From: Paraburkholderia caffeinilytica
Lineage (GTDB): Bacteria; Pseudomonadota; Gammaproteobacteria; Burkholderiales; Burkholderiaceae
Assembly: GCF_003368325.1 (NCBI RefSeq)
Contig: NZ_CP031467.1
Span: forward strand, 1,364,001 to 1,428,000
Reading direction: 5' to 3'
Length of the DNA stretch: 64,000 nucleotides
How positions within the stretch are numbered: the stretch's first letter is position 1; each line of letters opens with the position of its first letter. The position numbers and the translations under genes were made by a program. Shown in pieces: positions 1 through 64,000 of the stretch. The notes below the pieces were generated by a model. That model was not told the DNA's origin and ran no database searches. It saw nothing but the letters and a program-made list of their open reading frames with translations.

Positions 1-208
1 TAAGCGCCACACAAGCCGCGTTGAGACGCCCAACCAGCCTCGAGACACACCGGAACACGGGCCCGCCTTCGCGTAGTCCGATCGATTTTTCGAATTATTT
101 CGACACTTTTGCGCTCTTGGGCAATCGCTTCCAAGAGTTCGATCTAAAAGCAGCACCTCACCACTTGAAGGTCAGGTACTGGAAACAGGAACAGGATAAG
201 GAACCGTC

Positions 209-487
209 ATGGCTAACTCCGCACAAGCACGCAAGCGCGCCCGCCAGGCCGCCAAGGCAAACTCGCACAACTCGGCACTGCGCTCGAAGTTCCGCACGGC
301 TATCAAGGCTGTCCGCAAGGCAATCGAAGCCGGCGACAAGGCTAAGGCCGCTGAGATCTTCCAGGCATCGTCGAAGACCATCGACATCATCGCCGACAAG
401 AAAATCGTTCACAAGAACAAGGCCGCTCGCAACAAGAGCCGCCTGGCTGCAGCCCTCAAGGGTCTGCAAGCACCCGCAGCGCAGTAA
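209..487 (+). CDS. rpsT: 30S ribosomal protein S20
   Basis: This encodes a 92-residue, Lys/Ala-rich basic protein of normal S20 length. It starts [13 protein letters not shown] and ends in an alanine-rich helix, as S20 does. S20 binds 16S rRNA early in 30S assembly and is a primary binding protein. The start codon follows a purine-rich stretch (aggaacaggataagga), and the GC-rich third positions support translation in this frame. The gene is monocistronic here: two hairpins follow it, the second with a U-tract. The 208 bases upstream hold no gene I can support and probably carry its promoter and leader. The assignment is secure from sequence alone. Confidence 0.97.
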
Positions 488-539
488 ATTCGGTCAGCCC
501 GCTTCGGTGGGCTACCTCCTGTTTCCGCTGCAACAGAAA

Positions 540-562
540 GGCTCGCTTCGGCGGGCTTTTTT
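540..562 (+). terminator. Rho-independent terminator of rpsT
   Basis: A GCTCGC-TTCG-GCGGGC hairpin is followed by seven T residues, 53 bases after the rpsT stop. A second UUCG-loop hairpin (AGCCCG/TGGGCT) lies just upstream at 496-513, so the gene seems to end in tandem hairpins. Confidence 0.85.
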
Positions 563-674
563 GCTTGGCACCGATCGAACTCGATACTGACCCACGCTTC
601 TTCGCGAGTCAGTCGGCCGCACATCGAAGCCATCGCATTGAAGCAATCCGCCTTGGAGCCATGGCTTCAGGCGC

Positions 675-702
675 AAAAAAACCCGCCTGTGGCGGGTTTT
701 TG
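675..702. terminator. Bidirectional terminator between rpsT and the DUF3579 gene
   Basis: An A-run, ACCCGCC, a TGT loop, GGCGGGT and a T-run form a symmetrical hairpin. It can terminate the minus-strand DUF3579 gene, whose stop is at 734, and catch plus-strand read-through from rpsT. Confidence 0.85.
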
Positions 703-733
703 CTTTTGCTTTTGCCGATCCAACCGGCTCGCG

Positions 734-1078
734 CTAGATCACGTGCCTTTTCTCTTGCGGCGCGGCGTGCTCGAGTTGCAACTCGCATGCCTCCGTCACG
801 ACAAGGTCGTTGTCTTTCGCGAAGTTCAGGACGAAATCGAACGCCATCGGCTCGATGTCGCGCAGGCGCGAATCGAGAATCACGCATTTGAGGTCGCCGA
901 TCATGGTGGGCCGGACATACAGCGAGTACTGCATATACGCGTTCGGCCCCTTCCTTGCGCCGGGGCCGAAACAGGCCATGACGCCTGCGAGCCGCTCCGA
1001 CCAGTCACTCGGCCGAAACTTTTTCCCGGTCGACGTGATGCCCTGAATGAAATATTCGGTTGGAGCTGCTTCGGCCAT
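734..1078 (-). CDS. DUF3579 domain protein
   Basis: This is a 114-residue protein that I recognise as the DUF3579 family, a small cytoplasmic protein found widely in Burkholderiales, often beside argF. No biochemical function is known to me. Motifs seen are EYFIQGITSTGKKFRPSDW near the N-terminus and a central LYVRPTMIGDLKCVILDSRL. There is no signal peptide or membrane segment. The reading frame extends 28 codons further upstream, but I chose the ATG at 1078 because the family begins near MAEAAPTEYFIQG and an AGG lies about 9 bases before it. The upstream stretch is of poor coding quality. It is divergent from argF. Confidence 0.85.
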   Translation of the reverse strand: MAEAAPTEYFIQGITSTGKKFRPSDWSERLAGVMACFGPGARKGPNAYMQYSLYVRPTMIGDLKCVILDSRLRDIEPMAFDFVLNFAKDNDLVVTEACELQLEHAAPQEKRHVI

Positions 1079-1463
1079 GTAGGAATACCTGTGTGACTGC
1101 CCAGCGGGATGACGGCAAAGCTGATTGCAAAGCGGCTTTGGGATGCCTGAACACGCGGCCACGCCTGACTGGCGAACTGCGCCGCCAGAAACCGCGAAAG
1201 GCCGGACAAGCCGCCTCGGCGCTCATCGTGACGGTGCACCGCGAGGAAACTTTCCGGAGCGCGTGCGCCGTGTCCCGCAAGCTCAATACCGGCCTGCTGG
1301 GCTTAGGGATAACCGGTAGATTATAGCGCAGCGGACCTTTTTCCGCAGCGCACACAAGCCCCACTCGAGTGTTGCGAAAGGCTTTCAGACAGCTTGCCCA
1401 GCCTTTTGGCCGACTCGTCAAACGGGGCGAAATCCTTTATGCTGCATTGAGTTACCACAAACG
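1079..1463. other. Divergent intergenic region, DUF3579 gene / argF
   Basis: No gene is supported in these 385 bases. On the minus strand a perfect TATAAT hexamer (1320-1325 read in reverse) may be the -10 of the DUF3579 gene, but no good -35 stands at the right distance and the leader would be about 240 bases. On the plus strand a TATGCT at 1438-1443 could be a -10 for argF. Both are weak calls. Confidence 0.35.
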
Positions 1464-1505
1464 ACGGCGGCGCCGTCCGGCAATCCTGCCGGGTGAGACC
1501 GCCGT
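1464..1505 (+). promoter_or_regulatory. Nested hairpin in the argF leader
   Basis: Outer arms ACGGCGG (1464-1470) and CCGCCGT (1499-1505) enclose an inner hairpin CCGGCA/TGCCGG (1477-1482 and 1487-1492). The structure ends nine bases before the argF ATG, and the nine bases between (atttgtttc) contain no Shine-Dalgarno sequence. The only purine-rich run, GGGTGAGA, lies inside the structure. It may control translation start. Confidence 0.55.
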
Positions 1506-1514
1506 ATTTGTTTC

Positions 1515-2444
1515 ATGACCGCCAAGAAAATTCGCCACTACCTGCAGTTCAAGGATTTCTCGCTGGACGACTACGAGTACGTGCTGGAACGCGCGCGCAT
1601 TCTGAAACGCAAATTCAAGAACTACGAGACCTATCACCCGCTGCACGACCGCACGCTGGCGATGATCTTCGAGAAAAACTCCACGCGCACGCGCCTGTCG
1701 TTCGAAGCCGGCATCTTCCAGCTCGGCGGCCACGCGGTTTTCATGAGCACGCGCGACACCCAGCTCGGGCGCGGCGAGCCGATCGAAGACGCGGCGCAAG
1801 TGATCTCGCGCATGGTCGACATCATCATGATCCGCACGTTCGGCCAGGACATACTCACGCGCTTCGCCGAGAATTCGCGCGTGCCGGTGATCAATGGGTT
1901 GACCAACGAATATCACCCATGCCAGGTGCTGGCGGACATCTTCACGTATTTCGAACACCGCGGTCCGATTCGCGACAAGACCGTTGCGTGGGTCGGCGAC
2001 GCGAACAACATGCTGTACACATGGATCGAGGCCGCCCAGATTCTCGGTTTCAAGCTGCGCCTGTCCACGCCGCCGGGCTACAAACTCGACCACGCCATGG
2101 TCGCGGCTGAAAGCGCCCCGTTCTACCAGGAATTCGACGACCCGAACGAGGCCTGCACGGGCGCCGACCTGGTCACCACGGACGTGTGGACCAGCATGGG
2201 CTTCGAGGCTGAAAACGAAGCTCGCAAGAAGGCCTTCGCGGACTGGTGCGTAGACGCCGACATGATGGCGCGCGCCAATTCTGACGCGCTGTTCATGCAC
2301 TGCCTGCCGGCCCACCGCGGCGAGGAAGTCAGCGCGGAAGTGATCGACGGCCCGCAAAGCGTCGTGTGGGACGAAGCGGAAAATCGTCTGCACGTGCAAA
2401 AGGCGTTGATGGAATACCTGCTGCTCGGCAAGCTGAATCACTAA
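1515..2444 (+). CDS. argF: Ornithine carbamoyltransferase
   Basis: This enzyme makes citrulline from ornithine and carbamoyl phosphate in arginine biosynthesis. The 309-residue length is standard. The carbamoyl-phosphate site STRTR is at residues 56-60, HPCQ at 134-137, and the ornithine/catalytic loop MHCLPAHR at 261-268, so all key residues are present. It is cytoplasmic and works as a trimer in the family. The start MTAKKIRHYLQFKDF matches the family, although no Shine-Dalgarno sequence precedes it and a strong hairpin lies just upstream. The next step, argG, follows 247 bases downstream on the same strand, but the gap and a hairpin at 2538-2568 suggest separate promoters. Confidence 0.97.
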   Translation: MTAKKIRHYLQFKDFSLDDYEYVLERARILKRKFKNYETYHPLHDRTLAMIFEKNSTRTRLSFEAGIFQLGGHAVFMSTRDTQLGRGEPIEDAAQVISRMVDIIMIRTFGQDILTRFAENSRVPVINGLTNEYHPCQVLADIFTYFEHRGPIRDKTVAWVGDANNMLYTWIEAAQILGFKLRLSTPPGYKLDHAMVAAESAPFYQEFDDPNEACTGADLVTTDVWTSMGFEAENEARKKAFADWCVDADMMARANSDALFMHCLPAHRGEEVSAEVIDGPQSVVWDEAENRLHVQKALMEYLLLGKLNH

Positions 2445-2537
2445 GCGAGTCTTTTTTCATCCTCTGCAGCATCTGCGTGAAGCGTGACGGGGCCTTGAAT
2501 ACGAGGCAAGGCATCCACGTTTAACGCCACGCATCGG

Positions 2538-2568
2538 GCCGGCTTCCGCGGTTGCAAGCGGAACCGGC
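2538..2568 (+). terminator. Hairpin between argF and argG
   Basis: The arms GCCGG-C-TTCCGC and GCGGAA-CCGGC pair with one bulged base around the loop GGTTGCAA. It lies 94 bases after argF and 124 before argG. There is no T-run, so it may be a Rho-assisted end or an RNA-stability element rather than a simple terminator. Confidence 0.45.
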
Positions 2569-2691
2569 TGACCCGCCGCACAGCTCCAAAAACGCGGGCA
2601 AGCGGCGGTTTAGTGTCAAAATAGTGGTTTTCCGCGCTCCGGAACTGCCGGCGCGCCCTGTTTTCCAGCTTTCTCCAGCTACGAGTTCACC

Positions 2692-3918
2692 ATGAGCGAT
2701 ATCAAGAAAGTCGTGCTCGCCTATTCGGGCGGCCTCGACACCTCCGTCATCCTGAAGTGGTTGCAGGACAATTACGACGCCGAAGTCGTCACGTTCACGG
2801 CCGACATCGGCCAGGGCGAAGAACTGGAACCGGCGCGCAAGAAGGCCCTGCAACTCGGCATCAAGCAGGACAACATCTTCATCGAAGACCTGCGCGAAGA
2901 ATTCGTGCGCGACTACGTGTTCCCGATGTTCCGCGCCAACACGATCTATGAAGGCGAATACCTGCTGGGCACGTCGATCGCGCGTCCGCTGATCGCCAAG
3001 CGTCAGATCGAAATCGCTCGCGCCACCGGCGCGCAAGCGGTCTCGCACGGCGCAACCGGCAAGGGCAACGACCAGGTTCGCTTCGAACTCGGCTACTACG
3101 CGCTGGAACCGGGCATCAAGGTGATCGCGCCGTGGCGCGAATGGGATCTGCTGTCGCGCGAAAAGCTGCTCGCTTACGCCGAAAAGGCCGGCATTCCGAT
3201 CGAAATGAAGCACAAGCAAGGTGGCGCGCCGTATTCGATGGACGCGAACCTGCTGCACATCTCGTTCGAAGGCCGCCACCTGGAAGACCCGAAGGCCGAA
3301 GCCGAAGCCGATATGTGGCGTTGGACGGTGTCGCCTGAAGAAGCGCCGGACCAGGCTGAATATCTCGACATCGAGTATGAGCACGGCGACCCGGTCGCGA
3401 TCAACGGCAAGCGCCTGTCGCCGGCTGAAATGCTGACCGAGCTGAACCGTTTGGGCGGCAAGCATGGCATTGGCCGTCTGGACCTGGTCGAAAACCGTTA
3501 CGTCGGCATGAAGTCGCGCGGCTGCTATGAAACGCCGGGCGGCACGATCATGCTGAAGGCGCACCGCGGCATCGAGTCGATTACCCTCGACCGCGAAGTG
3601 GCTCACCTGAAAGACGACCTGATGGCGCGTTACGCATCGCTGATTTACAACGGCTACTGGTGGAGCCCGGAGCGTCGCGCAATCCAGGTGCTGATCGACC
3701 ATACGCAAGAAAAGGTCAACGGCTGGGTGCGTGTGAAGCTGTACAAGGGCAGCGTGTCGGTTGTCGCGCGCGATTCGAAGGAAACGCTGTTCGACAAGAC
3801 GATCGCGACGTTCGACGACGACGGCGGCGCGTACAACCAGGCCGACGCAGGCGGGTTTATCAAGCTGAATGCACTGCGTATGCGGATTGCGGAGAATGCG
3901 CGTCGTCAGCGCGGCTGA
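2692..3918 (+). CDS. argG: Argininosuccinate synthase
   Basis: This is an ATP-dependent enzyme that joins citrulline and aspartate to argininosuccinate, the penultimate step to arginine. The 408-residue length is normal for the short bacterial type. The PP-loop YSGGLDTS, which binds ATP, is at residues 11-18. Other typical stretches are [13 protein letters not shown] near residue 122 and the C-terminal oligomerisation region. It is cytoplasmic and forms a tetramer in the family. The ATG follows a short leader without a strong Shine-Dalgarno sequence. A strong terminator follows at 4002-4037. Together with argF it supplies two successive steps of the urea-cycle-like branch. Confidence 0.97.
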
Positions 3919-4001
3919 GAACATGCGCTTCGGTGAAGGCTAACTTCTTGCAAGCGAAGTCAAGCGCCGCAAGGCGCGGTCAGAACTGAAGCGCAGATGC
4001 G

Positions 4002-4037
4002 AAAAAAGGCGCCGGGGGAAACTCCCGGCGCCTTTTT
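4002..4037. terminator. Bidirectional terminator between argG and murB
   Basis: An A-run, GGCGCCGGG, the loop GGAAA, CTCCCGGCGCC and a T-run give a long symmetric GC stem. It serves the convergent genes argG (plus) and murB (minus). Confidence 0.92.
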
Positions 4038-4166
4038 TATTGCAGCGCACTGTGCACCAAATCGAACGACGGCGGACTGGCTTCAAGCCGCGCCCACCTT
4101 CTCGCACCCAATCGCCAGGACGACAGCCAGCCACTTAAGCGCGGCTCGCGTCGTCCCCTGCCGCAA

Positions 4167-5207
4167 TCACAGGCAAACCGGCTCCGCTTCCAGCTCAACC
4201 CCGAATCGCGCCAGCACATCGCGCTGAACCGCCTTCGCCAGCGCCAACACCTCGGCGCCGCTCGCCCCACCGCGATTGACCAGCACCAGCGCCTGCCGCT
4301 CATGCACGGCCGCTGCGCCCATTGCGCGACCTTTCCAGCCACATCGATCGATCAGCCAGCCCGCCGCAAGCTTCACCCGGCCGTCCGGTTGAAGGTAAGA
4401 CACGACCTCGGGCTCCTGGACCTTCAGGGCCTCGAACTGTGTGGCCTCCACGACTGGATTCTTGAAGAAACTCCCGGCGTTTCCGAGCTGGAGCGGATCA
4501 GGCAGCTTGGCGCGCCGCACCGCGACTACCGCGTCGAAAATCGCTTGTGCGTTCGGCGGTGTATCGGCGCGGCCACTCGCAGCCAGTTCGCGCGCAAGAT
4601 CCGCGTACCCAGCCCGCGGCTGCCAAACCTTCGGCAAACGGAAAGTGACCGAAGTAATCACAAACCGGTCGCGCCCTTCCCGCTTGAAAAAACTGTCGCG
4701 ATAGCCGAATCGGCACGCGTCGGCATCGAGTTCGAGCACTGCCCCCGTTTCCAGCTCAACCGCCCGCAGCGACGCAAACCGCTCGCACATCTCCAGCCCA
4801 TAGGCGCCGATATTCTGAATCGGCGCCGCCCCCACCGTGCCCGGAATCAGCGCGAGGTTCTCCAGACCGGGCAACCCTTGCGACAAAGTCCATGCGACAA
4901 AGTCATGCCACGGCTCACCGGCTGCCGCCTCGACGTACCATGCATCATCGTCCTCGCGCACGAGGCGGCGGCCTTGCAGCGCCACCAGCAGCACCAGTCC
5001 GGCGAAGTCCCGCGTCAGCACGACATTGCTGCCGCCGCCCAGCACCAGCCGCGGCAAGCCGGCGGCACGCGGATCGCGCACGGCAGCCATCAGTTGCGCT
5101 TCGTGCTCGATCCGGCATGCAAACCGCGCACGAACATCAAAACCGAAGGTGTTATGCGCCTTCAGCGGATAGCCGGCAATGAACGCGGCGGAGTCGGATT
5201 GGGACAT
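4167..5207 (-). CDS. murB: UDP-N-acetylenolpyruvoylglucosamine reductase
   Basis: This is the FAD/NADPH enzyme that reduces UDP-GlcNAc-enolpyruvate to UDP-MurNAc, the second committed step of peptidoglycan precursor synthesis. The 346-residue protein fits type I MurB. FAD-binding [10 protein letters not shown] is near residues 55-64, and the [18 protein letters not shown] block is at 123-140. [10 protein letters not shown] at 242-251 carries the catalytic serine. The frame continues 26 codons further upstream, but the family start fits [15 protein letters not shown] at 5207. The Shine-Dalgarno sequence is weak at either start. It is convergent with argG and divergent from yajQ. Confidence 0.95.
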
Positions 5208-5391
5208 CGGATTGAGAAGAATGGAACGACCAGCAAAACGGCATCTGGCCCTGGCCGCGCGGCAATGCGCGGCGGCCTTAGGCAAAAGGGAGTGGCGTCG
5301 GTAAAATGACGTCCGGTTCGTGATTATAGCGAGTGCCTCGTGAGCAGCCGACCGGCCGCGCCACGCACCGCAGCACTATTGGGAGAAAACA

Positions 5392-5877
5392 ATGCCATCG
5401 TTTGACGTCGTCTGCGAAGCGGACATGATCGAAGTCAAGAACGCGATCGAGCAGTCCAACAAGGAAATTTCAACCCGCTTCGACTTCAAAGGGTCGGACG
5501 CGCGCGTCGAGCACAAGGAAAGCGAAATCACCGCCTATGCGGACGACGACTTCAAGCTCGGCCAGGTGAAAGACGTCCTGCTGTCGAAAATGGCCAAGCG
5601 CAATGTGGACGTGCGCTTTCTCGACTACGGCAAGATCGAGAAGATCGGCGGCGACAAGGTCAAGCAGGTCATCAAGATCAAGAAAGGCGTGTCCGGCGAT
5701 CTGTCGAAGAAAATCGTGCGCCTCGTGAAGGACAGCAAGATCAAGGTCCAGGCGAGCATTCAGGGCGACGCGGTGCGCATCACCGGCGGCAAGCGCGACG
5801 ATCTGCAAAGCGTGATCGCGATGCTGCGCAAGGACGTGACCGATACGCCGCTCGACTTCAACAACTTCCGCGACTGA
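5392..5877 (+). CDS. yajQ: YajQ family nucleotide-binding protein
   Basis: This 161-residue protein belongs to the YajQ/UPF0234 family, made of two ferredoxin-like folds. It starts [21 protein letters not shown] in the standard way and ends in DFNNFRD. In Xanthomonas a YajQ protein binds cyclic di-GMP and acts with a LysR regulator; in E. coli it was reported to bind nucleotides and RNA. Which role applies here cannot be read from the sequence. It is cytoplasmic, with a good ribosome site (gggagaaaaca) before the ATG. It stands alone, facing plsY. Confidence 0.93.
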
Positions 5878-5887
5878 ACGCCCGTCG

Positions 5888-5928
5888 CGTTCGGCACCGG
5901 GCCGCGCTGGCGCGCCCGATGCCGAACG
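5888..5928. terminator. Palindromic hairpin between yajQ and plsY
   Basis: CGTTCGGCA (5888-5896) pairs with TGCCGAACG (5920-5928) over a GC-rich loop that has further self-complementarity. It sits between convergent genes, but no T-run follows, so bidirectional termination is inferred. Confidence 0.5.
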
Positions 5929-5946
5929 TGACGCACCCACCCGCGC

Positions 5947-6591
5947 TCAAGGTTCGTTACCGCCCGCCGCGCCAGCTGCTGCGTCGGGTTTCTTCTTTGC
6001 GCCGATGCGGCTTTCCTGGCCGCGCATCAGCTTGGCGATGTTGCCGCGGTGGCGCCAGACCAGCAGCGAACTCATCACGACAATCGCCAGCGCGATGATA
6101 TGCGGCCCGAACAGAAAGCCGTCGAAGATCGGTGCGAACACCGCCGCGGCCAGTGCCGCCAGCGAAGAATAGCGCGTGAAGAACGCCACGATCAGCCACG
6201 TGAGCAAGGTGGCCGCGCCGAGGATCGGGTTGATGGCGAGCAACACACCCGCTGCGGTCGCCACGCCCTTGCCGCCCTTGAAGCGGAAGAAAATCGGATA
6301 CAGGTGGCCGAGAAACACCGCCACGGAAGCAATCGCAACCGACGTATCGTCGAGGCCGTAACGCGCGCCGAAGTGCACCACGAACCACACCGGCAACCAC
6401 CCTTTAAAAGCGTCGCCGATCAGGGTGAGAATCGCGGCCTTCTTGCTGCCGCTGCGCAGCACGTTGGTGGCGCCCGGGTTACCCGAGCCGTACGAGCGCG
6501 GGTCGTCCAGCCCCATGGCGGCGCTCACGATCACGGCAAACGACACCGAGCCGATCAGGTAGGCAACGACAGCAACGATCAGGTTTTGCAT
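5947..6591 (-). CDS. plsY: Acyl-phosphate:glycerol-3-phosphate acyltransferase
   Basis: This inner-membrane enzyme moves an acyl group from acyl-phosphate to glycerol 3-phosphate, the first step of phospholipid synthesis with PlsX. The 214-residue protein has about five hydrophobic spans. The conserved loops GSGNPGATN (35-43) and FKGGKGVAT (104-112) form the phosphate and acyl-phosphate sites. The C-terminal tail is short and basic (RIGAKKKP). The start [15 protein letters not shown] begins directly in the first span, as usual. A possible -10 (TATAAG read on the minus strand) lies just upstream near 6605. Confidence 0.95.
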
Positions 6592-6704
6592 CTGGGACTC
6601 TTATAAGGATCGACGGTCTGGAACTCGACGCCCCGACCGCAACAGGGAACAAGGCGGCGCACATTCTACCGAACCCGCCTGCCCGGAAAACATTGAGACA
6701 AACG

Positions 6705-7196
6705 TCAATCGACGCTCGCGCACTGAACCGGTTTCGCCGCCAGCAAGCCCGTCAATACCGTGGGCTCGATGCTGACCAGAAAACCGCGCCGCCCGCCGTT
6801 CAGCCAGATTTTGTCCATCGCGAGGATGCTCGACTCGACGTACACCGGCATCTGCTTCTTCGTACCGAACGGCGACGTGCCGCCGATCAGATAGCCCGAG
6901 TGCCGGTTCGCCACCTCGGGCTTGCAAGGCTCGACGCGTTTCGCGCCGATCTGCCGCGCCAGATTCTTGGTGCTGACGGTGCGGTCGCCGTGCATCAGCA
7001 CGATCAGCGGTCTCGCGTGCTCGTCTTCCATCACCAGTGTCTTGACGACATGATGTTCGTCCACGCCGAGCTGGCGCGCCGATTCCCCGGTGCCGCCGTG
7101 CTCCACGTAATCATAAGGATGTTCGCCGAAAGTGACGCCATGACGGCGCAGAAACTGCGTCGCGGGCGTTTCGGAAACGTGTCTGGATTTGCTCAT
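6705..7196 (-). CDS. ybaK: Cys-tRNA(Pro)/Cys-tRNA(Cys) deacylase, YbaK type
   Basis: This is a free-standing aminoacyl-tRNA editing domain of the YbaK/EbsC family, which removes cysteine wrongly loaded on tRNA(Pro). The 163 residues include HVVKTLV (lysine near residue 52, matching the catalytic lysine region of YbaK), MHGDRTVSTKNLA, and GYLIGGTSPFGTKK, a family signature. The frame extends 17 codons upstream, but the ATG at 7196 (MSKSRHVSETPAT) fits the family. It is transcribed away from the repeat array at 7332-7916. Confidence 0.93.
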   Translation of the reverse strand: MSKSRHVSETPATQFLRRHGVTFGEHPYDYVEHGGTGESARQLGVDEHHVVKTLVMEDEHARPLIVLMHGDRTVSTKNLARQIGAKRVEPCKPEVANRHSGYLIGGTSPFGTKKQMPVYVESSILAMDKIWLNGGRRGFLVSIEPTVLTGLLAAKPVQCASVD

Positions 7197-7331
7197 CGGC
7201 GCATTGTAATGGCGAGTTTGCACGACGGCTATTTGCCGAATGGCCAATTGTGTGGCGCCGGTGATTGTGGCACGATCGTTCGAAAACTTTCCGGCGCACG
7301 CACGCCGGGCACGGAATCGTTTTGCAACTAT

Positions 7332-7916
7332 GTTGCATGGGACCCGAGTAGGCGCTAAAGCGCTAACTCGGGTCGACTGCGTTGCATGGGACCCGAGTAG
7401 GCGCTAAAGCGCTAACTCGGGTCGACTGCGTTGCATGGGACCCGAGTAGGCGCTAAAGCGCTAACTCGGGTCGACTGCATTGCATGGGACCCGAGTAGGC
7501 GCGAAAGCGCTAACTCGGGTCGACTGCGGTGCATGGGACGCGAGTAGGCGCTAAAGCGCTAACTCGGGTCGACTGCATTGCATGGGACCCGAGTAGGCGC
7601 GAAAGCGCTAACTCGGGTCGACTGCGGTGCATGGGACGCGAGTAGGCGCTAAAGCGCTAACTCGGGTCGACTGCATTGCATGGGACCCGAGTAGGCGCGA
7701 AAGCGCTAACTCGGGTCGACTGCGGTGCATGGGACCCGAGTAGGCGCTAAAGCGCTAACTCGGGGCGACTGCGTTGCATGGGACCCGAGTAGGCGCTAAA
7801 GCGCTAACTCGGGTCGACTGCGTTGCATGGGACCCGAGTAGGCGCTAAAGCGCTAACTCGGGTCGACTGCGTTGCATGGGACCCGAGTAAGCGCTAAAGC
7901 GCTAACTCGGGTCGAC
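7332..7916. repeat. Tandem array of 12 palindromic 49-bp repeats
   Basis: Twelve head-to-tail units of exactly 49 bases begin at 7332, 7381, 7430, 7479, 7528, 7577, 7626, 7675, 7724, 7773, 7822 and 7871; the last ends at the GTCGAC at 7911-7916. Each unit is a long imperfect palindrome: outer arms GACCCGAGT and ACTCGGGTC, inner arms GCGCT and AGCGC around AA, then a constant linker CGACTGC-NNTGCATGG. Variants alternate: units 4, 6 and 8 read ATTGCAT with GCGCGAAAG; units 5 and 7 read GGTGCAT with GACGCGAGT, which breaks one arm pair. No unique spacers exist, so it is not CRISPR. The array fills most of the divergent gap between ybaK and the ligase gene and ends 13 bases before the ligase start. 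Confidence 0.97.
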
Positions 7917-7929
7917 ACAGGAGACGACG

Positions 7930-9492
7930 TTGAGCTTTGATTCATCCAGCCGTTCCACGATCGACATCCCCGCGCTGCTGGCCGCGCTGCCCGCGAGGAT
8001 TGCCGGGATTCCGGCGCTCGCGGCCGCGCGCGATCCACAACACGTCGCTTTGATCGAGGATGCGCGCCGCCTCACCTACGCGCAACTTCAGGAAGCGGTC
8101 AATGCCGCCGCCGCACTGTTGCGCGAATGGGGCGTGCGTGGCGGCGATCGCGTGATGATCGTGGCCGAGAACAGCATCGCGCAGATCGTGCTGCTGTTCG
8201 CGACCGCAAAGCTCGACGCGTGGGCGCTGGTGTCGAATGCCCGCCTGTCCGCCGCCGAACTCGACGCGATCCGGGCGCACGCAGCGCCTCGCGTGGTCGC
8301 GTATGCGGTCGAAAGCTCCGTGGATGCCCAACAGCATGCACAGAGGCTTCAAGCCGTCACGGCGCCTGCCATCACCCCGGATATCGGCGCCTGGTCGTAC
8401 ACGATCGACACCAAGGCGCAGGCCGAACCGGTCGAAGCCGTCAATCACCGCCAATGCGCCGCACTGATCTACACCACGGGAACCACGGGAGCGCCGAAAG
8501 GCGTGATGCTGTCGCACCGCAATCTGCTCTTCATCGCGGCCATCTCGAGCCGCTTGCGCAAAGTCGGTCCGGACGATGTCGTGTACGCCGTTCTGCCGAT
8601 CTCGCACGTGTACGGCTTTGCCTCGGTCTGTCTCGGCAGCCTGCACGCCGGCGCAACCTTGCGCCTCGCGCCGCGTTTCGTGCCGGAAGCAGTGCGGCGC
8701 GCGCTCGCCGAAGAGCGGGTGTCGATCTTCCAGGGCGTTCCGGCCATGCACGCCAAACTGCTCGAATATTTGCAGACACACGGCCACGCGTGGTCCGCGC
8801 CGCATCTGCGCTTTGCCTATTCGGGCGGCTCGCCGCTCGACGCCGCCCTGAAAGCGCACGCCGAAAGCGTCTACGGCCTCCCGCTGCACAACGGCTACGG
8901 CATGACCGAAAGCAGCCCGACCATCTCCCACACCATGCTCGACGCGCCGCGCAGCGATTGCTCGGTCGGCGAGGTCATTCCTGGCGTCGATGTACGGTTC
9001 GTCGGACTCGACGGTGTCGATGCCGCACCGGGTGAAATCGGCGAACTATGGGTGCGCGGCCCGAACGTGATGCTGGGTTACTACCGCAGCCCGGAGCAAA
9101 CCCGCGTCGCCGTTACCGAAGACGGCTGGCTCAAGACCGGCGATCTCGCGCGGCAAGACAGCGACGGTGCATTGCATATCGTCGGACGCAGCAAGGATCT
9201 CATCATCCGCTCGGGCTTCAACGTGTATCCGGCGGAAGTCGAGCATGTGCTGAACGCGCACCCGCAGGTCGTGCAGTCGGCGGTGATCGGGCGCGCCGTG
9301 GAGGGCAACGAGGAAGTGGTCGCGTTCGTCGAATTGATCGCAGGCGCAACAGTGACGCCGGCTGAACTGATCGCGTGGTGTGGCGAGCGTCTCGCGCCGT
9401 ACAAGCGCCCTGCCGAAGTGAAAGCGCTCGCGGCGCTGCCGGCCGCGTCGACCGGAAAGATTCTCAAGCATCGGCTTCGGGATCTCATGTAA
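7930..9492 (+). CDS. AMP-dependent synthetase/ligase (acyl-CoA synthetase-like)
   Basis: This is a class I adenylate-forming enzyme of 520 residues. It would activate a carboxylic acid as acyl-AMP and usually transfer it to CoA; the substrate cannot be told. The P-loop YTTGTTGAPKG is at 181-191, GYGMTESSP at 322-330, TGD at 403-405, the hinge block GRSKDLIIRSGFNVYPAE at 419-436, and the catalytic lysine in STGK at 510. The start is TTG: AGGAGA at 7919-7924 sits five bases before it and no ATG fits. The leader is the palindromic repeat array, so any promoter upstream of the array would yield an mRNA with up to 12 hairpins. It is convergent with xerD. Confidence 0.9.
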   Translation: MSFDSSSRSTIDIPALLAALPARIAGIPALAAARDPQHVALIEDARRLTYAQLQEAVNAAAALLREWGVRGGDRVMIVAENSIAQIVLLFATAKLDAWALVSNARLSAAELDAIRAHAAPRVVAYAVESSVDAQQHAQRLQAVTAPAITPDIGAWSYTIDTKAQAEPVEAVNHRQCAALIYTTGTTGAPKGVMLSHRNLLFIAAISSRLRKVGPDDVVYAVLPISHVYGFASVCLGSLHAGATLRLAPRFVPEAVRRALAEERVSIFQGVPAMHAKLLEYLQTHGHAWSAPHLRFAYSGGSPLDAALKAHAESVYGLPLHNGYGMTESSPTISHTMLDAPRSDCSVGEVIPGVDVRFVGLDGVDAAPGEIGELWVRGPNVMLGYYRSPEQTRVAVTEDGWLKTGDLARQDSDGALHIVGRSKDLIIRSGFNVYPAEVEHVLNAHPQVVQSAVIGRAVEGNEEVVAFVELIAGATVTPAELIAWCGERLAPYKRPAEVKALAALPAASTGKILKHRLRDLM

Positions 9493-9558
9493 AGCAGCAG
9501 CCACCATGGTTTCGGCCACGCCAGGCCGCACAAAAGCTACGGCAAGGGCAGGCGCGCC

Positions 9559-10494
9559 TCACCCCCGCGGATGATGCTGCGCATGCAGCGACTTCAACCG
9601 TTCGCGGGCCACGTGCGTATAGATCTGCGTGGTCGAGATATCCGTATGGCCGAGCAGCAATTGCACGACGCGCAAATCGGCGCCGTGGTTCAGCAGATGC
9701 GTCGCGAACGCGTGCCGCAACGTATGCGGTGAGAGCGGCGCGCGCACGTCGGCCGCCGCGGCATGACGCTTGATGATGTTCCAGAACTGCTGACGCGTCA
9801 TGCCCTCCGCGCGGCTCGTGACGAACAACGCATCTGTCGCCCGCGCACCGAGCAAAGCCGGACGCGCTTCGCGCAGATAGCGTTCGATCCAGCCGTGCGC
9901 CTCTTCGCCGAACGGAATCAGGCGCTCTTTCGAGCCCTTGCCCATCACGCGCACGACGCCTTCGTTCAGGCCCACTTCCACCGTCTTCAGCGTGACCAGT
10001 TCCGTGACTCGCAAACCGCTCGCGTACATCAACTCGAGCATGGTGCGGTCGCGCAGGCCCAAGGGCGTGTCGATATCCGGCGCGCCGAGCAGCGCTTCGA
10101 CTTGCGCTTCGGTGAGCGTCGAAGGAAAACGCGGCGGCTGCTTGGCCGAACGGATACGCACCGTCGGATCGACCTTCGTGCGATGCTCGCGCACCGCCCA
10201 ACCGTAGTAGCGGCGAAACACCGAGAGCCGGCGGTTCGCCGAGGTGGATTTGTCTTTCTGGCGGGCCGCGCTGTAGGCGTTGAGATCGGCCTCGCTGGCG
10301 GTGTCGAGCGAGGTGTTGCGAGTTTGCGCGAGCCATTCGCAGAACAGCCGCAGATCGCGCCGGTACGCATCCAGCGTGTTGCGCGACAAACCGTGCTCGA
10401 GCCACAACGCGTCGCAGAACGCGTCGATCGAGGCCGAGCTCGCCATAAACAAGGGTGACGCGATCGGCGCGTCGTCAGTCACGGTGTCGCTCAT
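9559..10494 (-). CDS. xerD: Site-specific tyrosine recombinase XerD
   Basis: This recombinase acts with XerC at dif to resolve chromosome dimers at division. The 311-residue protein has an N-terminal core-binding domain (about 18-108) and a C-terminal catalytic domain. The full catalytic set is visible: Arg162 (GLRVTELV), Lys186 (GKGSKE), His257 and Arg260 (HTLRHAF), His283 (LGHTDIS) and nucleophile Tyr292 (IYTH). The N-terminus is about 12 residues longer than E. coli XerD. It overlaps the stop of ogt by four bases (ATGA), so the two are probably translationally coupled. The housekeeping context argues against a phage integrase. Confidence 0.93.
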   Translation of the reverse strand: MSDTVTDDAPIASPLFMASSASIDAFCDALWLEHGLSRNTLDAYRRDLRLFCEWLAQTRNTSLDTASEADLNAYSAARQKDKSTSANRRLSVFRRYYGWAVREHRTKVDPTVRIRSAKQPPRFPSTLTEAQVEALLGAPDIDTPLGLRDRTMLELMYASGLRVTELVTLKTVEVGLNEGVVRVMGKGSKERLIPFGEEAHGWIERYLREARPALLGARATDALFVTSRAEGMTRQQFWNIIKRHAAAADVRAPLSPHTLRHAFATHLLNHGADLRVVQLLLGHTDISTTQIYTHVARERLKSLHAQHHPRG

Positions 10495-10961
10495 GCGTAG
10501 GGAATGCCTTCATGCGCCAGAAGCCAGCGCTTGACGTTGCGAAAGAAGCCATCTCCGGCGTGATGCGCGAATCCGCCGATGCCGCTCGAACTGACCACCC
10601 GATGACACGGAATCACGATCGGAAAGTAGTTGGAGCCGCACGCCTGGCCGACCGCACGCGGGACGCTACCCAGTTGTTTCGCCAATTGCCCATAGGTCAG
10701 CACGACGCCCGGCGGGATCTCGCTGATCGCTTGCCACACGCGCCGCTGAAACGGGGTGCCGACCGCGGCCAGTGGCAATTCGAACGTCGCGGACGCGCGT
10801 TCGAAATAGCGTTCGATCTGCTCCACAGCCTGCTTTGCGAGAAGCGTGTCCGGCGCGACGTTCTGCACCGACTCCGGCAGATAGACGATCTCGCGCACGG
10901 CCTCGCCTTCGAGCCGAATGCCGACCTTGCCGAACGGTGCATCGATCACTGCGTTGAACAT
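10491..10961 (-). CDS. ogt: Methylated-DNA--protein-cysteine methyltransferase
   Basis: This suicide DNA-repair enzyme takes the methyl group from O6-methylguanine (and O4-methylthymine) onto its own cysteine. The 156-residue protein has the short Ogt architecture, without an Ada regulatory domain. The acceptor Cys119 lies in PCHRVV, and the helix-turn-helix with Arg finger is seen around GQLAKQLGSVPRAVGQA (91-107). It is the first gene of a two-gene unit with xerD, overlapping by four bases. Confidence 0.93.
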   Translation of the reverse strand: MFNAVIDAPFGKVGIRLEGEAVREIVYLPESVQNVAPDTLLAKQAVEQIERYFERASATFELPLAAVGTPFQRRVWQAISEIPPGVVLTYGQLAKQLGSVPRAVGQACGSNYFPIVIPCHRVVSSSGIGGFAHHAGDGFFRNVKRWLLAHEGIPYA

Positions 10962-11072
10962 GGTTGCCTGCTTCGTGATTGGCGGGGCGCTTTTTACCGC
11001 ACGGCAGCGTACCTGCGTTGAGTGCAGGTGCTTAACCCAAAGAAAACGCCCCCCCGCCGGAATGCCGCTACT

Positions 11073-12314
11073 TTACGCTGCTTCCAACGCCCATTCCACA
11101 TGCTCGCGCACGACGGCGGAAGGGTCGTCGGCGCGCAACTTCAGCGCGTCGACAATCGCCTCGCGCGCATCCGCGCTCAGGCTTTCCGGCGCGGCTCGCA
11201 GCGCATTGCCCATCCCCACGGCCAGGTTGCGCAGCCAGCTCTCGTAGCCGATGCGGCGAATCGCACTACCCTGCATGCGCGTATCGAACTCCTCCGCGCT
11301 CCATGCAAACAGTTCGACCAGCGTCGCGCGATCGAGCCCATGCCGCACATCGAAATCGGCGACCGGTGCGGCCTGCGCAAACTTGTTCCACGGACAGACG
11401 AGCTGGCAATCGTCGCAGCCATACACACGATTGCCGATCAGCGGCCGCATTTCCAGGGGAATATTGCCCTTCAATTCGATCGTCAGATACGAAATACAGC
11501 GGCGCGCATCGACCTTGTAGGGCGCCACGATCGCACCCGTCGGACATGCGCCGATGCAGCGCGTGCAACTGCCGCAATGTGAGCCCGGCGTTTCGGGCGC
11601 AGCGTCGGGCGATGTCTCGGCATCGGTGGGCAACGGCACGTCGACGTAGATTTCGCCGAGAAAAAAAAGCGAACCGGCATCCCGTTGCAGCAGCAGCGTG
11701 TGCTTGCCGCGCCAGCCAATTCCGGCCTTCTGGGCAAGCTCGACTTCGAGTACCGGCGCCGAATCGGTAAATACGCGGTAGCCGAATGCGCCGATCTCCG
11801 CCTCGATTTTCTCGGCCAGATGTTGCAAACGGTTACGCATCACCTTGTGATAATCGCGGCCCCGCGCATAGATCGACACCACCGCCGCCGACGGGTCCGC
11901 GAGCCGCGCATGCTCGGCCGCGCGCCAGTCTGGCGGTGCGAGCGGCGTGTCCTGCAAAGCGCTTTCGTGCGCCTTTCCGCTCAATGTCTGAGCAGGCAAA
12001 TAGGCGATGCGCGCGGTAATCACACGTCGCGTGCCGGCCACAAGCTCGGCGGGGCGCGCGCGTTTCATGCCGTGTTTCGCCATATAATCCATCTCGCCGT
12101 GGCACCCCGCGTCCAGCCATGCTGCAAGCGGCGCTTCGGCAGCGGAGAGATCGGTGTCGCTGATACCGATCGCCGCGAAACCCAGTTCACGGCCCCACGT
12201 TTTGATCTTGAGCGCGAGCGCATTCAGCGCCGCTTCATCGAAATGACGCTCGGCACGCGTTTCGTCGTTTGACGCTGGCGTGCGGGAAACAGGGGACTCC
12301 GGACTTCGGTTCAT
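11073..12314 (-). CDS. queG: Epoxyqueuosine reductase
   Basis: This cobalamin- and 4Fe-4S-dependent enzyme carries out the last step of queuosine formation in tRNA (epoxyqueuosine to queuosine). The 413-residue protein carries two ferredoxin-type clusters: CGSCTRCIGACPTG (Cys247, 250, 253, 257) and CDDCQLVCPWN (Cys300, 303, 307). The segment YGRDYHKVM-like (YARGRDYHKVMR) and FTDSAPVLE are family features. A C-terminal HEAT-like region (about 350-405) is present. The frame has a GTG one codon before the ATG at 12314; I took the ATG. The divergent gene tsaE starts only 17 bases away, so their promoters must overlap each other's coding sequence. Confidence 0.94.
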   Translation of the reverse strand: MNRSPESPVSRTPASNDETRAERHFDEAALNALALKIKTWGRELGFAAIGISDTDLSAAEAPLAAWLDAGCHGEMDYMAKHGMKRARPAELVAGTRRVITARIAYLPAQTLSGKAHESALQDTPLAPPDWRAAEHARLADPSAAVVSIYARGRDYHKVMRNRLQHLAEKIEAEIGAFGYRVFTDSAPVLEVELAQKAGIGWRGKHTLLLQRDAGSLFFLGEIYVDVPLPTDAETSPDAAPETPGSHCGSCTRCIGACPTGAIVAPYKVDARRCISYLTIELKGNIPLEMRPLIGNRVYGCDDCQLVCPWNKFAQAAPVADFDVRHGLDRATLVELFAWSAEEFDTRMQGSAIRRIGYESWLRNLAVGMGNALRAAPESLSADAREAIVDALKLRADDPSAVVREHVEWALEAA

Positions 12315-12331
12315 CACGCCATTTTACGAGA

Positions 12332-12952
12332 ATGCCCGTCAATCCCGATCTCGCGATCCAGCCGCCCGCGGATGTCCTGCTCGAACGCTCCTTCGCGCTC
12401 GTGGACGAGGCCGCCACTCACGCATTCGGCGAGCGCTTCGCGCAGGCGATCGAAAGCGTGCGCGAGTTGCAGCAAAAGCCGCTGCAGGAAGCACAGCAAG
12501 GAACCCGGCAAGCGGCGCAGCAACACGCGCCAGGCGCCGCGGATCAACACGCATTCCACGGGCTGCAAGTTCAACTCGCCGGCGACCTCGGCGCCGGCAA
12601 AACCACGCTCGTGCGCGCGACCTTGCGTGGCCTCGGCCACACCGGCCGCGTGCGCAGTCCCACCTACACACTCGTCGAACCCTACGTGCTCGAGCGGCCC
12701 GCCGGGGAACTCGCGCTCTATCACTTCGATCTGTACAGATTCACCGACCCGGCCGAATGGGCCGACGCTGGCTTTCGCGAGTACTTCGACAGCGGCGCCA
12801 TCTGCCTCGTCGAATGGCCGCAGCGCGCCGGGCGTCTGCTTGGCGTGCCGGATCTCGTCTTCGCGCTCGACCTGGACCACGAGGGCGACGGCCGGGTACT
12901 CGTTGCACGGGCATACAGCGAATCAGGAAAGGCATGTCTCGAAAGATGTTGA
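12332..12952 (+). CDS. tsaE: tRNA threonylcarbamoyladenosine biosynthesis ATPase TsaE
   Basis: This is the P-loop ATPase that works with TsaB and TsaD to make t6A at position 37 of ANN-decoding tRNAs. Walker A GDLGAGKTT lies at 84-92, followed by RSPTYTLVEPY and LYHFDLYRF, both family hallmarks. At 206 residues it is some 50 longer than E. coli TsaE. The extra part lies before Walker A and includes a Gln-rich stretch (about 47-72) that probably loops out. The start at 12332 (MPVNPDLAIQ) follows ACGAG; the open frame runs further upstream into queG. It overlaps amiC by 19 bases. Confidence 0.92.
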   Translation: MPVNPDLAIQPPADVLLERSFALVDEAATHAFGERFAQAIESVRELQQKPLQEAQQGTRQAAQQHAPGAADQHAFHGLQVQLAGDLGAGKTTLVRATLRGLGHTGRVRSPTYTLVEPYVLERPAGELALYHFDLYRFTDPAEWADAGFREYFDSGAICLVEWPQRAGRLLGVPDLVFALDLDHEGDGRVLVARAYSESGKACLERC

Positions 12953-14520
12953 TCAAACCGTTCCGCTCGATCGAATCGGCGGCGACCGCAACGCATAGCT
13001 GGCGGCGCCGGCAGATTCTGCGCGCGGGCGCGTCCACGCTGGTGCTCGGCCTTGTCGTTCCGCGCCTCGCGTGGGCGAGTTCGGTGCTGGGCGTGCGGGT
13101 CTGGCCGGCGCGCGATTACACGCGCGTGACGATCGAATCGGATCAGCCTTTGCAGAACGCGCAGCAATTGTTGCAGGGTCCTGACCGGCTGGTGGTCGAT
13201 CTGAACGGCCTCGATCTGGATCAGGCGCTGAAGGATCTGGTGTCGAAGATCACGCCGAACGATCCGCAGATTCAGTCGGTGCGCGTCGGGCAATATCAGC
13301 CGCACGTCGTGCGCATGGTGTTCGATCTGAAGGGTTCGGTGAAGCCGCAGGTGTTCACGCTGCCGCCAGTCGGCGCGTACAAATACCGGCTGGTGTTCGA
13401 CCTGTACCCCGCGGTCGCGCCCGATCCGCTGATGGACCTGCTCGCGCAGACCGAGCGCAAGCAGCAAACGCTGGACGAGAACAACGCACCGCCCGCCACG
13501 CTGAGCGGGCCCGGTATCACGCCGCCCGCCGCCGACAACAGCGAAGCCTTCTTCGAGCGTTATGCGCAGAACGGCAGCAGCGGGACGTCGCCAGGCGTGC
13601 CGCGTCCGCCGGTGCACGTGAGCCCGCCCCCCGCGCCGCCGATCCTCGGCAAACCTTCGACCCCGACTGCGCCCGTCGCGCCGCCAATCGCCATCGCTCG
13701 CAACAAAGGCGGCAATAGCAGTGGCAACAGCGCCGGCAATCTCGGCGACGACAACGACGGCGACGATAGCTACGCCTTCACCAACCCGAAATCCGGCAAG
13801 AGCAGCACGGTGCGCCTGTTGACCGTCGCGATCGATCCGGGTCACGGCGGCGAGGACCCAGGCGCGATCGGCGGCTCGGGCACGTACGAGAAACACGTCG
13901 CGCTCGACATCGCGAAGAAGTTGCGCGCCAAGATCGACGCACAGCCGAACATGCGCGCCATGATGACGCGCGACGCCGATTTCTTCGTGCCGCTGAACGT
14001 GCGCGTGCAGAAGGCCCGGCGGGTCGGCGCGGACCTGTTCGTGTCGATCCACGCGGACGCGTTCACCACGCCCGACGCGAAAGGCTCGTCCGTGTTCGCC
14101 TTGTCGGAGCACGGCGCGTCGAGCGCCGCGGCGCGCTGGATGGCGAACAAGGAGAACTCGTCGGATCAGATCGGCGGGATCAACATCAAGTCCGCGGACG
14201 CCACCGTCAACCGCGCGCTGTTCGATATGTCGACCACCGCGCAGATTCGCGACTCGATGCGCTACGGCAACTTCGTGCTGAAGGAGATCGGCGGCATCAA
14301 CAAGCTGCACAAAGGTTCGGTCGAACAGGCCGGATTTGCCGTGCTGAAGGCGCCGGATATTCCGTCGATCCTCGTGGAGACCGCGTTCATCAGCAACCCG
14401 GACGAGGAGCGCCGCCTGAACGACGACGCGTATCGGGAGAAGATGGCCGATGCGATCATGACCGGCATCAAGCGCTATTTCGCGGCGAATCCGCCGTTGG
14501 CGAAAAACCGGATGACCTGA
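12934..14520 (+). CDS. amiC: N-acetylmuramoyl-L-alanine amidase, Tat-exported (AmiC type)
   Basis: This periplasmic zinc amidase cleaves septal peptidoglycan during daughter-cell separation. The 528-residue protein has a Tat-type signal with RRRQILRAG at 24-32 and likely cleavage after AWA (48). An AMIN septum-targeting domain (about 52-150) follows, then a long Pro/Gly/Asn/Ser linker (about 165-285), and an Amidase_3 domain whose zinc ligand His304 sits in DPGHGGEDPG. HADA and VETAF also match the catalytic site. I chose the ATG at 12934 because AGGAAAGG precedes it; a longer in-frame extension lies over tsaE. It overlaps the tsaE end, implying coupled expression, as seen in many beta-proteobacteria. 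Confidence 0.94.
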   Translation: MSRKMLIKPFRSIESAATATHSWRRRQILRAGASTLVLGLVVPRLAWASSVLGVRVWPARDYTRVTIESDQPLQNAQQLLQGPDRLVVDLNGLDLDQALKDLVSKITPNDPQIQSVRVGQYQPHVVRMVFDLKGSVKPQVFTLPPVGAYKYRLVFDLYPAVAPDPLMDLLAQTERKQQTLDENNAPPATLSGPGITPPAADNSEAFFERYAQNGSSGTSPGVPRPPVHVSPPPAPPILGKPSTPTAPVAPPIAIARNKGGNSSGNSAGNLGDDNDGDDSYAFTNPKSGKSSTVRLLTVAIDPGHGGEDPGAIGGSGTYEKHVALDIAKKLRAKIDAQPNMRAMMTRDADFFVPLNVRVQKARRVGADLFVSIHADAFTTPDAKGSSVFALSEHGASSAAARWMANKENSSDQIGGINIKSADATVNRALFDMSTTAQIRDSMRYGNFVLKEIGGINKLHKGSVEQAGFAVLKAPDIPSILVETAFISNPDEERRLNDDAYREKMADAIMTGIKRYFAANPPLAKNRMT

Positions 14521-14568
14521 CCTGATGCCCCCCCGGCTTGACACCTCGTCACGCCGGCATCAAGCAAG

Positions 14569-14595
14569 AACGGCCGCTCGATGCGGCCGTTTTTT
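14569..14595 (+). terminator. Terminator after amiC
   Basis: AACGGCCGC, the loop TCGAT and GCGGCCGTT are followed by a T-run. It lies 49 bases after the amiC stop and can also work on the minus strand for the EamA gene, given the A residues before it. Confidence 0.85.
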
Positions 14596-14628
14596 CTGTT
14601 TCTCGCCCAAACACCACCTAAGCGGCAT

Positions 14629-15510
14629 TCAACGCGCCGGTGAAAACCGTTGCACGACCCACCCACCGAACACGTTCACCACCAACCCCGCCATCACCAG
14701 CAAGGCGCCCACGATCTCCGCCTCGGACAACCGCTCGTCGAGAAACACGGACGCCGACGCCAGCCCGACAATCGGCACCAGTAGCGAGAACGGCGCCACC
14801 TGGCTCGCCGGATAGCGCGACAGGAGCCGGCTCCACAGCCCGTAACCGATCAGCGTTGCAATAAACGCGAGGTACACGATGGCGAAAATCGACATCGCGC
14901 TGATCCCGGACAGCGCCGCGACGATCCGCTGCGGTCCCTCGAACGCGTACGACAGCGCGAAAAACGGCAACGGCGGAATCAGGCTGCCCCACACCACCAG
15001 CCCAACCAGATCGACGTTGCCGACCTTCTTGGTGACGATGTTGCCGAGCGCCCACGAACACGCCGCGCACAGCGTGAGGACGAAACCGGCGAGCGTCATC
15101 GCATGGCCGCCTTGCATGCCGATGACCGCGAGCCCGCCCGCCGCGATCAGCAAACCGACAATGTTCGGCACGCGAAAGCGCTCATGCAGAAACAGCGCCG
15201 CGAAGATCAGCGTGAAGAATGCCTGCGCCTGCAAGACGAGCGATGCAAGCCCGGCCGGCATGCCGACATACATGGCCGAGAACAGGAACGCGAATTGCCC
15301 GAACGAAATCGTCGCGCCGTAAACGAACAGCCAGCGCCACGGCATCTGCGGCCGCTTGACGAAAAACACCGCCGGCACCGCGGCGAGCGTGAAACGCAGC
15401 GCACCGAGCAGCATCGGCGGCACACCGTGCAGGCCCACCTTGATCACGACGAAATTGACGCCCCACGCAATCACGACGACCAGCGCGAGCAGTAGGTCCT
15501 TCGGCGACAT
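14629..15510 (-). CDS. EamA/DMT family transporter
   Basis: This 293-residue inner-membrane protein has about ten hydrophobic spans arranged as two EamA repeats (roughly 5-135 and 145-285). It is a drug/metabolite transporter superfamily member, which typically exports amino acids or other small metabolites; the substrate is unknown. The first repeat opens with AWGVNFVVIKVGLHG, a DMT signature. A start four codons upstream (15522) exists, but GGAG inside that extension is spaced six bases from the ATG at 15510, which favours the shorter form. It is convergent with amiC and divergent from the pirin gene. Confidence 0.85.
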   Translation of the reverse strand: MSPKDLLLALVVVIAWGVNFVVIKVGLHGVPPMLLGALRFTLAAVPAVFFVKRPQMPWRWLFVYGATISFGQFAFLFSAMYVGMPAGLASLVLQAQAFFTLIFAALFLHERFRVPNIVGLLIAAGGLAVIGMQGGHAMTLAGFVLTLCAACSWALGNIVTKKVGNVDLVGLVVWGSLIPPLPFFALSYAFEGPQRIVAALSGISAMSIFAIVYLAFIATLIGYGLWSRLLSRYPASQVAPFSLLVPIVGLASASVFLDERLSEAEIVGALLVMAGLVVNVFGGWVVQRFSPAR

Positions 15511-15687
15511 CCCGGTCTCCATCCGATTGTTGGAACCGGCAGTTTAACGGAGGTCGCGGCGTCAGGGGACGGCGTGCATTACGGAATCACGGAACGATCA
15601 GGCGGGGCAAACCGTTGCCATTCCGCCCTCCGCAGTAGAATCAACAATTAAGCCAAATCCGACTCACCCTTCCAGCCGAGCCTGCCC

Positions 15688-16563
15688 ATGTCTTCTTCGA
15701 TCAAAGCAGTTCTCAAACCGCATCTGCGCGACGTCGGCAGCCTCACCGTGCGACGTGTGCTGCCGGCCATGGCGGCGCGCCTGATCGGTCCGTTCATCTT
15801 TTTCGACCACATGGGCCCCGCCACGCTCGACCCCGGTGTCGGACTCGACGTGCGTCCGCACCCGCATATCGGCCTCGCCACCGTCACGTATCTGTTCGAA
15901 GGCTCGATCATGCATCGAGACAGCCTCGGCTCCGAGCAGAAGATCGTCCCGGGCGACGTCAACTGGATGACGGCGGGGCGCGGCATCGTCCATTCCGAGC
16001 GCACGCCGGCCGAAGACCGCGCGAGCGGCCTCGCCATGCACGGCATCCAGACCTGGGTCGCGCTGCCGCTCGAAGACGAAGACACCGAACCGTCCTTCTC
16101 GCATCATCCCGCCGCTACGCTGCCGGTGGTCGAACGCAACGGCGTCACGCTGCGGGTGATCGCCGGCACGGCGTTCGGCGAAACCTCGCCGGTCGAAACC
16201 TTTTCCGGCACGCTGTATGTGGCGGCGGAATTCGCCCCGGGCGGCGCTTTCGCGCTCGAGCCGGAACATGAGGAGCGCGGTGTCTATCTGGTGGACGGCG
16301 ATCTGGAGATCGACGGCACGCCGCTCGAAGTGGGCCAGATGGCCGTGCTCGCACTCGACGAAACCGTCACGCTTGCCAGCACCCACGGCGCGCGCGTGAT
16401 GCTGCTCGGCGGCGAGAAGCTGGATGGCGAGCGCTTTATCGAATGGAACTTCGTTTCCAGTTCGCGCGAAAAGATCGACGCCGCGAAGCTGGCTTGGACC
16501 AATCAGGAGATGGGCAAGGTGCCGGGCGAAACCGAATGGATTCCCCTGCCGACAAGAAAATGA
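15688..16563 (+). CDS. Pirin family protein
   Basis: This is a 291-residue bicupin of the pirin family. Metal-ligand residues are visible in RPHPHIGLATVTYLFEG (His58, His60) and in GIVHSERTP (His102, Glu104). Some bacterial pirins show quercetin 2,3-dioxygenase activity or bind pyruvate dehydrogenase E1; the role here is open. No signal peptide is seen, so it is cytoplasmic. A strong hairpin follows the stop (16572-16597). The downstream cnoX gene is on the same strand but 160 bases away. Confidence 0.9.
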   Translation: MSSSIKAVLKPHLRDVGSLTVRRVLPAMAARLIGPFIFFDHMGPATLDPGVGLDVRPHPHIGLATVTYLFEGSIMHRDSLGSEQKIVPGDVNWMTAGRGIVHSERTPAEDRASGLAMHGIQTWVALPLEDEDTEPSFSHHPAATLPVVERNGVTLRVIAGTAFGETSPVETFSGTLYVAAEFAPGGAFALEPEHEERGVYLVDGDLEIDGTPLEVGQMAVLALDETVTLASTHGARVMLLGGEKLDGERFIEWNFVSSSREKIDAAKLAWTNQEMGKVPGETEWIPLPTRK

Positions 16564-16571
16564 GTGAGCAA

Positions 16572-16597
16572 GGCGGCACCCATGGCATGGGGCCGCC
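16572..16597 (+). terminator. Hairpin after the pirin gene
   Basis: GGCGGC-A-CCCAT pairs with ATGGG-GCCGCC around the loop GGC, eight bases past the stop. There is no T-run, so termination is uncertain. Confidence 0.45.
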
Positions 16598-16723
16598 ATT
16601 GGCAAGCTCGCCGTCTGTGCGAGCATTTTCGGCCCCGGCAGCCTGCATCCGCCGCATTGAACCATTGAATTCGCGGCATGCGGCCCCATCTAGCCCGCAC
16701 ACCGTTTTATGGACGAGGACGCA

Positions 16724-17572
16724 ATGGACACCACTCTGGCCACATTCGAACAGGACGTCATCACGGCGTCGACACTGGCCCCCGTGCTGGTCGATTTCTG
16801 GGCGCCGTGGTGCGGTCCCTGCAAGACGCTCGGCCCGATGCTCGAGAAGCTCGAGGCCGAAGCCGCCGGCAAATGGAAGCTGGTGAAGGTGAACGTAGAC
16901 GAGAACCAGGAACTGGCCGCGCACTTCCAGGTGCGCAGCATTCCGCACGTCATGGCGTTTGCCGACGGCCAGCCGGTCGATCAATTCGTCGGCGTGCTGC
17001 CGGAAGGCCAGTTGCGCGAGTTTATCGAGCGCCTCGTGCCGCAAGGCGCGGACGCAGCGCGTCTTGAAGCGCAAGCCGCGCTGGCCGAAGGCCGTCGTGA
17101 GGACGCGTACGACGCGCTGCAAGCCGCTCTCGCCTACGACCCCGGTTTCGATGAAGCACGCATGGATCGCATCGAAATGCTGCTCGAAGAGCATCGCATC
17201 GACGAAGCACGCAATGAAGTCGACTTGCTGTCGCCGAAAACCACGCAAGGGATCGACGCCCGCTTCAACGCGATCAAGACGCGGCTCGATGCTGTGGACG
17301 CAGCGGCCGACCTGCCGCCTACGGATGCACTCGAAGCCAAAGTCGCAGCGAACCCGAACGATCTCGAAGCACGCTTCGATCTGGCTAGCGCGCTTATCGC
17401 CCGCCGCAAATATGAAGGCGCGCTAGAACATCTGCTAGCCATCGTGCAACGCGACCGCGCGTTCCGCGACGACATCGGCCGTAAGACGATGCTGTCGGTG
17501 TTCGACCTCGCCGCGCACCAGCCGGAGCTGGTGTCGCAATGGCGGCGCAAGCTGAGCGCGCTGTTGTTCTGA
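16724..17572 (+). CDS. cnoX: CnoX-type thioredoxin with TPR-like C-terminus
   Basis: This 282-residue protein has an N-terminal thioredoxin domain with the intact active site WCGPC (29-33) and a C-terminal helical, tetratricopeptide-like region (about 115-282). That architecture is E. coli YbbN/CnoX, a chaperedoxin that holds unfolding proteins under oxidative or hypochlorous stress and passes them to GroEL and DnaK. E. coli CnoX has SXXC rather than CXXC, so this one may be redox active. The start at 16724 follows GAGGACGCA; five further codons are open upstream. A perfect 12-bp hairpin follows. Confidence 0.88.
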   Translation: MDTTLATFEQDVITASTLAPVLVDFWAPWCGPCKTLGPMLEKLEAEAAGKWKLVKVNVDENQELAAHFQVRSIPHVMAFADGQPVDQFVGVLPEGQLREFIERLVPQGADAARLEAQAALAEGRREDAYDALQAALAYDPGFDEARMDRIEMLLEEHRIDEARNEVDLLSPKTTQGIDARFNAIKTRLDAVDAAADLPPTDALEAKVAANPNDLEARFDLASALIARRKYEGALEHLLAIVQRDRAFRDDIGRKTMLSVFDLAAHQPELVSQWRRKLSALLF

Positions 17573-17583
17573 TCTGTACCGTG

Positions 17584-17613
17584 TTCAGGCGCGGCGAGGA
17601 AGCCGCGCCTGAA
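17584..17613. terminator. Perfect 12-bp palindrome between convergent cnoX and tcdA
   Basis: TTCAGGCGCGGC (17584-17595), the loop GAGGAA and GCCGCGCCTGAA (17602-17613) pair without mismatch. Position and symmetry suggest a shared bidirectional terminator, although the T-run is missing. Confidence 0.6.
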
Positions 17614-17662
17614 TGCATTACCACATACGCTGCATAAACCGCGCTACCGCCGCCCAACCGCA

Positions 17663-18520
17663 TCAACCCGCCGCCTGCTTTGCCAAGACCCGCAACACAT
17701 GCGCGGCGGCGGCAAAGCCGAAGCTTGCCGTCACGCACACGCTCGAGCCAAATCCCGCACAGTTCAAACCTACCGGTCCCGTATGACCCGGCGACGTGGT
17801 GACGTGCTCCGCTTCCTCGTCGATATCGCAAACAGCGGTTTCGGGGTAGATCAGCGGCTCGTCGGAATACACCGCGCTCACCTTGAACTTCGCCTTCGGA
17901 CCACGCGGGAAGCCATGCTGTTTGCGCAACTGCCCGCGCACTTTCGACAGCAACGGGTCCTGGATGGTCAACGCGAGATCGTCGATCCGGATGCGTGTCG
18001 GGTCCAGTTGGCCACCGGCGCCGCCCACCGTAATCAACGGCTGTTTCTTCTCGACGCACCACGCGATCAACGCGGTCTTGGTGCGCACGCTGTCGATCGC
18101 ATCGATCACGTAGTCGAAGCCGCCGCCGAGCGTCGCCGAGAAATTGTCCGGCTCGACGAAGTCTTCAATCAGCCGCACGTCGCAGAACGGATTGATTGCC
18201 GCGATGCGTTCGGCCATCGCCTCGACTTTCGGTTTTCCGTAGTTGCCGTCCAACGCGTGGATCTGGCGGTTAGTGTTGCTCTCGGCGACATTGTCCAGAT
18301 CGATCAAGGTCAGCGTGCCGACCGCGCTGCGCGCCAACGCCTCCGCCACCCATGAGCCGACCCCGCCGATGCCGATCACGGCGACGTGAGCCCCTTCGAA
18401 CGCAGCAAGCGCCGACGTGCCGTACAGGCGGGCGATGCCACCGAAGCGCCGGGCGCGGTCGGCGGTTTCACTCCCGTCGAGGCTGGTAGTAAGATCGGAA
18501 TGCGCGGTGGGGCTGGACAT
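17663..18520 (-). CDS. tcdA: tRNA threonylcarbamoyladenosine dehydratase
   Basis: This is an E1/ThiF-like ATPase that dehydrates t6A37 of tRNA to the cyclic hydantoin form ct6A. The nucleotide-binding GIGGVGS is at 50-56 of the 285-residue protein, followed by LTLIDLDNVAESNTNRQ. The region NCAGFGSSVCVTASFGF near the C-terminus is typical of TcdA/CsdL. The ATG at 18520 is preferred over an upstream TTG at 18547; neither has a strong ribosome site. With tsaE in this window, two enzymes of the same tRNA modification pathway are present, although not in one operon. Confidence 0.92.
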   Translation of the reverse strand: MSSPTAHSDLTTSLDGSETADRARRFGGIARLYGTSALAAFEGAHVAVIGIGGVGSWVAEALARSAVGTLTLIDLDNVAESNTNRQIHALDGNYGKPKVEAMAERIAAINPFCDVRLIEDFVEPDNFSATLGGGFDYVIDAIDSVRTKTALIAWCVEKKQPLITVGGAGGQLDPTRIRIDDLALTIQDPLLSKVRGQLRKQHGFPRGPKAKFKVSAVYSDEPLIYPETAVCDIDEEAEHVTTSPGHTGPVGLNCAGFGSSVCVTASFGFAAAAHVLRVLAKQAAG

Positions 18521-18707
18521 GGTGGAAAGCTCGTTCAAAACAGGCAAAACACGGAGTGATGGAAACGCTCAGGCACGCCCAAGCGTTCGCAGCCCGTATT
18601 TTGCCTGATCGCGTCAATCCACATGGCCGCACCAACCCGGAGATACGAACGGCCGCACACGGGGTTGCGCAGATGTCCACACAGCGCGGCGGGCCTTGAT
18701 CTGGTCG

Positions 18708-18737
18708 TGGGCAAAAAATTCACGCCCTGGCTATACT
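18708..18737 (+). promoter_or_regulatory. Candidate sigma-70 promoter of pdxH
   Basis: TGGGCA (4 of 6 to the -35 consensus), an 18-base spacer and TATACT (5 of 6) stand 28 bases before the pdxH start. The -10 is good and the -35 moderate. Confidence 0.4.
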
Positions 18738-18765
18738 GGTTAGACTGAAGTGTTCGCATAAGAAA

Positions 18766-19407
18766 ATGACCTCACTCGCCGAACTTCGAAAAAACTATTC
18801 GCTCGGTTCATTGGATGTTGCCGATATTGACCACAACCCGTTTCGTCAATTCGACACGTGGTTTCAGCAAGCGGTAGACGCCCAACTGCCCGAACCGAAT
18901 ACGATGACGCTGGCCACTGTCGACTCGCGCGGCCGGCCGTCGGCGCGCATCGTGCTGATCAAAGGTGTCGACGAGCGCGGCTTTGTGTTCTTCACCAACT
19001 ACGAAAGCCGCAAGGGCCGCGAACTGGCCGCCAATCCCTACGCGAGCCTGCTGTTTTACTGGATCGAACTCGAACGCCAGGTGCGCGTGGAAGGCCGCAT
19101 CGTCAAAACCAGCGCGGAAGAAAGCGATGCGTATTTTGCGTCGCGCCCGCTCGGTTCACGCATCGGCGCGTGGGCATCCAATCAAAGTCAGGTAATTGAA
19201 AGCCGTTCGCAGCTCGAAACGCGCGAACGCGAAATCAGCCTGCAATACGGCGACCAACCGCCGCGCCCACCGCACTGGGGCGGTTATCGTTTGGTACCCG
19301 AAGCAATCGAATTCTGGCAGGGCCGGCCGTCGCGTCTGCACGACCGCCTGCTCTACACGCGTTCAAGCGAAAGCAGCAACTGGCAAATCTCCCGCCTATC
19401 GCCTTGA
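18766..19407 (+). CDS. pdxH: Pyridoxamine 5'-phosphate oxidase
   Basis: This FMN enzyme oxidises pyridoxine or pyridoxamine 5'-phosphate to pyridoxal 5'-phosphate, in salvage and the last biosynthetic step. The 213-residue length is standard. Typical blocks are [35 protein letters not shown] (FMN and phosphate contacts) and the C-terminal PPHWGGYRL...[12 protein letters not shown] substrate site. It is cytoplasmic. The start [11 protein letters not shown] fits the family. It stands alone, divergent from tcdA. Confidence 0.95.
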
Positions 19408-19547
19408 ATCGAAATACAACACGTATGCGCGTTGCCAACGCAGCAGCGCGCGACGGCGGGATTGCGCCTCGCGGCATGGGAGTTGCGCCGCACTGAGCAG
19501 CGATCCACACAGGCTTTGCTTTAGTTCAACGGACACGGAGAAATCAC

Positions 19548-20762
19548 ATGTTCTGGGAGAAAAAGCTGGCGCAGTGGGTGGAAGACGTAAAAACCAGGGC
19601 TAACCTGCCAGCACGCCTCGTGCTGTGGGACGGCCAACAACATGACTTCGGGCAGTTCGCCGCGCCTCAGGTCACGCTACATGTCAAAAGCGCCACGGCG
19701 CTGCCTTATCTGCTCGAACCGAGCCTCGACAATCTGGGCGAGGCGTATGTGAAGGGCAAGATCGACATCGAAGGCAAGCTGTCGGACATCATCAACATCA
19801 GCTATCAGCTGGCACGCAACACCGTCACGAGCGCGAGCAAGCTGGCGCGCGTACGGCGCTACTTCCAGCACTCGAAATCGTCGGATAAGAAGGCCATTCA
19901 GTATCACTACGACGTCTCGAACGAGTTCTACAAGCTGTGGCTCGACGAGAACATGGTGTACTCGTGTGCCTACTTCGAGAATGGCGACGAAGATCTCGCC
20001 ACCGCGCAGATCAAGAAGATCGACCACATCCTGACCAAGATCCAGTTGCAACCGGGGCAGCGCCTGCTCGATATCGGCTGCGGCTGGGGTGCGCTCGTGC
20101 TGCGCGCGGCGCAGAAATTCGGCGCCAGGTGCGTGGGCGTGACGCTGTCGCAGAACCAGTTCGATCTCGCTACGGCGCGCGTGAAAGCCGCAGGCCTTGA
20201 AAACCAGATCGAGATTCGTCTGCAGGATTACCGCGACATCCAAGGGCAGTTCGACCGCATCACCAGCGTCGGCATGTTCGAGCACGTGGGCCGCAAGAAT
20301 CTGCCGGGCTACTTCGAGAAGATTCACGATCTGCTCGCCGACGACGGCATCGCCATGAATCACGGCATCACGTCGAGCGATTCGGACAGCGGCGAAACCG
20401 CGCTGGGCGGCGGCGAATTCATCGACCGCTATGTGTTTCCCGATGGCGAACTGCCGCATATCAGCCTCGCGCTCGAAGCGATGCAGCGCGGCGGGCTGGA
20501 AGCGGTTGACGTCGAAAGCCTGCGCCGTCACTATGCGCACACGCTGGACATCTGGGCGGAAAACTTCGAGGCGCATGCGGACGAAGCCCGCAAGCTGGTC
20601 GACGACGAAAAATTCCGCATCTGGCGCGTGTACCTCGCCGGTTGCGCGTACGCGTTCGAAACCGACGACGTCTCGATCTACCAGGTGGTATGCCGCAAAG
20701 CCGGCCGCAGCGCGAAATCCTTGCCGTGGTCGCGCCGCTACATGTACGACAAACCGCTGTGA
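19548..20762 (+). CDS. cfa: Cyclopropane-fatty-acyl-phospholipid synthase
   Basis: This enzyme methylates cis double bonds in membrane phospholipid acyl chains using S-adenosylmethionine, usually on entry to stationary phase or under acid stress. The 404-residue protein has an N-terminal lipid-associated domain and a methyltransferase domain with the SAM motif LLDIGCGWGAL near residue 173. The active-site blocks YSCAYF and GMFEHVG are also present. It is soluble or membrane-peripheral. A good ribosome site (acggagaaatcac) precedes the ATG. A long, imperfect inverted repeat lies just downstream (about 20766-20830). Confidence 0.94.
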   Translation: MFWEKKLAQWVEDVKTRANLPARLVLWDGQQHDFGQFAAPQVTLHVKSATALPYLLEPSLDNLGEAYVKGKIDIEGKLSDIINISYQLARNTVTSASKLARVRRYFQHSKSSDKKAIQYHYDVSNEFYKLWLDENMVYSCAYFENGDEDLATAQIKKIDHILTKIQLQPGQRLLDIGCGWGALVLRAAQKFGARCVGVTLSQNQFDLATARVKAAGLENQIEIRLQDYRDIQGQFDRITSVGMFEHVGRKNLPGYFEKIHDLLADDGIAMNHGITSSDSDSGETALGGGEFIDRYVFPDGELPHISLALEAMQRGGLEAVDVESLRRHYAHTLDIWAENFEAHADEARKLVDDEKFRIWRVYLAGCAYAFETDDVSIYQVVCRKAGRSAKSLPWSRRYMYDKPL

Positions 20763-20852
20763 TACGGTTGCGCCGTGGCGGCGTGCCGGGTCTACGTGCA
20801 TGGCGTGGGCGGCCCGACGCGGCGCAAACCTTAAACAGCAGGTCGAACATCG

Positions 20853-22076
20853 ATGGACCAGAGCGGGACAAGTGAAGTTGAACAGCCGGTGAGCGGCGAG
20901 CAAGATGCACAGGCCGAGGAGGCGGTGCAGTTCGATCTGTTCGGAATGCCGGTGGAGCGAACGCCGGCGCCGAATCCCGATGTGGGCGCAAAACCCCGGC
21001 GCGCGACGGCCGGAGCCGACGCCAATGCAGCGCCCGCGACCGCCGATACGCCGAAGAGACGCCGTTCGCGCGACGTCCTCCCCGCACCACCCTCGTCCGA
21101 ACTCCTGGCGCTCGCCGCCGAATTGCCCTCACAGGTCCACCTCGGTACGTCGACATGGTCGTTTCCGGGCTGGAACGGCATCGTCTACGGCGACGAGTAC
21201 AGCAACAGCAAACTCTCGCGCGAAGGTCTGACGGCTTATGGCGCGCATCCGCTGTTGAAAACCGTCAGCATCGACCGGTCGTTTTACCAGGCGCTCACCG
21301 TCACCGAATACCTCCGCTATGCACAGCAGGTGCCGGAGCACTTCCGCTTCATCGTCAAAGCGCCCATGACGATCACCGACGCCACCGTGCGCGCCGAACG
21401 CGGCGAGCCGGTTTCGTTGAACCCGTGTTTTCTGAACGCGCAAATGGCCATCGACGAATTCGTCACGCCATGCATCGAGGGTCTCGGCGCGAAGACGGGC
21501 GCACTCGTGTTCCAGCTCTCGCCGCTGCCCGACCAGATGCTCGCGCAACCGGCGGTGTTCATCGAGCGACTCGCCGATTTCCTGACAGCGTTGCCGAAGC
21601 TGCCGGAAGGCACGTGCTACGCGATCGAGATCCGCGACGGAAGTTTGCTCACGCCGCGCTTCATCCGCACCTTAAAGGCGGCGGGCGTGCGCTATTGCGT
21701 GGGGATTCACGCGCGGATGCCCGACCCGTTGCGCCAGGCGGCGGCGCTCGCGCTGCTGGACGGCGAGCCGGCCGGACCGCTGATCGTGCGCTGGAGTTTG
21801 CACGGCGGCTTCAAATACGAACAGGCGAAGGCCAAGTACGAACCGTTCAACCAGCTGGTCGATCAGGATCCGGCGACCCGCAGCGCGCTCGCCGAACTGG
21901 CCGCGCGCTACGCGCTGGCCGGCCAGCCGGTGGTGATCGCCATCAACAACAAGGCGGAGGGATCGGCGCCGTTGAGTTGCGTGGAACTGGCGCGGGCGAT
22001 CATTGAAGCGTATGCGCGCCTTGCTCATGAGCATGAGCACGAGGATGAGCCAACGCGCCGGCTCAGCTCGCCTTGA
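20853..22076 (+). CDS. DUF72 family protein with N-terminal extension
   Basis: This 407-residue protein carries a DUF72 TIM-barrel domain from about residue 85 (VHLGTSTWSFPGW) to about 380. DUF72 proteins have no settled biochemical function. The barrel features YFRFIVK-like (EHFRFIVKAP), CYAIEIRDGS and the C-terminal VVIAINNKAEGSAP are visible. The first 85 residues are low-complexity, Ala/Pro-rich and likely disordered, and contain QFDLFG at 26-31, which matches the QxxLF sliding-clamp-binding pattern. The 3' end overlaps the convergent msrA by 14 bases. It is not in an operon. Confidence 0.88.
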   Translation: MDQSGTSEVEQPVSGEQDAQAEEAVQFDLFGMPVERTPAPNPDVGAKPRRATAGADANAAPATADTPKRRRSRDVLPAPPSSELLALAAELPSQVHLGTSTWSFPGWNGIVYGDEYSNSKLSREGLTAYGAHPLLKTVSIDRSFYQALTVTEYLRYAQQVPEHFRFIVKAPMTITDATVRAERGEPVSLNPCFLNAQMAIDEFVTPCIEGLGAKTGALVFQLSPLPDQMLAQPAVFIERLADFLTALPKLPEGTCYAIEIRDGSLLTPRFIRTLKAAGVRYCVGIHARMPDPLRQAAALALLDGEPAGPLIVRWSLHGGFKYEQAKAKYEPFNQLVDQDPATRSALAELAARYALAGQPVVIAINNKAEGSAPLSCVELARAIIEAYARLAHEHEHEDEPTRRLSSP

Positions 22077-22611
22077 TCCGGTGCGCGAACTTCTGACGAA
22101 ACTTCGCGACCTTCGGCGCCACCACGAACGAGCAGTACCCCTGATTCGGATGCTGCGCGAAATAGTTCTGGTGATACGCCTCGGCCGGCCAGTAGTTGCC
22201 GTCGAGCGGCAGCACCTGGGTGACGATCTGGCCGTCGTAGATCTGCTGTTCGCCGATCTCCCGGATCGCCTGTAACGCCGTTTCGCGCTGCGCGTCGGAA
22301 TTGGCGAAAATCACCGAACGGTATTGCGTGCCGACGTCGTTACCCTGCCGGTTCAACTGGGTCGGATCGTGGATCGCGAAGAAAATATCGAGAATCTCGC
22401 GATAGCTGATCTTCGCCGGATCGAAGTCGACATTCACGACTTCCGCGTGGCCCGTCGCGCCGTCGCACACCTGTTCATAGGTCGGCCGCTGGGTCTGGCC
22501 GCCCGCATAGCCGGACTCCACCGAATTCACCCCTTCGACGCCCAGATACACCGCTTCGAGGCACCAGAAACACCCGCCACCGAGGGTGGCGACTTCACCT
22601 GTCTGACTCAT
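22063..22611 (-). CDS. msrA: Peptide methionine (S)-S-oxide reductase
   Basis: This enzyme repairs oxidised methionine (S epimer) in proteins and free methionine. The nucleophile Cys14 sits in GCFWCLEA (13-20) of the 182-residue protein. GYAGG, the GHAEVV block and the C-terminal YFAQHPNQGYCSFVVAPKV, with a resolving-cysteine region, match the family. It is cytoplasmic. The 3' end overlaps the DUF72 gene by 14 bases in convergent orientation. Confidence 0.95.
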   Translation of the reverse strand: MSQTGEVATLGGGCFWCLEAVYLGVEGVNSVESGYAGGQTQRPTYEQVCDGATGHAEVVNVDFDPAKISYREILDIFFAIHDPTQLNRQGNDVGTQYRSVIFANSDAQRETALQAIREIGEQQIYDGQIVTQVLPLDGNYWPAEAYHQNYFAQHPNQGYCSFVVAPKVAKFRQKFAHRIKAS

Positions 22612-22768
22612 GCTGCTTGCTCCTTGTTACTCATAGTCGGCCGATGCCGGTCCCAGTCAAAACCGCCACGCTCATGCCACCACCGAGACTTTCCAGCTTA
22701 GCGGTTTTTCCATTAACCGGTAGGGGTCGCGGCCAGTCCACCGCGATTGCAGTTAAAATTGGGATAAA

Positions 22769-22796
22769 TTGACGATTTTCACTATGACTTTTGAAT
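22769..22796 (+). promoter_or_regulatory. Candidate promoter of the flavin reductase gene
   Basis: TTGACG, a 16-base spacer and TTGAAT lie in the most AT-rich part of the msrA/flavin reductase gap, 73 bases before the ATG at 22870. This is judged from sequence only. Confidence 0.4.
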
Positions 22797-22869
22797 CATT
22801 TGTTTCCGGCCGCACGCGCGACGGGTTCAGCCCGGGCGTCACCCGCCCCGGCACCAAGGCTTCCGCCCA

Positions 22870-23379
22870 ATGAAGCACGCCAGCCCGCCCAACTTCGACC
22901 AGTCCGCCTTTAAACAGGCGCTCAGCCAATTCGCCACCGGCGTCACTGTCATTACAACGCGCGCAGCGTCCGGCCAATTGATAGGGATCACGGCCAGCTC
23001 GTTCAATTCGGTTTCGCTCAATCCGCCGCTGGTGCTGTGGAGCCTCGCCACGCGCTCGGCGTCGATGCCGGTGTTCCGGGCGAACAGTCACTACGTGGTC
23101 AATGTGCTGGCTGCGTCGCAGCTCGATCTGTGCAAACGCTTCGCCACGGTGAAGGGCGATCGTTTCGAAGGCGTGTCGCACGCCGAAGGCGACACCGGCA
23201 TGCCGGTGCTCGACGGCGCCCTCGCCTGGTTCGAATGCCATAACCGCAGCCGCTACGAAGAAGGCGACCACGTGATTTTCGTCGGCGAAGTGGAGCGCTG
23301 CGGCGTCCACGAGAATGCCGCGGAGATTGCGCCGCTGGTCTTCCAGAACGGCCAGTTCCACGGACTCACGCCGCTCTGA
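22870..23379 (+). CDS. Flavin reductase family protein (FMN-binding split barrel)
   Basis: This 169-residue protein is of the flavin reductase-like domain family (HpaC/RutF type). It carries FATGVTVITTR, GITASSFNSVSLNPPLV, NVLAASQLDLCKRFA and GDHVIFVGEVERC, all typical. Such proteins use NAD(P)H to reduce FMN or FAD, often for a two-component monooxygenase; no oxygenase partner lies beside it, so the partner is unknown. It is cytoplasmic. A stem-loop at 23387-23408 follows directly. Confidence 0.9.
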   Translation: MKHASPPNFDQSAFKQALSQFATGVTVITTRAASGQLIGITASSFNSVSLNPPLVLWSLATRSASMPVFRANSHYVVNVLAASQLDLCKRFATVKGDRFEGVSHAEGDTGMPVLDGALAWFECHNRSRYEEGDHVIFVGEVERCGVHENAAEIAPLVFQNGQFHGLTPL

Positions 23380-23386
23380 GCGCGGC

Positions 23387-23408
23387 GCCGCTGTGGATAA
23401 ACAGCGGC
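23387..23408 (+). terminator. Hairpin after the flavin reductase gene
   Basis: GCCGCTGT, the loop GGATAA and ACAGCGGC form an eight-pair stem seven bases after the stop. No T-run follows, so it may stabilise or Rho-dependently end the transcript. Confidence 0.45.
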
Positions 23409-23472
23409 CGCAAGCACGCAAAGGCAGGCAAAAGCAGAGACAAGCCGACGCAAGCTGACCAGCCGCCCGCCC

Positions 23473-23982
23473 TCAGCTATGCGGCGCGCTGTGCCCGCTG
23501 GTTTTCTTCACTAGCGACACCGGCACGCCCGAATCTTCCTTGAGCGTCTGCAGCACGATATTCGAACGAATATCCATCACGCCCGGCGCCTTATAAAGGC
23601 GTTGCAGCACGAAATCCGAATAGTGTTTGAGATTGTGAGCGAGGACCCGCAGCAGATAATGGGTTTCGCCGGTCACGACAAATGCGCCGACCACTTCCGG
23701 CCAGTCCCGCACTGCCTCCGCAAAACGCTCGTGCCAGTTCTCCTGGTCGTTGCGCATCGACACCTGCACAAACGCTTCCAGTTCAAAACCCAGCACTTCC
23801 CGGTTCAGGCACGCGCGGTAATGTTCGATGACGCCCTGCTCTTCCAGCAAGCGCAGGCGTCGTAGACAGGCCGATGGCGAAAGCGAAATGCGCTCCGCCA
23901 GGTCGAGATTGCTGATCCGTCCTTCTTGCTGAAGCACCGTCAAGATACGGCAATCGGTGGCGTCGAGCGAGATCGCGTTCAT
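23473..23982 (-). CDS. kynR: Lrp/AsnC family regulator of kynurenine genes (KynR-like)
   Basis: This is a 169-residue Lrp/AsnC protein with an N-terminal winged helix-turn-helix (NLDLAERISLSPSACLRRLRLLEE, about 23-46) and a C-terminal RAM ligand-binding domain. It lies divergently, 130 bases from kynB. In Pseudomonas aeruginosa the Lrp-type KynR sits beside the kyn genes and activates them in response to kynurenine; that arrangement is repeated here, so I infer the same job. The shared 130-base region must hold its operator. I see no site good enough to mark. Confidence 0.85.
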   Translation of the reverse strand: MNAISLDATDCRILTVLQQEGRISNLDLAERISLSPSACLRRLRLLEEQGVIEHYRACLNREVLGFELEAFVQVSMRNDQENWHERFAEAVRDWPEVVGAFVVTGETHYLLRVLAHNLKHYSDFVLQRLYKAPGVMDIRSNIVLQTLKEDSGVPVSLVKKTSGHSAPHS

Positions 23983-24112
23983 ATTCGGTCTCCCTTTCCC
24001 GTTTGTCTCAAATTATGTTCCAAGACACGGCTCAGAAGGAGATTTTTTCGCAATCACATTTCGCGGCAAGCCACCTATCATTCCTGGATAGACACAATCC
24101 GCTGATGGAGAC

Positions 24113-24751
24113 ATGGAAACACTCTGGGACATCACCCCCGCCGTCGATACCGCGACGCCCGTCTGGCCCGGCGATACGCCCGTCGGCATCGAACGTGTGT
24201 GGCGCATGGAGGCGGGCTCGCCCGTCAACGTCGCGCGTTTGACGCTGTCGCCGCATACCGGCGCTCACACCGACGCGCCGCTTCACTACGACGCCGAAGG
24301 CGCGGCGATCGGGCAAGTCGCGCTCGATGCGTACCTTGGACGCTGCCGCGTGATTCATTGCATCGGCGCTTCGCCTGTTGTCACGCCACAACACCTGACT
24401 GGCTCGCTCGACGATCTGCCGCCGCGAGTCTTACTACGCACTTACGAAAACGCGCCGACTGCGACTTGGGACAGCGCGTTTTGCGCAGTTGCGCCGGAGA
24501 CCATCGATCTGCTGGCCGCGAAAGGGGTGAAGCTGATCGGCATCGATACGCCATCGCTCGATCCGCAGGAATCGAAGACGATGGACGCGCACCACCGGAT
24601 TCGCGCGCATCGCATGGCGATCCTCGAAGGCATCGTGCTGGATGCCGTCGCGCCCGGCGACTACGAACTGATCGCGCTGCCGCTCAAGCTGACCACGCTC
24701 GACGCAAGCCCCGTGCGGGCCGTGTTGCGCGCGCTGCCCGAGTCCTGCTGA
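24113..24751 (+). CDS. kynB: Kynurenine formamidase
   Basis: This metal-dependent cyclase-family hydrolase converts N-formylkynurenine to kynurenine and formate. The 212-residue protein shows the metal-binding motif HTGAHTDAP (about 58-66) and [11 protein letters not shown] near the N-terminus. The ATG at 24113 follows GGAGAC closely; another ATG eight bases earlier is out of frame. It is the first gene of kynB-kynU-kynA, with 77 bases to kynU. In the pathway it acts second, after KynA. Confidence 0.94.
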
Positions 24752-24828
24752 TCGCCGACGCGCCGTAAAACTGAAGCACCACATTCATCGCATCCACCGA
24801 ACTCCCTGATCTGATTGACTGGACCATC

Positions 24829-26079
24829 ATGAACACTCGTGAAGAAGCATTGGCGCTGGATAGCGCCGACCCGCTCGCAACCCTGCGCGACCAGTTCGCG
24901 CTGTCGCCGACCACCATCTATCTCGACGGCAACTCGCTCGGCGTTCCACCGGCGGCCGCTGCGCAACGCGCGCAAACCGTGATCGGCGCCGAATGGGGCG
25001 AAGGCCTGATCCGCAGCTGGAATACTGCCGGCTGGTTCGAATTGCCGCGCCGTCTCGGCAACAAGCTCGCGCCGCTGATCGGTGCGGCCGAAAACGAAGT
25101 GGTCGTCACCGATACGATTTCGATCAACCTGTTCAAACTATTGTCGGCTGCCGTGCGGCTGGCGAATGCACGCGATCCGAAGCGTCGCGTGATCGTGTCC
25201 GAGCGCTCGAATTTCCCGACCGATCTGTACATCGCACAAGGGCTGATCGAACAGCTCGACCGCGGTTATGAATTGCGCCTCGTCGACGACCCGTCCGAAC
25301 TGCCCGCCGCGATCGGCGAAGACACCGCGATCGCCATGATCACGCACGTGAACTACCGTACCGGCTACATGCACGACATGGCCGCGCTGACCCGACTGAT
25401 CCACGACAAGGGCGCGCTCGCGCTGTGGGACCTCGCGCATTCGGCCGGCGCGGTGCCGGTCGACCTGAACGGCGTCGGCGCGGATTACGCGGTGGGCTGC
25501 ACGTATAAGTACCTGAATGGCGGCCCGGGCTCGCCGGCATTCGTGTGGGTGCCGAAGCGGCATCAGAACGACTTTGCGCAGCCGCTGTCCGGTTGGTGGG
25601 GGCATCGCGCGCCGTTCAAAATGGACCCGGCGTATCAACCCGACGACGGTATTGGCCGCTTCCTGTGCGGCACGCAGCCGATGGTGTCGATGTCGCTGGT
25701 CGAATGCGGACTCGATGTGTTCCTTCAAACGGATATGCAGACGGTCCGCGCCAAGTCGCTCGCGTTGACCGATCTGTTTATCGAACTGGTCGAGGCGCGT
25801 TGCAGCGAGTTTCCTTTGAAGCTCGTAACGCCGCGTGACCACGCGCAGCGCGGTTCGCACGCGAGCTTCGAGCATCCGCATGGCTATGAAGTGATGCAGG
25901 CGTTGATCGCGCGTGGCGTGATCGGCGACTATCGCGAGCCGCATGTGTTGCGGTTTGGCTTTACGCCGCTGTACACGCGCTTTGTCGATGTGTGGGATGC
26001 GGTGGAGACGCTGCGCGACGTGCTTGCGAAAGAGACCTGGCGAGCACCTGAATTTGCCGCCCGCGGCGCAGTGACCTAA
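24829..26079 (+). CDS. kynU: Kynureninase
   Basis: This PLP enzyme cleaves kynurenine to anthranilate and alanine. The 416-residue protein has [11 protein letters not shown] near the N-terminus and the PLP lysine at residue 227 in [18 protein letters not shown]-like features such as [12 protein letters not shown] and the aspartate region [11 protein letters not shown] also fit. Second gene of the kyn operon; kynA follows after 10 bases. Anthranilate made here may feed tryptophan synthesis, quinolone signals or further catabolism; no anthranilate-degrading gene is in this window. Confidence 0.96.
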
Positions 26080-26089
26080 GGAGCGCGCG

Positions 26090-27037
26090 ATGACCACCGA
26101 TCACATGCAAACGCCGGGCTTGCCCGAAGAGAAGCCGGCGCAAGGGTGCCCGTTTGGACATGGCAGTGGGGTTGCTCATTCCGCCTCTACTACGGCCCCT
26201 GCCACCTCCGATTCCGGCGCTGGCTGGCACGACGCGCAGCTCGATTTTTCGGAATCGATGAGTTACGGCGATTACCTGTCGCTGGGGACGGTGCTGGATG
26301 CACAGCATCCGCTGTCGCCGGATCACAATGAGATGCTGTTCATCATCCAGCATCAGACAAGCGAGTTGTGGATGAAGCTCGCGCTGTATGAGTTGCGCGC
26401 CGCGTTGAAGGCCGTGCATCGCGATGAGTTGCCGCCGGCGTTCAAGATGCTTGCGCGCGTGTCGCGGATCATGGAGCAGCTTGTGCAGGCCTGGAGCGTT
26501 CTCGCGACGATGACGCCGTCCGAATACACGGCGATGCGGCCTTATCTGGGTAGCTCTTCCGGATTCCAGTCCTATCAGTATCGGCAGATCGAGTTTTTGC
26601 TCGGCAATAAGAATGAGCAAATGCTGAAGCCGCACGCGCATCGGGCGGATGTGTATGCAGAGGTGAAGGCTTCGCTGGAATCGCCTTCTTTCTATGATGA
26701 AGTCGTGCGCTTGCTGGCGCGGCGCGGGTTTGCGATTTCACCTTCCAGGTTGGAGCGTGACTGGACGCAGCCTACTGTGCATGATGCTTCCGTCGAAGCA
26801 GCCTGGCTGGAGGTCTATCGGAATCCTTCGCAGCATTGGGAGCTGTACGAGATGGCGGAGGAGCTTGTCGATCTCGAAGATGCGTTTCGTCAGTGGCGGT
26901 TCAGGCATGTGACGACGGTGGAGCGGATTATTGGGTTCAAGCAAGGGACAGGCGGCACGAGCGGTGCGCCTTATCTGCGGAAGATGCTGGATGTGGTTTT
27001 GTTTCCTGAGCTTTGGCATGTGAGGACGATGCTTTGA
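26090..27037 (+). CDS. kynA: Tryptophan 2,3-dioxygenase
   Basis: This heme enzyme opens the indole ring of tryptophan to N-formylkynurenine, the first step of the pathway. It has 315 residues, with the [10 protein letters not shown] motif near 56-65, [19 protein letters not shown] from His88, and the heme-side block [21 protein letters not shown] near the C-terminus. A Cys/His-containing N-terminal tail of about 45 residues (GCPFGHGSG) precedes the conserved domain. The ATG follows GGAGCGCGCG, ten bases after kynU. Third-position GC is lower in the last third than in neighbours, but the family match is clear. Confidence 0.96.
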
Positions 27038-27220
27038 TCGGCACGCTTCTATTGTCAATGCGCGAAGCATGGACTGCGTTCGCGCGCTGCCTGTCAACCT
27101 GCGGACGCTTCGACCTGAATGTAAAGATTGGTCACAATTCGCGTGTTTAGCCTGTGTGTTTGATCGTCTTAAAAAACAGTTGAGTTAGATTGCTAATTGC
27201 CGTCAAACAAAGCGGCCGGA
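27038..27220. other. AT-rich gap downstream of kynA
   Basis: No gene or clear terminator is visible. The stretch around 27120-27205 is distinctly AT-richer than the surroundings and may contain the promoter for the structured element and the orphan gene that follow, but I cannot pick a convincing pair of hexamers. Confidence 0.4.
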
Positions 27221-27221
27221 T

Positions 27222-27437
27222 GTGAGAGCCCGAAGCGCAAAACCGCACTATCAGCGAGAGTGGGTAGTGCACAACCATGCACGTCTGTTTCTATGGGCGG
27301 GCCGTGGTGAGGTAGCCGCAAGGCTCGCCGGTTTTGGTTTTGTGCCCGGTCTCTCAAACTCGCTACGTGCCCGCTCGCCCCAACTATTGGTTGACGGCTG
27401 TCGGGCGATCCAGGAACACACCGGAAATCGCACATGA
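27222..27437 (+). CDS. Possible short ORF through the structured element
   Basis: A GTG-started frame of 71 codons runs through the whole structured element and stops at 27435-27437, overlapping the ATG of the next gene as ATGA. That overlap would allow translational coupling. Against it, the frame is forced by the RNA-like palindromes, there is no clear ribosome site before the GTG, and the product resembles no family I know. It is listed because the overlap is exact, but it may not be translated. Confidence 0.2.
   Translation: MRARSAKPHYQREWVVHNHARLFLWAGRGEVAARLAGFGFVPGLSNSLRARSPQLLVDGCRAIQEHTGNRT
27223..27433 (+). promoter_or_regulatory. Highly structured leader element before an orphan gene
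   Basis: A long closing stem joins TGAGAG (27223-27228), CCG (27230-27232) and GCGCAAAACC (27235-27244) to CTCTCA (27351-27356), CGG (27347-27349) and GGTTTTGTGC (27336-27345). Inside it are a hairpin GCACTA/TAGTGC (27245-27250 and 27265-27270) and a GNRA-capped hairpin AGCC-GCAA-GGCT (27314-27325) extended by GGCG/CGCC. A further hairpin TCGCCC/GGGCGA (27375-27380 and 27403-27408) with inner CCAA/TTGG follows. The structure ends shortly before the ATG at 27434. It looks like a structured RNA; I cannot assign it to a known class. Confidence 0.6.
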
Positions 27438-27919
27438 CCAAGACCACCAAGAAAAGTCAAACTGCATCACGCCCGCCCGTTGATGCACTCCAGTATGAAA
27501 AGCTTGCACTGTCGGCGTTTGGAGCTTGCGACCGGCAAATCCAGCAGCTTCGAACGCTGATTGATCTCGCGGCAAGCATCACGCGATGCCCCGCCACGAC
27601 GGTTGAGGAGCGGCGTCGTGAGCGCAATCTGCTGGAACATCTTCTCTATACCGTCGAGCAATACCAGCAGGAAGTCGAATGCGACCGTGACCTGTACCAG
27701 GTGATCGCACTCGATGCCAAGGGGGTCGCTCACAGCCGCATCACGGCCAAGCTTGCGACACAGCTTCTTTCGGATGCTGCGCAGGCGGGACGAGAAGCAG
27801 GAGAGGCTGCAGCCGAAGCCGAAGCTGCGGCGGATAAAGCTGTGACGCGTAAACAGGGGCGCGTAAAGACAGCAGCGCGTGCGCGAGCTAACGCGCAGCA
27901 GACAGCAGTGAAGCACTAA
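27434..27919 (+). CDS. Hypothetical alanine-rich, basic-tailed protein
   Basis: I do not recognise this 161-residue protein. It starts with a Lys/Thr/Ser-rich tail (MTKTTKKSQTASRPP), then a likely helical core (about 20-100) containing ERRRERNLLEHLLYTVEQYQQEVECDRD. It ends with an Ala/Glu/Lys region (about 117-161) that reads like a coiled coil or histone-H1-like tail (AAARARANAQQ type). There is no signal peptide or membrane span. It stands alone between kynA and a minus-strand polyol operon, preceded by a structured element and followed by a hairpin. Base composition is a little less GC-rich than its neighbours. It may be a recent insertion; no function is proposed. Confidence 0.7.
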   Translation: MTKTTKKSQTASRPPVDALQYEKLALSAFGACDRQIQQLRTLIDLAASITRCPATTVEERRRERNLLEHLLYTVEQYQQEVECDRDLYQVIALDAKGVAHSRITAKLATQLLSDAAQAGREAGEAAAEAEAAADKAVTRKQGRVKTAARARANAQQTAVKH

Positions 27920-27947
27920 GGTCAAATAGCGGCTACCACGCAGCGAC

Positions 27948-27980
27948 GAAGAAGGCGCGACCAATCGTGCCTTTCTCCTC
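27948..27980. terminator. Hairpin between the orphan gene and the SDR gene
   Basis: AAGGCGCGA (27952-27960), the loop CCAA and TCGTGCCTT (27965-27973) pair with one G-T wobble. Flanking GAAG and CTCC extend the stem loosely. The hairpin lies between convergent genes; the U-tract is poor. Confidence 0.5.
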
Positions 27981-28000
27981 GCTCCGGCGCCGAACAACCC

Positions 28001-28738
28001 TCACCTCGCCGTATACCCCCCATCAATCGGCAAACAAACCCCACTAATCATCGAAGCCGCGTCGCTCAACAAAAACATAATCGGCACCGCGACCTCAGCC
28101 GACTCAGCGAAGCGCCGCAAAGGAATCGCCATCAAAGCGGGATCGCGCTTCGCCGGATCGCTCCACGCCTGTACCGCCATCGGCGTCAACGTAACCGTCG
28201 GATTGACGCTATTCACCCGAATGCCGTAGGGCCCCAACTCGATGCACAACGCGCGCGTAACGGCATCGAGCGCCGCCTTGGAAGCCGAATAACTCAAATG
28301 ATCGTCGAGCGCCACGAGCGCAGCCTGACTGGATACATTCACGATGCTGCCGGCTCGCTTCGCATCGATCATCCCGCGAGCCACATGCTTGGCAACCAGC
28401 ACCGCCCCTCGCGCATTCACCCCCATCACACGATCGAAACTCGCGCCGGTCGTGTCCACGGCACGCTCGAGCAAAGCAATCCCCGCACAGTTCACGAGCC
28501 CATCGAACGCCTCGAACGAACCGAATGCTTCATCGATCGCCGCTTCATCGCTCACATCGAGCATCAACGGCTCGCATCCGGTTTCCTCGGTCAACCGCGC
28601 AAGCTCATTCACATTTCGCGCCGCAGCAACCACATTCGCGCCAGACGCGCACAACGCTTCCACCGTCGCGCGTCCAATTCCGCTCGATGCGCCAGTGACC
28701 AGAATCGACCTGCCGGAAAAATCAAACGTAGCATTCAT
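28001..28738 (-). CDS. SDR oxidoreductase, DCXR-like (L-xylulose/polyol reductase type)
   Basis: This 245-residue short-chain dehydrogenase has the cofactor motif TGASSGIG at 15-22 and catalytic Ser137, Tyr150 and Lys154 (SYSASKAA). Its C-terminal half, with RVNSVNPTVTLTPM and a WSDP segment, closely resembles mammalian dicarbonyl/L-xylulose reductase (DCXR), which interconverts xylulose and xylitol with NADP(H). I infer a ketose/pentitol redox step. It is the last gene of the minus-strand operon SBP-ATPase-permease-dehydrogenase-kinase-SDR and overlaps the kinase stop by four bases (ATGA). The actual substrate is not determined. Confidence 0.85.
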   Translation of the reverse strand: MNATFDFSGRSILVTGASSGIGRATVEALCASGANVVAAARNVNELARLTEETGCEPLMLDVSDEAAIDEAFGSFEAFDGLVNCAGIALLERAVDTTGASFDRVMGVNARGAVLVAKHVARGMIDAKRAGSIVNVSSQAALVALDDHLSYSASKAALDAVTRALCIELGPYGIRVNSVNPTVTLTPMAVQAWSDPAKRDPALMAIPLRRFAESAEVAVPIMFLLSDAASMISGVCLPIDGGYTAR

Positions 28739-30279
28739 GATGTCTGCAACCGATGCATGACTGGCTTCAACGCCGGATATAAATCCGTATAGATGCCGAA
28801 CCGCTGCGCGTACAACGCCATCCGTTGCGCGTTCGGCTCCGCGCGTTCAGTCAGCGTGACCCATCCGTTCTGCGCCGCCTCACGCGATACCAGGCCGACG
28901 CCGACTCCCGCCAGCAACGCCGCGCCCATCGCTGCCTCCACGTCCTGCTCGATCGTATAGACCGGATAGCCGGTGATGTCCGCAATGATCTGCATCCAGA
29001 GATCCGAATGCGCGGCGCCGCCGACGACAATCAACTTGTCATCCAGAGATTGCGCACCTTTACGCCCCGCTTCGATGTTGTGCTTCAGCGCGAACGACAC
29101 GCCCTCCAACACCGCGCGATACAAATGCGCCCGTGTATGAAACAGGCTCAGGCCGACAAACGCCCCACTCGCCTTTGCATCCCAAACCGGACTGCGTTCG
29201 CCCATCAAATACGGCAAGAACATCACGCCGTCTGAACCCGCCGGAATTTGCGAAGCGCTCTCTTCAAGCAACCGATGCGGATCCCCATTCGGCGTCGCAC
29301 GTGCGGCCTCGGTCTCCGCATGACAGAACTGCTCGCGATACCACGTCACCGAAGCGCCCGCCGTAATCGCGCCGCCGAACACATAAATATCGCGCTGGCC
29401 ATTGAACACGTGCGGCATGCTGATCAACCCATGCCGCGCGTCGACGGTCTGATTGATATACCCCCAGCACATGCTCGTACCGATCATCGCAACGTGCTGC
29501 CCAGCGCGCGTCACGCCTGCGGCAAACGTCGCCACCGCCGCATCCACGCCACCCGCGACGATCGCCGTGCCCGCCTCCAACCCAAGCTGCCCCGTCCACT
29601 GCGACAACAATCCGCCCACCACGTCCGACGATTCCACCAGCCGCTCCGGCATCATCGTCGCGGGAATGCCGAGCATGTCGAGCGCGTCATCCGACCAGTC
29701 GCGTTTCGCAATGTCGTAAATACCGCCGATATTCCCCGCCGAACTGTGATCGACGGCGACCTCGCCGGTCAGCATATAAATCACGTAGGCATTGGGCGGC
29801 AGAAAGTAACGCGTATGCGCCCACACATCCGGCTCATGGTCGCGCAGCCACAACATCTTCGTGTAGCCGTAGTAGCTGTCCACGCCATTGCCCGTAATGG
29901 CATACAACCGTTCGAGGTCGATGTTTGCACGCACCCACTCGACCTGATCGGTCGCACGCCGGTCCATCCAGATCAGACACGGATAGAGCGGCCGCATCTC
30001 GCTATCAACGGGAATGCCCGAGCCGCCATACAAGCTGCTCACGCATACCGCCTTGATCGACTTCGCCGCGACGCCCGCCTCCCTCGCCTGGCGGACGCAC
30101 GCGGCAATGCATTCCACCACCGCCTTCAACCACACCGCCGGCCATTGCTCGGCCCATAGCGGCCTGGGCGTATCCGGCTGATAGCTCGACGCATGCTGCG
30201 CGACGATCGCGCCGTGCTGATCGACCAGCAGCGCCTTGGTGCTCTGCGTGCCGATATCGACGCCGATGACGTAGTCCAT
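28735..30279 (-). CDS. FGGY family carbohydrate kinase
   Basis: This is a 514-residue sugar kinase of the FGGY/ASKHA fold. It has the N-terminal phosphate-binding motif GVDIGTQSTKALLVD, a central FGGAITAGASVTWYREQF region, and the C-terminal VVGGAAHSDLWMQIIAD signature. Substrates of this family include xylulose, ribulose, erythrulose and polyols; the gene context suggests a ketopentose or ketotetrose made by the neighbouring dehydrogenases. The start at 30279 follows GGAGAC with good spacing; five more codons are open upstream. It overlaps the SDR start by four bases and follows the dehydrogenase by 51 bases. Confidence 0.88.
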   Translation of the reverse strand: MDYVIGVDIGTQSTKALLVDQHGAIVAQHASSYQPDTPRPLWAEQWPAVWLKAVVECIAACVRQAREAGVAAKSIKAVCVSSLYGGSGIPVDSEMRPLYPCLIWMDRRATDQVEWVRANIDLERLYAITGNGVDSYYGYTKMLWLRDHEPDVWAHTRYFLPPNAYVIYMLTGEVAVDHSSAGNIGGIYDIAKRDWSDDALDMLGIPATMMPERLVESSDVVGGLLSQWTGQLGLEAGTAIVAGGVDAAVATFAAGVTRAGQHVAMIGTSMCWGYINQTVDARHGLISMPHVFNGQRDIYVFGGAITAGASVTWYREQFCHAETEAARATPNGDPHRLLEESASQIPAGSDGVMFLPYLMGERSPVWDAKASGAFVGLSLFHTRAHLYRAVLEGVSFALKHNIEAGRKGAQSLDDKLIVVGGAAHSDLWMQIIADITGYPVYTIEQDVEAAMGAALLAGVGVGLVSREAAQNGWVTLTERAEPNAQRMALYAQRFGIYTDLYPALKPVMHRLQTS

Positions 30280-30330
30280 ACAGTCTCCGTTCATGTGCCG
30301 CTCGTCCTTGACCCACGCTGCGCCAAACTC

Positions 30331-31425
30331 TCAGGCACGCGGCTTCATCAACACCTTGATCGAATCGAGCGAATTGGCAACCTTGATCGCTTCGTCCCAT
30401 TCTTCCAGCGAAAAGCCATGCGTGACGATGCCCTTTGACGTCACGAGTCCGCGCGCCAGCAAGTCGATTGCAATCGGATAGCAGTATGGGCCGAGATGCG
30501 CGCCGCGTACATCGAGCTCTTTGCGGTCGCCGATCACCGACCAGTCCAGCGTCGTATCCGCGCCGAATACGGAAAACTCGACGAAGCGCCCGAGCTTGCG
30601 AATCAGATCCATGCCCTGGTTGACGCCAATCGGCGCGCCGGTCGTTTCGATGTAGACGTCGCAACCATAGCCGCCGGTCAGCGCATGAATGATCGCCAAC
30701 GCGTCGTCCTGCTTCGGATTGATCGTCACGTCCGCCCCATATTCACGCGCGAGTGCCAGACGCTCTTCAACCAGATCGATCACAACGAGCTTCTTCGGCG
30801 TTTTCAGATGCGCGACTTGCGTCATCATCAAGCCGAGCGGACCCGCGCCCGCAATCACCACCACGTCGTCGAGTTGCAGTTCGCCGCGGTTCACCGTGTG
30901 GATCGCGCACGCGAGCGGTTCGATGATCGCCGCGTCTTCGAGCGAGATCCCGTCAGGAATCTTGTGGACGATCGCGGTCGGCGGAATGCGCATGTACTCC
31001 GCCATGCCCCCGTCCGCGACTTCGCGCTGAAAGCCGAAGATGTTGTGCACCTCGCACATCCAGTACTGGCCGGATTTGCAATAGCGGCACTTGCCGCACG
31101 GCACGATCTGTTCGGCGATCACGCGGTCGCCCAACTTCACGCCAAAGTGATCGGCCGCGCCTTCGCCAATTTCTTCGACGAACCCGAAAAACTCGTGACC
31201 CGGAATCACCGGCGCTTTGACCCAAGGGCTCGGGCCGCCCCAAAACATCTTCGCGCCGGAATGGCATTTGCAGTCGCTCGCGCAGATACCGCACGCGGCG
31301 ATGCGGATCACCAGTTCATGGGCACGAGCCTTAGGCTTGGACACCTGTTCGACGCGATAGTCTTTCGGCGCGTGGCAGACGATCGCCGTCATGTCCTGCT
31401 TATCTGAATGCGTGGATTGAGTCAT
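30331..31425 (-). CDS. Zinc-dependent polyol dehydrogenase (erythritol/L-threitol type?)
   Basis: This 364-residue medium-chain dehydrogenase has a catalytic zinc site with Cys48 (CGICASD) and GHE at 76-78, and a structural zinc site of Cys110, Cys113, Cys116 and Cys124. The NAD-binding motif GAGPLGLMM lies near 190. It resembles proteins annotated as erythritol/L-threitol dehydrogenase, which oxidise a secondary hydroxyl to a ketose; that name is from memory of the family and is tentative. The start at 31425 has AGGA eight bases before it. It lies between the ABC permease (34 bases) and the FGGY kinase, so it should make the kinase's substrate from the imported polyol. Confidence 0.82.
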   Translation of the reverse strand: MTQSTHSDKQDMTAIVCHAPKDYRVEQVSKPKARAHELVIRIAACGICASDCKCHSGAKMFWGGPSPWVKAPVIPGHEFFGFVEEIGEGAADHFGVKLGDRVIAEQIVPCGKCRYCKSGQYWMCEVHNIFGFQREVADGGMAEYMRIPPTAIVHKIPDGISLEDAAIIEPLACAIHTVNRGELQLDDVVVIAGAGPLGLMMTQVAHLKTPKKLVVIDLVEERLALAREYGADVTINPKQDDALAIIHALTGGYGCDVYIETTGAPIGVNQGMDLIRKLGRFVEFSVFGADTTLDWSVIGDRKELDVRGAHLGPYCYPIAIDLLARGLVTSKGIVTHGFSLEEWDEAIKVANSLDSIKVLMKPRA

Positions 31426-31459
31426 TGCATGGTCCTGCTAAAAAGACGTCGGTTAAGAG

Positions 31460-32494
31460 TTACTTTCTGCGGTCGCGGCTGATGTAGATCGCCAACAAAA
31501 TAATTCCGCCCTTGATCACGTTCTGCACATACGGATTCACGCCGACCATGTTCAGGCCGTTGTTCAATACGCCCAGCAGCAAGGCACCGATCGGGGTTCC
31601 GATGATCGAGCCGCGTCCGCCGGAGATCGAAGTACCGCCCATCACCACGGCGGCAATGGCGTCGAGTTCGAAGCCGACGCCCGCGTTCGGTTGGCCGCTC
31701 ATCAGGCGTGCAGTCAGCACAATGGCGGCGAAAGCGGAGGTCAAACCTGCGAGCGTGTAGACAATCAGTTTCACGCGCGCCACGCGCACGCCCGAGAGAC
31801 GCGTCGCCTGCTCGTTGCCGCCGATCGCATACACGTAGCGGCCGAACGGCATGCGTTCGAGCAGCACCCAGGCAATCGCGTAGATCACCACCATGATCAC
31901 GACCGGCGCCTGGATGCCGAGGATCTTGCCGCTGCCGAAGAAGCTGACCCAATCAGGGAGGCCGTCGATCGGATAGCCGCCGGTGTAGATCAGCGCGAGG
32001 CCGCGCGCGATGCCCATCGTCGCAAGCGTGACGATGATCGGCGGCATACCGGCGAACGCAACGAAGAACCCGTTCGCGGCACCGAAACCCAAACCGACCG
32101 CAATCCCCACCGCCAACGCGGCCACGGCGTTCATGCCGGCGACCATCAAACCCGCGGCAAGCGTGCCCGCCAAAGCCATCACCGACCCCACCGACAAATC
32201 GATGCCACCGGTCAGGATCACGCACGTCATGCCCACGGCAATGATCGCGTTGATCGACACCTGACGCAGCACGTTCTCGATATTCGCAGCGGAAAGAAAG
32301 CTGTCGCTCGCGAACACCATCACGATGCACACCACCAGCAAGCCGATGAACGGATAGAACAGCGTCGAGCGTTTCAGCCCGGCCCACGTGAAGCGCATCG
32401 GCGCGCCTGGCGCATCCCCCGATGAGACCTCCTTCGGAGCGTCACGACTGACAGCTGAAGTTTTCGGCGAAGAAGAAGGACTAGGCGTGTTCAT
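31460..32494 (-). CDS. Sugar/polyol ABC transporter permease (RbsC type)
   Basis: This is a 344-residue inner-membrane permease of the ribose/xylose/autoinducer-2 class with eight to ten hydrophobic spans. The family signature is [15 protein letters not shown] and the cytoplasmic loop is [16 protein letters not shown] Ser/Pro-rich N-terminal tail of about 35 residues precedes the first span. The start at 32494 (MNTPSPSS) is supported by GGAG eight bases before; an in-frame ATG ten codons earlier is inside the ATPase gene. The gene overlaps the ATPase stop by 14 bases, so translation is coupled. Confidence 0.9.
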
Positions 32495-34001
32495 GGGTTG
32501 CTCCACGGGTGCCGGCTGTTGCATAGGTCATCACGGCGTTCGAATCGATCTGATCGCCTTCGAGCATCGCTTCGATGCGGCCTTGCCGGAACACGGCGAC
32601 GCGGTCGCACATGCCGACGATCTCCGGCAGTTCGGACGAGATCATGATGATCGAGTAGCCGCGTGCGGTGAGTTCGCGCATCAGCAGATAGATTTCGGCT
32701 TTGGCGCCGACGTCGATGCCGCGCGTCGGTTCGTCGAAGATGAGGATGTTGGTGTGGTGATTCAGCCAGCGCGCAATCACCACCTTTTGCTGATTGCCGC
32801 CTGAGAGCGTCGCGACTTCGGTGTGCATCGTCGGGGCTTTGACGCCGACGCGCTTCATGATGTCAGCAGTGGCGCGCGCTTCGCTGCGCTGATCGATGAA
32901 GAAACGCAGCGAGCGGTATTTGCCGAGGTTGTTGATCGAGATGTTCTGCTTGATCGAGAAATCGGTGATCAGGCCTTCGGTCTTGCGGCTCTCCGGCAAG
33001 ATGCCGACGCCGGCGCGCAATGCGTCGGCCGGATCGGACAGTTTTGCGGCCTCGCCGTTGACGCGGATCTCTTTCTCATACGCCGGGTCCGCGCCGATCA
33101 CGGCCAGCGCAGTTTCCGTGCGGCCCGACCCGACCAGTCCCGCGAAACCGAGAATCTCGCCTTCGCGCAAATTAAAGCTCAGCATCGGGCTGTCTTTCAG
33201 CAGTTGCAGCTTGTCGACTTCGAGCACGACCTTCGTATCGACGCGCAACGGCGGCTTCGGCGGGAAACTGTTTTCGATGCGGCGCCCCACCATCATTTCC
33301 ACGAGACGGCTCACATCGGATTGCGCGACTTCCGTCATGCCGACGTACTGACCGTCGCGCAGCACCGTAATGCGATCGCACACGTCGAAGATCTCTTCCA
33401 GGTGATGCGAGATAAAAATCATCGCGACGCCCTGCTTCTTCAGATCGCGCATGATCGCGAACAGATGTTCCGCTTCGGCCGGCGTCAACGTCGCGGTCGG
33501 CTCATCCAGAATCAGAATGCGCGCTTCCAGAGACAACGCCTTGCCGATTTCGACAAACTGCTGCTGCGCAACCGACAGTTCGCGAATCGGCACTGACAGG
33601 TCGATCGCCACACCGAGGCGCTGAAAAATCGCGGCGGCCGCGCGCCGCATCTTGCCGCGTTCGAGCAGACCCAAACCGTTCTTCAACTCACGGCCGAGAA
33701 ACATGTTCTCCACCGCGTTCAGATACGGAATCAGGCTGAACTCCTGAAACACGATTCCCACGCCCGCGGCAACCGCATCGTGGTAATTCGTGAAGTGACG
33801 CGCTTCACCCGCGATCGTGATCATGCCTTCGTCCGGCTGATAGATGCCGCACAGGATCTTCATCAACGTCGATTTACCCGCACCGTTTTCGCCGAGCAAG
33901 GCGTGAATCTCGCCACGCGCGATTTCCAGATGAATGCCTTGCAGCGCCTTCACACCGGGAAAGCTTTTGCTGATGTTGTCGAGCTTGAGTATCGTGTCCA
34001 T
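32481..34001 (-). CDS. Sugar/polyol ABC transporter ATP-binding protein (RbsA type)
   Basis: This 506-residue protein has two fused ATPase domains, as in RbsA, MglA and XylG. Domain one has Walker [10 protein letters not shown] (about 37-45), [11 protein letters not shown] in place of the usual signature, and Walker B LILDEPTA. Domain two lacks a canonical Walker A (GLVGSGRTE at the equivalent point) but has [14 protein letters not shown] and [15 protein letters not shown]. That asymmetry is normal for the class. It powers import with the flanking permease and binding protein. An ATG at 34001 follows AGGAGGATCCG. Confidence 0.93.
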
Positions 34002-34071
34002 CGGATCCTCCTCTGCTGCTCGCCGCCATGTTCATCGAAGAAGCACATGCACATGGCAACGAGCATTCGCC

Positions 34072-35025
34072 TTACCAGCTGAAACCCTTGGCATTGCTCT
34101 TGTCGATCATCTTCACGTCGACCGGAATCGCTTTCGGCACATTGGCGCCCCACTTCCTGGCCAGCGCAACGCCGAACGCGATACGCACCTGGTCGGCCGG
34201 AAATTGCGCGGACGTTTCGATGAACTTCGAATTCGGCTTCTGGATCGCGGCAATCGCTTCCGGCGCACCGTCGACGCTGGTCAGCCTGATGTCCTTGCCC
34301 GACGATTCGATCGCCGAAAGCGCGCCCATCGAGCCGCCGTCGTTCACACTGAACACGCCCTTCAGATTCGGATGCGCCTGAATCATGTTCTCGGTGACGG
34401 ACAATGCCGTCGCGCGTTCCTGCTTGCCGTTCTGCGTGTCCACGAGTTTGATGCCCGGCACTTTCGCCAGCGCCGCCTTGCAGCCGCGCACGCGTTCGAG
34501 AATCGGCACCACCGGAATGCCGTCGAGAATCGCCACTTCGCCGCTCCCGCCGATCGACTTCGCCAGGTAGTCGCAAGCCATCTCACCCGCGTCGAAATTC
34601 TTGGAGCCAACGAACGAATCGACCGGACCGTTCGCGTTCGCATCGACGGCGACCACTACCACGCCCGCTTTCTTGGCCGACGTCACGGCCGATTGAATGC
34701 CGGTCGAATCGGTCGGATTCACGAGCAGGATGTCGATCTTCTTTTGCAGCATGTCTTCGACGTCGCTCACCTGCTTGCTGACGTCATGATGCGCGTCTGT
34801 CACGACGACCGTCGCGCCAATCGACGCAGCCGCGTCGTTCAGCGCTTTTTGCATCGTCACGAAGTACGGGTTGTTCAGTTCCTGAAACGTCATGCCGATC
34901 TTCAACGGCGCGGCCTGTGCCGCCGGTGCGGCGATGAACGACAGGCCGAACGCGAGCGTTGCCCAAAGAGCGGTGCTGCGCGCGAAGGTCGTCAAGGATG
35001 TCTGCTTCGAGGTGGATTGCGTCAT
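34072..35025 (-). CDS. Periplasmic sugar/polyol-binding protein (RbsB type)
   Basis: This 317-residue periplasmic binding protein of the PBP1/LacI-like class has a Sec signal peptide with cleavage likely after AQA at about residue 38. The mature protein begins APLKIGMTFQELNNPYF, followed by NPTDSTGIQSAV and VFSVNDGGSMGAL, which line the sugar site in this family. The ligand is unknown; downstream enzymes suggest a pentitol or tetritol. I took the ATG at 35025 because GGAG inside the longer frame is spaced six bases before it. It is the first gene of the transport and catabolic operon, 126 bases after the AraC regulator on the same strand. Confidence 0.9.
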   Translation of the reverse strand: MTQSTSKQTSLTTFARSTALWATLAFGLSFIAAPAAQAAPLKIGMTFQELNNPYFVTMQKALNDAAASIGATVVVTDAHHDVSKQVSDVEDMLQKKIDILLVNPTDSTGIQSAVTSAKKAGVVVVAVDANANGPVDSFVGSKNFDAGEMACDYLAKSIGGSGEVAILDGIPVVPILERVRGCKAALAKVPGIKLVDTQNGKQERATALSVTENMIQAHPNLKGVFSVNDGGSMGALSAIESSGKDIRLTSVDGAPEAIAAIQKPNSKFIETSAQFPADQVRIAFGVALARKWGANVPKAIPVDVKMIDKSNAKGFSW

Positions 35026-35151
35026 GGTTGTCTCCGTCATTGAACCTGTTCGATTAGGTGAGCACGTCCCTCACGCTGTCTGCGGACAGTGCGATGGGGT
35101 TGAAACGCGGGTAAGTTGGAACGCTTCGGGTTTAGGCGCAGCGTGGAAGGA

Positions 35152-36132
35152 CTACGTCGGCGGACAGGCAGCCGCGGCGCTGCGCGGCAAATCCGGCGCA
35201 AGCACGATTGCGGGTGCATTGTCGATGCCCGCGCCGCGAGCGGCAGCTTCTTCAGAAGCGTCGCGGCTCGCGTCGTTCAGCTGCTGATAGCGGCGGAAGG
35301 TCGAGGGCGCCATGCCTTTGACCGCGAGGAACTGCCGGTTGAAATTCGACAGGTTGTTGAAGCCCGCCTTGAAGCAGATATCGGTGACGCTCAGTTCATC
35401 GTCCGTGAGCAGTTGGCACGCGAGGTTGATGCGCATGCGGTTCACGTACTGCACGAACGGCAAGCCGGTATGACGGCGGAAGTAGCGCGAGAACGCACTC
35501 ACGCTTTGTCCGGCGAGTTGCGCGAGATCCGATTCGCGCAGATCGTTGGCCAGGTTCTTGCCGATATACGAGAGCGCGTGATTGATGCGGGTCGACGCAA
35601 AACCGGTCGGGTCGGCCTGATAGGCGGGACTCGCGAGCGTCTCGCGGTCCTCGGCGTTCATCAGGATCTCGAGCATCGACATGAACAGCACAAGACGGCG
35701 CAGTCCGCGCGCCGCCAGCAATTCGAGAAACAACGGCTGGATCGCGGCGCTCGTTTCTGCACCGAACGACACGCCGCGGCGTGAATCGGCCAGCAGCGCC
35801 TCGACCTGGCGCCACTCCGGAAAACTGCTCATGCAACTCGACACGAACTCCTGCCCGAATTGAACGACCAGATTGCGTTGCGCAATCGTCTCGCCTTCCG
35901 GCACGTCGCTGACCCAGTTGTGCGGCAGGTTCGGCCCCATCAATACCAGGTTGCCGGGCGCAACGCTGCTGATATGGTCGCCGACGAACATCTTGCCGGT
36001 CGTCGCCACGATCAGATGGATTTCGTATTCCGGGTGAAAGTGCCAACGCACGGTGCGATACGGATAGCCGTGCGACCACACTTTGAAGGATTCGTCGCGC
36101 CGTACGGCGACGACTTCCAGATCGGGTTGCAT
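35152..36132 (-). CDS. AraC family transcriptional regulator
   Basis: This 326-residue regulator has an N-terminal cupin ligand-binding domain (about 15-150, with RWHFHPEYEIHLI) and a C-terminal double helix-turn-helix (about 195-295), including DICFKAGFNNLSNFNRQF. It probably senses the polyol and activates the operon downstream on the same strand. The frame is open 34 codons further, but GGAGG nine bases before the ATG at 36132 supports the shorter start. The last 35 residues are Ala/Arg-rich and outside the family domain. A -10-like TATACA lies about 52 bases upstream on the minus strand. It is divergent from the dalD gene, so cross-control of both modules is possible. Confidence 0.88.
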   Translation of the reverse strand: MQPDLEVVAVRRDESFKVWSHGYPYRTVRWHFHPEYEIHLIVATTGKMFVGDHISSVAPGNLVLMGPNLPHNWVSDVPEGETIAQRNLVVQFGQEFVSSCMSSFPEWRQVEALLADSRRGVSFGAETSAAIQPLFLELLAARGLRRLVLFMSMLEILMNAEDRETLASPAYQADPTGFASTRINHALSYIGKNLANDLRESDLAQLAGQSVSAFSRYFRRHTGLPFVQYVNRMRINLACQLLTDDELSVTDICFKAGFNNLSNFNRQFLAVKGMAPSTFRRYQQLNDASRDASEEAAARGAGIDNAPAIVLAPDLPRSAAAACPPT

Positions 36133-36406
36133 TCGCGTCGTCCTCCATGAAGCGGCGTGTTGCGGGTGCCGCTGAGCTTCGTCTTGTATAGCGAAAAGTA
36201 GCGCCCAAAAGCCTGATCCACCACTAAAAATCAAACCGCGGACCGATACTTTTTTGCATTCGGGTTAGTCCTGGCGCGGCGAAAGTCAAATTTGATGCAA
36301 TGCAATACGCACGGTGAGACACGTCCCATAACGCGCGGACGCCACGCGAGTCGCGCCGAAAATCCCGCCACGCCGCGCTGCGCCACGAAAAGCCGTCTAC
36401 GTCGCC
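36133..36406. other. Divergent regulatory region, araC-type gene / dalD
   Basis: No gene is supported. The region 36225-36310 is AT-richer and carries TGCATT-type repeats in both orientations (TTTTGCATTCGG and GATGCAATGCAATAC), which could be operators for the AraC or SorC regulators on either side. This is only a suggestion. Confidence 0.35.
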
Positions 36407-36435
36407 TTGACATTCGTTTCGCCGGGTACGATCAT
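36407..36435 (+). promoter_or_regulatory. Candidate sigma-70 promoter of dalD
   Basis: A perfect TTGACA (36407-36412), a 17-base spacer and GATCAT (36430-36435, 4 of 6) lie 84 bases before the dalD ATG. It is the best promoter match I saw by eye in the polyol region. Confidence 0.6.
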
Positions 36436-36519
36436 TCGCTCACAGACAGAGCAAATGCTCCACCTTAAGAAAAAACGCACGCGCCGAGCCGTGCGATCAA
36501 GGACATTCAGGAGACGCAC

Positions 36520-37932
36520 ATGAATAGCGGGCAAGGCAGCGGCGCGGCCGCACACGTGATCCTGCACATCGGCGCGGGATCGTTTCATCGCGCGCATCAG
36601 GCGTGGTATCTCCATCGGTTGAACGAAGCGAAAGTGGCGGGCGAGCCGCACTGGTCGCTGACGGTGGGCAATATCCGCAGCGACATGAACGCGGTGCTCG
36701 ACGCGCTCGCCGCGCAAAACGGCGTCTATACGCTCGAAACCGTCACGCCGCAGGGCGAGCGCGCGTACGAGACGATTCGCTCGATCGAGCGCGTGGTGCC
36801 GTGGACCGAGAGTCTCGATGCGCTGATCGAAGCGGGCGCCGATCCGGCCTGCAAGATCATTGCGTTCACCGTGACCGAAGGCGGCTATTACCTCGACGAA
36901 CAGGACGAACTCGACACGGCCAATGCCGATCTCGCGGCCGATCTGAACGGCGGCCACACCACGATTTACGGCGCGCTCGCGGCGATTCTGGACGCCCGCA
37001 TGCAGCGGGGCGCCGGCCCGGTCACGCTGCAGACCTGCGATAACCTGCGCAGCAACGGCGAGCGTTTTCATGCGGGCATGAGCGAGTTTCTCGAACGGCG
37101 CGGCGCGAACTTACTGGCGCAATGGTTCGACGACAACACGGCGTGCCCGAGTTCGATGGTCGATCGCATCACGCCGCGCCCGACGCCCGACGTGCGCGAG
37201 CGGGTCAAAGCCGCCACCGGTGTCGACGATGCCTGCCCGGTGATGGGCGAATCCTTCATCCAATGGGTGATCGAAGACCGTTTCATCGCCGGGCGCCCCT
37301 CGTGGGAAAAGGTCGGGGCGGAACTGGTCGGCTCGGTGCTGCCGTACGAGGAAGCGAAGATCCGCATTCTCAACGCGACGCATAGCTGCGTTGCGTGGGC
37401 GGGCACGCTGGTCGGACTGAACTACATCCACGAAGGCACGCTCGATCCGGACATCAACAAATTCGCCTTCGATTACGTGACCGAAGACGTGATTCCGTGC
37501 CTCACGCCGAGCCCGCTCGATCTCGAACGCTATCGCGACGTGGTGCTCGAACGCTTCGGCAATCCCTACATCCAGGACACCAACCAGCGCGTCGCGGCCG
37601 ATGGCTTTTCGAAGCTGCCCGGCTTTATCGCGCCGACGCTCGCGGAATGCTTCGAGCGCGGCGTCACGCCTGCGGCGACGGCGATGCTGCCGGCGCTGTT
37701 CTTCCGCTTCCTCGAGCGCTGGAACGCCGGGACGCTGCCGTATGCCTATCAGGATGGCGTGATGGACGAGCGCGTCGCCCGCGGTTTCTTTAGCGCGCCC
37801 GATCCGTTGCAGGCGTTCGCCGCCGACCGGCTGCTGTGGGGCAGCATGGCGCAGACGCCGGAGTTGGAATCGGCATTGGCGGGCGCATTGGCGCGTGTCG
37901 ACGTGTGGCTGGCCAAACGCGGCGCGGCTTGA
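36520..37932 (+). CDS. dalD: D-arabinitol 4-dehydrogenase
   Basis: This is a 470-residue long-chain polyol dehydrogenase of the mannitol dehydrogenase family. It closely resembles Klebsiella DalD, with [19 protein letters not shown] at the N-terminus (NAD site), [24 protein letters not shown] [24 protein letters not shown] and [14 protein letters not shown]. DalD oxidises D-arabinitol to D-xylulose. Mannitol or sorbitol could also be used. A ribosome site CAGGAG precedes the ATG by seven bases. The xylulokinase gene follows by 212 bases on the same strand, giving a complete route from D-arabinitol to xylulose 5-phosphate. Confidence 0.93.
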
Positions 37933-38144
37933 CAAGCTTGACGTGCAGCGCCGGCAACCAGCGCCTCCGCTCCAATGTGGCGCATGGAGACACCGGCAAC
38001 AACGGGCATCGCGGCACTCACCCAGCACGGCGCGCTGCGCGCCGTTCGGCAACGAACCACGCCGGTGCCAGGCTTAATGCGCATGGCACCGCTTGCCCTA
38101 TGCGGCTAAAGTAGCGCATCCCTAACGACGAAGGTTTCGCGCCC

Positions 38145-39626
38145 ATGTATCTCGGCATCGACCTCGGCACGTCCGAAGTGAAAGTCCTGCTGCTCGCCTC
38201 CGATGGACGCGTGATCGGCACCGCAGGCTCGCCCTTTACCGTTTCGCGTCCGCATCAGCGCTGGGCCGAACAGAATCCCGAAGACTGGTGGGCCGGCACG
38301 CGCGCGGCATTGGCCGCCTTGCGCGCCAAGCATCTCGACGAGTTCGCGCAGATTCGCGGCATCGGCCTCTCGGGGCAGATGCACGGGGCCGTGCTGCTGG
38401 ATGCGCAGGATCGCGTATTGCGGCCCGCGATCCTGTGGAACGACATGCGCAGCGACAAGGAGTGCGCGGAACTCACCGAGCGCGCGCCGGAGTTGCACAG
38501 CGTGGCCGGCAATCTCGCGATGCCCGGATTCACCGCGCCGAAGCTGCTATGGGTTGCGCGCCACGAGCCGGAAATCTTCGCGCAAACCGCCTGCGTGCTG
38601 CTGCCGAAGGATTACCTGCGTCTGCAACTGACCGGCGGCAAGGTGTCCGATCCATCGGATGCAGCCGGCACGCTGTGGCTAGACGTCGCCAAACGCGACT
38701 GGTCCGATTCGCTGCTCGCCGCCTGCAACATGACGCGCGCGCAGATGCCTGGCTTGCGCGAAGGCAGCGCGCCGTCCGGCACCCTGCTTCCCGAGGTGGC
38801 GCGCGAGTTCGGTTTGAGCGACGGCGTGATCGTCGCGGCCGGCGGCGGCGACAATGCCACGAGCGCGATCGGCATCGGCGCGACGCAACCGGGCGACGGC
38901 TTCGTCTCGCTCGGCACGTCCGGCGTGTTGTGCGTGGTCGGCGACAGTTTCCGGCCGAACCCCGCTTCCGCGGTACACGCGTTCTGTCATGCCATTCCGG
39001 ATCGCTGGCATCAGATGAGCGTGGTGCTGTCGGCGGCAAGTTGTTTGCGCTGGGTCTGCAAGCTGACCTCCACCGACGAGCCGACCCTGCTCGCCGAAAT
39101 CGAGGCGCTCCCGGCGGAGGCGTTGAACACCGCGCCCCTCTTTCTGCCCTATCTGTCCGGTGAGCGCACGCCGCACAACGACCCGTACGCGCAGGGCGTG
39201 TTCTTCGGCATGAATCACGCGACCGATCGCGCCTTGCTCGGCTACGCGGTGCTTGAAGGCGTGACGCTCGCGCTCACCGACGGCCTCGACGCATTGCGCG
39301 CGGCCGGCACCGAAGCGAAGGCGCTGTCCCTGCTCGGCGGCGGCGCTCGCAGCGACTACTGGGCCCAACTGCTCGCCGATGCGCTCGACACCGCCACCCG
39401 CAAGCACGGCGGCGGCGAAACCGGCGCGGCGCTCGGTGCGGCTCGCCTCGGCTGGCTGGCGGCGGGCGGCGACCCGGCCAAGGTGCTGACCAAGCCGCCG
39501 ATCGAAAAGGAGTTCACGCCGAACCCGCGACGGCACGCCGAACTGCGCAACCGGCTCGAAGCGTATCGCGCGCTCTACCGCCACGTGCGGCCGCTGTTCG
39601 ACCCCGCGCGGCAACCGCTCGCCTGA
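38145..39626 (+). CDS. xylB: Xylulokinase
   Basis: This FGGY kinase phosphorylates D-xylulose to xylulose 5-phosphate. The 493-residue protein begins MYLGIDLGTSEVKVLLL and has GLSGQMHGAVLLD, typical of XylB rather than other FGGY members. It then has LPKDYLRLQLTG, GGGDNATSAIG and LLGGGARSDYWAQLLAD. It lies downstream of dalD and upstream of the SorC regulator, so it should take the xylulose made by DalD. The start follows GAAGG at a long distance (12 bases). Confidence 0.95.
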   Translation: MYLGIDLGTSEVKVLLLASDGRVIGTAGSPFTVSRPHQRWAEQNPEDWWAGTRAALAALRAKHLDEFAQIRGIGLSGQMHGAVLLDAQDRVLRPAILWNDMRSDKECAELTERAPELHSVAGNLAMPGFTAPKLLWVARHEPEIFAQTACVLLPKDYLRLQLTGGKVSDPSDAAGTLWLDVAKRDWSDSLLAACNMTRAQMPGLREGSAPSGTLLPEVAREFGLSDGVIVAAGGGDNATSAIGIGATQPGDGFVSLGTSGVLCVVGDSFRPNPASAVHAFCHAIPDRWHQMSVVLSAASCLRWVCKLTSTDEPTLLAEIEALPAEALNTAPLFLPYLSGERTPHNDPYAQGVFFGMNHATDRALLGYAVLEGVTLALTDGLDALRAAGTEAKALSLLGGGARSDYWAQLLADALDTATRKHGGGETGAALGAARLGWLAAGGDPAKVLTKPPIEKEFTPNPRRHAELRNRLEAYRALYRHVRPLFDPARQPLA

Positions 39627-39638
39627 CCGGCAAAGCAC

Positions 39639-39670
39639 AGCCGGTTCCCGTCGAGACGCGGGGACCGGCT
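39639..39670 (+). terminator. Hairpin between xylB and the SorC regulator
   Basis: AGCCGGTTCCCG (39639-39650), the loop TCGAGACG and CGGGGACCGGCT (39659-39670) form a 12-pair stem with one wobble. No T-run follows. TATCAT at 39673-39678 just after it could be a -10 for the regulator. Confidence 0.5.
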
Positions 39671-39704
39671 GCTATCATCGGCGCACTTCAAGCGAACCGT
39701 TACC

Positions 39705-40652
39705 GTGCCCAAGTCCACAGAAAAATTAGATCTTGCTACCCGCGCCGCGTGGCTTTACTACGTCGCAGGCAATACCCAGAACGAGATCGCCGAGAAGCTG
39801 CAGGTGTCCCGCCCGGTCGCCCAGCGGCTGGTTGCCTTCGCGGTCGAGAAGAACCTGATTCGCGTGCGCGTCGATCACAAACTGGCCGATTGCCTCGCGC
39901 TCGCCGATCAACTGTCGAAACGCTACGGCCTGAGCATGTGCGAAGTCGTACCGATCGACAGCGACACGTCGGAAGAAGTCGACCGCAAGCTGGCCGTGGC
40001 CGGGGCGCAGATCATGGAACGCTATCTCAGCGAAGAAAAGCCGATGGTGGTCGCCGTGGGCAGCGGCCGTACGCTGAAGGCCGCAGTCGATCAGATCGCG
40101 CAGCTGGAGCGTCCTCAGCACCGGTTGGTATCGATGGTCGGGGCGATCGCCCAGGACGGCTCCTCGAACCGCTACGACGTCGCGCTGCACATTTCGGAGA
40201 AGACCGGCGGCAAGCATTTTCTGCTGCCCGCGCCCTTGCTCGCCGATAGCGAGGCCGAACGCGCGCAGTGGTGCAATCACCGGCTCTACCGGATCGTCGA
40301 ATCGCTATTGGCCAAGGCGGATGTCGCGTTCGTCGGCGTCGGCAATATCGGGCCGAAATGTCCGTTGCACGAAGACGGCTTCATCACCTCCGCGGAGGTG
40401 AAGGAGTTGATGCAGAACCGTGCGGTGGCCGAAATGCTCGGCCTGCCGATCGATGCAGCCGGCGCGCACGTCGAATCGCCGACCGGCCGGCGCGTCACCA
40501 GCATCGCGCTCGACTCGCCGCCGCGGCGTCCCACCATCGGCTTTGCCGGCGGCGAGCGCAAGCGCGAGGCGCTGATCGCGGTGCTCAAAGGCGGCTGGTT
40601 GTCGGGACTGGTGACCGACGAGCTGTGCGCACGGGCCGCGCTCGAAGCCTGA
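39705..40652 (+). CDS. SorC/DeoR-type sugar-binding transcriptional regulator
   Basis: This 315-residue protein has an N-terminal helix-turn-helix (TQNEIAEKLQVSRPVAQRLVAFA, about 24-46) and a C-terminal SorC sugar-binding domain of the NagB/RpiA fold (VVAVGSGRTLKAAVDQ, GVGNIGPKCPLHEDGF). SorC regulators bind phosphorylated sugars and usually control polyol or sugar operons. It most likely governs dalD-xylB and the facing ABC operon. The start is GTG at 39705 with a weak ribosome site, so the exact start is less certain. Confidence 0.9.
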   Translation: MPKSTEKLDLATRAAWLYYVAGNTQNEIAEKLQVSRPVAQRLVAFAVEKNLIRVRVDHKLADCLALADQLSKRYGLSMCEVVPIDSDTSEEVDRKLAVAGAQIMERYLSEEKPMVVAVGSGRTLKAAVDQIAQLERPQHRLVSMVGAIAQDGSSNRYDVALHISEKTGGKHFLLPAPLLADSEAERAQWCNHRLYRIVESLLAKADVAFVGVGNIGPKCPLHEDGFITSAEVKELMQNRAVAEMLGLPIDAAGAHVESPTGRRVTSIALDSPPRRPTIGFAGGERKREALIAVLKGGWLSGLVTDELCARAALEA

Positions 40653-40772
40653 GCGCGACGCGCAAAGACGGCTGCCTGCCGGGACTTGTTCGCGACGCGT
40701 GAGGCCCACGCGGGCGTCGCTCAAAAACTGTGCGGCGGCGGCTTATCCCGGGCGTGATTGAAGGAGAACGGC

Positions 40773-40809
40773 GGGGAAGCGGTGGGAAAGCGGCGCCCGC
40801 CGCTTCCCC
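40773..40809. terminator. Palindrome between convergent regulator and ABC ATPase genes
   Basis: GGGGAAGCGG (40773-40782) and CCGCTTCCCC (40800-40809) pair perfectly over a 17-base GC-rich loop. It lies between the SorC gene end and the ATPase stop, consistent with a two-way terminator, but has no T-run. Confidence 0.5.
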
Positions 40810-40819
40810 ATTCACCGGC

Positions 40820-41929
40820 TCACGCGGCCAGCACTTCGACGATCTTGCGCTGGAATGCCTTCCCTTCGCTGTCGAACAAATGACAGTGCTCAGGCGTCGC
40901 GCCGACCCGTTGTGTTTCGCCCTTGCTGTGGCGTTCGAGCGGCGGAATCCGCGCAATCAGGCCATCCGGCGCCACGCTCGACTCCGCATACAGGTACGCC
41001 GCATCGCCGAGCGACTCGACCGCCATCGTGCGCGCCGACACGCCGTCCTCGGTCATGCCGACGTGCAGATGCTCCGGACGAATGCCGACGGTCACCTTGT
41101 CACCTTGCTTCACCGTGCCCGGCTCCACCGCGACACGTTGCGTCTCGCCGGTTTCGTAGCGCACCGTGACGCCATCGCGCGTCACCGACTGCACGATGCC
41201 TTCCATGAAATTCATCTTCGGCGAGCCGATGAAGCCGGCGACGAAGCGATTGGCCGGCGCGTGATACAGCATGGTCGGGCTGCCGACCTGCTCCACATTG
41301 CCCGCCGACAGCACGACGATCTTGTCGGCCAGCGTCATGGCTTCGACCTGATCGTGCGTCACGTAGATCATCGTGGTCTTCAGCTCGTCGTGCAGACGTG
41401 CGAATTCGAGGCGCATCTTCACGCGCAAGGCGGCGTCGAGATTCGACAACGGTTCGTCGAACAGGAACACCTTCGGCTTGCGCGTAATCGCGCGGCCGAT
41501 CGCAACGCGCTGACGCTGACCGCCTGAGAGCTGTTTCGGCTTGCGGTCGAGCAGATGGTCGATGTGCAGAATCTTCGCTGCATTGCGCACGGCGGCGTCG
41601 ATTTCCGGCTTTTTGGTGCCGGCGAGTTTCAGGCCGAACGCCATGTTGTCGTACAGCGTCATATGCGGATACAGCGCGTACGACTGGAACACCATCGCGA
41701 TGCCGCGCTTGGCGGGCGGCACGTCGTTCACGCGCGTGCCGTCGATGGTCAGATCGCCGCCGCTGATGTCTTCGAGGCCGGCGATCATCCGCATCAGCGT
41801 CGATTTACCGCAACCGCTCGGGCCCACGAACACGACGAATTCGCCGTCCAGGATGTCGAGGTTGATGTCGCGCATCACTTCGTTGTCGTCGTAGGCTTTT
41901 CTGATGTTGCGCAGAGTTACGCTTGCCAT
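40820..41929 (-). CDS. smoK: Polyol ABC transporter ATP-binding protein (MalK/SmoK type)
   Basis: This 369-residue ATPase of the MalK/UgpC class has Walker [10 protein letters not shown] (about 36-44), [14 protein letters not shown] and Walker [16 protein letters not shown]-terminal TOBE/OB regulatory region (about 240-365) includes [10 protein letters not shown]. It energises the sorbitol/mannitol-type importer encoded upstream on the same strand (binding protein, two permeases). A clear ribosome site GGAGACACATC precedes the ATG. It is the last gene of its operon and is separated from the HAD gene by 170 bases containing short tandem repeats. Confidence 0.92.
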
Positions 41930-41999
41930 GATGTGTCTCCGTGTATTGCTGTCTGTTGCTAACGATGCTTCAGCTGCTGCGGCTACGGTTGCCTATGTG

Positions 42000-42023
42000 G
42001 CTTGCCTTGCTTGCCTTGCTTCC
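42000..42023. repeat. Short tandem repeat GCTTGCCTT
   Basis: A nine-base unit is repeated twice and then partly a third time, in the gap between the HAD hydrolase stop and the smoK start. On the transcribed strand it reads as a purine-rich AAGGCAAGC repeat upstream of the ATPase ribosome site. Confidence 0.6.
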
Positions 42024-42099
42024 CTATCTTCAGCAGCTGCATTGATTCGCTTCTCTGTACGCTGTTCAAGTCCTGCTCATTTGCTTTGACCTCCAGCGC

Positions 42100-42801
42100 T
42101 TACGGCGTCGCTGCCGTCGCGCTCAGCGTCCATTGCGCGACCAGGTCCGGCAACTGCAGCATGTCGTCGAATACGGTGCGCGCGCCCGCCGCATGCAAGG
42201 CGTCGATCTGCGCGTCACTCGCATGGCCGCCGCCGATAAAGCCCAGCACCGTCATGCCCGCCGCCGTCGCCGCCGTCACGCCCGTCACGCTGTCCTCCAC
42301 CACGAGGCACGCGGACGGCGCAAGGCCGAGACCACGCGCGGCAGCGAGATAGACATCGGGCGCGGGCTTCGGATTCGGCACCGCATCGGCGCAAAAGAAC
42401 CGGCTGCCGAAGAACTTCGCGAGGCCCGTGCGCGCCAGCACGTTCTCCACATACGGCCGGTAACTGTTGCTCGCGCATGCCTTGGTGAGCGGCACCTGCG
42501 CCAGCGCAGCCTCGATGCCGACGACCGCCGGCGCCTGCATCGCCGCCGCTTCCACCGCTTCGCGGATGGCCTCGATATCCTCGGCGCCGAGGCTCTTGCC
42601 CAGTTGCGCCGCCGTGCCTTGCAACACCTTTTCGATGCGCAAGCCGAGCAGCGGCAGCACCACCGGCTCGACGTCGACATCGGGCCAGCGCGCTTCGAGT
42701 TCGTGCACCAGCATGCGCGCCGCCACGGCTTCGCTGTCGATCAGCACGCCGTCGCAATCGCAGATCAGCGCGAAATGACCTACCGTCGTGCCTGCGGTCA
42801 T
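42100..42801 (-). CDS. HAD family hydrolase (sugar-phosphatase type)
   Basis: This 233-residue haloacid dehalogenase-superfamily phosphatase has motif I DCDGVLIDSE, with the nucleophile and acid aspartates (about 14-16), a cap domain (about 30-100), and motif IV-like VVEDSVTGVTAA. It resembles sugar- or polyol-phosphatases such as beta-phosphoglucomutase relatives and sugar-phosphatase YfbT-like proteins. The ATG at 42801 overlaps the permease stop as ATGA, so it is co-translated with the transporter. It may clear toxic polyol or ketose phosphates. It interrupts the transporter genes before smoK. Confidence 0.85.
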   Translation of the reverse strand: MTAGTTVGHFALICDCDGVLIDSEAVAARMLVHELEARWPDVDVEPVVLPLLGLRIEKVLQGTAAQLGKSLGAEDIEAIREAVEAAAMQAPAVVGIEAALAQVPLTKACASNSYRPYVENVLARTGLAKFFGSRFFCADAVPNPKPAPDVYLAAARGLGLAPSACLVVEDSVTGVTAATAAGMTVLGFIGGGHASDAQIDALHAAGARTVFDDMLQLPDLVAQWTLSATAATP

Positions 42802-43673
42802 TTGACCGCCCCAAAGGTGAGGCCGCGCACCAGTTGCTTCTGCGACAGCCATCCGACAATCAGGATCGGGGCGACCGCGAGCAGCGAGGCAGCGGAGAGC
42901 TTGGCCCAGAACAAGCCTTCAGGACTCGAATACGACGCGATGAACACAGTCAACGGCGCGGCGTTCGAACTCGACAGGTTGATACTCCAGAACGCTTCGT
43001 TCCACGACAGGATCACCAGCAGCAGCGCGGTGGAGGCGAGCCCCGGCAGCGACATCGGCATCAGCAGATAGACGATTTCCTGCCACGTCGCCGCGCCGTC
43101 GATCCGGCCTGCTTCGAGAATGTCGCGCGGAATTTCAGCGAAATACGTGAACGACATCCACACCGCAATCGGCAGATTGATCAGCGTGTAGACGATCACC
43201 AGACCGGACACCGTATCGAGCAGGCCGCTGTTTTTCCACAGCAGATAGATCGGCACCAGCACGCCGACCGACGGCATCATCTTGGTCGACAGCATCCACA
43301 GCAAGACTTTCTGCGTGCGGCGCGTCGGAAAGAAGGCCATCGCGTAGGCAGCCGGCACGGCGAGAATCAGACACAACACCGTGACGCCCACGGAAATCAG
43401 TATCGAATTCAACGCGAACGAAAAGTAATTGCTGCGCGCAAACACCTCGCGGAAGCTATCGAGCGTCGGGATGAAAAACAGCGACGACGAATACGCCTGC
43501 TGCTCCGTCTTGAATGCGGTGATCGTCATCCAGAAGATCGGGAAGAACAGCAGTAACGCGACCAGCCAGGCGATCACGCCGGGAATCCCGCGGCGAATCG
43601 CGGCGAACGGCGACTTGGCCGGCACGCTCATGGGCGCGGCGCCCGACGCAGAGGTAGAGGCAACGTGGCTCAT
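42798..43673 (-). CDS. smoG: Polyol ABC transporter permease (MalG type)
   Basis: This 291-residue inner-membrane permease has about six spans and the EAA loop EAGRIDGAATWQEIVYLLMPMS before the penultimate span, which contacts the ATPase. The N-terminal tail is Ala/Ser-rich. It pairs with the MalF-type permease just upstream, whose stop it overlaps by four bases, and overlaps the HAD start by four bases. It is one of three operon genes coupled by ATGA overlaps. Confidence 0.9.
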   Translation of the reverse strand: MSHVASTSASGAAPMSVPAKSPFAAIRRGIPGVIAWLVALLLFFPIFWMTITAFKTEQQAYSSSLFFIPTLDSFREVFARSNYFSFALNSILISVGVTVLCLILAVPAAYAMAFFPTRRTQKVLLWMLSTKMMPSVGVLVPIYLLWKNSGLLDTVSGLVIVYTLINLPIAVWMSFTYFAEIPRDILEAGRIDGAATWQEIVYLLMPMSLPGLASTALLLVILSWNEAFWSINLSSSNAAPLTVFIASYSSPEGLFWAKLSAASLLAVAPILIVGWLSQKQLVRGLTFGAVK

Positions 43674-44605
43674 TTTTCGTACTCCCCTTTCAGGTTCTTC
43701 GCGAGCATCCGCACAAGGAAGAACGACACGATGTTAGCCAGCACGACAGCCAGAATGCCGCCCGCCGAAGCGAGACCGACGTCGAACTGCTGCAGGCCCA
43801 GCGAATAGATCAGGTACGACAGATTGGTGGTCGCGGTGCCCGGGCCGCCGCCCGTGGTCGTATAGATTTCGGCGAAGATCGACAGCAGGAAAATCGTCTC
43901 CATCATCACCACCACCGCGATCGCCCGTTTCAGGTGAGGCAGCGTGATGTAGAAGAACATCGAGAACGGCCCTGCGCCGTCGATGCGCGCCGCCTCCTTC
44001 TGCTCCTGATCGAGCGACTGGATCGCAGTGAACAGAATCAGGAACGCGAACGGCAGCCACTGCCACGCGACGATCATGATCACGGCCGTGAGCGGATAGT
44101 CGGCGAACCAGTCGATCGGCTGCAGGCCGATCGAGCGCATGCCCTGCGCAATCAGGCCGTACACCGGATGCAGGATCATGTTCTTCCAGATCAGCGCGCT
44201 GACCGTCGGCATCACGAAGAACGGCGCGATCGCCAGCAGCCGCGCGATGCCCTGACCGTAGAACTTACGGTCGAACAGGATCGCCATCAGCACGCCGCCG
44301 ACCACCGTGATCACCAGTACGGAGACGATCAGTTCGAGCGTGTGCCCGATCGACGGTCCGAACGATGGATCGCCGGCGAGAAACTTATAGTTGTCGAACC
44401 CGGCGAAACCCTTGAGATCCGGATTCAACAGGTTGTAGCGCGAGAACGAGAACCAGATTGTCATCGCCAGCGGAATCGCCATCCACAGCACGAGCACTGC
44501 GACGGAGGGCGAGACTAGCCAGCGGGCGGAATTGGCTTTGCGGACTTCGCGTTCTTTTTCTGTCTGGGGATGGGCATGCATGAGAGGTAGGCGCAGAGGA
44601 CGCAT
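43670..44605 (-). CDS. smoF: Polyol ABC transporter permease (MalF type)
   Basis: This 311-residue inner-membrane permease has six or seven spans and the EAA loop EAARIDGAGPFSMFFYITLPHL. The spans start about residue 30, after a short basic tail. The frame extends 21 codons further upstream (44668), but AGGTGG precedes the ATG at 44605, which I prefer; a third possible start is at 44581. The gene follows the binding-protein gene after a perfect hairpin (44744-44767). Together with smoG it forms the membrane channel. Confidence 0.9.
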   Translation of the reverse strand: MRPLRLPLMHAHPQTEKEREVRKANSARWLVSPSVAVLVLWMAIPLAMTIWFSFSRYNLLNPDLKGFAGFDNYKFLAGDPSFGPSIGHTLELIVSVLVITVVGGVLMAILFDRKFYGQGIARLLAIAPFFVMPTVSALIWKNMILHPVYGLIAQGMRSIGLQPIDWFADYPLTAVIMIVAWQWLPFAFLILFTAIQSLDQEQKEAARIDGAGPFSMFFYITLPHLKRAIAVVVMMETIFLLSIFAEIYTTTGGGPGTATTNLSYLIYSLGLQQFDVGLASAGGILAVVLANIVSFFLVRMLAKNLKGEYEK

Positions 44606-44743
44606 GATTGACCACCTGTTCGGTAATGCGCGGGCCGTCCGGCGAAGCCACCGCCTTAGCCGCATCACTCACCGCGACGCCATGCGAAGTCGCGGCGCGT
44701 GGGTGACGAGTCAGTGGCGAGGACGGCCCGCTGTGCTGCGTGA

Positions 44744-44767
44744 GCCGGCTGACGGGCGTCAGCCGGC
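44744..44767 (-). terminator. Intercistronic hairpin between binding protein and permease genes
   Basis: GCCGGCTGAC, the loop GGGC and GTCAGCCGGC form a perfect ten-pair stem 37 bases past the binding-protein stop. A stem at this place in an ABC operon commonly protects the abundant binding-protein mRNA or partly stops transcription; that role is inferred. Confidence 0.6.
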
Positions 44768-44803
44768 GCGTTTCACGTTACATTCCAGTGCCGGCAGGTC
44801 GGC

Positions 44804-46126
44804 TTACTTCTGATAGCCGGCCTGCTTCACCGCGCGGTCCGCGGTCGCCTGGCCGGCTGCCAGCGCCTGATCGATCGACATCTGACCAGCAACCGCGCCG
44901 GAGATGCTCTGACCGACCACGGTACCGAACGACTGGAACTCAGGGATGCCAACGAACTGCACACCGGTGTACGGCACCGGCTTGAGCGTCGGGTGATCCG
45001 GATCCGCCGTTTCGATTGCCTTCAACACGAAGTCGCCGAACGGTGCAGCCTGTTTGTATTCAGGACGGGCGTAAGTGGATTGACGCGTTCCCGGCGGCAC
45101 CGAGGCCCAGCCTTCGTCCTTCGCGACCAGCTCGATGTACTGCTTCGACGTGGCCCACGCAATGAACTTCTTCGCCGAGTCAGCCTGCTTCGACGACTTC
45201 GGAATCGCCAGCGCCCACGCCCACAGCCAATGCGAACCCCTCGGCGTGACCGCCGTCGGCGCCGCCGCGAAACCCACCTTGTCGGCGATCTGCGACTGCT
45301 GCTTGTTGTAGAGCATGCCGGCTGCCACCGTTGCGTCGATCCACATCCCACACTTGCCCGAGGACATCAGCGTGAGGTTTTCGTTGAAGCCGTTCGAGCT
45401 TGCTCCCGGAGGGCCGTCCTTCTTCAATAGATCGACGTAGAACGAAATGGCCTTCTTCCATTCCGGCGAGGTCAGTTGCGCTTGCCACTTTTCGTCGAAC
45501 CAGCGGCCGCCGAAGGTGTTCACCACCGTCGTCGCGTACGCCATGTTTTCGCCCCAGCCGGCCTTGCCGCGCAGACAGATGCCGTAGATGCCGTTGGCTT
45601 TGTCGGTGAGCTTGTCGGCGAATTGAGCGATCTGTTCGTAGGTCGGCTGATCGGGCATCTTCAGGCCCTTCGCCGCGAACAGATCCTTGCGGTAATACGT
45701 CATCGAGCTTTCGACGTAGAACGGCAGCGCGTACAACTGACCGCCACTGGAGAGGCCGTCGCGGGCCGTCTTCACGACGTCGTTCAGATCGTAATCGGCG
45801 GGCAGGCCGGTGAGCGGCGTGAGCCAGCCGCGCTTGCCCCATTGCGGCGTTTCGTACGCACCGATCGTCATCACGTCGAACTGGCCGCTGCCGGTCGTGA
45901 TGTCGGTGGTGGCGCGTTGACGCAGTACGTTTTCTTCGAGAATCACCCAGTTGAGCTTGATATCCGGATTCGCCTGCTCGAAGGCGGGCGAGAGCTTCTT
46001 CAGCTCGATCATGTCCGGATTGTTCAACGTGGCGATGGTCACCGTCGCCGCTGACGCGCTCAGCGCAAAGCATGCAAACGCGCCGGCACTGAGCGCCTTC
46101 AGCGCGGATTGGGTAGCAGGTTTCAT
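44804..46126 (-). CDS. smoE: Periplasmic polyol-binding protein (MalE/SmoE type)
   Basis: This 440-residue periplasmic binding protein of the family 1 extracellular solute-binding class has a signal peptide ending at ASA (about residue 26), followed by ATVTIATLNNPDM. The conserved WVILEENVLRQRATTDIT and YGICLRGKAGWGENMAY regions are those of mannitol/sorbitol-binding proteins. A strong ribosome site AAGGAGACAACAC precedes the ATG. It lies 110 bases after the SmoS-type dehydrogenase gene on the same strand and feeds smoF-smoG-smoK. Confidence 0.92.
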   Translation of the reverse strand: MKPATQSALKALSAGAFACFALSASAATVTIATLNNPDMIELKKLSPAFEQANPDIKLNWVILEENVLRQRATTDITTGSGQFDVMTIGAYETPQWGKRGWLTPLTGLPADYDLNDVVKTARDGLSSGGQLYALPFYVESSMTYYRKDLFAAKGLKMPDQPTYEQIAQFADKLTDKANGIYGICLRGKAGWGENMAYATTVVNTFGGRWFDEKWQAQLTSPEWKKAISFYVDLLKKDGPPGASSNGFNENLTLMSSGKCGMWIDATVAAGMLYNKQQSQIADKVGFAAAPTAVTPRGSHWLWAWALAIPKSSKQADSAKKFIAWATSKQYIELVAKDEGWASVPPGTRQSTYARPEYKQAAPFGDFVLKAIETADPDHPTLKPVPYTGVQFVGIPEFQSFGTVVGQSISGAVAGQMSIDQALAAGQATADRAVKQAGYQK

Positions 46127-46236
46127 GTGTTGTCTCCTTTCTCGTACGTTATGTGATGCTGCGTTTGTTCTACGAAAATGACGATCGGTAAGGCGGGTGG
46201 GTCAAGCGGGTTCGGCTCGGCCACGCTGCTATTCGC

Positions 46237-47019
46237 TCAACTCATCCAGTTCCCGCCGTCGACGTTCAGGGTTTGCGCGGTGATGTAGTCGGCATCCGCC
46301 GACGCGAGAAACAGCGCGGCGCCGGTCAGATCGTCCGGCACCCCCATGCGGCCGAGCGGCACCGCTTCACCGACGAGGCGCTTCTTCTCGCCGAGCGGCC
46401 GGTTTTCATAGCGGGCGAAGAGCGCGTCGACTTCTTTCCACATCGGCGTATCGACGACGCCCGGCGCGATGCCGTTCACATTGATCTGGTGCGGCGCGAG
46501 GGCGAGCGCTGCGGATTGCGTATAGCTGAGTACGGCGGCCTTGGTTGCGCAGTAGTGCGACACCAGCGCCTCGCCGCGCCGCCCGGCTTGCGACGACATA
46601 TTGATGATCTTGCCGCCGTGGCCCTGCTCGACCATTTTCCGCGCGACGGTTTGCATCAGGAAGAACATGCCCTTCACGTTGACCGCGAAGAGGCGGTCGA
46701 ACACGTCCCAGGATTCATCGAGGATCGGGCGCATATCGAAGAGCGCCGCGTTGTTGAACAGGATATCGACCTGGCCGAAGCGCTCCAGCGTACTCGCGAG
46801 GATGCGTTCGATATCGTCGCGGCGCGTCACGTCGGCGCTGACGGTCAGCACGCGGTCGCCATAAGCGGCGCGCAACGCGTCGCCGAAACTGTCCGCCGGT
46901 TTGACGTCGACCAGCACGCAGCGCGCGCCTTCGTCCAGATAGCGGCGGGCCACGGCTTCACCGATTCCGCTTGCCGCGCCCGTCAGAATGGCCACCTTGT
47001 CTTGCAATCGTGCCGCCAC
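46237..47019 (-). CDS. smoS: SmoS-like sorbitol (L-iditol) 2-dehydrogenase, SDR family
   Basis: This 260-residue short-chain dehydrogenase has TGAASGIG at the N-terminus, NNAALFDM, a catalytic SSQAGRRGEALVSHYCATK segment (Ser, Tyr, Lys) and NGIAPGVVDTPMW. The C-terminal DYITAQTLNVDGGNWMS matches the sorbitol dehydrogenase SmoS of Rhodobacter as I remember it. It would oxidise sorbitol to fructose, and possibly galactitol. The start is GTG at 47019 with GGAGACAGGCA before it; the frame runs 21 codons further. It heads the smoEFG-HAD-smoK operon and diverges from znuA. Confidence 0.88.
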   Translation of the reverse strand: MAARLQDKVAILTGAASGIGEAVARRYLDEGARCVLVDVKPADSFGDALRAAYGDRVLTVSADVTRRDDIERILASTLERFGQVDILFNNAALFDMRPILDESWDVFDRLFAVNVKGMFFLMQTVARKMVEQGHGGKIINMSSQAGRRGEALVSHYCATKAAVLSYTQSAALALAPHQINVNGIAPGVVDTPMWKEVDALFARYENRPLGEKKRLVGEAVPLGRMGVPDDLTGAALFLASADADYITAQTLNVDGGNWMS

Positions 47020-47270
47020 TGCCTGTCTCCGGTTCGTTTCGCTTCTTGAGGCGCGGTGAGCGAACGCTCGTTGCGCGAACAATTGCTCTGTTAGTGATCG
47101 AATGATCGGATACGGACCGGGTCATGTCAAGGCGCTCGACCAGATTTCGATGGTGCAGCGCGTCAGGACCGCCACGCATCCCGCCACGCCCCCTCTTCCG
47201 GCCTCGATCGGCATAAATATGAGAAATCGAAGACCGCCGATCTGCTTTCTGCTCAAGTCGCTGACAAAAA
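47020..47270. other. Divergent gap between smoS and the metal transporter
   Basis: No gene is supported here. The smoS promoter should lie in this stretch but I cannot mark hexamers with confidence. The transporter promoter and palindrome at 47261-47296 form its right edge, and the remaining 147 bases to the znuA ATG at 47444 hold only its leader. Confidence 0.35.
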
Positions 47271-47296
47271 TTCGAGATACGTTATATCATTTCGAA
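47261..47296 (+). promoter_or_regulatory. Promoter of znuA overlapped by a Zur-like palindrome
   Basis: CTGACA (47261-47266), a 16-base spacer and TATATC (47283-47288) make a fair sigma-70 promoter. The interval 47271-47296 is an imperfect palindrome with matching ends TTCGAGAT and ATTTCGAA. Its reverse strand reads GAAATGATATAACG, like the left half of the proteobacterial Zur box (GAAATGTTATA). A repressor there would block the -10. The Zur reading is an inference from similarity. Confidence 0.55.
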
Positions 47297-47443
47297 CTCG
47301 CTCAGCTTCAGCGGCGCAACGACCTGCGCGCGGCATCGCCGGTACGCAGGCATGAACGGCGGCGCAAACGCCCCCATGAACGCCGAAGCGCGCCGCTCAC
47401 AAGGTTTGCAGTTCATTCAACTCTCACGCAGCAGGACACAACG

Positions 47444-48418
47444 ATGAAGAAATTCGGCTCGATGTTGAACGGGGCGCGCCGTGCGCTGAAGCTGTCGAAG
47501 ACCGTAGCCATGGGCGCGGCGGTCGCTGCTGCTGTCTCGCTCAGCCAAGGCGCGTTAGCCGCGGATGCGAAAATCCCGGTGGTGGCAGCGGAAAACTTTT
47601 ATGGTGACGTCGTGCAGCAGCTGGGCGGCGAGCGCGTCGACGTGACGAGCATCCTCAGCAATCCGGATCAGGACCCGCACCTGTTCGAAGCCAGCCCGAA
47701 GACGGCGCGCGCCTTGCAACATGCGAGCCTTGTGGTCTACAACGGCGCCGACTACGATCCGTGGATGGCGAAACTGCTGGCCGCGTCCAAGGGCTCGAGT
47801 CGCACGACGATCGTTGCCGCCGAGCTGACCGGCAAGAAGAGCGGCGATAATCCCCACCTCTGGTACGACCCGGCCACCATGCCGAAAGTGGCGCGCGCCG
47901 TGAGCGCGGCGCTCGTCGCGGCTGACCCGGCGCACAAGTCGGCGTACGATGCGAACCTCGCGAAGTTTCTCGATTCGCTGAAACCCATCGACGCCAAAGT
48001 CGCCGATCTGCATGGCCGCTACGCCGGTGTACCGGTGACGGCGACCGAGCCGGTGTTCGGCTATATGTCGGACGCGGTAGGCCTCTCGATGCGCAATCTG
48101 CGCTTCCAGATGGCGACGATGAACGACACTGAAGCAAGCGCGGCCGATATCGCCGCGTTTGAACGCGATCTGCGCGAAAAGCGCGTGCGCGTTCTGATCT
48201 ACAACAGCCAGGCAACCGAGGCCCTGACCAAACGCATGTTGAAGCTCGCGCAGCAATCGAAGGTGCCGACCCTGAGCGTCACCGAAACCGAACCGGCCGG
48301 CAAGACCTATCAGACGTGGATGCTGACGCAGCTCGACGCGCTGGGCACGGCGCTGGGCGCGGCCGATGCGGGCGGAGCAAATGCGGCGGCGGCCACTGCC
48401 AAAGGAAAAACCCAATGA
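47444..48418 (+). CDS. znuA: Metal ABC transporter substrate-binding protein (ZnuA-like)
   Basis: This is a 324-residue cluster A-I periplasmic metal-binding protein. A signal peptide ends near ALA (39). Ligand candidates are His79 (DPHLFE), His138 (NPHLWYDP), Glu202 (TEPVFGY) and Glu281 or Glu283. Classical ZnuA has a third His where this has Glu202; manganese-type PsaA/MntC have Glu there. Zinc or manganese is therefore open from residues alone. The usual His-rich ZnuA loop is missing, but the partner ATPase has a His-rich tail. The start at 47444 fits the signal peptide; the frame is open far upstream. It overlaps the ATPase start as ATGA. Confidence 0.9.
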   Translation: MKKFGSMLNGARRALKLSKTVAMGAAVAAAVSLSQGALAADAKIPVVAAENFYGDVVQQLGGERVDVTSILSNPDQDPHLFEASPKTARALQHASLVVYNGADYDPWMAKLLAASKGSSRTTIVAAELTGKKSGDNPHLWYDPATMPKVARAVSAALVAADPAHKSAYDANLAKFLDSLKPIDAKVADLHGRYAGVPVTATEPVFGYMSDAVGLSMRNLRFQMATMNDTEASAADIAAFERDLREKRVRVLIYNSQATEALTKRMLKLAQQSKVPTLSVTETEPAGKTYQTWMLTQLDALGTALGAADAGGANAAAATAKGKTQ

Positions 48419-49386
48419 CCGAAACTGGCCGCAGCACGCCAGCTGACGTATCAACCAGCGCACCCGGCAACTCGCCCGTGCTCGAACTCGAGCGCGTGAC
48501 GCTCGAACTCGGCGACCGCACGATTCTGCGCGACGCCGGCTTCGTGGTGAACCAGGGCGAATTCATCGGCGTGCTCGGGCCGAACGGCGCGGGCAAGACC
48601 ACGCTGATGCGCGCCGTGCTCGGCCTCGTGCCGGCCGCGAGCGGCGCGATCCGCGTGCTGGGGCAGCCGGTGGAACGCGGCAACGCGTCGATCGGCTATA
48701 TGCCGCAGACTCGCAGTGCGCTGGCCGGGCGCCGCGTGCGCGGCCGCGACTTCGTCGCCATGGCCGCCGATGGACACCGCTGGGGCCTGCCCCATGCGGA
48801 CAGCAAAACCCGCGCGGATGTCGAACGGGTGCTCGATCTGGTGGGCGGCCGCCAGCTGGCCGAGCGGCCGTTGTCGGAACTGTCGGGCGGCGAACGGCAG
48901 CGTCTGCTGCTCGCGCAATGCCTGCTCGGCAACCCCAAACTGCTGCTACTCGACGAACCGCTGATCAGCCTCGATCCGCATCATCAGAAGAGCGTGGTGG
49001 AACTGGTGCGGCGCGTGCAGCAGGAACTCGGCATCGCCGTGCTGTTCTCGGCGCATGAACTGAATCCGCTTCTGCACGCGCTCGATCGCGTGCTGTATCT
49101 CGGCAGCGGCGTCGCCGCGCTCGGCACCGTCGACGAAGTCATTACGAAGCCGGTACTGTCGCGTCTCTATGGCTCGCCGATCGACGTGATGCGCGTGAAC
49201 GGCCGCATCTTCGTGATGTCGGGCGACGTCGAAGTCGAAAAACACGATCACGAGCACGAACACGACGAGAACGGCGGCCATGGCCACTCGCACTCGCACG
49301 GGCATGCCCATTCGCACGACCACGGTGGCGCGCACAGCCACTCACACCAGCACGACTCACGCGACGGACACAAGCACGATGTTTGA
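48415..49386 (+). CDS. znuC: Metal ABC transporter ATP-binding protein with His-rich tail
   Basis: This 323-residue ATPase has Walker A GPNGAGKTT (55-63), LSGGE (156-160), Walker B LLLLDEP (176-182) and the switch histidine in SAHELNPL. The core ends near residue 272. A tail of about 47 residues follows, with 18 histidines in H-D/S/E alternation, which should bind several zinc or nickel ions on the cytoplasmic side. The start overlaps znuA by four bases, and the end overlaps the permease by eight. GGAAAAA lies before the ATG. Confidence 0.92.
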   Translation: MTETGRSTPADVSTSAPGNSPVLELERVTLELGDRTILRDAGFVVNQGEFIGVLGPNGAGKTTLMRAVLGLVPAASGAIRVLGQPVERGNASIGYMPQTRSALAGRRVRGRDFVAMAADGHRWGLPHADSKTRADVERVLDLVGGRQLAERPLSELSGGERQRLLLAQCLLGNPKLLLLDEPLISLDPHHQKSVVELVRRVQQELGIAVLFSAHELNPLLHALDRVLYLGSGVAALGTVDEVITKPVLSRLYGSPIDVMRVNGRIFVMSGDVEVEKHDHEHEHDENGGHGHSHSHGHAHSHDHGGAHSHSHQHDSRDGHKHDV

Positions 49387-50161
49387 ATACGATTTCATGG
49401 TGAACGCGTTCGCGGCGTCGGGGATCGTCGCGGTGCTGGCAGGCGTGGTGGGCTATTTTCTGGTGATGCGCGGGCAGACCTTCGCGGGTCACGCGCTCTC
49501 GCACGTCGGCTTCACGGGTGCGACCGGCGCGGTGCTGATCGGCATCTCGCCGATCTGGGGGATGATCGGCTTCACGCTTGCAGCAGGCGTCGGCATGGGC
49601 GCGCTCGGCGAGAAACTGGCCGGGCGCGATGTCGCGATCGGCGTGATCCTGTCGTTGTCGCTCGGTTTCGGCTTGCTGTTCCTGCACTTCTTCACCGCGT
49701 ACGCGACCCAGGTCACTGCGCTGCTGTTCGGCAACGTGCTCGGCGTGAATGCGTCGACGCTCGGCGTGCTGGCGGCGTTGGGCGTCATCAGTTTGCTGGC
49801 GCTCGCGGCGATCATGCGACCCTTGCTGTTTGCTTCGTTGCAGCCGGAATTGGCGGAAGCCAAAGGTGTGTCGCTGCGCAAGATGTCGGTGCTGTTTCTC
49901 TCGATTGCCGCGCTTGCCGTGGCGGCGTGCACGCAGATTGTCGGCGTGCTGCTGGTGTTCACGCTGATGGTGGGGCCGGCCGCCGCCGCGCAAAACATGA
50001 CGACGCGGCTCTCGACCGGGCTCGTGCTCGCCGCCGTGTTCGCGCTGGTGCAGGCGTGGCTCGGTCTGACGCTCGCGTTCTATACCGACTGGCCGACGAG
50101 CTTCTGGATCACCGTGCTGTCGGCGCTGGTGTATGGCGGGAGTTTGCTGCGCCGGCGTTGA
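49379..50161 (+). CDS. znuB: Metal ABC transporter permease (ZnuB-like)
   Basis: This is a 260-residue inner-membrane permease of the ABC-3 family with seven or eight spans. Family blocks are MRGQTFAGHALSHVGFTGA (about 27-45) and the metal-permease loop LLVFTLMVGPAAAAQ. The ATG at 49379 lies inside the His-tail codons of the ATPase gene, overlapping by eight bases, which points to coupled translation. An ORF continues upstream in this frame only because of the His-rich repeat. A weak GGTACG/CGTACC inverted repeat follows at 50182-50210. Confidence 0.92.
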   Translation: MFEYDFMVNAFAASGIVAVLAGVVGYFLVMRGQTFAGHALSHVGFTGATGAVLIGISPIWGMIGFTLAAGVGMGALGEKLAGRDVAIGVILSLSLGFGLLFLHFFTAYATQVTALLFGNVLGVNASTLGVLAALGVISLLALAAIMRPLLFASLQPELAEAKGVSLRKMSVLFLSIAALAVAACTQIVGVLLVFTLMVGPAAAAQNMTTRLSTGLVLAAVFALVQAWLGLTLAFYTDWPTSFWITVLSALVYGGSLLRRR

Positions 50162-50303
50162 AGCGGCGTTGAAGCGGTGTTGGTACGTTGAGCGGCTAAC
50201 TGAGCGTACCGGCTCCATGGTCACATTGTCGCATTCGCCGTTGGCAACGATCCGGCAATGGCGGCAATACATCAGCGTGCCGCCGCCATCGCCGTGCGGG
50301 ATG

Positions 50304-51155
50304 TCAACCGAGCAGCACGCTCGCGTGATGGGCGAGATGATCCTCGATGAACGTCGAGATGAAGTAGTACCCGTGGTCGTAGCCCGCATGACGGCGCAAG
50401 GTCAGCGGCTGTCCCGCGGCCTTGCACGCAGCTTCGAACACATCCGGGTTCAACTGCTCGGCGAGAAACTGATCCGCCAGCCCCTGATCGACCAGAATCC
50501 CCTCCGCGAACTTGCGCGGCGCGTGGGCGACCAGCTCGCTCGAGTCGTACTGCCGCCACGCTTCACGGTCTTCGCCTAGATACCCGCTGAACGCCTTCAC
50601 GCCCCACGGGCACTGCGAAGGCGCGGCGATCGGCGCGAACGCCGACACCGACCGATAGATCTCCGGGTTGCGCAGCGCCAGCATCAACGCGCCATGACCG
50701 CCCATCGAATGCCCGAAGATGCCCAGACGCGCACCGTCCAGCGGTAAATTCGCGAGCACTGTTTCGCGCAGTTCGTCGCGCACGTACGAGTACATGCGGT
50801 AGTGCTTCGCCCACGGCTGCTGCGTCGCGTTGACGTAAAAGCCCGCGCCCACGCCGAAGTCCCACGCCGCGCTTTCCCCCGGCACGCCCGCGCCGCGCGG
50901 ACTGGTGTCCGGCGCGACGAGAGCGATGCCGTGCTGCGCCGCGAAGCGCTGCGCGCCCGCCTTGATCGGGAAGGTTTCCTCGGTGCAAGTCAGCCCGGCG
51001 AGGTAGAACAGCGCGGGCACATTCGCGTTGGCCTGCAAAGCCTGCGGCGGCAGATAGACCGAGAAGCGCATCGGCAGACCGACGGTCTGCGAGTCGTGCC
51101 GGTAGATCCGCTGCTCGCCGCCGTGGCAGGCATGCGAGGACAATAGTTCAAGCAT
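50304..51155 (-). CDS. fghA: S-formylglutathione hydrolase
   Basis: This esterase-D family alpha/beta hydrolase splits S-formylglutathione to formate and glutathione. The 283-residue protein has the nucleophile Ser150 in GHSMGGHGAL, and YLAGLTCTEETF, a hallmark of the family, near 51-62. The C-terminal YDHGYYFI supplies the catalytic His. A strong ribosome site AAAGGAGCCTGTCG precedes the ATG. It acts directly after FrmA and is encoded 79 bases downstream of it, with a perfect palindrome in the gap. Confidence 0.95.
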   Translation of the reverse strand: MLELLSSHACHGGEQRIYRHDSQTVGLPMRFSVYLPPQALQANANVPALFYLAGLTCTEETFPIKAGAQRFAAQHGIALVAPDTSPRGAGVPGESAAWDFGVGAGFYVNATQQPWAKHYRMYSYVRDELRETVLANLPLDGARLGIFGHSMGGHGALMLALRNPEIYRSVSAFAPIAAPSQCPWGVKAFSGYLGEDREAWRQYDSSELVAHAPRKFAEGILVDQGLADQFLAEQLNPDVFEAACKAAGQPLTLRRHAGYDHGYYFISTFIEDHLAHHASVLLG

Positions 51156-51180
51156 CGACAGGCTCCTTTCTGTGCCGGCT

Positions 51181-51207
51181 CACTGATGCGTCACCGACGC
51201 ATCAGTG
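51181..51207 (-). terminator. Perfect intercistronic palindrome in frmA-fghA
   Basis: CACTGATGCGTC, the loop ACC and GACGCATCAGTG pair over 12 bases without mismatch. It sits 28 bases past the frmA stop and 26 before the fghA start. A partial third copy of the arm (TGACGCAT) follows. With no U-tract it is more likely an RNA-processing or attenuation stem than a full terminator. Confidence 0.6.
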
Positions 51208-51234
51208 ACGCATTGGTTGCGCACTAGTGCCGCG

Positions 51235-52341
51235 TTAGTACAGCACGACCGAGCGGATCGACTCGCCCTTCTTCATCAGATCGAAGCCTTCGTTGATGCG
51301 CTCGAGCGGCAGACGGTGCGTGATCAGGTCGTCGATGTTGATCTTGCCTTCCATGTACCAGTCGACGATCTTCGGCACGTCCGTGCGGCCGCGTGCGCCG
51401 CCGAATGCCGAGCCCTTCCACTCGCGGCCCGTCACCAGCTGGAACGGACGCGTGCTGATCTCCTCGCCCGCCGCCGCCACGCCGATGATGAACGACTGCC
51501 CCCAGCCCTTGTGCGTGCACTCCAGCGCCTGACGCATCACCTTGGTGTTGCCGATGCATTCGAACGAATAGTCCGCGCCGCCGTCGGTGAGTTGCACGAT
51601 GTGGTCGACCACGTTCTCGACTTCGTTCGGGTTGATGAAGTGGGTCATGCCGAATTTCTTCGCCAGCTCAATGCGGCCCGGATTGAGATCGACGCCGATG
51701 ATCTTGTCCGCGCCGACCATCTTCGCACCCTGGATCACATTCAGGCCGATGCCGCCCAGGCCGAACACCACCACGTTCGCGCCCGCTTCGACTTTGGCCG
51801 AGTACACGACCGCGCCCACGCCCGTCGTCACGCCGCAGCCGATGTAGCAGATCTTGTCGAACGGCGCGTCTTCACGCACTTTCGCGACCGCGATTTCCGG
51901 CACGACGATGTAATTCGAAAACGTGGAGGTGCCCATGTAGTGAAACAGCGGCTTGCCGTCCAGCGAGAAACGCGAGGTGGCGTCGGGCATCAGGCCACGG
52001 CCTTGCGTCGAGCGGATCGCCTGGCAAAGATTGGTCTTGCGCGACAGACAGAATTTGCATTGGCGGCATTCCGGCGTGTACAGCGGAATCACGTGGTCGC
52101 CCTTCTTCAACGTGCCCACGCCCGGACCCACGTCGACGATCACGCCCGCGCCTTCGTGGCCGAGAATCGCCGGGAAGATGCCTTCAGGATCGGCGCCGGA
52201 GAGCGTGTAGTAATCGGTGTGGCAGATGCCCGTCGCTTTCACTTCGATCAGGACTTCACCGGCGCGCGGGCCTTCCAGATCCACTTCTTCGATCGTCAAC
52301 GGGGCGCCGGCTTTCCATGCGATTGCTGCTTTGGTTTTCAT
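51235..52341 (-). CDS. frmA: S-(hydroxymethyl)glutathione dehydrogenase / class III alcohol dehydrogenase
   Basis: This zinc, NAD-dependent enzyme oxidises the glutathione-formaldehyde adduct to S-formylglutathione. The 368-residue length is standard. The catalytic zinc site is in ATGICHTD and GHEGAG; the structural site is CRQCKFCLSRKTNLC. The NAD motif GLGGIGLNVIQGAKMVGA and IGVDLN follow. A good ribosome site CAGGAGCATTCACG precedes the ATG. It is the first gene of the detoxification pair with fghA. Three direct repeats stand 84-127 bases upstream (52425-52468). Confidence 0.96.
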   Translation of the reverse strand: MKTKAAIAWKAGAPLTIEEVDLEGPRAGEVLIEVKATGICHTDYYTLSGADPEGIFPAILGHEGAGVIVDVGPGVGTLKKGDHVIPLYTPECRQCKFCLSRKTNLCQAIRSTQGRGLMPDATSRFSLDGKPLFHYMGTSTFSNYIVVPEIAVAKVREDAPFDKICYIGCGVTTGVGAVVYSAKVEAGANVVVFGLGGIGLNVIQGAKMVGADKIIGVDLNPGRIELAKKFGMTHFINPNEVENVVDHIVQLTDGGADYSFECIGNTKVMRQALECTHKGWGQSFIIGVAAAGEEISTRPFQLVTGREWKGSAFGGARGRTDVPKIVDWYMEGKINIDDLITHRLPLERINEGFDLMKKGESIRSVVLY

Positions 52342-52424
52342 CGTGAATGCTCCTGTGAGTCTGTGAATGCCTGGCGCGTCGCGCTGAGATATCGTGCGGC
52401 GTGCCGGTGTCGCGGTTCGCTTAT

Positions 52425-52468
52425 GCAGTTATTCGGTCAAGCAGTTATTCGGCTATGCAATTATTTCG
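52425..52468. repeat. Three 16-base direct repeats upstream of frmA
   Basis: GCAGTTATTCGG-TCAA (52425-52440), GCAGTTATTCGG-CTAT (52441-52456) and GCAATTATTTCG (52457-52468) repeat with a 16-base period, about one and a half helical turns. They lie in the frmA promoter region and are AT-richer than the surroundings, so they look like a multi-copy regulator site. Confidence 0.8.
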
Positions 52469-52598
52469 TGTGCCGGACCAGGGACGGACGGTGTCGTTGC
52501 CGCCCGGCATCGTTCGCCGGCCTCTACCTTAGCGTGCGAAAGCCGTCATGGTATTGCAAAGTGCGTCGCGGCATTGTCTGTAGCTGACATCGCGTTGC

Positions 52599-54116
52599 TC
52601 AGCGAAGCGGCGTTTCGCCGAACCATGATTCGACGCGGCCATACAGATCGAGAAAACGCGCATAACGTTCGGCGAGCGCCGCGTCGCCTTGCGGTCCGGC
52701 AACACGCGTCGCACCCGGCGCCAGCGCGGCGAGGTCGCTCGCGTGCCAATGCCCGCCCGCCAATCCACCGAGGATAGCCGCGCCACGCGGCGCCGCGTTT
52801 GGACAATCCACGGCATACAGATCGACGTTCAGCGCGTCGGCGAGCAACTGCCGCCAGCGCGCATCGACCGAACCGCCGCCCGCGAGTTTCAGGCTCGTCA
52901 CCGTCGCGCCGCTCGCACGGATCGCATCGAGGCCGGCACGCAGCGAGAACGCGACGCCTTCGAATGCGGCGCGCATCATCGTGCCGCGTGTGTGGTCGAG
53001 CGCAAGACCGAGCCAGCCGCCCCGTGCGGCCGGATTGAGCCACGGGGTGCGCTCGCCGGTGAGGTAGGGCAGGAAGGTGAGCCCTGCTTCGGCGCTGGCG
53101 ATAGCGGCTGTTGTCTCGCCAAGGGCACCATCCGATGCGTTGCCGGCGAGACGGCTGGATGCATTGCCGATCGCAGCACTCGTCGCATCGCCGAACGCAT
53201 CACGATAAGCATCAACCCATTCATACGACAGCCAGCCGCGCACGCGCTCCAGCGCGACGCCGACGTTTTGCATCGCTGCCATCCGATACCAGTGATCGCT
53301 CGCGGCTCGATAGCGATGCAAGCCTCTCACCGCTTGCGGCGCGTGTTCGGCGAGCACGACGATTTGTCCACCGGTGCCCGTGGTGAGCAACGCGTCGCCG
53401 TCACTCGCGAGACCACTGCCGAGGGCGGCACAGGGCGTATCGGCGGCGCCAATCGCGAGCACGATGCCGGCTCGCAGGCCCAGTTCCTGCGCAGCGTTTT
53501 GCGACAAAACACCGCCCGCCGCATAGGAAGGGGCAAGCGGCGCAAACCATTCGTTCGGCAATTCGAGCCGCTCAAGCAACGCCCGATCCCACACGCCCGC
53601 AGGATCGGCGAGCGCCGTCGCGCAGGCGTCGGAAGGATCGGTTGCAATCGCTCCACCCAGCGCGACGCGCAGCCAATCCTTCGGCTGCAGGGCCCAACGC
53701 GTCTTGCGCGCGGAGTGCGGCTCGTTCTGCACGATCCAGCGCAGCAACGGACCGGCCATGCCTGGCGCAACCGGATTCGGCTGCGGCTCGGGCCACTGAT
53801 CGAGCCAGCCCAACGCACGCGTGTCGGGCCACAGCATCGCGGGGCGCACGGCTTCGCCATCGGCGTCGATCAACACGACGCCGTGCATCTGTCCGGAGAA
53901 GCCGATTGCTTGCACTTCACGGCGCAAACCGTCGGGCAAACGCGCCGCCGCGTCGCACAGCGCGCGCCACCAGGTTTGCACCGAGATTTCGGCCCATCCG
54001 GGATGCGGCGTTTCGAGTGCATACGCGACACTCGCCGCTGCCTGTTCGCAGCCGCTTTCGTCGACGATTGCCACTTTGAGGGAGCCGGTGCCGAGGTCGA
54101 TGCCAAGAAAACTCAT
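52599..54116 (-). CDS. xylB: Xylulokinase-like FGGY kinase
   Basis: This 505-residue FGGY kinase begins SFLGIDLGTGSLKVAIVD and contains GFSGQMHGVVLID, LQPKDWLRVALGG, LTTGTGGQIVVL and LKLAGGGSVDARWRQLLAD. These are xylulokinase-type motifs. It is the third FGGY kinase in 26 kb and differs clearly from the one at 38145. An Ala/Ser-rich insertion with repeated NAS/NASD (about 310-335) is unusual. No transporter or dehydrogenase gene adjoins it; it stands between frmA and the permease gene. Its substrate may be xylulose or another ketose. Confidence 0.85.
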   Translation of the reverse strand: MSFLGIDLGTGSLKVAIVDESGCEQAAASVAYALETPHPGWAEISVQTWWRALCDAAARLPDGLRREVQAIGFSGQMHGVVLIDADGEAVRPAMLWPDTRALGWLDQWPEPQPNPVAPGMAGPLLRWIVQNEPHSARKTRWALQPKDWLRVALGGAIATDPSDACATALADPAGVWDRALLERLELPNEWFAPLAPSYAAGGVLSQNAAQELGLRAGIVLAIGAADTPCAALGSGLASDGDALLTTGTGGQIVVLAEHAPQAVRGLHRYRAASDHWYRMAAMQNVGVALERVRGWLSYEWVDAYRDAFGDATSAAIGNASSRLAGNASDGALGETTAAIASAEAGLTFLPYLTGERTPWLNPAARGGWLGLALDHTRGTMMRAAFEGVAFSLRAGLDAIRASGATVTSLKLAGGGSVDARWRQLLADALNVDLYAVDCPNAAPRGAAILGGLAGGHWHASDLAALAPGATRVAGPQGDAALAERYARFLDLYGRVESWFGETPLR

Positions 54117-54541
54117 GGGCGATAGGACGTCAATTTGAGCCTGGGAATAAGCACGCGAGAGGTGCCTGGAACGGCGTATTTTCCATCACTGCTGCACGGT
54201 TCCGGAAACGCGCCCGAATGCACGCTGAAAACCGGGAATCGCGGGTTAACCCCGCCACGCCGCGAGCCGCGCAAAAACAGCACTATGCGTCGAGCGAGAT
54301 ACACCTCATTGATTCTCACACATAACCCGTCACCACGGGCGCGCGCGGTACGTGAACGCCCATCGCCGCCGCATGGGGCTGACGGCCGATTTGTGCGGCG
54401 CACGCATTTCTTTTGCCTTTCAAACGGGTCTCATCCATATCGTCGCCGGGAATGCCGGAATAGGCTCCAGTGGTCTTGTTGCAGTTTTTCGTTCCGCATA
54501 CCTTGGAGCCATCCCAAAACGAGATGGTGGAGAGAGACAAA
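54117..54541. other. Divergent gap, FGGY kinase / NCS2 permease
   Basis: No gene is supported in these 425 bases. Near 54475-54505 there is a weak TTGTTG-N17-TACCTT that could be the permease promoter. The 24 codons upstream of the chosen permease start are in frame but not conserved. A GGTGGAGAGAGA purine run acts as ribosome site. Confidence 0.35.
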
Positions 54542-55954
54542 ATGCAATCGAACACGGTTCACCCGTGCGACGAGCGACTGCCCGCGGGCCAGTTGCTGAC
54601 GCTCGGCATTCAGCACGTTCTGGTGATGTACGCAGGCGCTGTTGCGGTGCCGCTGATCATCGGCGCGGCGCTGCAATTGCCGAAAGACCAGATCGCGTTC
54701 CTGATTAGCGCCGACCTGTTTTCCTGCGGCATCGCCACGCTGATTCAAACCCTCGGACTGTGGATCTTCGGCATCCGTCTGCCGGTCATCATGGGCTGCA
54801 CGTTCGCGGCGGTCGGTCCGATGGTCGCGATCGGCACCAATCCGTCGCTCGGCATTCTCGACATCTTCGGCTCGACGATCGCGGCCGGCGTGATCGGCAT
54901 CCTTCTCGCACCGGCGGTCGGCAAGCTGCTGCGCTTTTTCCCACCGGTGGTGATCGGCGTGGTGATCTCGGTGATCGGCCTCTCGCTGATGGAGGTGGGC
55001 ATCAACTGGGCGGCCGGCGGCGTGGGCAATCCCGATTACGGCAACCCGATTTATCTGGGCCTGTCGCTCCTCGTGTTGATGCTGATCCTCCTGATCAACA
55101 AATTCGCCAAGGGCTTCCTCGCCAATATCTCGGTGCTGCTCGGCATCGTTGCGGGTTTCATCATCGCGCTGGCGCTCGGCCGCGTGAACATGGACGGCGT
55201 CACGCACGCGCCGTGGGTCGGCATCGTGATGCCGTTCCACTTCGGCCTGCCGCATTTCGATCCGCTCGCGATCGCGACGATGGTCACCGTGATGTTCGTC
55301 ACCTTCATCGAATCGACCGGCATGTTCCTCGCGGTCGGCGACATGGTCGATCGTCCGGTGGATCAGAAGACGCTGGTGCGCGGTCTGCGCGTCGACGGTC
55401 TGGGCACGTTGATCGGCGGCATCTTCAATTCGTTTCCCCACACCTCGTTCTCGCAGAACGTCGGCCTGATCGGCGTGACGGGCGTGAAGAGCCGCTTTGT
55501 CTGCGCGATGGGCGGCGTGATCCTGGTGCTGCTGGGCCTGTTCCCGAAGATGGCGCAAGTGGTGGCCTCGGTGCCGGCCTTCGTGCTCGGCGGTGCGGGC
55601 ATCGTGATGTTCGGCATGGTCGCGGCGAACGGCATCAAGGTGCTGGCCAAGGTCGACTTCGTGAAGAACCACCACAATCTGTTCATCGTCGCGGTCAGTA
55701 TCGGCATGGGTCTCGTGCCGGTGGTGTCGCCGCAATTTTTCTCGAAGCTGCCGCCGGCGTTGTCGCCGCTCTTGCATAGCGGGATTTTGCTGGCGTCGGT
55801 GTCGGCGGTCGTGCTGAACCTGATCTTCAACGGCGTGAAGAGCGAGAAGAAGGCGCAGTGCGAAATTCGCAAGGCCGGACATGATTTCGACGGACGCGGC
55901 GGTGTTGAGTCGACGGGCGGCGATGAGATGCTGCGCGCGGTGGATCTGCACTGA
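54542..55954 (+). CDS. NCS2 family nucleobase permease (xanthine/uracil type)
   Basis: This is a 470-residue inner-membrane permease of the nucleobase:cation symporter-2 family with about 12 to 14 spans. The substrate-binding region in span 8 has FIESTGMFLAVGD and the family QN motif stands in FPHTSFSQNVGLIG. These favour a purine (xanthine, uric acid) transporter over uracil, but this is not certain. The final 30 residues are charged and cytoplasmic. The start at 54542 is supported by the purine run before it; the frame is open 24 codons more. A bidirectional terminator follows at 56064. Confidence 0.9.
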   Translation: MQSNTVHPCDERLPAGQLLTLGIQHVLVMYAGAVAVPLIIGAALQLPKDQIAFLISADLFSCGIATLIQTLGLWIFGIRLPVIMGCTFAAVGPMVAIGTNPSLGILDIFGSTIAAGVIGILLAPAVGKLLRFFPPVVIGVVISVIGLSLMEVGINWAAGGVGNPDYGNPIYLGLSLLVLMLILLINKFAKGFLANISVLLGIVAGFIIALALGRVNMDGVTHAPWVGIVMPFHFGLPHFDPLAIATMVTVMFVTFIESTGMFLAVGDMVDRPVDQKTLVRGLRVDGLGTLIGGIFNSFPHTSFSQNVGLIGVTGVKSRFVCAMGGVILVLLGLFPKMAQVVASVPAFVLGGAGIVMFGMVAANGIKVLAKVDFVKNHHNLFIVAVSIGMGLVPVVSPQFFSKLPPALSPLLHSGILLASVSAVVLNLIFNGVKSEKKAQCEIRKAGHDFDGRGGVESTGGDEMLRAVDLH

Positions 55955-56063
55955 GCGTCGGACTGCACGCAGCGCGGTTCGGCAGAGATTGCGCTGAGCG
56001 CGGGTGTTGAGCTGAGTTGGGCCGATCCCGGTTGAGTCGATCCGGGTTGACCTGAGTACCAAC

Positions 56064-56096
56064 AAAAAAACGCCACGGCATGCCGTGGCGTTTTTT
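56064..56096. terminator. Bidirectional terminator between NCS2 permease and oprB
   Basis: An A-run, the perfect palindrome CGCCACGGCATGCCGTGGCG and a T-run lie between convergent genes. It is a textbook two-way terminator. Confidence 0.93.
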
Positions 56097-56163
56097 ATTA
56101 CCGGCGACACAGGACGGCTTCGCTGAAGCCGAAAACCGCCCTACGCGCCTGCCGCTACAAGAC

Positions 56164-57681
56164 TCAACCCGCGGTCGCTGCCGAAGCCGCCGCCGGCGCA
56201 CTCGCCGCACCGTAATCGACCGGTGCATCGGCCGGACGCGGCTGCTCGCCGGCCCGCTCGATCCAGCCGCCGCCGAGTGCCTGGTACAGCGTGACCAGGT
56301 TCTGCAGACGCTGCATGCGCGCGGTCACCAGCAACTGCTGTGCGGTATACAGATCGGTCTGCGCGGTCAGCACCGACAGATAGCTGTCGACGCCGTTCGT
56401 ATAACGCAGATTCGACAGATCCAGCCGGCGCTGTTCGGCAAAGGTATTGCGCTCGAGTGCCTGGATCTGCTGGTCGTATGTGCCACGCGCCGCCAGCGCG
56501 TCCGCCACTTCGCGGAAGGCCGTCTGGATCGCTTTTTCATACGTCGCGATCTGGATGTTCTTCTGCACCGTGGCGAGGTCGAGATTGGCCTTGTTCTCGC
56601 CGCCTTCGAAAATCGGCAAGGTGATCGACGGCGCAAAGCTCCACGCTGCCGAACCCGGCTTGAACAGACCGCCGAGCGTCGGGCTCAGCGTGCCGAAACT
56701 GCCGGTCAGCGAGACTTTCGGGAAGAACGCCGCACGCGCCGCGCCGATGTTCGCGTTGGCCGCAAGCAGGTTCTCCTCGGCCTCCATGATGTCCGGACGA
56801 CGTGTCAGCAGATCGGACGGCAGACCCGCCGGAACATCCGTCAGCAGGTTCTGATTGTCCAGCGACATGCCGGCCGGCAGATCGTCGGGCAACGGCTCGC
56901 CGAGCAGCAACACGAGTGCGTTATCCGCCTGGGCCCGCAGACGCGCCTGCGACTGCAGGTTAGAGTTCGCCTGCTCGACTACCGTTTGCGCCTGCCGCAG
57001 GTCCAGTTCCGAACCCGTGCCGTTGTCGAACTGCAGCTTGGTGATCCGGTATGACTCCTGCGCGGTCTTGAGCGTGTTCTGCGTAACCTTCAGCAGATCG
57101 TCCAGCTCGAGCACCGTCATGTACTGATTCGCCACCTGCGAGACCAGCGAGATTTCCGCGGCCTTGCGTGCCTGAGCGGTAGCGAGGTATTGAGCCAACG
57201 CCTGATCCTTCAGACTCTGAAGCCGCCCGAAGAAGTCGATCTCCCAGGAGGCGTTCAGCCCCACCGAGTAAGTGTTGCTGATCGTCAGGCCGGTGGACGA
57301 CAGATCTTTCGGCGTGCGCTGCTTGGTTTGCGACGCCGCGGCGTCCAGCGTCGGGAACAGCGCCGCACGCGTGATCCGGTACTGCGCCTGCGATGCCTGG
57401 ATGTTCAGCACCGACACGCGCAGATCGCGGTTGTTCTTCAGCGCGATTTCGATCAGCCGCTGCAAACGCGCATCGACGAAGAAATCACGCCAGCCGATAT
57501 CGGCGGCCGCCTGGCCGTTCGCGGTACGCGAGCCACCCGCCGCGCCCGGCTGCGTGTCGTACACGCCGCCGGCCGGGAAGGTCGCCGTCACGGGAGCATC
57601 CGGGCGATGGTACTTCGGCGCCATCGTGCAACCCGCGGCGAACAGCGCAACCGCCACTGCAATCAAAGAGTGTTTTTGCAT
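56164..57681 (-). CDS. oprB: Outer-membrane efflux lipoprotein (OprM/OprB type)
   Basis: This 505-residue protein is the outer-membrane channel of a tripartite RND pump. The lipobox LFAAGC places the lipidated cysteine at residue 18. Two repeated OEP domains follow (about 65-260 and 280-465), with the NATLADADNALV-type AQADNALVLLLGEP and a DIMEAEENLLAANANIGAARAA block split over about residues 325-345. The ATG at 57681 lies one base after the pump gene stop (TGAG-ATG). It is the third gene of bpeA-bpeB-oprB. The C-terminal 35 residues are Ala-rich. Confidence 0.93.
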   Translation of the reverse strand: MQKHSLIAVAVALFAAGCTMAPKYHRPDAPVTATFPAGGVYDTQPGAAGGSRTANGQAAADIGWRDFFVDARLQRLIEIALKNNRDLRVSVLNIQASQAQYRITRAALFPTLDAAASQTKQRTPKDLSSTGLTISNTYSVGLNASWEIDFFGRLQSLKDQALAQYLATAQARKAAEISLVSQVANQYMTVLELDDLLKVTQNTLKTAQESYRITKLQFDNGTGSELDLRQAQTVVEQANSNLQSQARLRAQADNALVLLLGEPLPDDLPAGMSLDNQNLLTDVPAGLPSDLLTRRPDIMEAEENLLAANANIGAARAAFFPKVSLTGSFGTLSPTLGGLFKPGSAAWSFAPSITLPIFEGGENKANLDLATVQKNIQIATYEKAIQTAFREVADALAARGTYDQQIQALERNTFAEQRRLDLSNLRYTNGVDSYLSVLTAQTDLYTAQQLLVTARMQRLQNLVTLYQALGGGWIERAGEQPRPADAPVDYGAASAPAAASAATAG

Positions 57682-57682
57682 C

Positions 57683-60600
57683 TCAATGTCCGTCCTTGCC
57701 CGAGCCGTTACCGTCCGACGCGCCGCCTTGCGGATCACGCGGATGGTGCTGGTTGTAGTGTTCGAGCGCTGCATCCGGGTCTTCCTGTTCGCCGCCGAAC
57801 TTCGCGCGGACCACGACGAAGAACATCGGGATCATGAAAATCGCGAGGAAGGTCGCCGTCAACATCCCGCCGATCACGCCGGTACCGATCGCGTGCTGGC
57901 TGGCCGAGCCCGCGCCGTTACTGATCGCGAGCGGCATCACGCCGAGAATGAACGCAAGCGAAGTCATCAGAATCGGACGCAACCGCAGACGCGCCGCTTC
58001 CAGCGCGGCCTCGATCGGCCCCATGCCTTGACCCTGCTGCAGTTCCCGGGCGAACTCCACGATCAGAATCGCATTCTTCGCCGACAGCCCCACCGTGGTC
58101 AACAGACCCACCTGGAAGAACACGTCGTTCTCGAGCCCACGCAGCGTAGCGGCCAGCAGTGCGCCCACCACGCCGAGCGGCACCACCATGATCACCGAGA
58201 ACGGGATCGACCAGCTTTCATACAACGCGGCGAGACACAGGAAAACGACGAGGATCGAAATACCGTACAGAATCGGCGCCTGCGAACCGGACTGGCGTTC
58301 CTGCAACGACAGACCTGTCCATTCGTAGCCGATACCCGCCGGCAGCTTCGCCGCGATGGCTTCCATGGCTCCCATCGCCTGGCCGGTACTCTTGCCCTGG
58401 GCTGCCGCGCCCTGGATTTCGACAGCGGAGATACCGTTGTAGCGTTCGAGCTTCGGCGACCCATATGTCCAGCTGCCGGACGCAAACGAGTTGAGCGGCG
58501 CCATCCCGCCCGATGCGTTGCGCACGTACCAGTTGTTCAGATCTTCCGGATTCATGCGGAACGGTGCATCGCCCTGCACGTACACCTTCTTGATCCGGCC
58601 ATCGGTATCGAGGAAGTTGTTCACATAGACCGAGGCCCACGCGATCGAGAACGTCTGATCGATTGCCGACAGCGACACGCCCAACGCCGACGCCTTTTCG
58701 TGATCGATCGAGATCTTGAACTGCGGCGTATCGTTCAGGCCGTTCGGACGCACCTGCGCGAGCAGCGGATCCTTCGCGGCCATCCCAAGCAGCATGTTGC
58801 GCGCTTCCATCAGCTTCGCGTGGCCCAGACCGCTCCGATCCTGCAACTCGAAGTCGAACCCCGATGCCGTGCCCAGTTCCGGAATGGACGGCGGATTCAC
58901 CGGATACACCAACGCGTCCTTGTACGACGAGAAGTGCATGAACATCCGGCCGATCAACGCCTGCACCTTCTGGTTCGTATGCTGGCGCTCGGCGTAGCCC
59001 TTCAGCTTCACGAACACGAGACCGGCATTCTGGCCGCGGCCCGCGAAGCTGAATCCGTTCACCGTAAACGCCGATTCGACGATGTCCTTTTCCTGGTTCA
59101 GCACGTAGTCGGACACATCCTGAAGGGCATGCGCCGTACGCTCCTGGGTCGAGCCGGCCGGCGTTTGCACCAGCACGAACATGATCCCCTGGTCTTCGTC
59201 AGGCAGGAACGACTTCGGCAGACGCACGAACAGCAGACCGACCGCGACGATCACCACCAGGTAGATGATGAGCCACCGGCCCGAACGCTTGATCACGTGG
59301 TGCACGCCGGAGTGGTACTTGTCGCGGCTCGTCTCGAAGGTCCGGTTGAACCAGCCGAAGAAGCCCTTCTTCACTTCGTGATGGCCCTTCGGGATCGGCT
59401 TGAGAATCGTCGCGCACAGCGCCGGCGTGAGAATCAACGCGACCAGCACCGACAACACCATCGCCGCCACGATCGTCAGCGAGAACTGCCGGTAAATCGC
59501 ACCGACCGAACCGCTCGAGAACGCGACCGGCACAAACACCGCCGACAGCACGAGCGCCACGCCAACCAGCGCGCCGGTGATCTGCTCCATTGCCTTGCGG
59601 GTGGCGTCGCGTGGCGACAGTCCCTCCTCGGCCATCACCCGCTCGACGTTTTCCACCACCACGATCGCATCGTCCACCAGCAGACCGATTGCGAGCACCA
59701 GGCCGAACATCGACAGCACGTTGATCGAGAAGCCCACCGCGCTCATGATCGCGAACGTGCCCAGCAGCACCACCGGCACCGCGATCGTCGGAATCAACGT
59801 CGCGCGGAGGTTCTGCAGGAACAGGTACATCACGAGGAACACCAGCACGATGCCTTCGAGCAGCGTCTTCACCACGTCTTCGATCGACAGGCGCACGAAC
59901 GGCGTCGTGTCATACGGGTACTTCACGACGAGGCCGTGCGGGAAGTACTTCGACAGATCGTCGATCTTCGACTTCACGTTCTTCGCGGTCTGCAGCGCGT
60001 TGGCGCCCGTCGCGAGCTGAATGCCGAGACCCGCTGTCGGCTTGCCGTTGTAGTGCGTATCGAAGTTGTAGTTTTCGCCGCCCAGCTCGACGCGCCCGAC
60101 GTCCCTGATGCGCACTTGCGAGCCGTCCGTGTTCACCTTCAGCAGCACGTTGCCGAACTGCTCAGGCGTATTCAGCAGCGTCGCCTCGGTAATCGTGGCC
60201 TGCAGCATCTGGCCCGGCACCGAAGGCGTACCGCCCAGCGAGCCGCCGGCCACCTGGACGTTCTGCGCCTGCAGCGCGGTCTGGACATCGACCGGCGTCA
60301 GATTGAACTTGTTCAGCTTCGACGCATCGAGCCAGATCCGCATTGCGTACTGCGTGCCGAACAGCGTCACGGTACCCACGCCGTCGAGACGGCTGATCGG
60401 GTCCTTGACGTTCGACGCGACATAGTTCGCGAGGTCGATCTTGTTCATGCTGCCGTCTTCGGAATTGAACGCCAGCACGAGCAGGAAGCTGCTGCTCGAC
60501 TTGGTGACGTTAATCCCTTGCTGCTGCACGATGGTCGGCAGAAGCGGCGTCGCCAGTTGCAGCTTGTTCTGCACCTGCACCTGGGCGATGTCCGGATTCG

Positions 60601-60892
60601 TGCCGGCCGCGAACGTCAGCGTGATGGTCGCCGTACCGGAGTCGTCCGACGTGGACGACAGGTACAGCAGGTGGTCGAGGCCGCTCATCTGCTGCTCGAT
60701 CACCTGCGTGACGGTGTCTTCCACCGTCTTCGCCGACGCGCCCGGATACACGGCGCTGATCTGCACCGCCGGAGGCGCGATGGTCGGATATTGCGCGATC
60801 GGCAGCGTAAACACCGACGCGATACCCGCGAGCATCAGGATGATGGCGATCACCCATGCAAAAATCGGGCGATCAATAAAGAACTTTGCCAT
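57683..60892 (-). CDS. bpeB: RND multidrug efflux pump, inner-membrane component
   Basis: This 1069-residue HAE1-type RND transporter (AcrB/MexB/BpeB class) has 12 spans and two large periplasmic loops. The proton relay shows [17 protein letters not shown] in span 4 (paired Asp near 407-408) and [13 protein letters not shown] (Lys) in span 10. The N-terminal [14 protein letters not shown] is standard. It exports amphiphilic antibiotics, dyes and, in B. pseudomallei, has been tied to aminoglycoside/macrolide efflux and quorum-signal export. Gap to bpeA is 15 bases. Regulation is inferred through BpeR at the bpeA promoter. Confidence 0.95.
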
Positions 60893-60907
60893 GAAGCAGG
60901 CTCCCTG

Positions 60908-62131
60908 TTATTTCGCGGCCGATGCAGCGGACGCAGCCTGCGCCGTCTGTGCACCGCTGGCCGCCGGCGCTTCCTGAGCAGTTGCGTCGGAGGCTGGCGT
61001 TGGCGCGGGAACTGTCTTGACCGTCATGCCCGGACGCACCTTGTCGGTACCGAGCACGATTACGCGGTCACCCGGGTTCAGGCCGCTCTCGACCACCCAG
61101 TTCGAACCGTAGGTCGACGAGGTGACGAGCTGGCGCACCCCGACCTTGTTCTGCGCGTCGACAACGAGCGCGGTCGGCTGGCCCTTCGCATCGTGCGTGA
61201 TGCCCGATTGCGGCACGACGATTGCCTTGTCATTGACGCCTTCGTCGATGCGCGCCCGCACGAACATGCCCGGCAGCAGGACGCGGTCCTTGTTCTGGAA
61301 GATCGCGCGGATCGTGACCGAACCGGTGCCCTGGTCGACCGTGACGTCGGTGAACTGCAGCTTGCCCTGTTCGGAATAGGTGCGGCCGTCTTCGAGAATC
61401 AGCGTGACTTTCGCCGCGTCCGGGCCGTTCGTCTTCAGGCGCCCTTCCTGCACCTGACGGCGCAGCTTCAGCCCGTCGAGGCTCGACTGGGTCAAGTCCA
61501 CGTAGACCGGATCGAGTTGCTGAACCGTCGACATCAGCGTGGCCGCGCTAGCCTGCACGTACGCGCCCGGCGTGACCTGGGAAATGCCGACCTGGCCGGT
61601 CACCGGCGAAGTCACGTCCGTATAGCCGAGATTGATTTGCGCCGTATCGACCGCGGCCTTGCCGGACGCCACGTCTGCCGCGGCCTGTCCTTCCGCGGCG
61701 ACCGCGTTGTCGTAGTCCTGCTTGCTGACCGCATTGGCCGCGACCAGCACCTTGTAGCGGTTTGCCTGCGCGGTGGTGGTGGCGAGATTCGCCTGAGCCT
61801 TCGCAAGCGTTGCCTTGGCGCTGTTCAGCGCCGCGATGTACGGCGCTGGATCGATCTTGTACAGACGCTGGCCGGCCTTGACCTGGCTGCCCTCGGTGAA
61901 TTCGCGGCGCAGCACGATGCCGTCGACCCGCGCACGCACTTGCGCCACGAGGAACGCGTTGGTACGGCCCGGCAATTCGGTGGTGACCGGCACAGAAGTC
62001 GGCTGTACCGTGACGATGGCAACCTCGGGCGTTTGTTGCGGCGGGGCAGATTGTTTTGGTCCGCACGCTGCCAGCAATACGGCAGCCGTCGCGGCACTGA
62101 TTAAGCGGAATGGAACCCGTTCGACGCGCAT
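60908..62131 (-). CDS. bpeA: RND efflux periplasmic adaptor lipoprotein
   Basis: This 407-residue membrane-fusion protein has the lipobox LLAAC with Cys23. Lipoyl, alpha-hairpin and beta-barrel domains follow in order (VRARVDGIVLRREFTEGSQV, the coil with AKATLAKAQANLATT, and SPVTGQVGISQVTPGAYV). It links BpeB to the outer-membrane channel. The N-terminus MRVERVPFRL and overall sequence look like B. pseudomallei BpeA. The start at 62131 has GAGGT seven bases upstream; the frame is open 43 codons more, but over the regulatory region. The C-terminal Ala/Ser-rich tail of about 30 residues is outside the conserved part. Confidence 0.95.
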   Translation of the reverse strand: MRVERVPFRLISAATAAVLLAACGPKQSAPPQQTPEVAIVTVQPTSVPVTTELPGRTNAFLVAQVRARVDGIVLRREFTEGSQVKAGQRLYKIDPAPYIAALNSAKATLAKAQANLATTTAQANRYKVLVAANAVSKQDYDNAVAAEGQAAADVASGKAAVDTAQINLGYTDVTSPVTGQVGISQVTPGAYVQASAATLMSTVQQLDPVYVDLTQSSLDGLKLRRQVQEGRLKTNGPDAAKVTLILEDGRTYSEQGKLQFTDVTVDQGTGSVTIRAIFQNKDRVLLPGMFVRARIDEGVNDKAIVVPQSGITHDAKGQPTALVVDAQNKVGVRQLVTSSTYGSNWVVESGLNPGDRVIVLGTDKVRPGMTVKTVPAPTPASDATAQEAPAASGAQTAQAASAASAAK

Positions 62132-62397
62132 GGAGCGACCTCTGTCAATGACTGAGAATGAAAAAGTGCGCGCATCCCTACCCCGGGGACGACAGCGCAC
62201 ACATGCGTCTTGCGACGCCAGACCGGAAGCCCGAGGATGCAAACACACCTGCAAGGGCATCCTGAGCGAAATGCGCCATACCGGGGAAATGCCGCACGGC
62301 GCCGCCCGTCGGGGCGCGGCACAAGAGCGTTTTGAAAGGCAACAGTGACGGATATTAACCGGTCGTCACGGCTTGGGCTATCCGATCGTGGGATGCT
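62132..62397. other. Leader of the bpeA operon
   Basis: These 266 bases lie between the bpeA ATG and its promoter. They contain no gene I support. The transcript would start near 62390, giving a leader of about 260 bases; no clear riboswitch or attenuator stem is visible. Confidence 0.4.
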
Positions 62398-62427
62398 ATT
62401 ATATATACATCCACGAATGCATGTAAA
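62398..62427 (-). promoter_or_regulatory. bpeA promoter with overlapping AcrR-type operator
   Basis: On the minus strand TTTACA (62422-62427), an 18-base spacer and a perfect TATAAT (62398-62403) form a strong promoter. Bases 62402-62425 match the 24-base E. coli AcrR operator (TACATACATTTGTGAATG...) at 18 positions as I recall it, with palindromic TACATCCA/GAATGCATGTA halves. BpeR bound here would cover the spacer and -35. Confidence 0.75.
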
Positions 62428-62559
62428 AGTGCGTTTACGTTTTTGTGGGCAGGGGACCCGCAAGATCGCTTCGTAAATTGCTTAACAGCAGACAGATTGT
62501 CATCGAGCGTACTTAAAAGCGCCCGGGAAAACCCCACAATCAGGGCAGGTCACGACAAT

Positions 62560-63237
62560 ATGGTCAGAAGAACCAAGGAAGAGGCGCAGGAGACGCGCAA
62601 CAGCATTCTCGACGCAGCCGAACAGGTTTTCTTCGAGAAGGGCGTGTCGCGCACTTCGCTCGCCGACATCGCGCAGGCCGCCGGCGTCACGCGCGGCGCG
62701 ATCTATTGGCATTTCGCGCACAAAAGCGATCTGTTTACCGAAATGTTCGACCGCGTGCTGCTGCCGCTGGACGAACTCAAGGCCGCTTCGCTAGACCCCA
62801 ATGAACCCGACCCGCTCGGGCGCCTGGTGGAGATCTGCACGGTCTGTCTGCGCGACACCGCCAACGACCCGCGCCGCCGGCGAGTGTTCGACATCCTGTT
62901 TCTGAAGTGCGAACTGGTCGAAGAGATGGGGCCGGTGATGGTCCGCTATCAGACCAATATGCGCGAAGGGCTGACGAAGCTCGAAGGCGGTCTGCGCAAT
63001 GCGATCTCCAAAGGGCAACTGCCGGCCGATCTCGACACCAGGATCGCCGCGGCGATGCTGCATGCGTTCGTCGGCGGCTCGCTGCGCGACATGCTGTTTC
63101 TGCCGGAGGCGGCGGATTTCGGCAAGCATGCGGAACAGATGATCGCCGGGATATTCGATGCCATGTTGTTAAGTCCGGCCCTGCGCAAGGGAAATCGGAC
63201 GGCGCCGGCCGCCCGTTCGCCCGGTCAGGCTAGCTAG
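62560..63237 (+). CDS. bpeR: TetR family repressor of the efflux operon
   Basis: This 225-residue TetR/AcrR-type protein has its helix-turn-helix at about 33-60 (SLADIAQAAGVTRGAIYWHF). The N-terminus MVRRTKEEAQETRNSILDAAE is that of AcrR-like regulators of RND pumps. It diverges from bpeA, with the operator in the gap at 62402-62425, so it should repress bpeAB-oprB and may repress itself. The ATG at 62560 fits the family; 39 further codons upstream are open. The last 20 residues are a basic, Pro/Ala-rich tail. It is convergent with the hydrolase gene; only four bases lie between their stops. Confidence 0.93.
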   Translation: MVRRTKEEAQETRNSILDAAEQVFFEKGVSRTSLADIAQAAGVTRGAIYWHFAHKSDLFTEMFDRVLLPLDELKAASLDPNEPDPLGRLVEICTVCLRDTANDPRRRRVFDILFLKCELVEEMGPVMVRYQTNMREGLTKLEGGLRNAISKGQLPADLDTRIAAAMLHAFVGGSLRDMLFLPEAADFGKHAEQMIAGIFDAMLLSPALRKGNRTAPAARSPGQAS

Positions 63238-63241
63238 GTAC

Positions 63242-63874
63242 TTACGCGGCAACCCGGCGCGCCCGCGCCTTCTGATTCGACGAGTAGATATCGCCGCGCT
63301 CGAGCGGCGCCCCACCCCGCACTGCCGCGATCCACTGCTCCGTACTCGCCACCGCCGCGAAGTTCGACTGCAGTACCACGCTGAAGACCCGGTGAATCTC
63401 CTGCGCGCTGGCCAGGCCCGCGCTGTTCTCATAGGGCAGCGAGCCGGTTGCGTCGTGCAGAAACTCGACGGCAAACCCCGCATGCCACGCCTCGTTGATC
63501 GTCGACGCGTCGCAGTTGTGGGTCATGTAACCGACGACCGTCAGCGTGTCGATCTGCCGCGCGGCCAGCCAGTCGGCGAGATCCGTACCGGCAAAGGCGC
63601 TTGCCCGCGACTTCTCAAGATAGTGATCGCGGGCCCGCGCGCCCACCACCGGATGCAGCTCGGCGCCTTCGCTGCCGCGCGCGAACACCGGCGAGGCGGC
63701 CGACGAGACATGTTGCACAACCACCACCGGCACGCCGGCGGCGCGCGCCGCATCCATCGCGCGGCCGATGTTGGCGAGCGAGGTTTGCACATCCGGATAT
63801 TCGATCGGCAGATCGCCGGTAACGTATTCGTTCTGCACGTCGATGACGATCAGCGCGCGGCGTGGTGCGGTCAT
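63242..63874 (-). CDS. Cysteine hydrolase, isochorismatase family
   Basis: This 210-residue isochorismatase-like hydrolase has catalytic Asp in IDVQNEY (about 11-17), a Lys in LEKSRASAF, and the nucleophile Cys in MTHNCDASTIN after the cis-peptide region GYMTH. These triad residues are all present. Family members hydrolyse amides such as nicotinamide, ureidoacrylate or N-carbamoyl compounds; the substrate here is unknown. The start at 63874 is set by AGGAG 8 bases before it. It sits tail to tail with bpeR and is not obviously linked to efflux. Confidence 0.88.
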   Translation of the reverse strand: MTAPRRALIVIDVQNEYVTGDLPIEYPDVQTSLANIGRAMDAARAAGVPVVVVQHVSSAASPVFARGSEGAELHPVVGARARDHYLEKSRASAFAGTDLADWLAARQIDTLTVVGYMTHNCDASTINEAWHAGFAVEFLHDATGSLPYENSAGLASAQEIHRVFSVVLQSNFAAVASTEQWIAAVRGGAPLERGDIYSSNQKARARRVAA

Positions 63875-64000
63875 GGCAAGACTCCTGTCGGTTGAGCAGT
63901 TAAGGCTCGCGCTGCGCGGCCCGGAATGGGCCGACGGCAAGCAGCGGCGATGACCGCATTGTTCGTCAGCCAGTCCATCGCCGACAGCGACCCGAATGAC
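63871..64000 (-). CDS. Possible 3' end of an upstream gene (partial)
   Basis: On the minus strand a frame of about 42 codons is open from the window edge and stops in an ATGA overlap with the hydrolase start. It reads SFGSLSAMDWLTNNAVIAAC near the edge, with GC-rich third positions there but less typical codons at the end. It may be the tail of a gene in the same operon. A competing plus-strand start at 63950 (MTALFVSQS) is also open to the edge. I cannot decide between them. Confidence 0.2.
   Translation of the reverse strand, partial: SFGSLSAMDWLTNNAVIAAACRRPIPGRAARALTAQPTGVLP

Follow-up and report, generated by a model that had tools for sequence, protein, structure and literature searches.

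The tandem array that precedes the acyl-CoA synthetase-like gene (acs) of Paraburkholderia caffeinilytica probably represents local amplification of a REP-like miniature mobile element, one that would insert or survive 5' of Shine–Dalgarno (SD) motifs in a single orientation. The element family belongs to Burkholderia, Paraburkholderia, and Caballeronia. Comparison of sequences points to this reading through the dispersal of the unit, its one-way position next to an SD at most places, empty sites in relatives, covariation of the arms, and nested and tandem arrangements.

Organization of the array

In the window (the whole 64,000-nucleotide stretch that was analysed), TRF detects a tandem repeat at 7332–7916 with a period of 49, 11.9 copies, 95 per cent matches, 0 per cent indels, and a score of 1079. 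The register is exact, in 49-base steps across all twelve units (7331–7918), in agreement with the twelve-copy palindromic array that a sequence-only reading of the same DNA had described (Table 1). The representative unit, CGTTGCATGGGACCCGAGTAGGCGCTAAAGCGCTAACTCGGGTCGACTG, is hairpin-forming, with single mismatches in a few arms. Its outer arms GACCCGAGT/ACTCGGGTC and inner arms GCGCT/AGCGC are those given by the earlier reading, with exceptions in a few units (GACGCGAGT in two, ACTCGGGGC in one, and an inner-arm GCGCG in three). As RNA, the 34-nt hairpin P1 has a predicted folding energy of −25.1 kcal/mol. Units 4, 6, and 8 are identical to one another, as are units 5 and 7, a pattern suggesting that part of the array probably grew by amplification of a two-unit block.

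Table 1. Features of the acs leader and its surroundings, in window coordinates.
Feature	Position	Strand	Basis or remark
Twelve 49-bp units, head-to-tail, each with hairpin P1 (GACCCGAGT..ACTCGGGTC)	7331..7918	+	Unit starts at 7331, then each 49 bases until 7870
P0, small 5' palindrome GCAAC-TAT-GTTGC opening the element	7324..7336	+	Sequence; absent from the empty sites compared
Last hairpin P1, copy adjoining the SD (GACCCGAGT 7880–7888, ACTCGGGTC 7905–7913)	7880..7913	+	Sequence
Shine–Dalgarno AGGAGA, contributed by the host site	7919..7924	+	Also in empty alleles
acs, acyl-CoA synthetase-like gene, TTG start, 520 aa	7930..9492	+	ORF and family match
ybaK, Cys-tRNA(Pro) deacylase, divergent neighbour	6705..7247	-	TIGR00011, above its cut-off
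Block GGCACGATCGTTCG upstream of the array	7269..7282	+	Before acs in 29/30 congeneric loci, own included

Thirteen bases (7917–7929) lie between position 7916 and the TTG start and include the AGGAGA at 7919–7924, as had been claimed. The gene assignments of the earlier reading are likewise borne out by NCBIfam: the acs product is by family an AMP-dependent acyl-CoA synthetase (best match PRK06187, E 2.4e-116, below the cut-off of that family), and TIGR00011 identifies ybaK. That reading also had the array filling the divergent gap, which it does not: between ybaK and the first unit there remain 83 bp (from the ORF start at 7247) to 134 bp (from the ATG at 7196, probably the true start), and this interval contains the GGCACGATCGTTCG block, a probable promoter or operator region between the two genes. 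Because the ybaK-side gap holds this conserved block, the array is more likely part of the leader, downstream of the promoter and ahead of the SD, than located at the promoter itself.

At the array no Rfam family reaches its gathering threshold. The model naRNA4 (RF02564), which we take to be linked to E. coli REP325, gives six weak matches on the minus strand, the best at 37.7 bits (E 8e-5) against a gathering score of 59.5; it resembles the array in consisting of tandem hairpins, but the matches are weak and on the opposite strand, and identity with naRNA4 was rejected on both grounds. Elsewhere in the window two families exceed their thresholds, the Burkholderia sRNA Bcj14 (61851–62023, 137 bits) and C4 antisense RNA (27289–27382, 47.9 bits), the latter being of a kind typical of prophages.

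Dispersal of the unit

The sequence-only reading had suggested looking for the unit in the host genome and in other Burkholderiaceae, and both searches were productive. A two-unit BLAST query returned 54 matches in the 8.32-Mb genome of the host. A covariance model (R1) built from 44 copies, with 150 of 4094 first-look candidates scored, returned 116 matches at E ≤0.01, 98 of them full-length and the other 18 echoes of the hairpin on the reverse strand. Units in the loci retrieved from this genome form 58 places; the acs array is the largest, and the next two hold seven units or unit pieces each. All 35 genomes searched in the genus, own included, carry the unit, with 1 to 101 matches each, and the high copy counts are lower bounds at the roughly 102 candidates scored per genome. 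Across the family, with about 30 candidates scored per genome, it was found in 85 of 200 genomes and in 8 of 25 genera; outside the family, 24 genomes of other Burkholderiales gave the covariance model no match.

Matches in named records, 22 plasmids or secondary chromosomes, come from Paraburkholderia, Caballeronia, and Burkholderia. Four of these records were inspected: in two the array stands right before a gene on the same strand (an MFS transporter in P. largidicola and a class II aldolase in Caballeronia), and two have no feature annotated at the array. Decayed copies occur as well. In genome G092, seventeen identical units sit within another repeat, antisense to its small ORF and not at an SD. 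This second dispersed repeat (L227–L246), often with an SD and ATG, encodes a small N-terminal peptide, MNxPHAHYRSL...PPEGADASLGAARREAS; the near-identical 49-bp units lie inside it in antisense with the reading frame kept, and segments of the repeat that have no unit are seen in L246.

Placement before Shine–Dalgarno motifs

The position of the unit was assessed by asking for a start codon no more than 45 nt downstream on the unit's strand, with an SD-like 4-mer and a frame that stays open for 100 aa or more or runs off the locus. This arrangement was found at 41 of the 58 own places, 38 of them at 7–15 nt from the unit. Of 6000 positions drawn at random from these loci, 321 (5.4 per cent) had it, and the mirror arrangement, in which a gene on the opposite strand runs away from the 5' side, occurred once among the 58. 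Some of the 17 remaining places precede short real genes such as paaB (94 aa), and by our reading 12 of the 17 are truly away from any SD. For other genomes the best-scoring place of each was taken, a choice that may over-represent young copies: 27 of 29 had the arrangement (22/22 and 5/7) and two did not, 19 of the 27 lay at 9–14 nt, and none of the 29 was mirrored. GGAG follows the element within seven bases at 35 of 53 own places and 15 of 22 in other genomes, and a P0-type palindrome (GCAA..TTGC) precedes the first unit at 16 of 58 and 7 of 22, respectively.

The genes downstream are unrelated. They include a carboxyltransferase, an FlgC-like rod protein, a CoA transferase, PaaB, a histidine kinase, thiolases, MFS and ABC transporters, ExbD, the gamma and epsilon subunits of ATP synthase, MraZ, and HPPD, and the Pfam families found for 28 of 29 downstream proteins searched are functionally diverse (L035 had none at E 1e-10). 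A metabolic regulon, hinted at by the CoA and aromatic genes, was dropped in view of atpG, atpC, mraZ, flgC, ExbD, and the transporters. The sequence-only reading had tied the role of the array to acs, whether as a bank of sites for a binding protein, a brake on transcription or translation, or a hotspot of recombination, and that tie is not supported, since the unit occurs at 58 places in the genome before unrelated genes and clear units, one to three each, stand at acs in only 10 of 28 scored congeners. The unit follows the SD even within an operon (atpG, atpC), and not promoters.

Masking of the SD by the element was considered and rejected. Predicted SD accessibility was 0.45 with the element and 0.49 without it (n=30, Wilcoxon p=0.38; 30 of 40 clusters, chosen for having an SD-like 4-mer and a start no more than 16 nt away), and the absence of a predicted change fits tolerance of the insert.

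Gain and loss at orthologous sites

At the acs site P. elongata has one unit with different arms, and in P. panacisoli, P. fungorum, and WSM2230 there is neither unit nor P0 and the sequence runs straight into the SD. The earlier reading had proposed comparing copy number between strains, and the comparison was made between congeners. Among the best 30 acs matches in the genus, with a clear unit defined as scoring above 20 bits and L346 left out as it has no anchor motif, the host has 12 units, and the 28 others scored comprise 10 with one to three units, 4 with a P0 remnant, and 14 with nothing. One leader (L332) has four further weak pieces besides its clear units. In L345, L347, L348, and L349 the site retains P0 alone (GCAACCATGTTGCA before CGGAGA), the large hairpin being gone. 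L330 and L334 carry the hairpin the other way round between CATGGGACC and GGTCCCATG, which looks like a flip of the palindrome.

Ten orthologous sites were compared in 134 leaders, made up of orthologues of nine genes from up to 16 congeners and 23 named acs loci that overlap the best-30 acs set; 19 leaders had a unit, 7 a weak one, and 108 none. The clearest case is atpG, which in the host and in three congeners (G003, G006, G012) reads GCTTCGAT, a 48-bp insert, and CAAGGAGCAAG; in two others (G001, G005) the same two flanks are joined without the insert, so that the gap is exact and no target duplication is present. Empty and filled pairs are clean at atpG, iorA, and acs, and nearly clean at mraZ. 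When presence was placed on a tree of the atp locus, paaB was filled in the host and in the distant G009 only, with 15 others empty. Three changes each were needed for hppD, mraZ, atpG, and atpC, two for sseA (9 genomes), mccB (5 genomes), and iorA (10 genomes, counting the P0 remnant of G006 as present), and one for flgC (11 genomes). Repeated gain at the same SD would be the simplest reading of this scattered presence, part of which could come from loss.

Structure and nesting of the unit

In the 44 copies of the model, 94.5 per cent of 615 cells are paired, and at 9 of 14 stem pairs both partners change, which happens in 37 cells. Of 500 shuffles, which take no account of relatedness, not one reaches any of five covariation measures, and pairing drops to 14–36 per cent when the structure is slid along the unit. 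The arms thus vary between loci as matched pairs with complementarity kept. The first stem pair is G-C in 43 of 44 copies and the second A-U in 36 of 44; GACA and TGGG are invariant or at least 90 per cent conserved per column, and the conserved unpaired flanks are TGCATGGG and CGACA. Covariation of this kind could also come about with no RNA function, if imperfect palindromes are repaired with themselves as template.

Units are single or head-to-tail, and 11 matches (6 own, 5 elsewhere) show the pattern of a unit within the loop of another unit. At ten such loci that were checked, the outer halves pair at 8–9 of 9 positions, and crossed pairings reach 5–9 since the arms are alike, which makes pairing a weak test of nesting. 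Deletion between copies of a GCT that the loop shares with the unit start could yield single halves, and was considered as a source of half-units; nested matched pairs would need two deletions, and we judge insertion to be simpler.

A leader RNA, too, would be expected to show this orientation and covariation, and for that reason a cis-regulatory role stays under consideration as an unlikely alternative. Under it, one or more hairpins upstream of the SD would bind a protein or sRNA, or shield the 5' end, and so tune translation or stability, with tandem copies acting more strongly. The sense orientation, the short distance to the SD, the compensatory changes in the arms, and the conserved unpaired flanks all accord with such a function, and the available part of one report describes Burkholderia double-hairpin sRNAs with CU-rich stretches that are predicted to bind RBS regions (PMC5688073). 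However, no pathway is common to the downstream genes, the unit is missing from most orthologous leaders and from half of the scored acs relatives (four more keeping only a remnant), decayed copies exist, predicted SD accessibility is the same with or without the element, and the array falls below Rfam thresholds.

A model for insertion and amplification

The preferred reading, a mobile element amplified in place, takes its mobility from the empty sites, the nesting, and the scattered presence together; within it, active transposition, a mobilising enzyme, true targeting rather than selective survival, and neutrality for expression are inferred. One element would consist of P0 (or a short form, GCTTTGC), ATGGG, the 34-nt P1, and a 3' GACA, some 48–60 bp in all, and would carry no gene. 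It would insert directly 5' of (N)AGGAG in sense orientation, probably through single-strand transposition that takes place next to a fixed motif. Elements of the IS200/IS605 type sit 3' of a short motif, and viewed on the other strand the insert would lie 3' of CTCCT, without target duplication, and so resemble an insertion of that type. An insert upstream of the SD would leave the SD, its spacing, and the start codon intact and would therefore be tolerated. Direct repeats are prone to expand by slippage or unequal exchange. Repeated insertion, also into the loops of older copies, and tandem duplication by either of these routes may have built the arrays, including the twelve units here.

Blind insertion followed by survival only in harmless places, such as just before SDs, would make the array a passive REP expansion. 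Dispersal, decay, and nesting are indeed like REP and REPIN behaviour as far as the accessible text of one account describes it (PMC3116915). The sequence-only reading had named passive expansion as the simpler view should units prove scattered at random gene ends; the expansion of a REP-like palindrome comes nearer the truth, but the places are not random gene ends. A blind process predicts both orientations before SDs and frequent copies close to stop codons, where REPs are reported to lie in the part of the source available (PMC3733652), and the host places run at 41 in sense just 5' of SD-like motifs to one mirrored. The same SD is moreover filled in distant species with intermediates empty (paaB, hppD, mraZ), and blind expansion therefore seems quite improbable. 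That the array serves the acs promoter as a bank of DNA operators for a transcription factor that binds palindromes, a view for which the dyad symmetry and the divergent genes would speak, is very doubtful, given that position tracks the SD even inside an operon, that arms vary by locus with pairing kept, which a sequence-specific dimer would hardly tolerate, and that most acs relatives have no unit.

It is conceivable, on somewhat less than even terms, that the insertion machinery reads the SD motif itself (AGGAG/CTCCT) and lands in leaders one way genome-wide, the leader serving as a safe harbour. The junctions at atpG, acs, and iorA are consistent with one-way insertion beside a fixed short motif with no target duplication; exceptions are found in G092 and at the non-SD places.

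No mobilising enzyme was identified. The host genome has one PF01797 (Y1) match, L068:1126-1833 on the minus strand (C2:1774634-1775338), with a paralogue at C1:3444478-3445155; the co-distribution and flank results refer to the C2 gene. No unit lies within the 3.3-kb surroundings of this RAYT-like gene (L068/L197 region). At least one PF01797 match is present in each of the 35 genus genomes whatever their unit copy number, and the RAYT-like protein family, widely conserved across Burkholderiaceae with usually one or two copies in a genome, occurs in 183 of 200 family genomes, genera without units included, against 85 of 200 for the unit. With a distribution unlike that of the unit and no adjoining unit, the gene is not supported as the mobiliser. 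The protein has PGAVQLL at what we presume to be the position of the HUH motif, and its sequence suggests that it is possibly a domesticated, non-catalytic RAYT.

Relation to known repeat families

Miniature palindromic elements are common in bacteria, and their choice of site is mostly an open question. The available sections of one report place them usually close to the ends of genes or in the space between convergent ones (PMC3733652). For an element of this kind to land or persist right before the RBS, mostly in one orientation, is unusually precise.

The closest comparison is with the CGTC-tagged REPs, including Neisseria dRS3, which the same report describes, in the sections available, as dispersed short palindromes with variable stems and no known dedicated transposase (Di Nocera et al. 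2013, PMC3733652). Their tag CGTC is often TGTC, their tail is CCA, and the first and second positions of their stems are A/T pairs; dimers are mostly head-head, with head-tail ones negligible, and copies lie near gene 3' ends (PMC3733652, in the same sections). Like them the unit is a short palindrome with many dispersed copies, and its minus strand reads as a TGTC-GACC..GGTC-CCA consensus (TGTC-hairpin-CCA). Unlike them its stem starts with G-C (43 of 44 copies; the second pair is A-U in 36 of 44), and units are single or head-to-tail and mostly placed one-way before SDs. Compared with the partial description at hand, then, the array differs from reported CGTC-tagged REPs in first stem pair, head-to-tail order, and location.

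REPINs, in the accessible parts of the literature, are inverted REP pairs tied to RAYTs (PMC3116915, PMC6006769, PMC3390384); they insert into or beside older copies and can stand in tandem, as many as 12 to an array (PMC3116915). Set against these partial accounts, GTAG REPs and REPINs share with the unit the character of non-autonomous palindromic mobile DNA, insertion at older copies, and tandem arrays, but the unit has no inverted pair and no GTAG tag, none lies beside the RAYT-like gene examined, and the location is different. The TAACTGA repeats of Beggiatoaceae are, in the available portion of their description, 7-bp heptamers that overlap the expected RBS (PMC4679880); the leader position and orientation are alike, whereas ours are 49-bp hairpins that end before an intact SD. 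The word Burkholderia is absent from the main text of the CGTC-REP paper (PMC3733652), from a stem-loop survey (PMC1590033), and from the accessible part of a 2025 REP survey (PMC12306157). A literature search of titles and abstract openings, covering few subscription papers, returned no description of this element family.

The mostly one-way placement of the unit before the RBS of dozens of unrelated genes in three named genera suggests either SD-keyed insertion or strong orientation-dependent selection in leaders. Insertion that reads the SD, if true, would be a safe-harbour strategy built on a translation signal. Genes of the Burkholderia group thus differ between species by leader hairpins that are probably transcribed and that go unmarked in the annotation examined.
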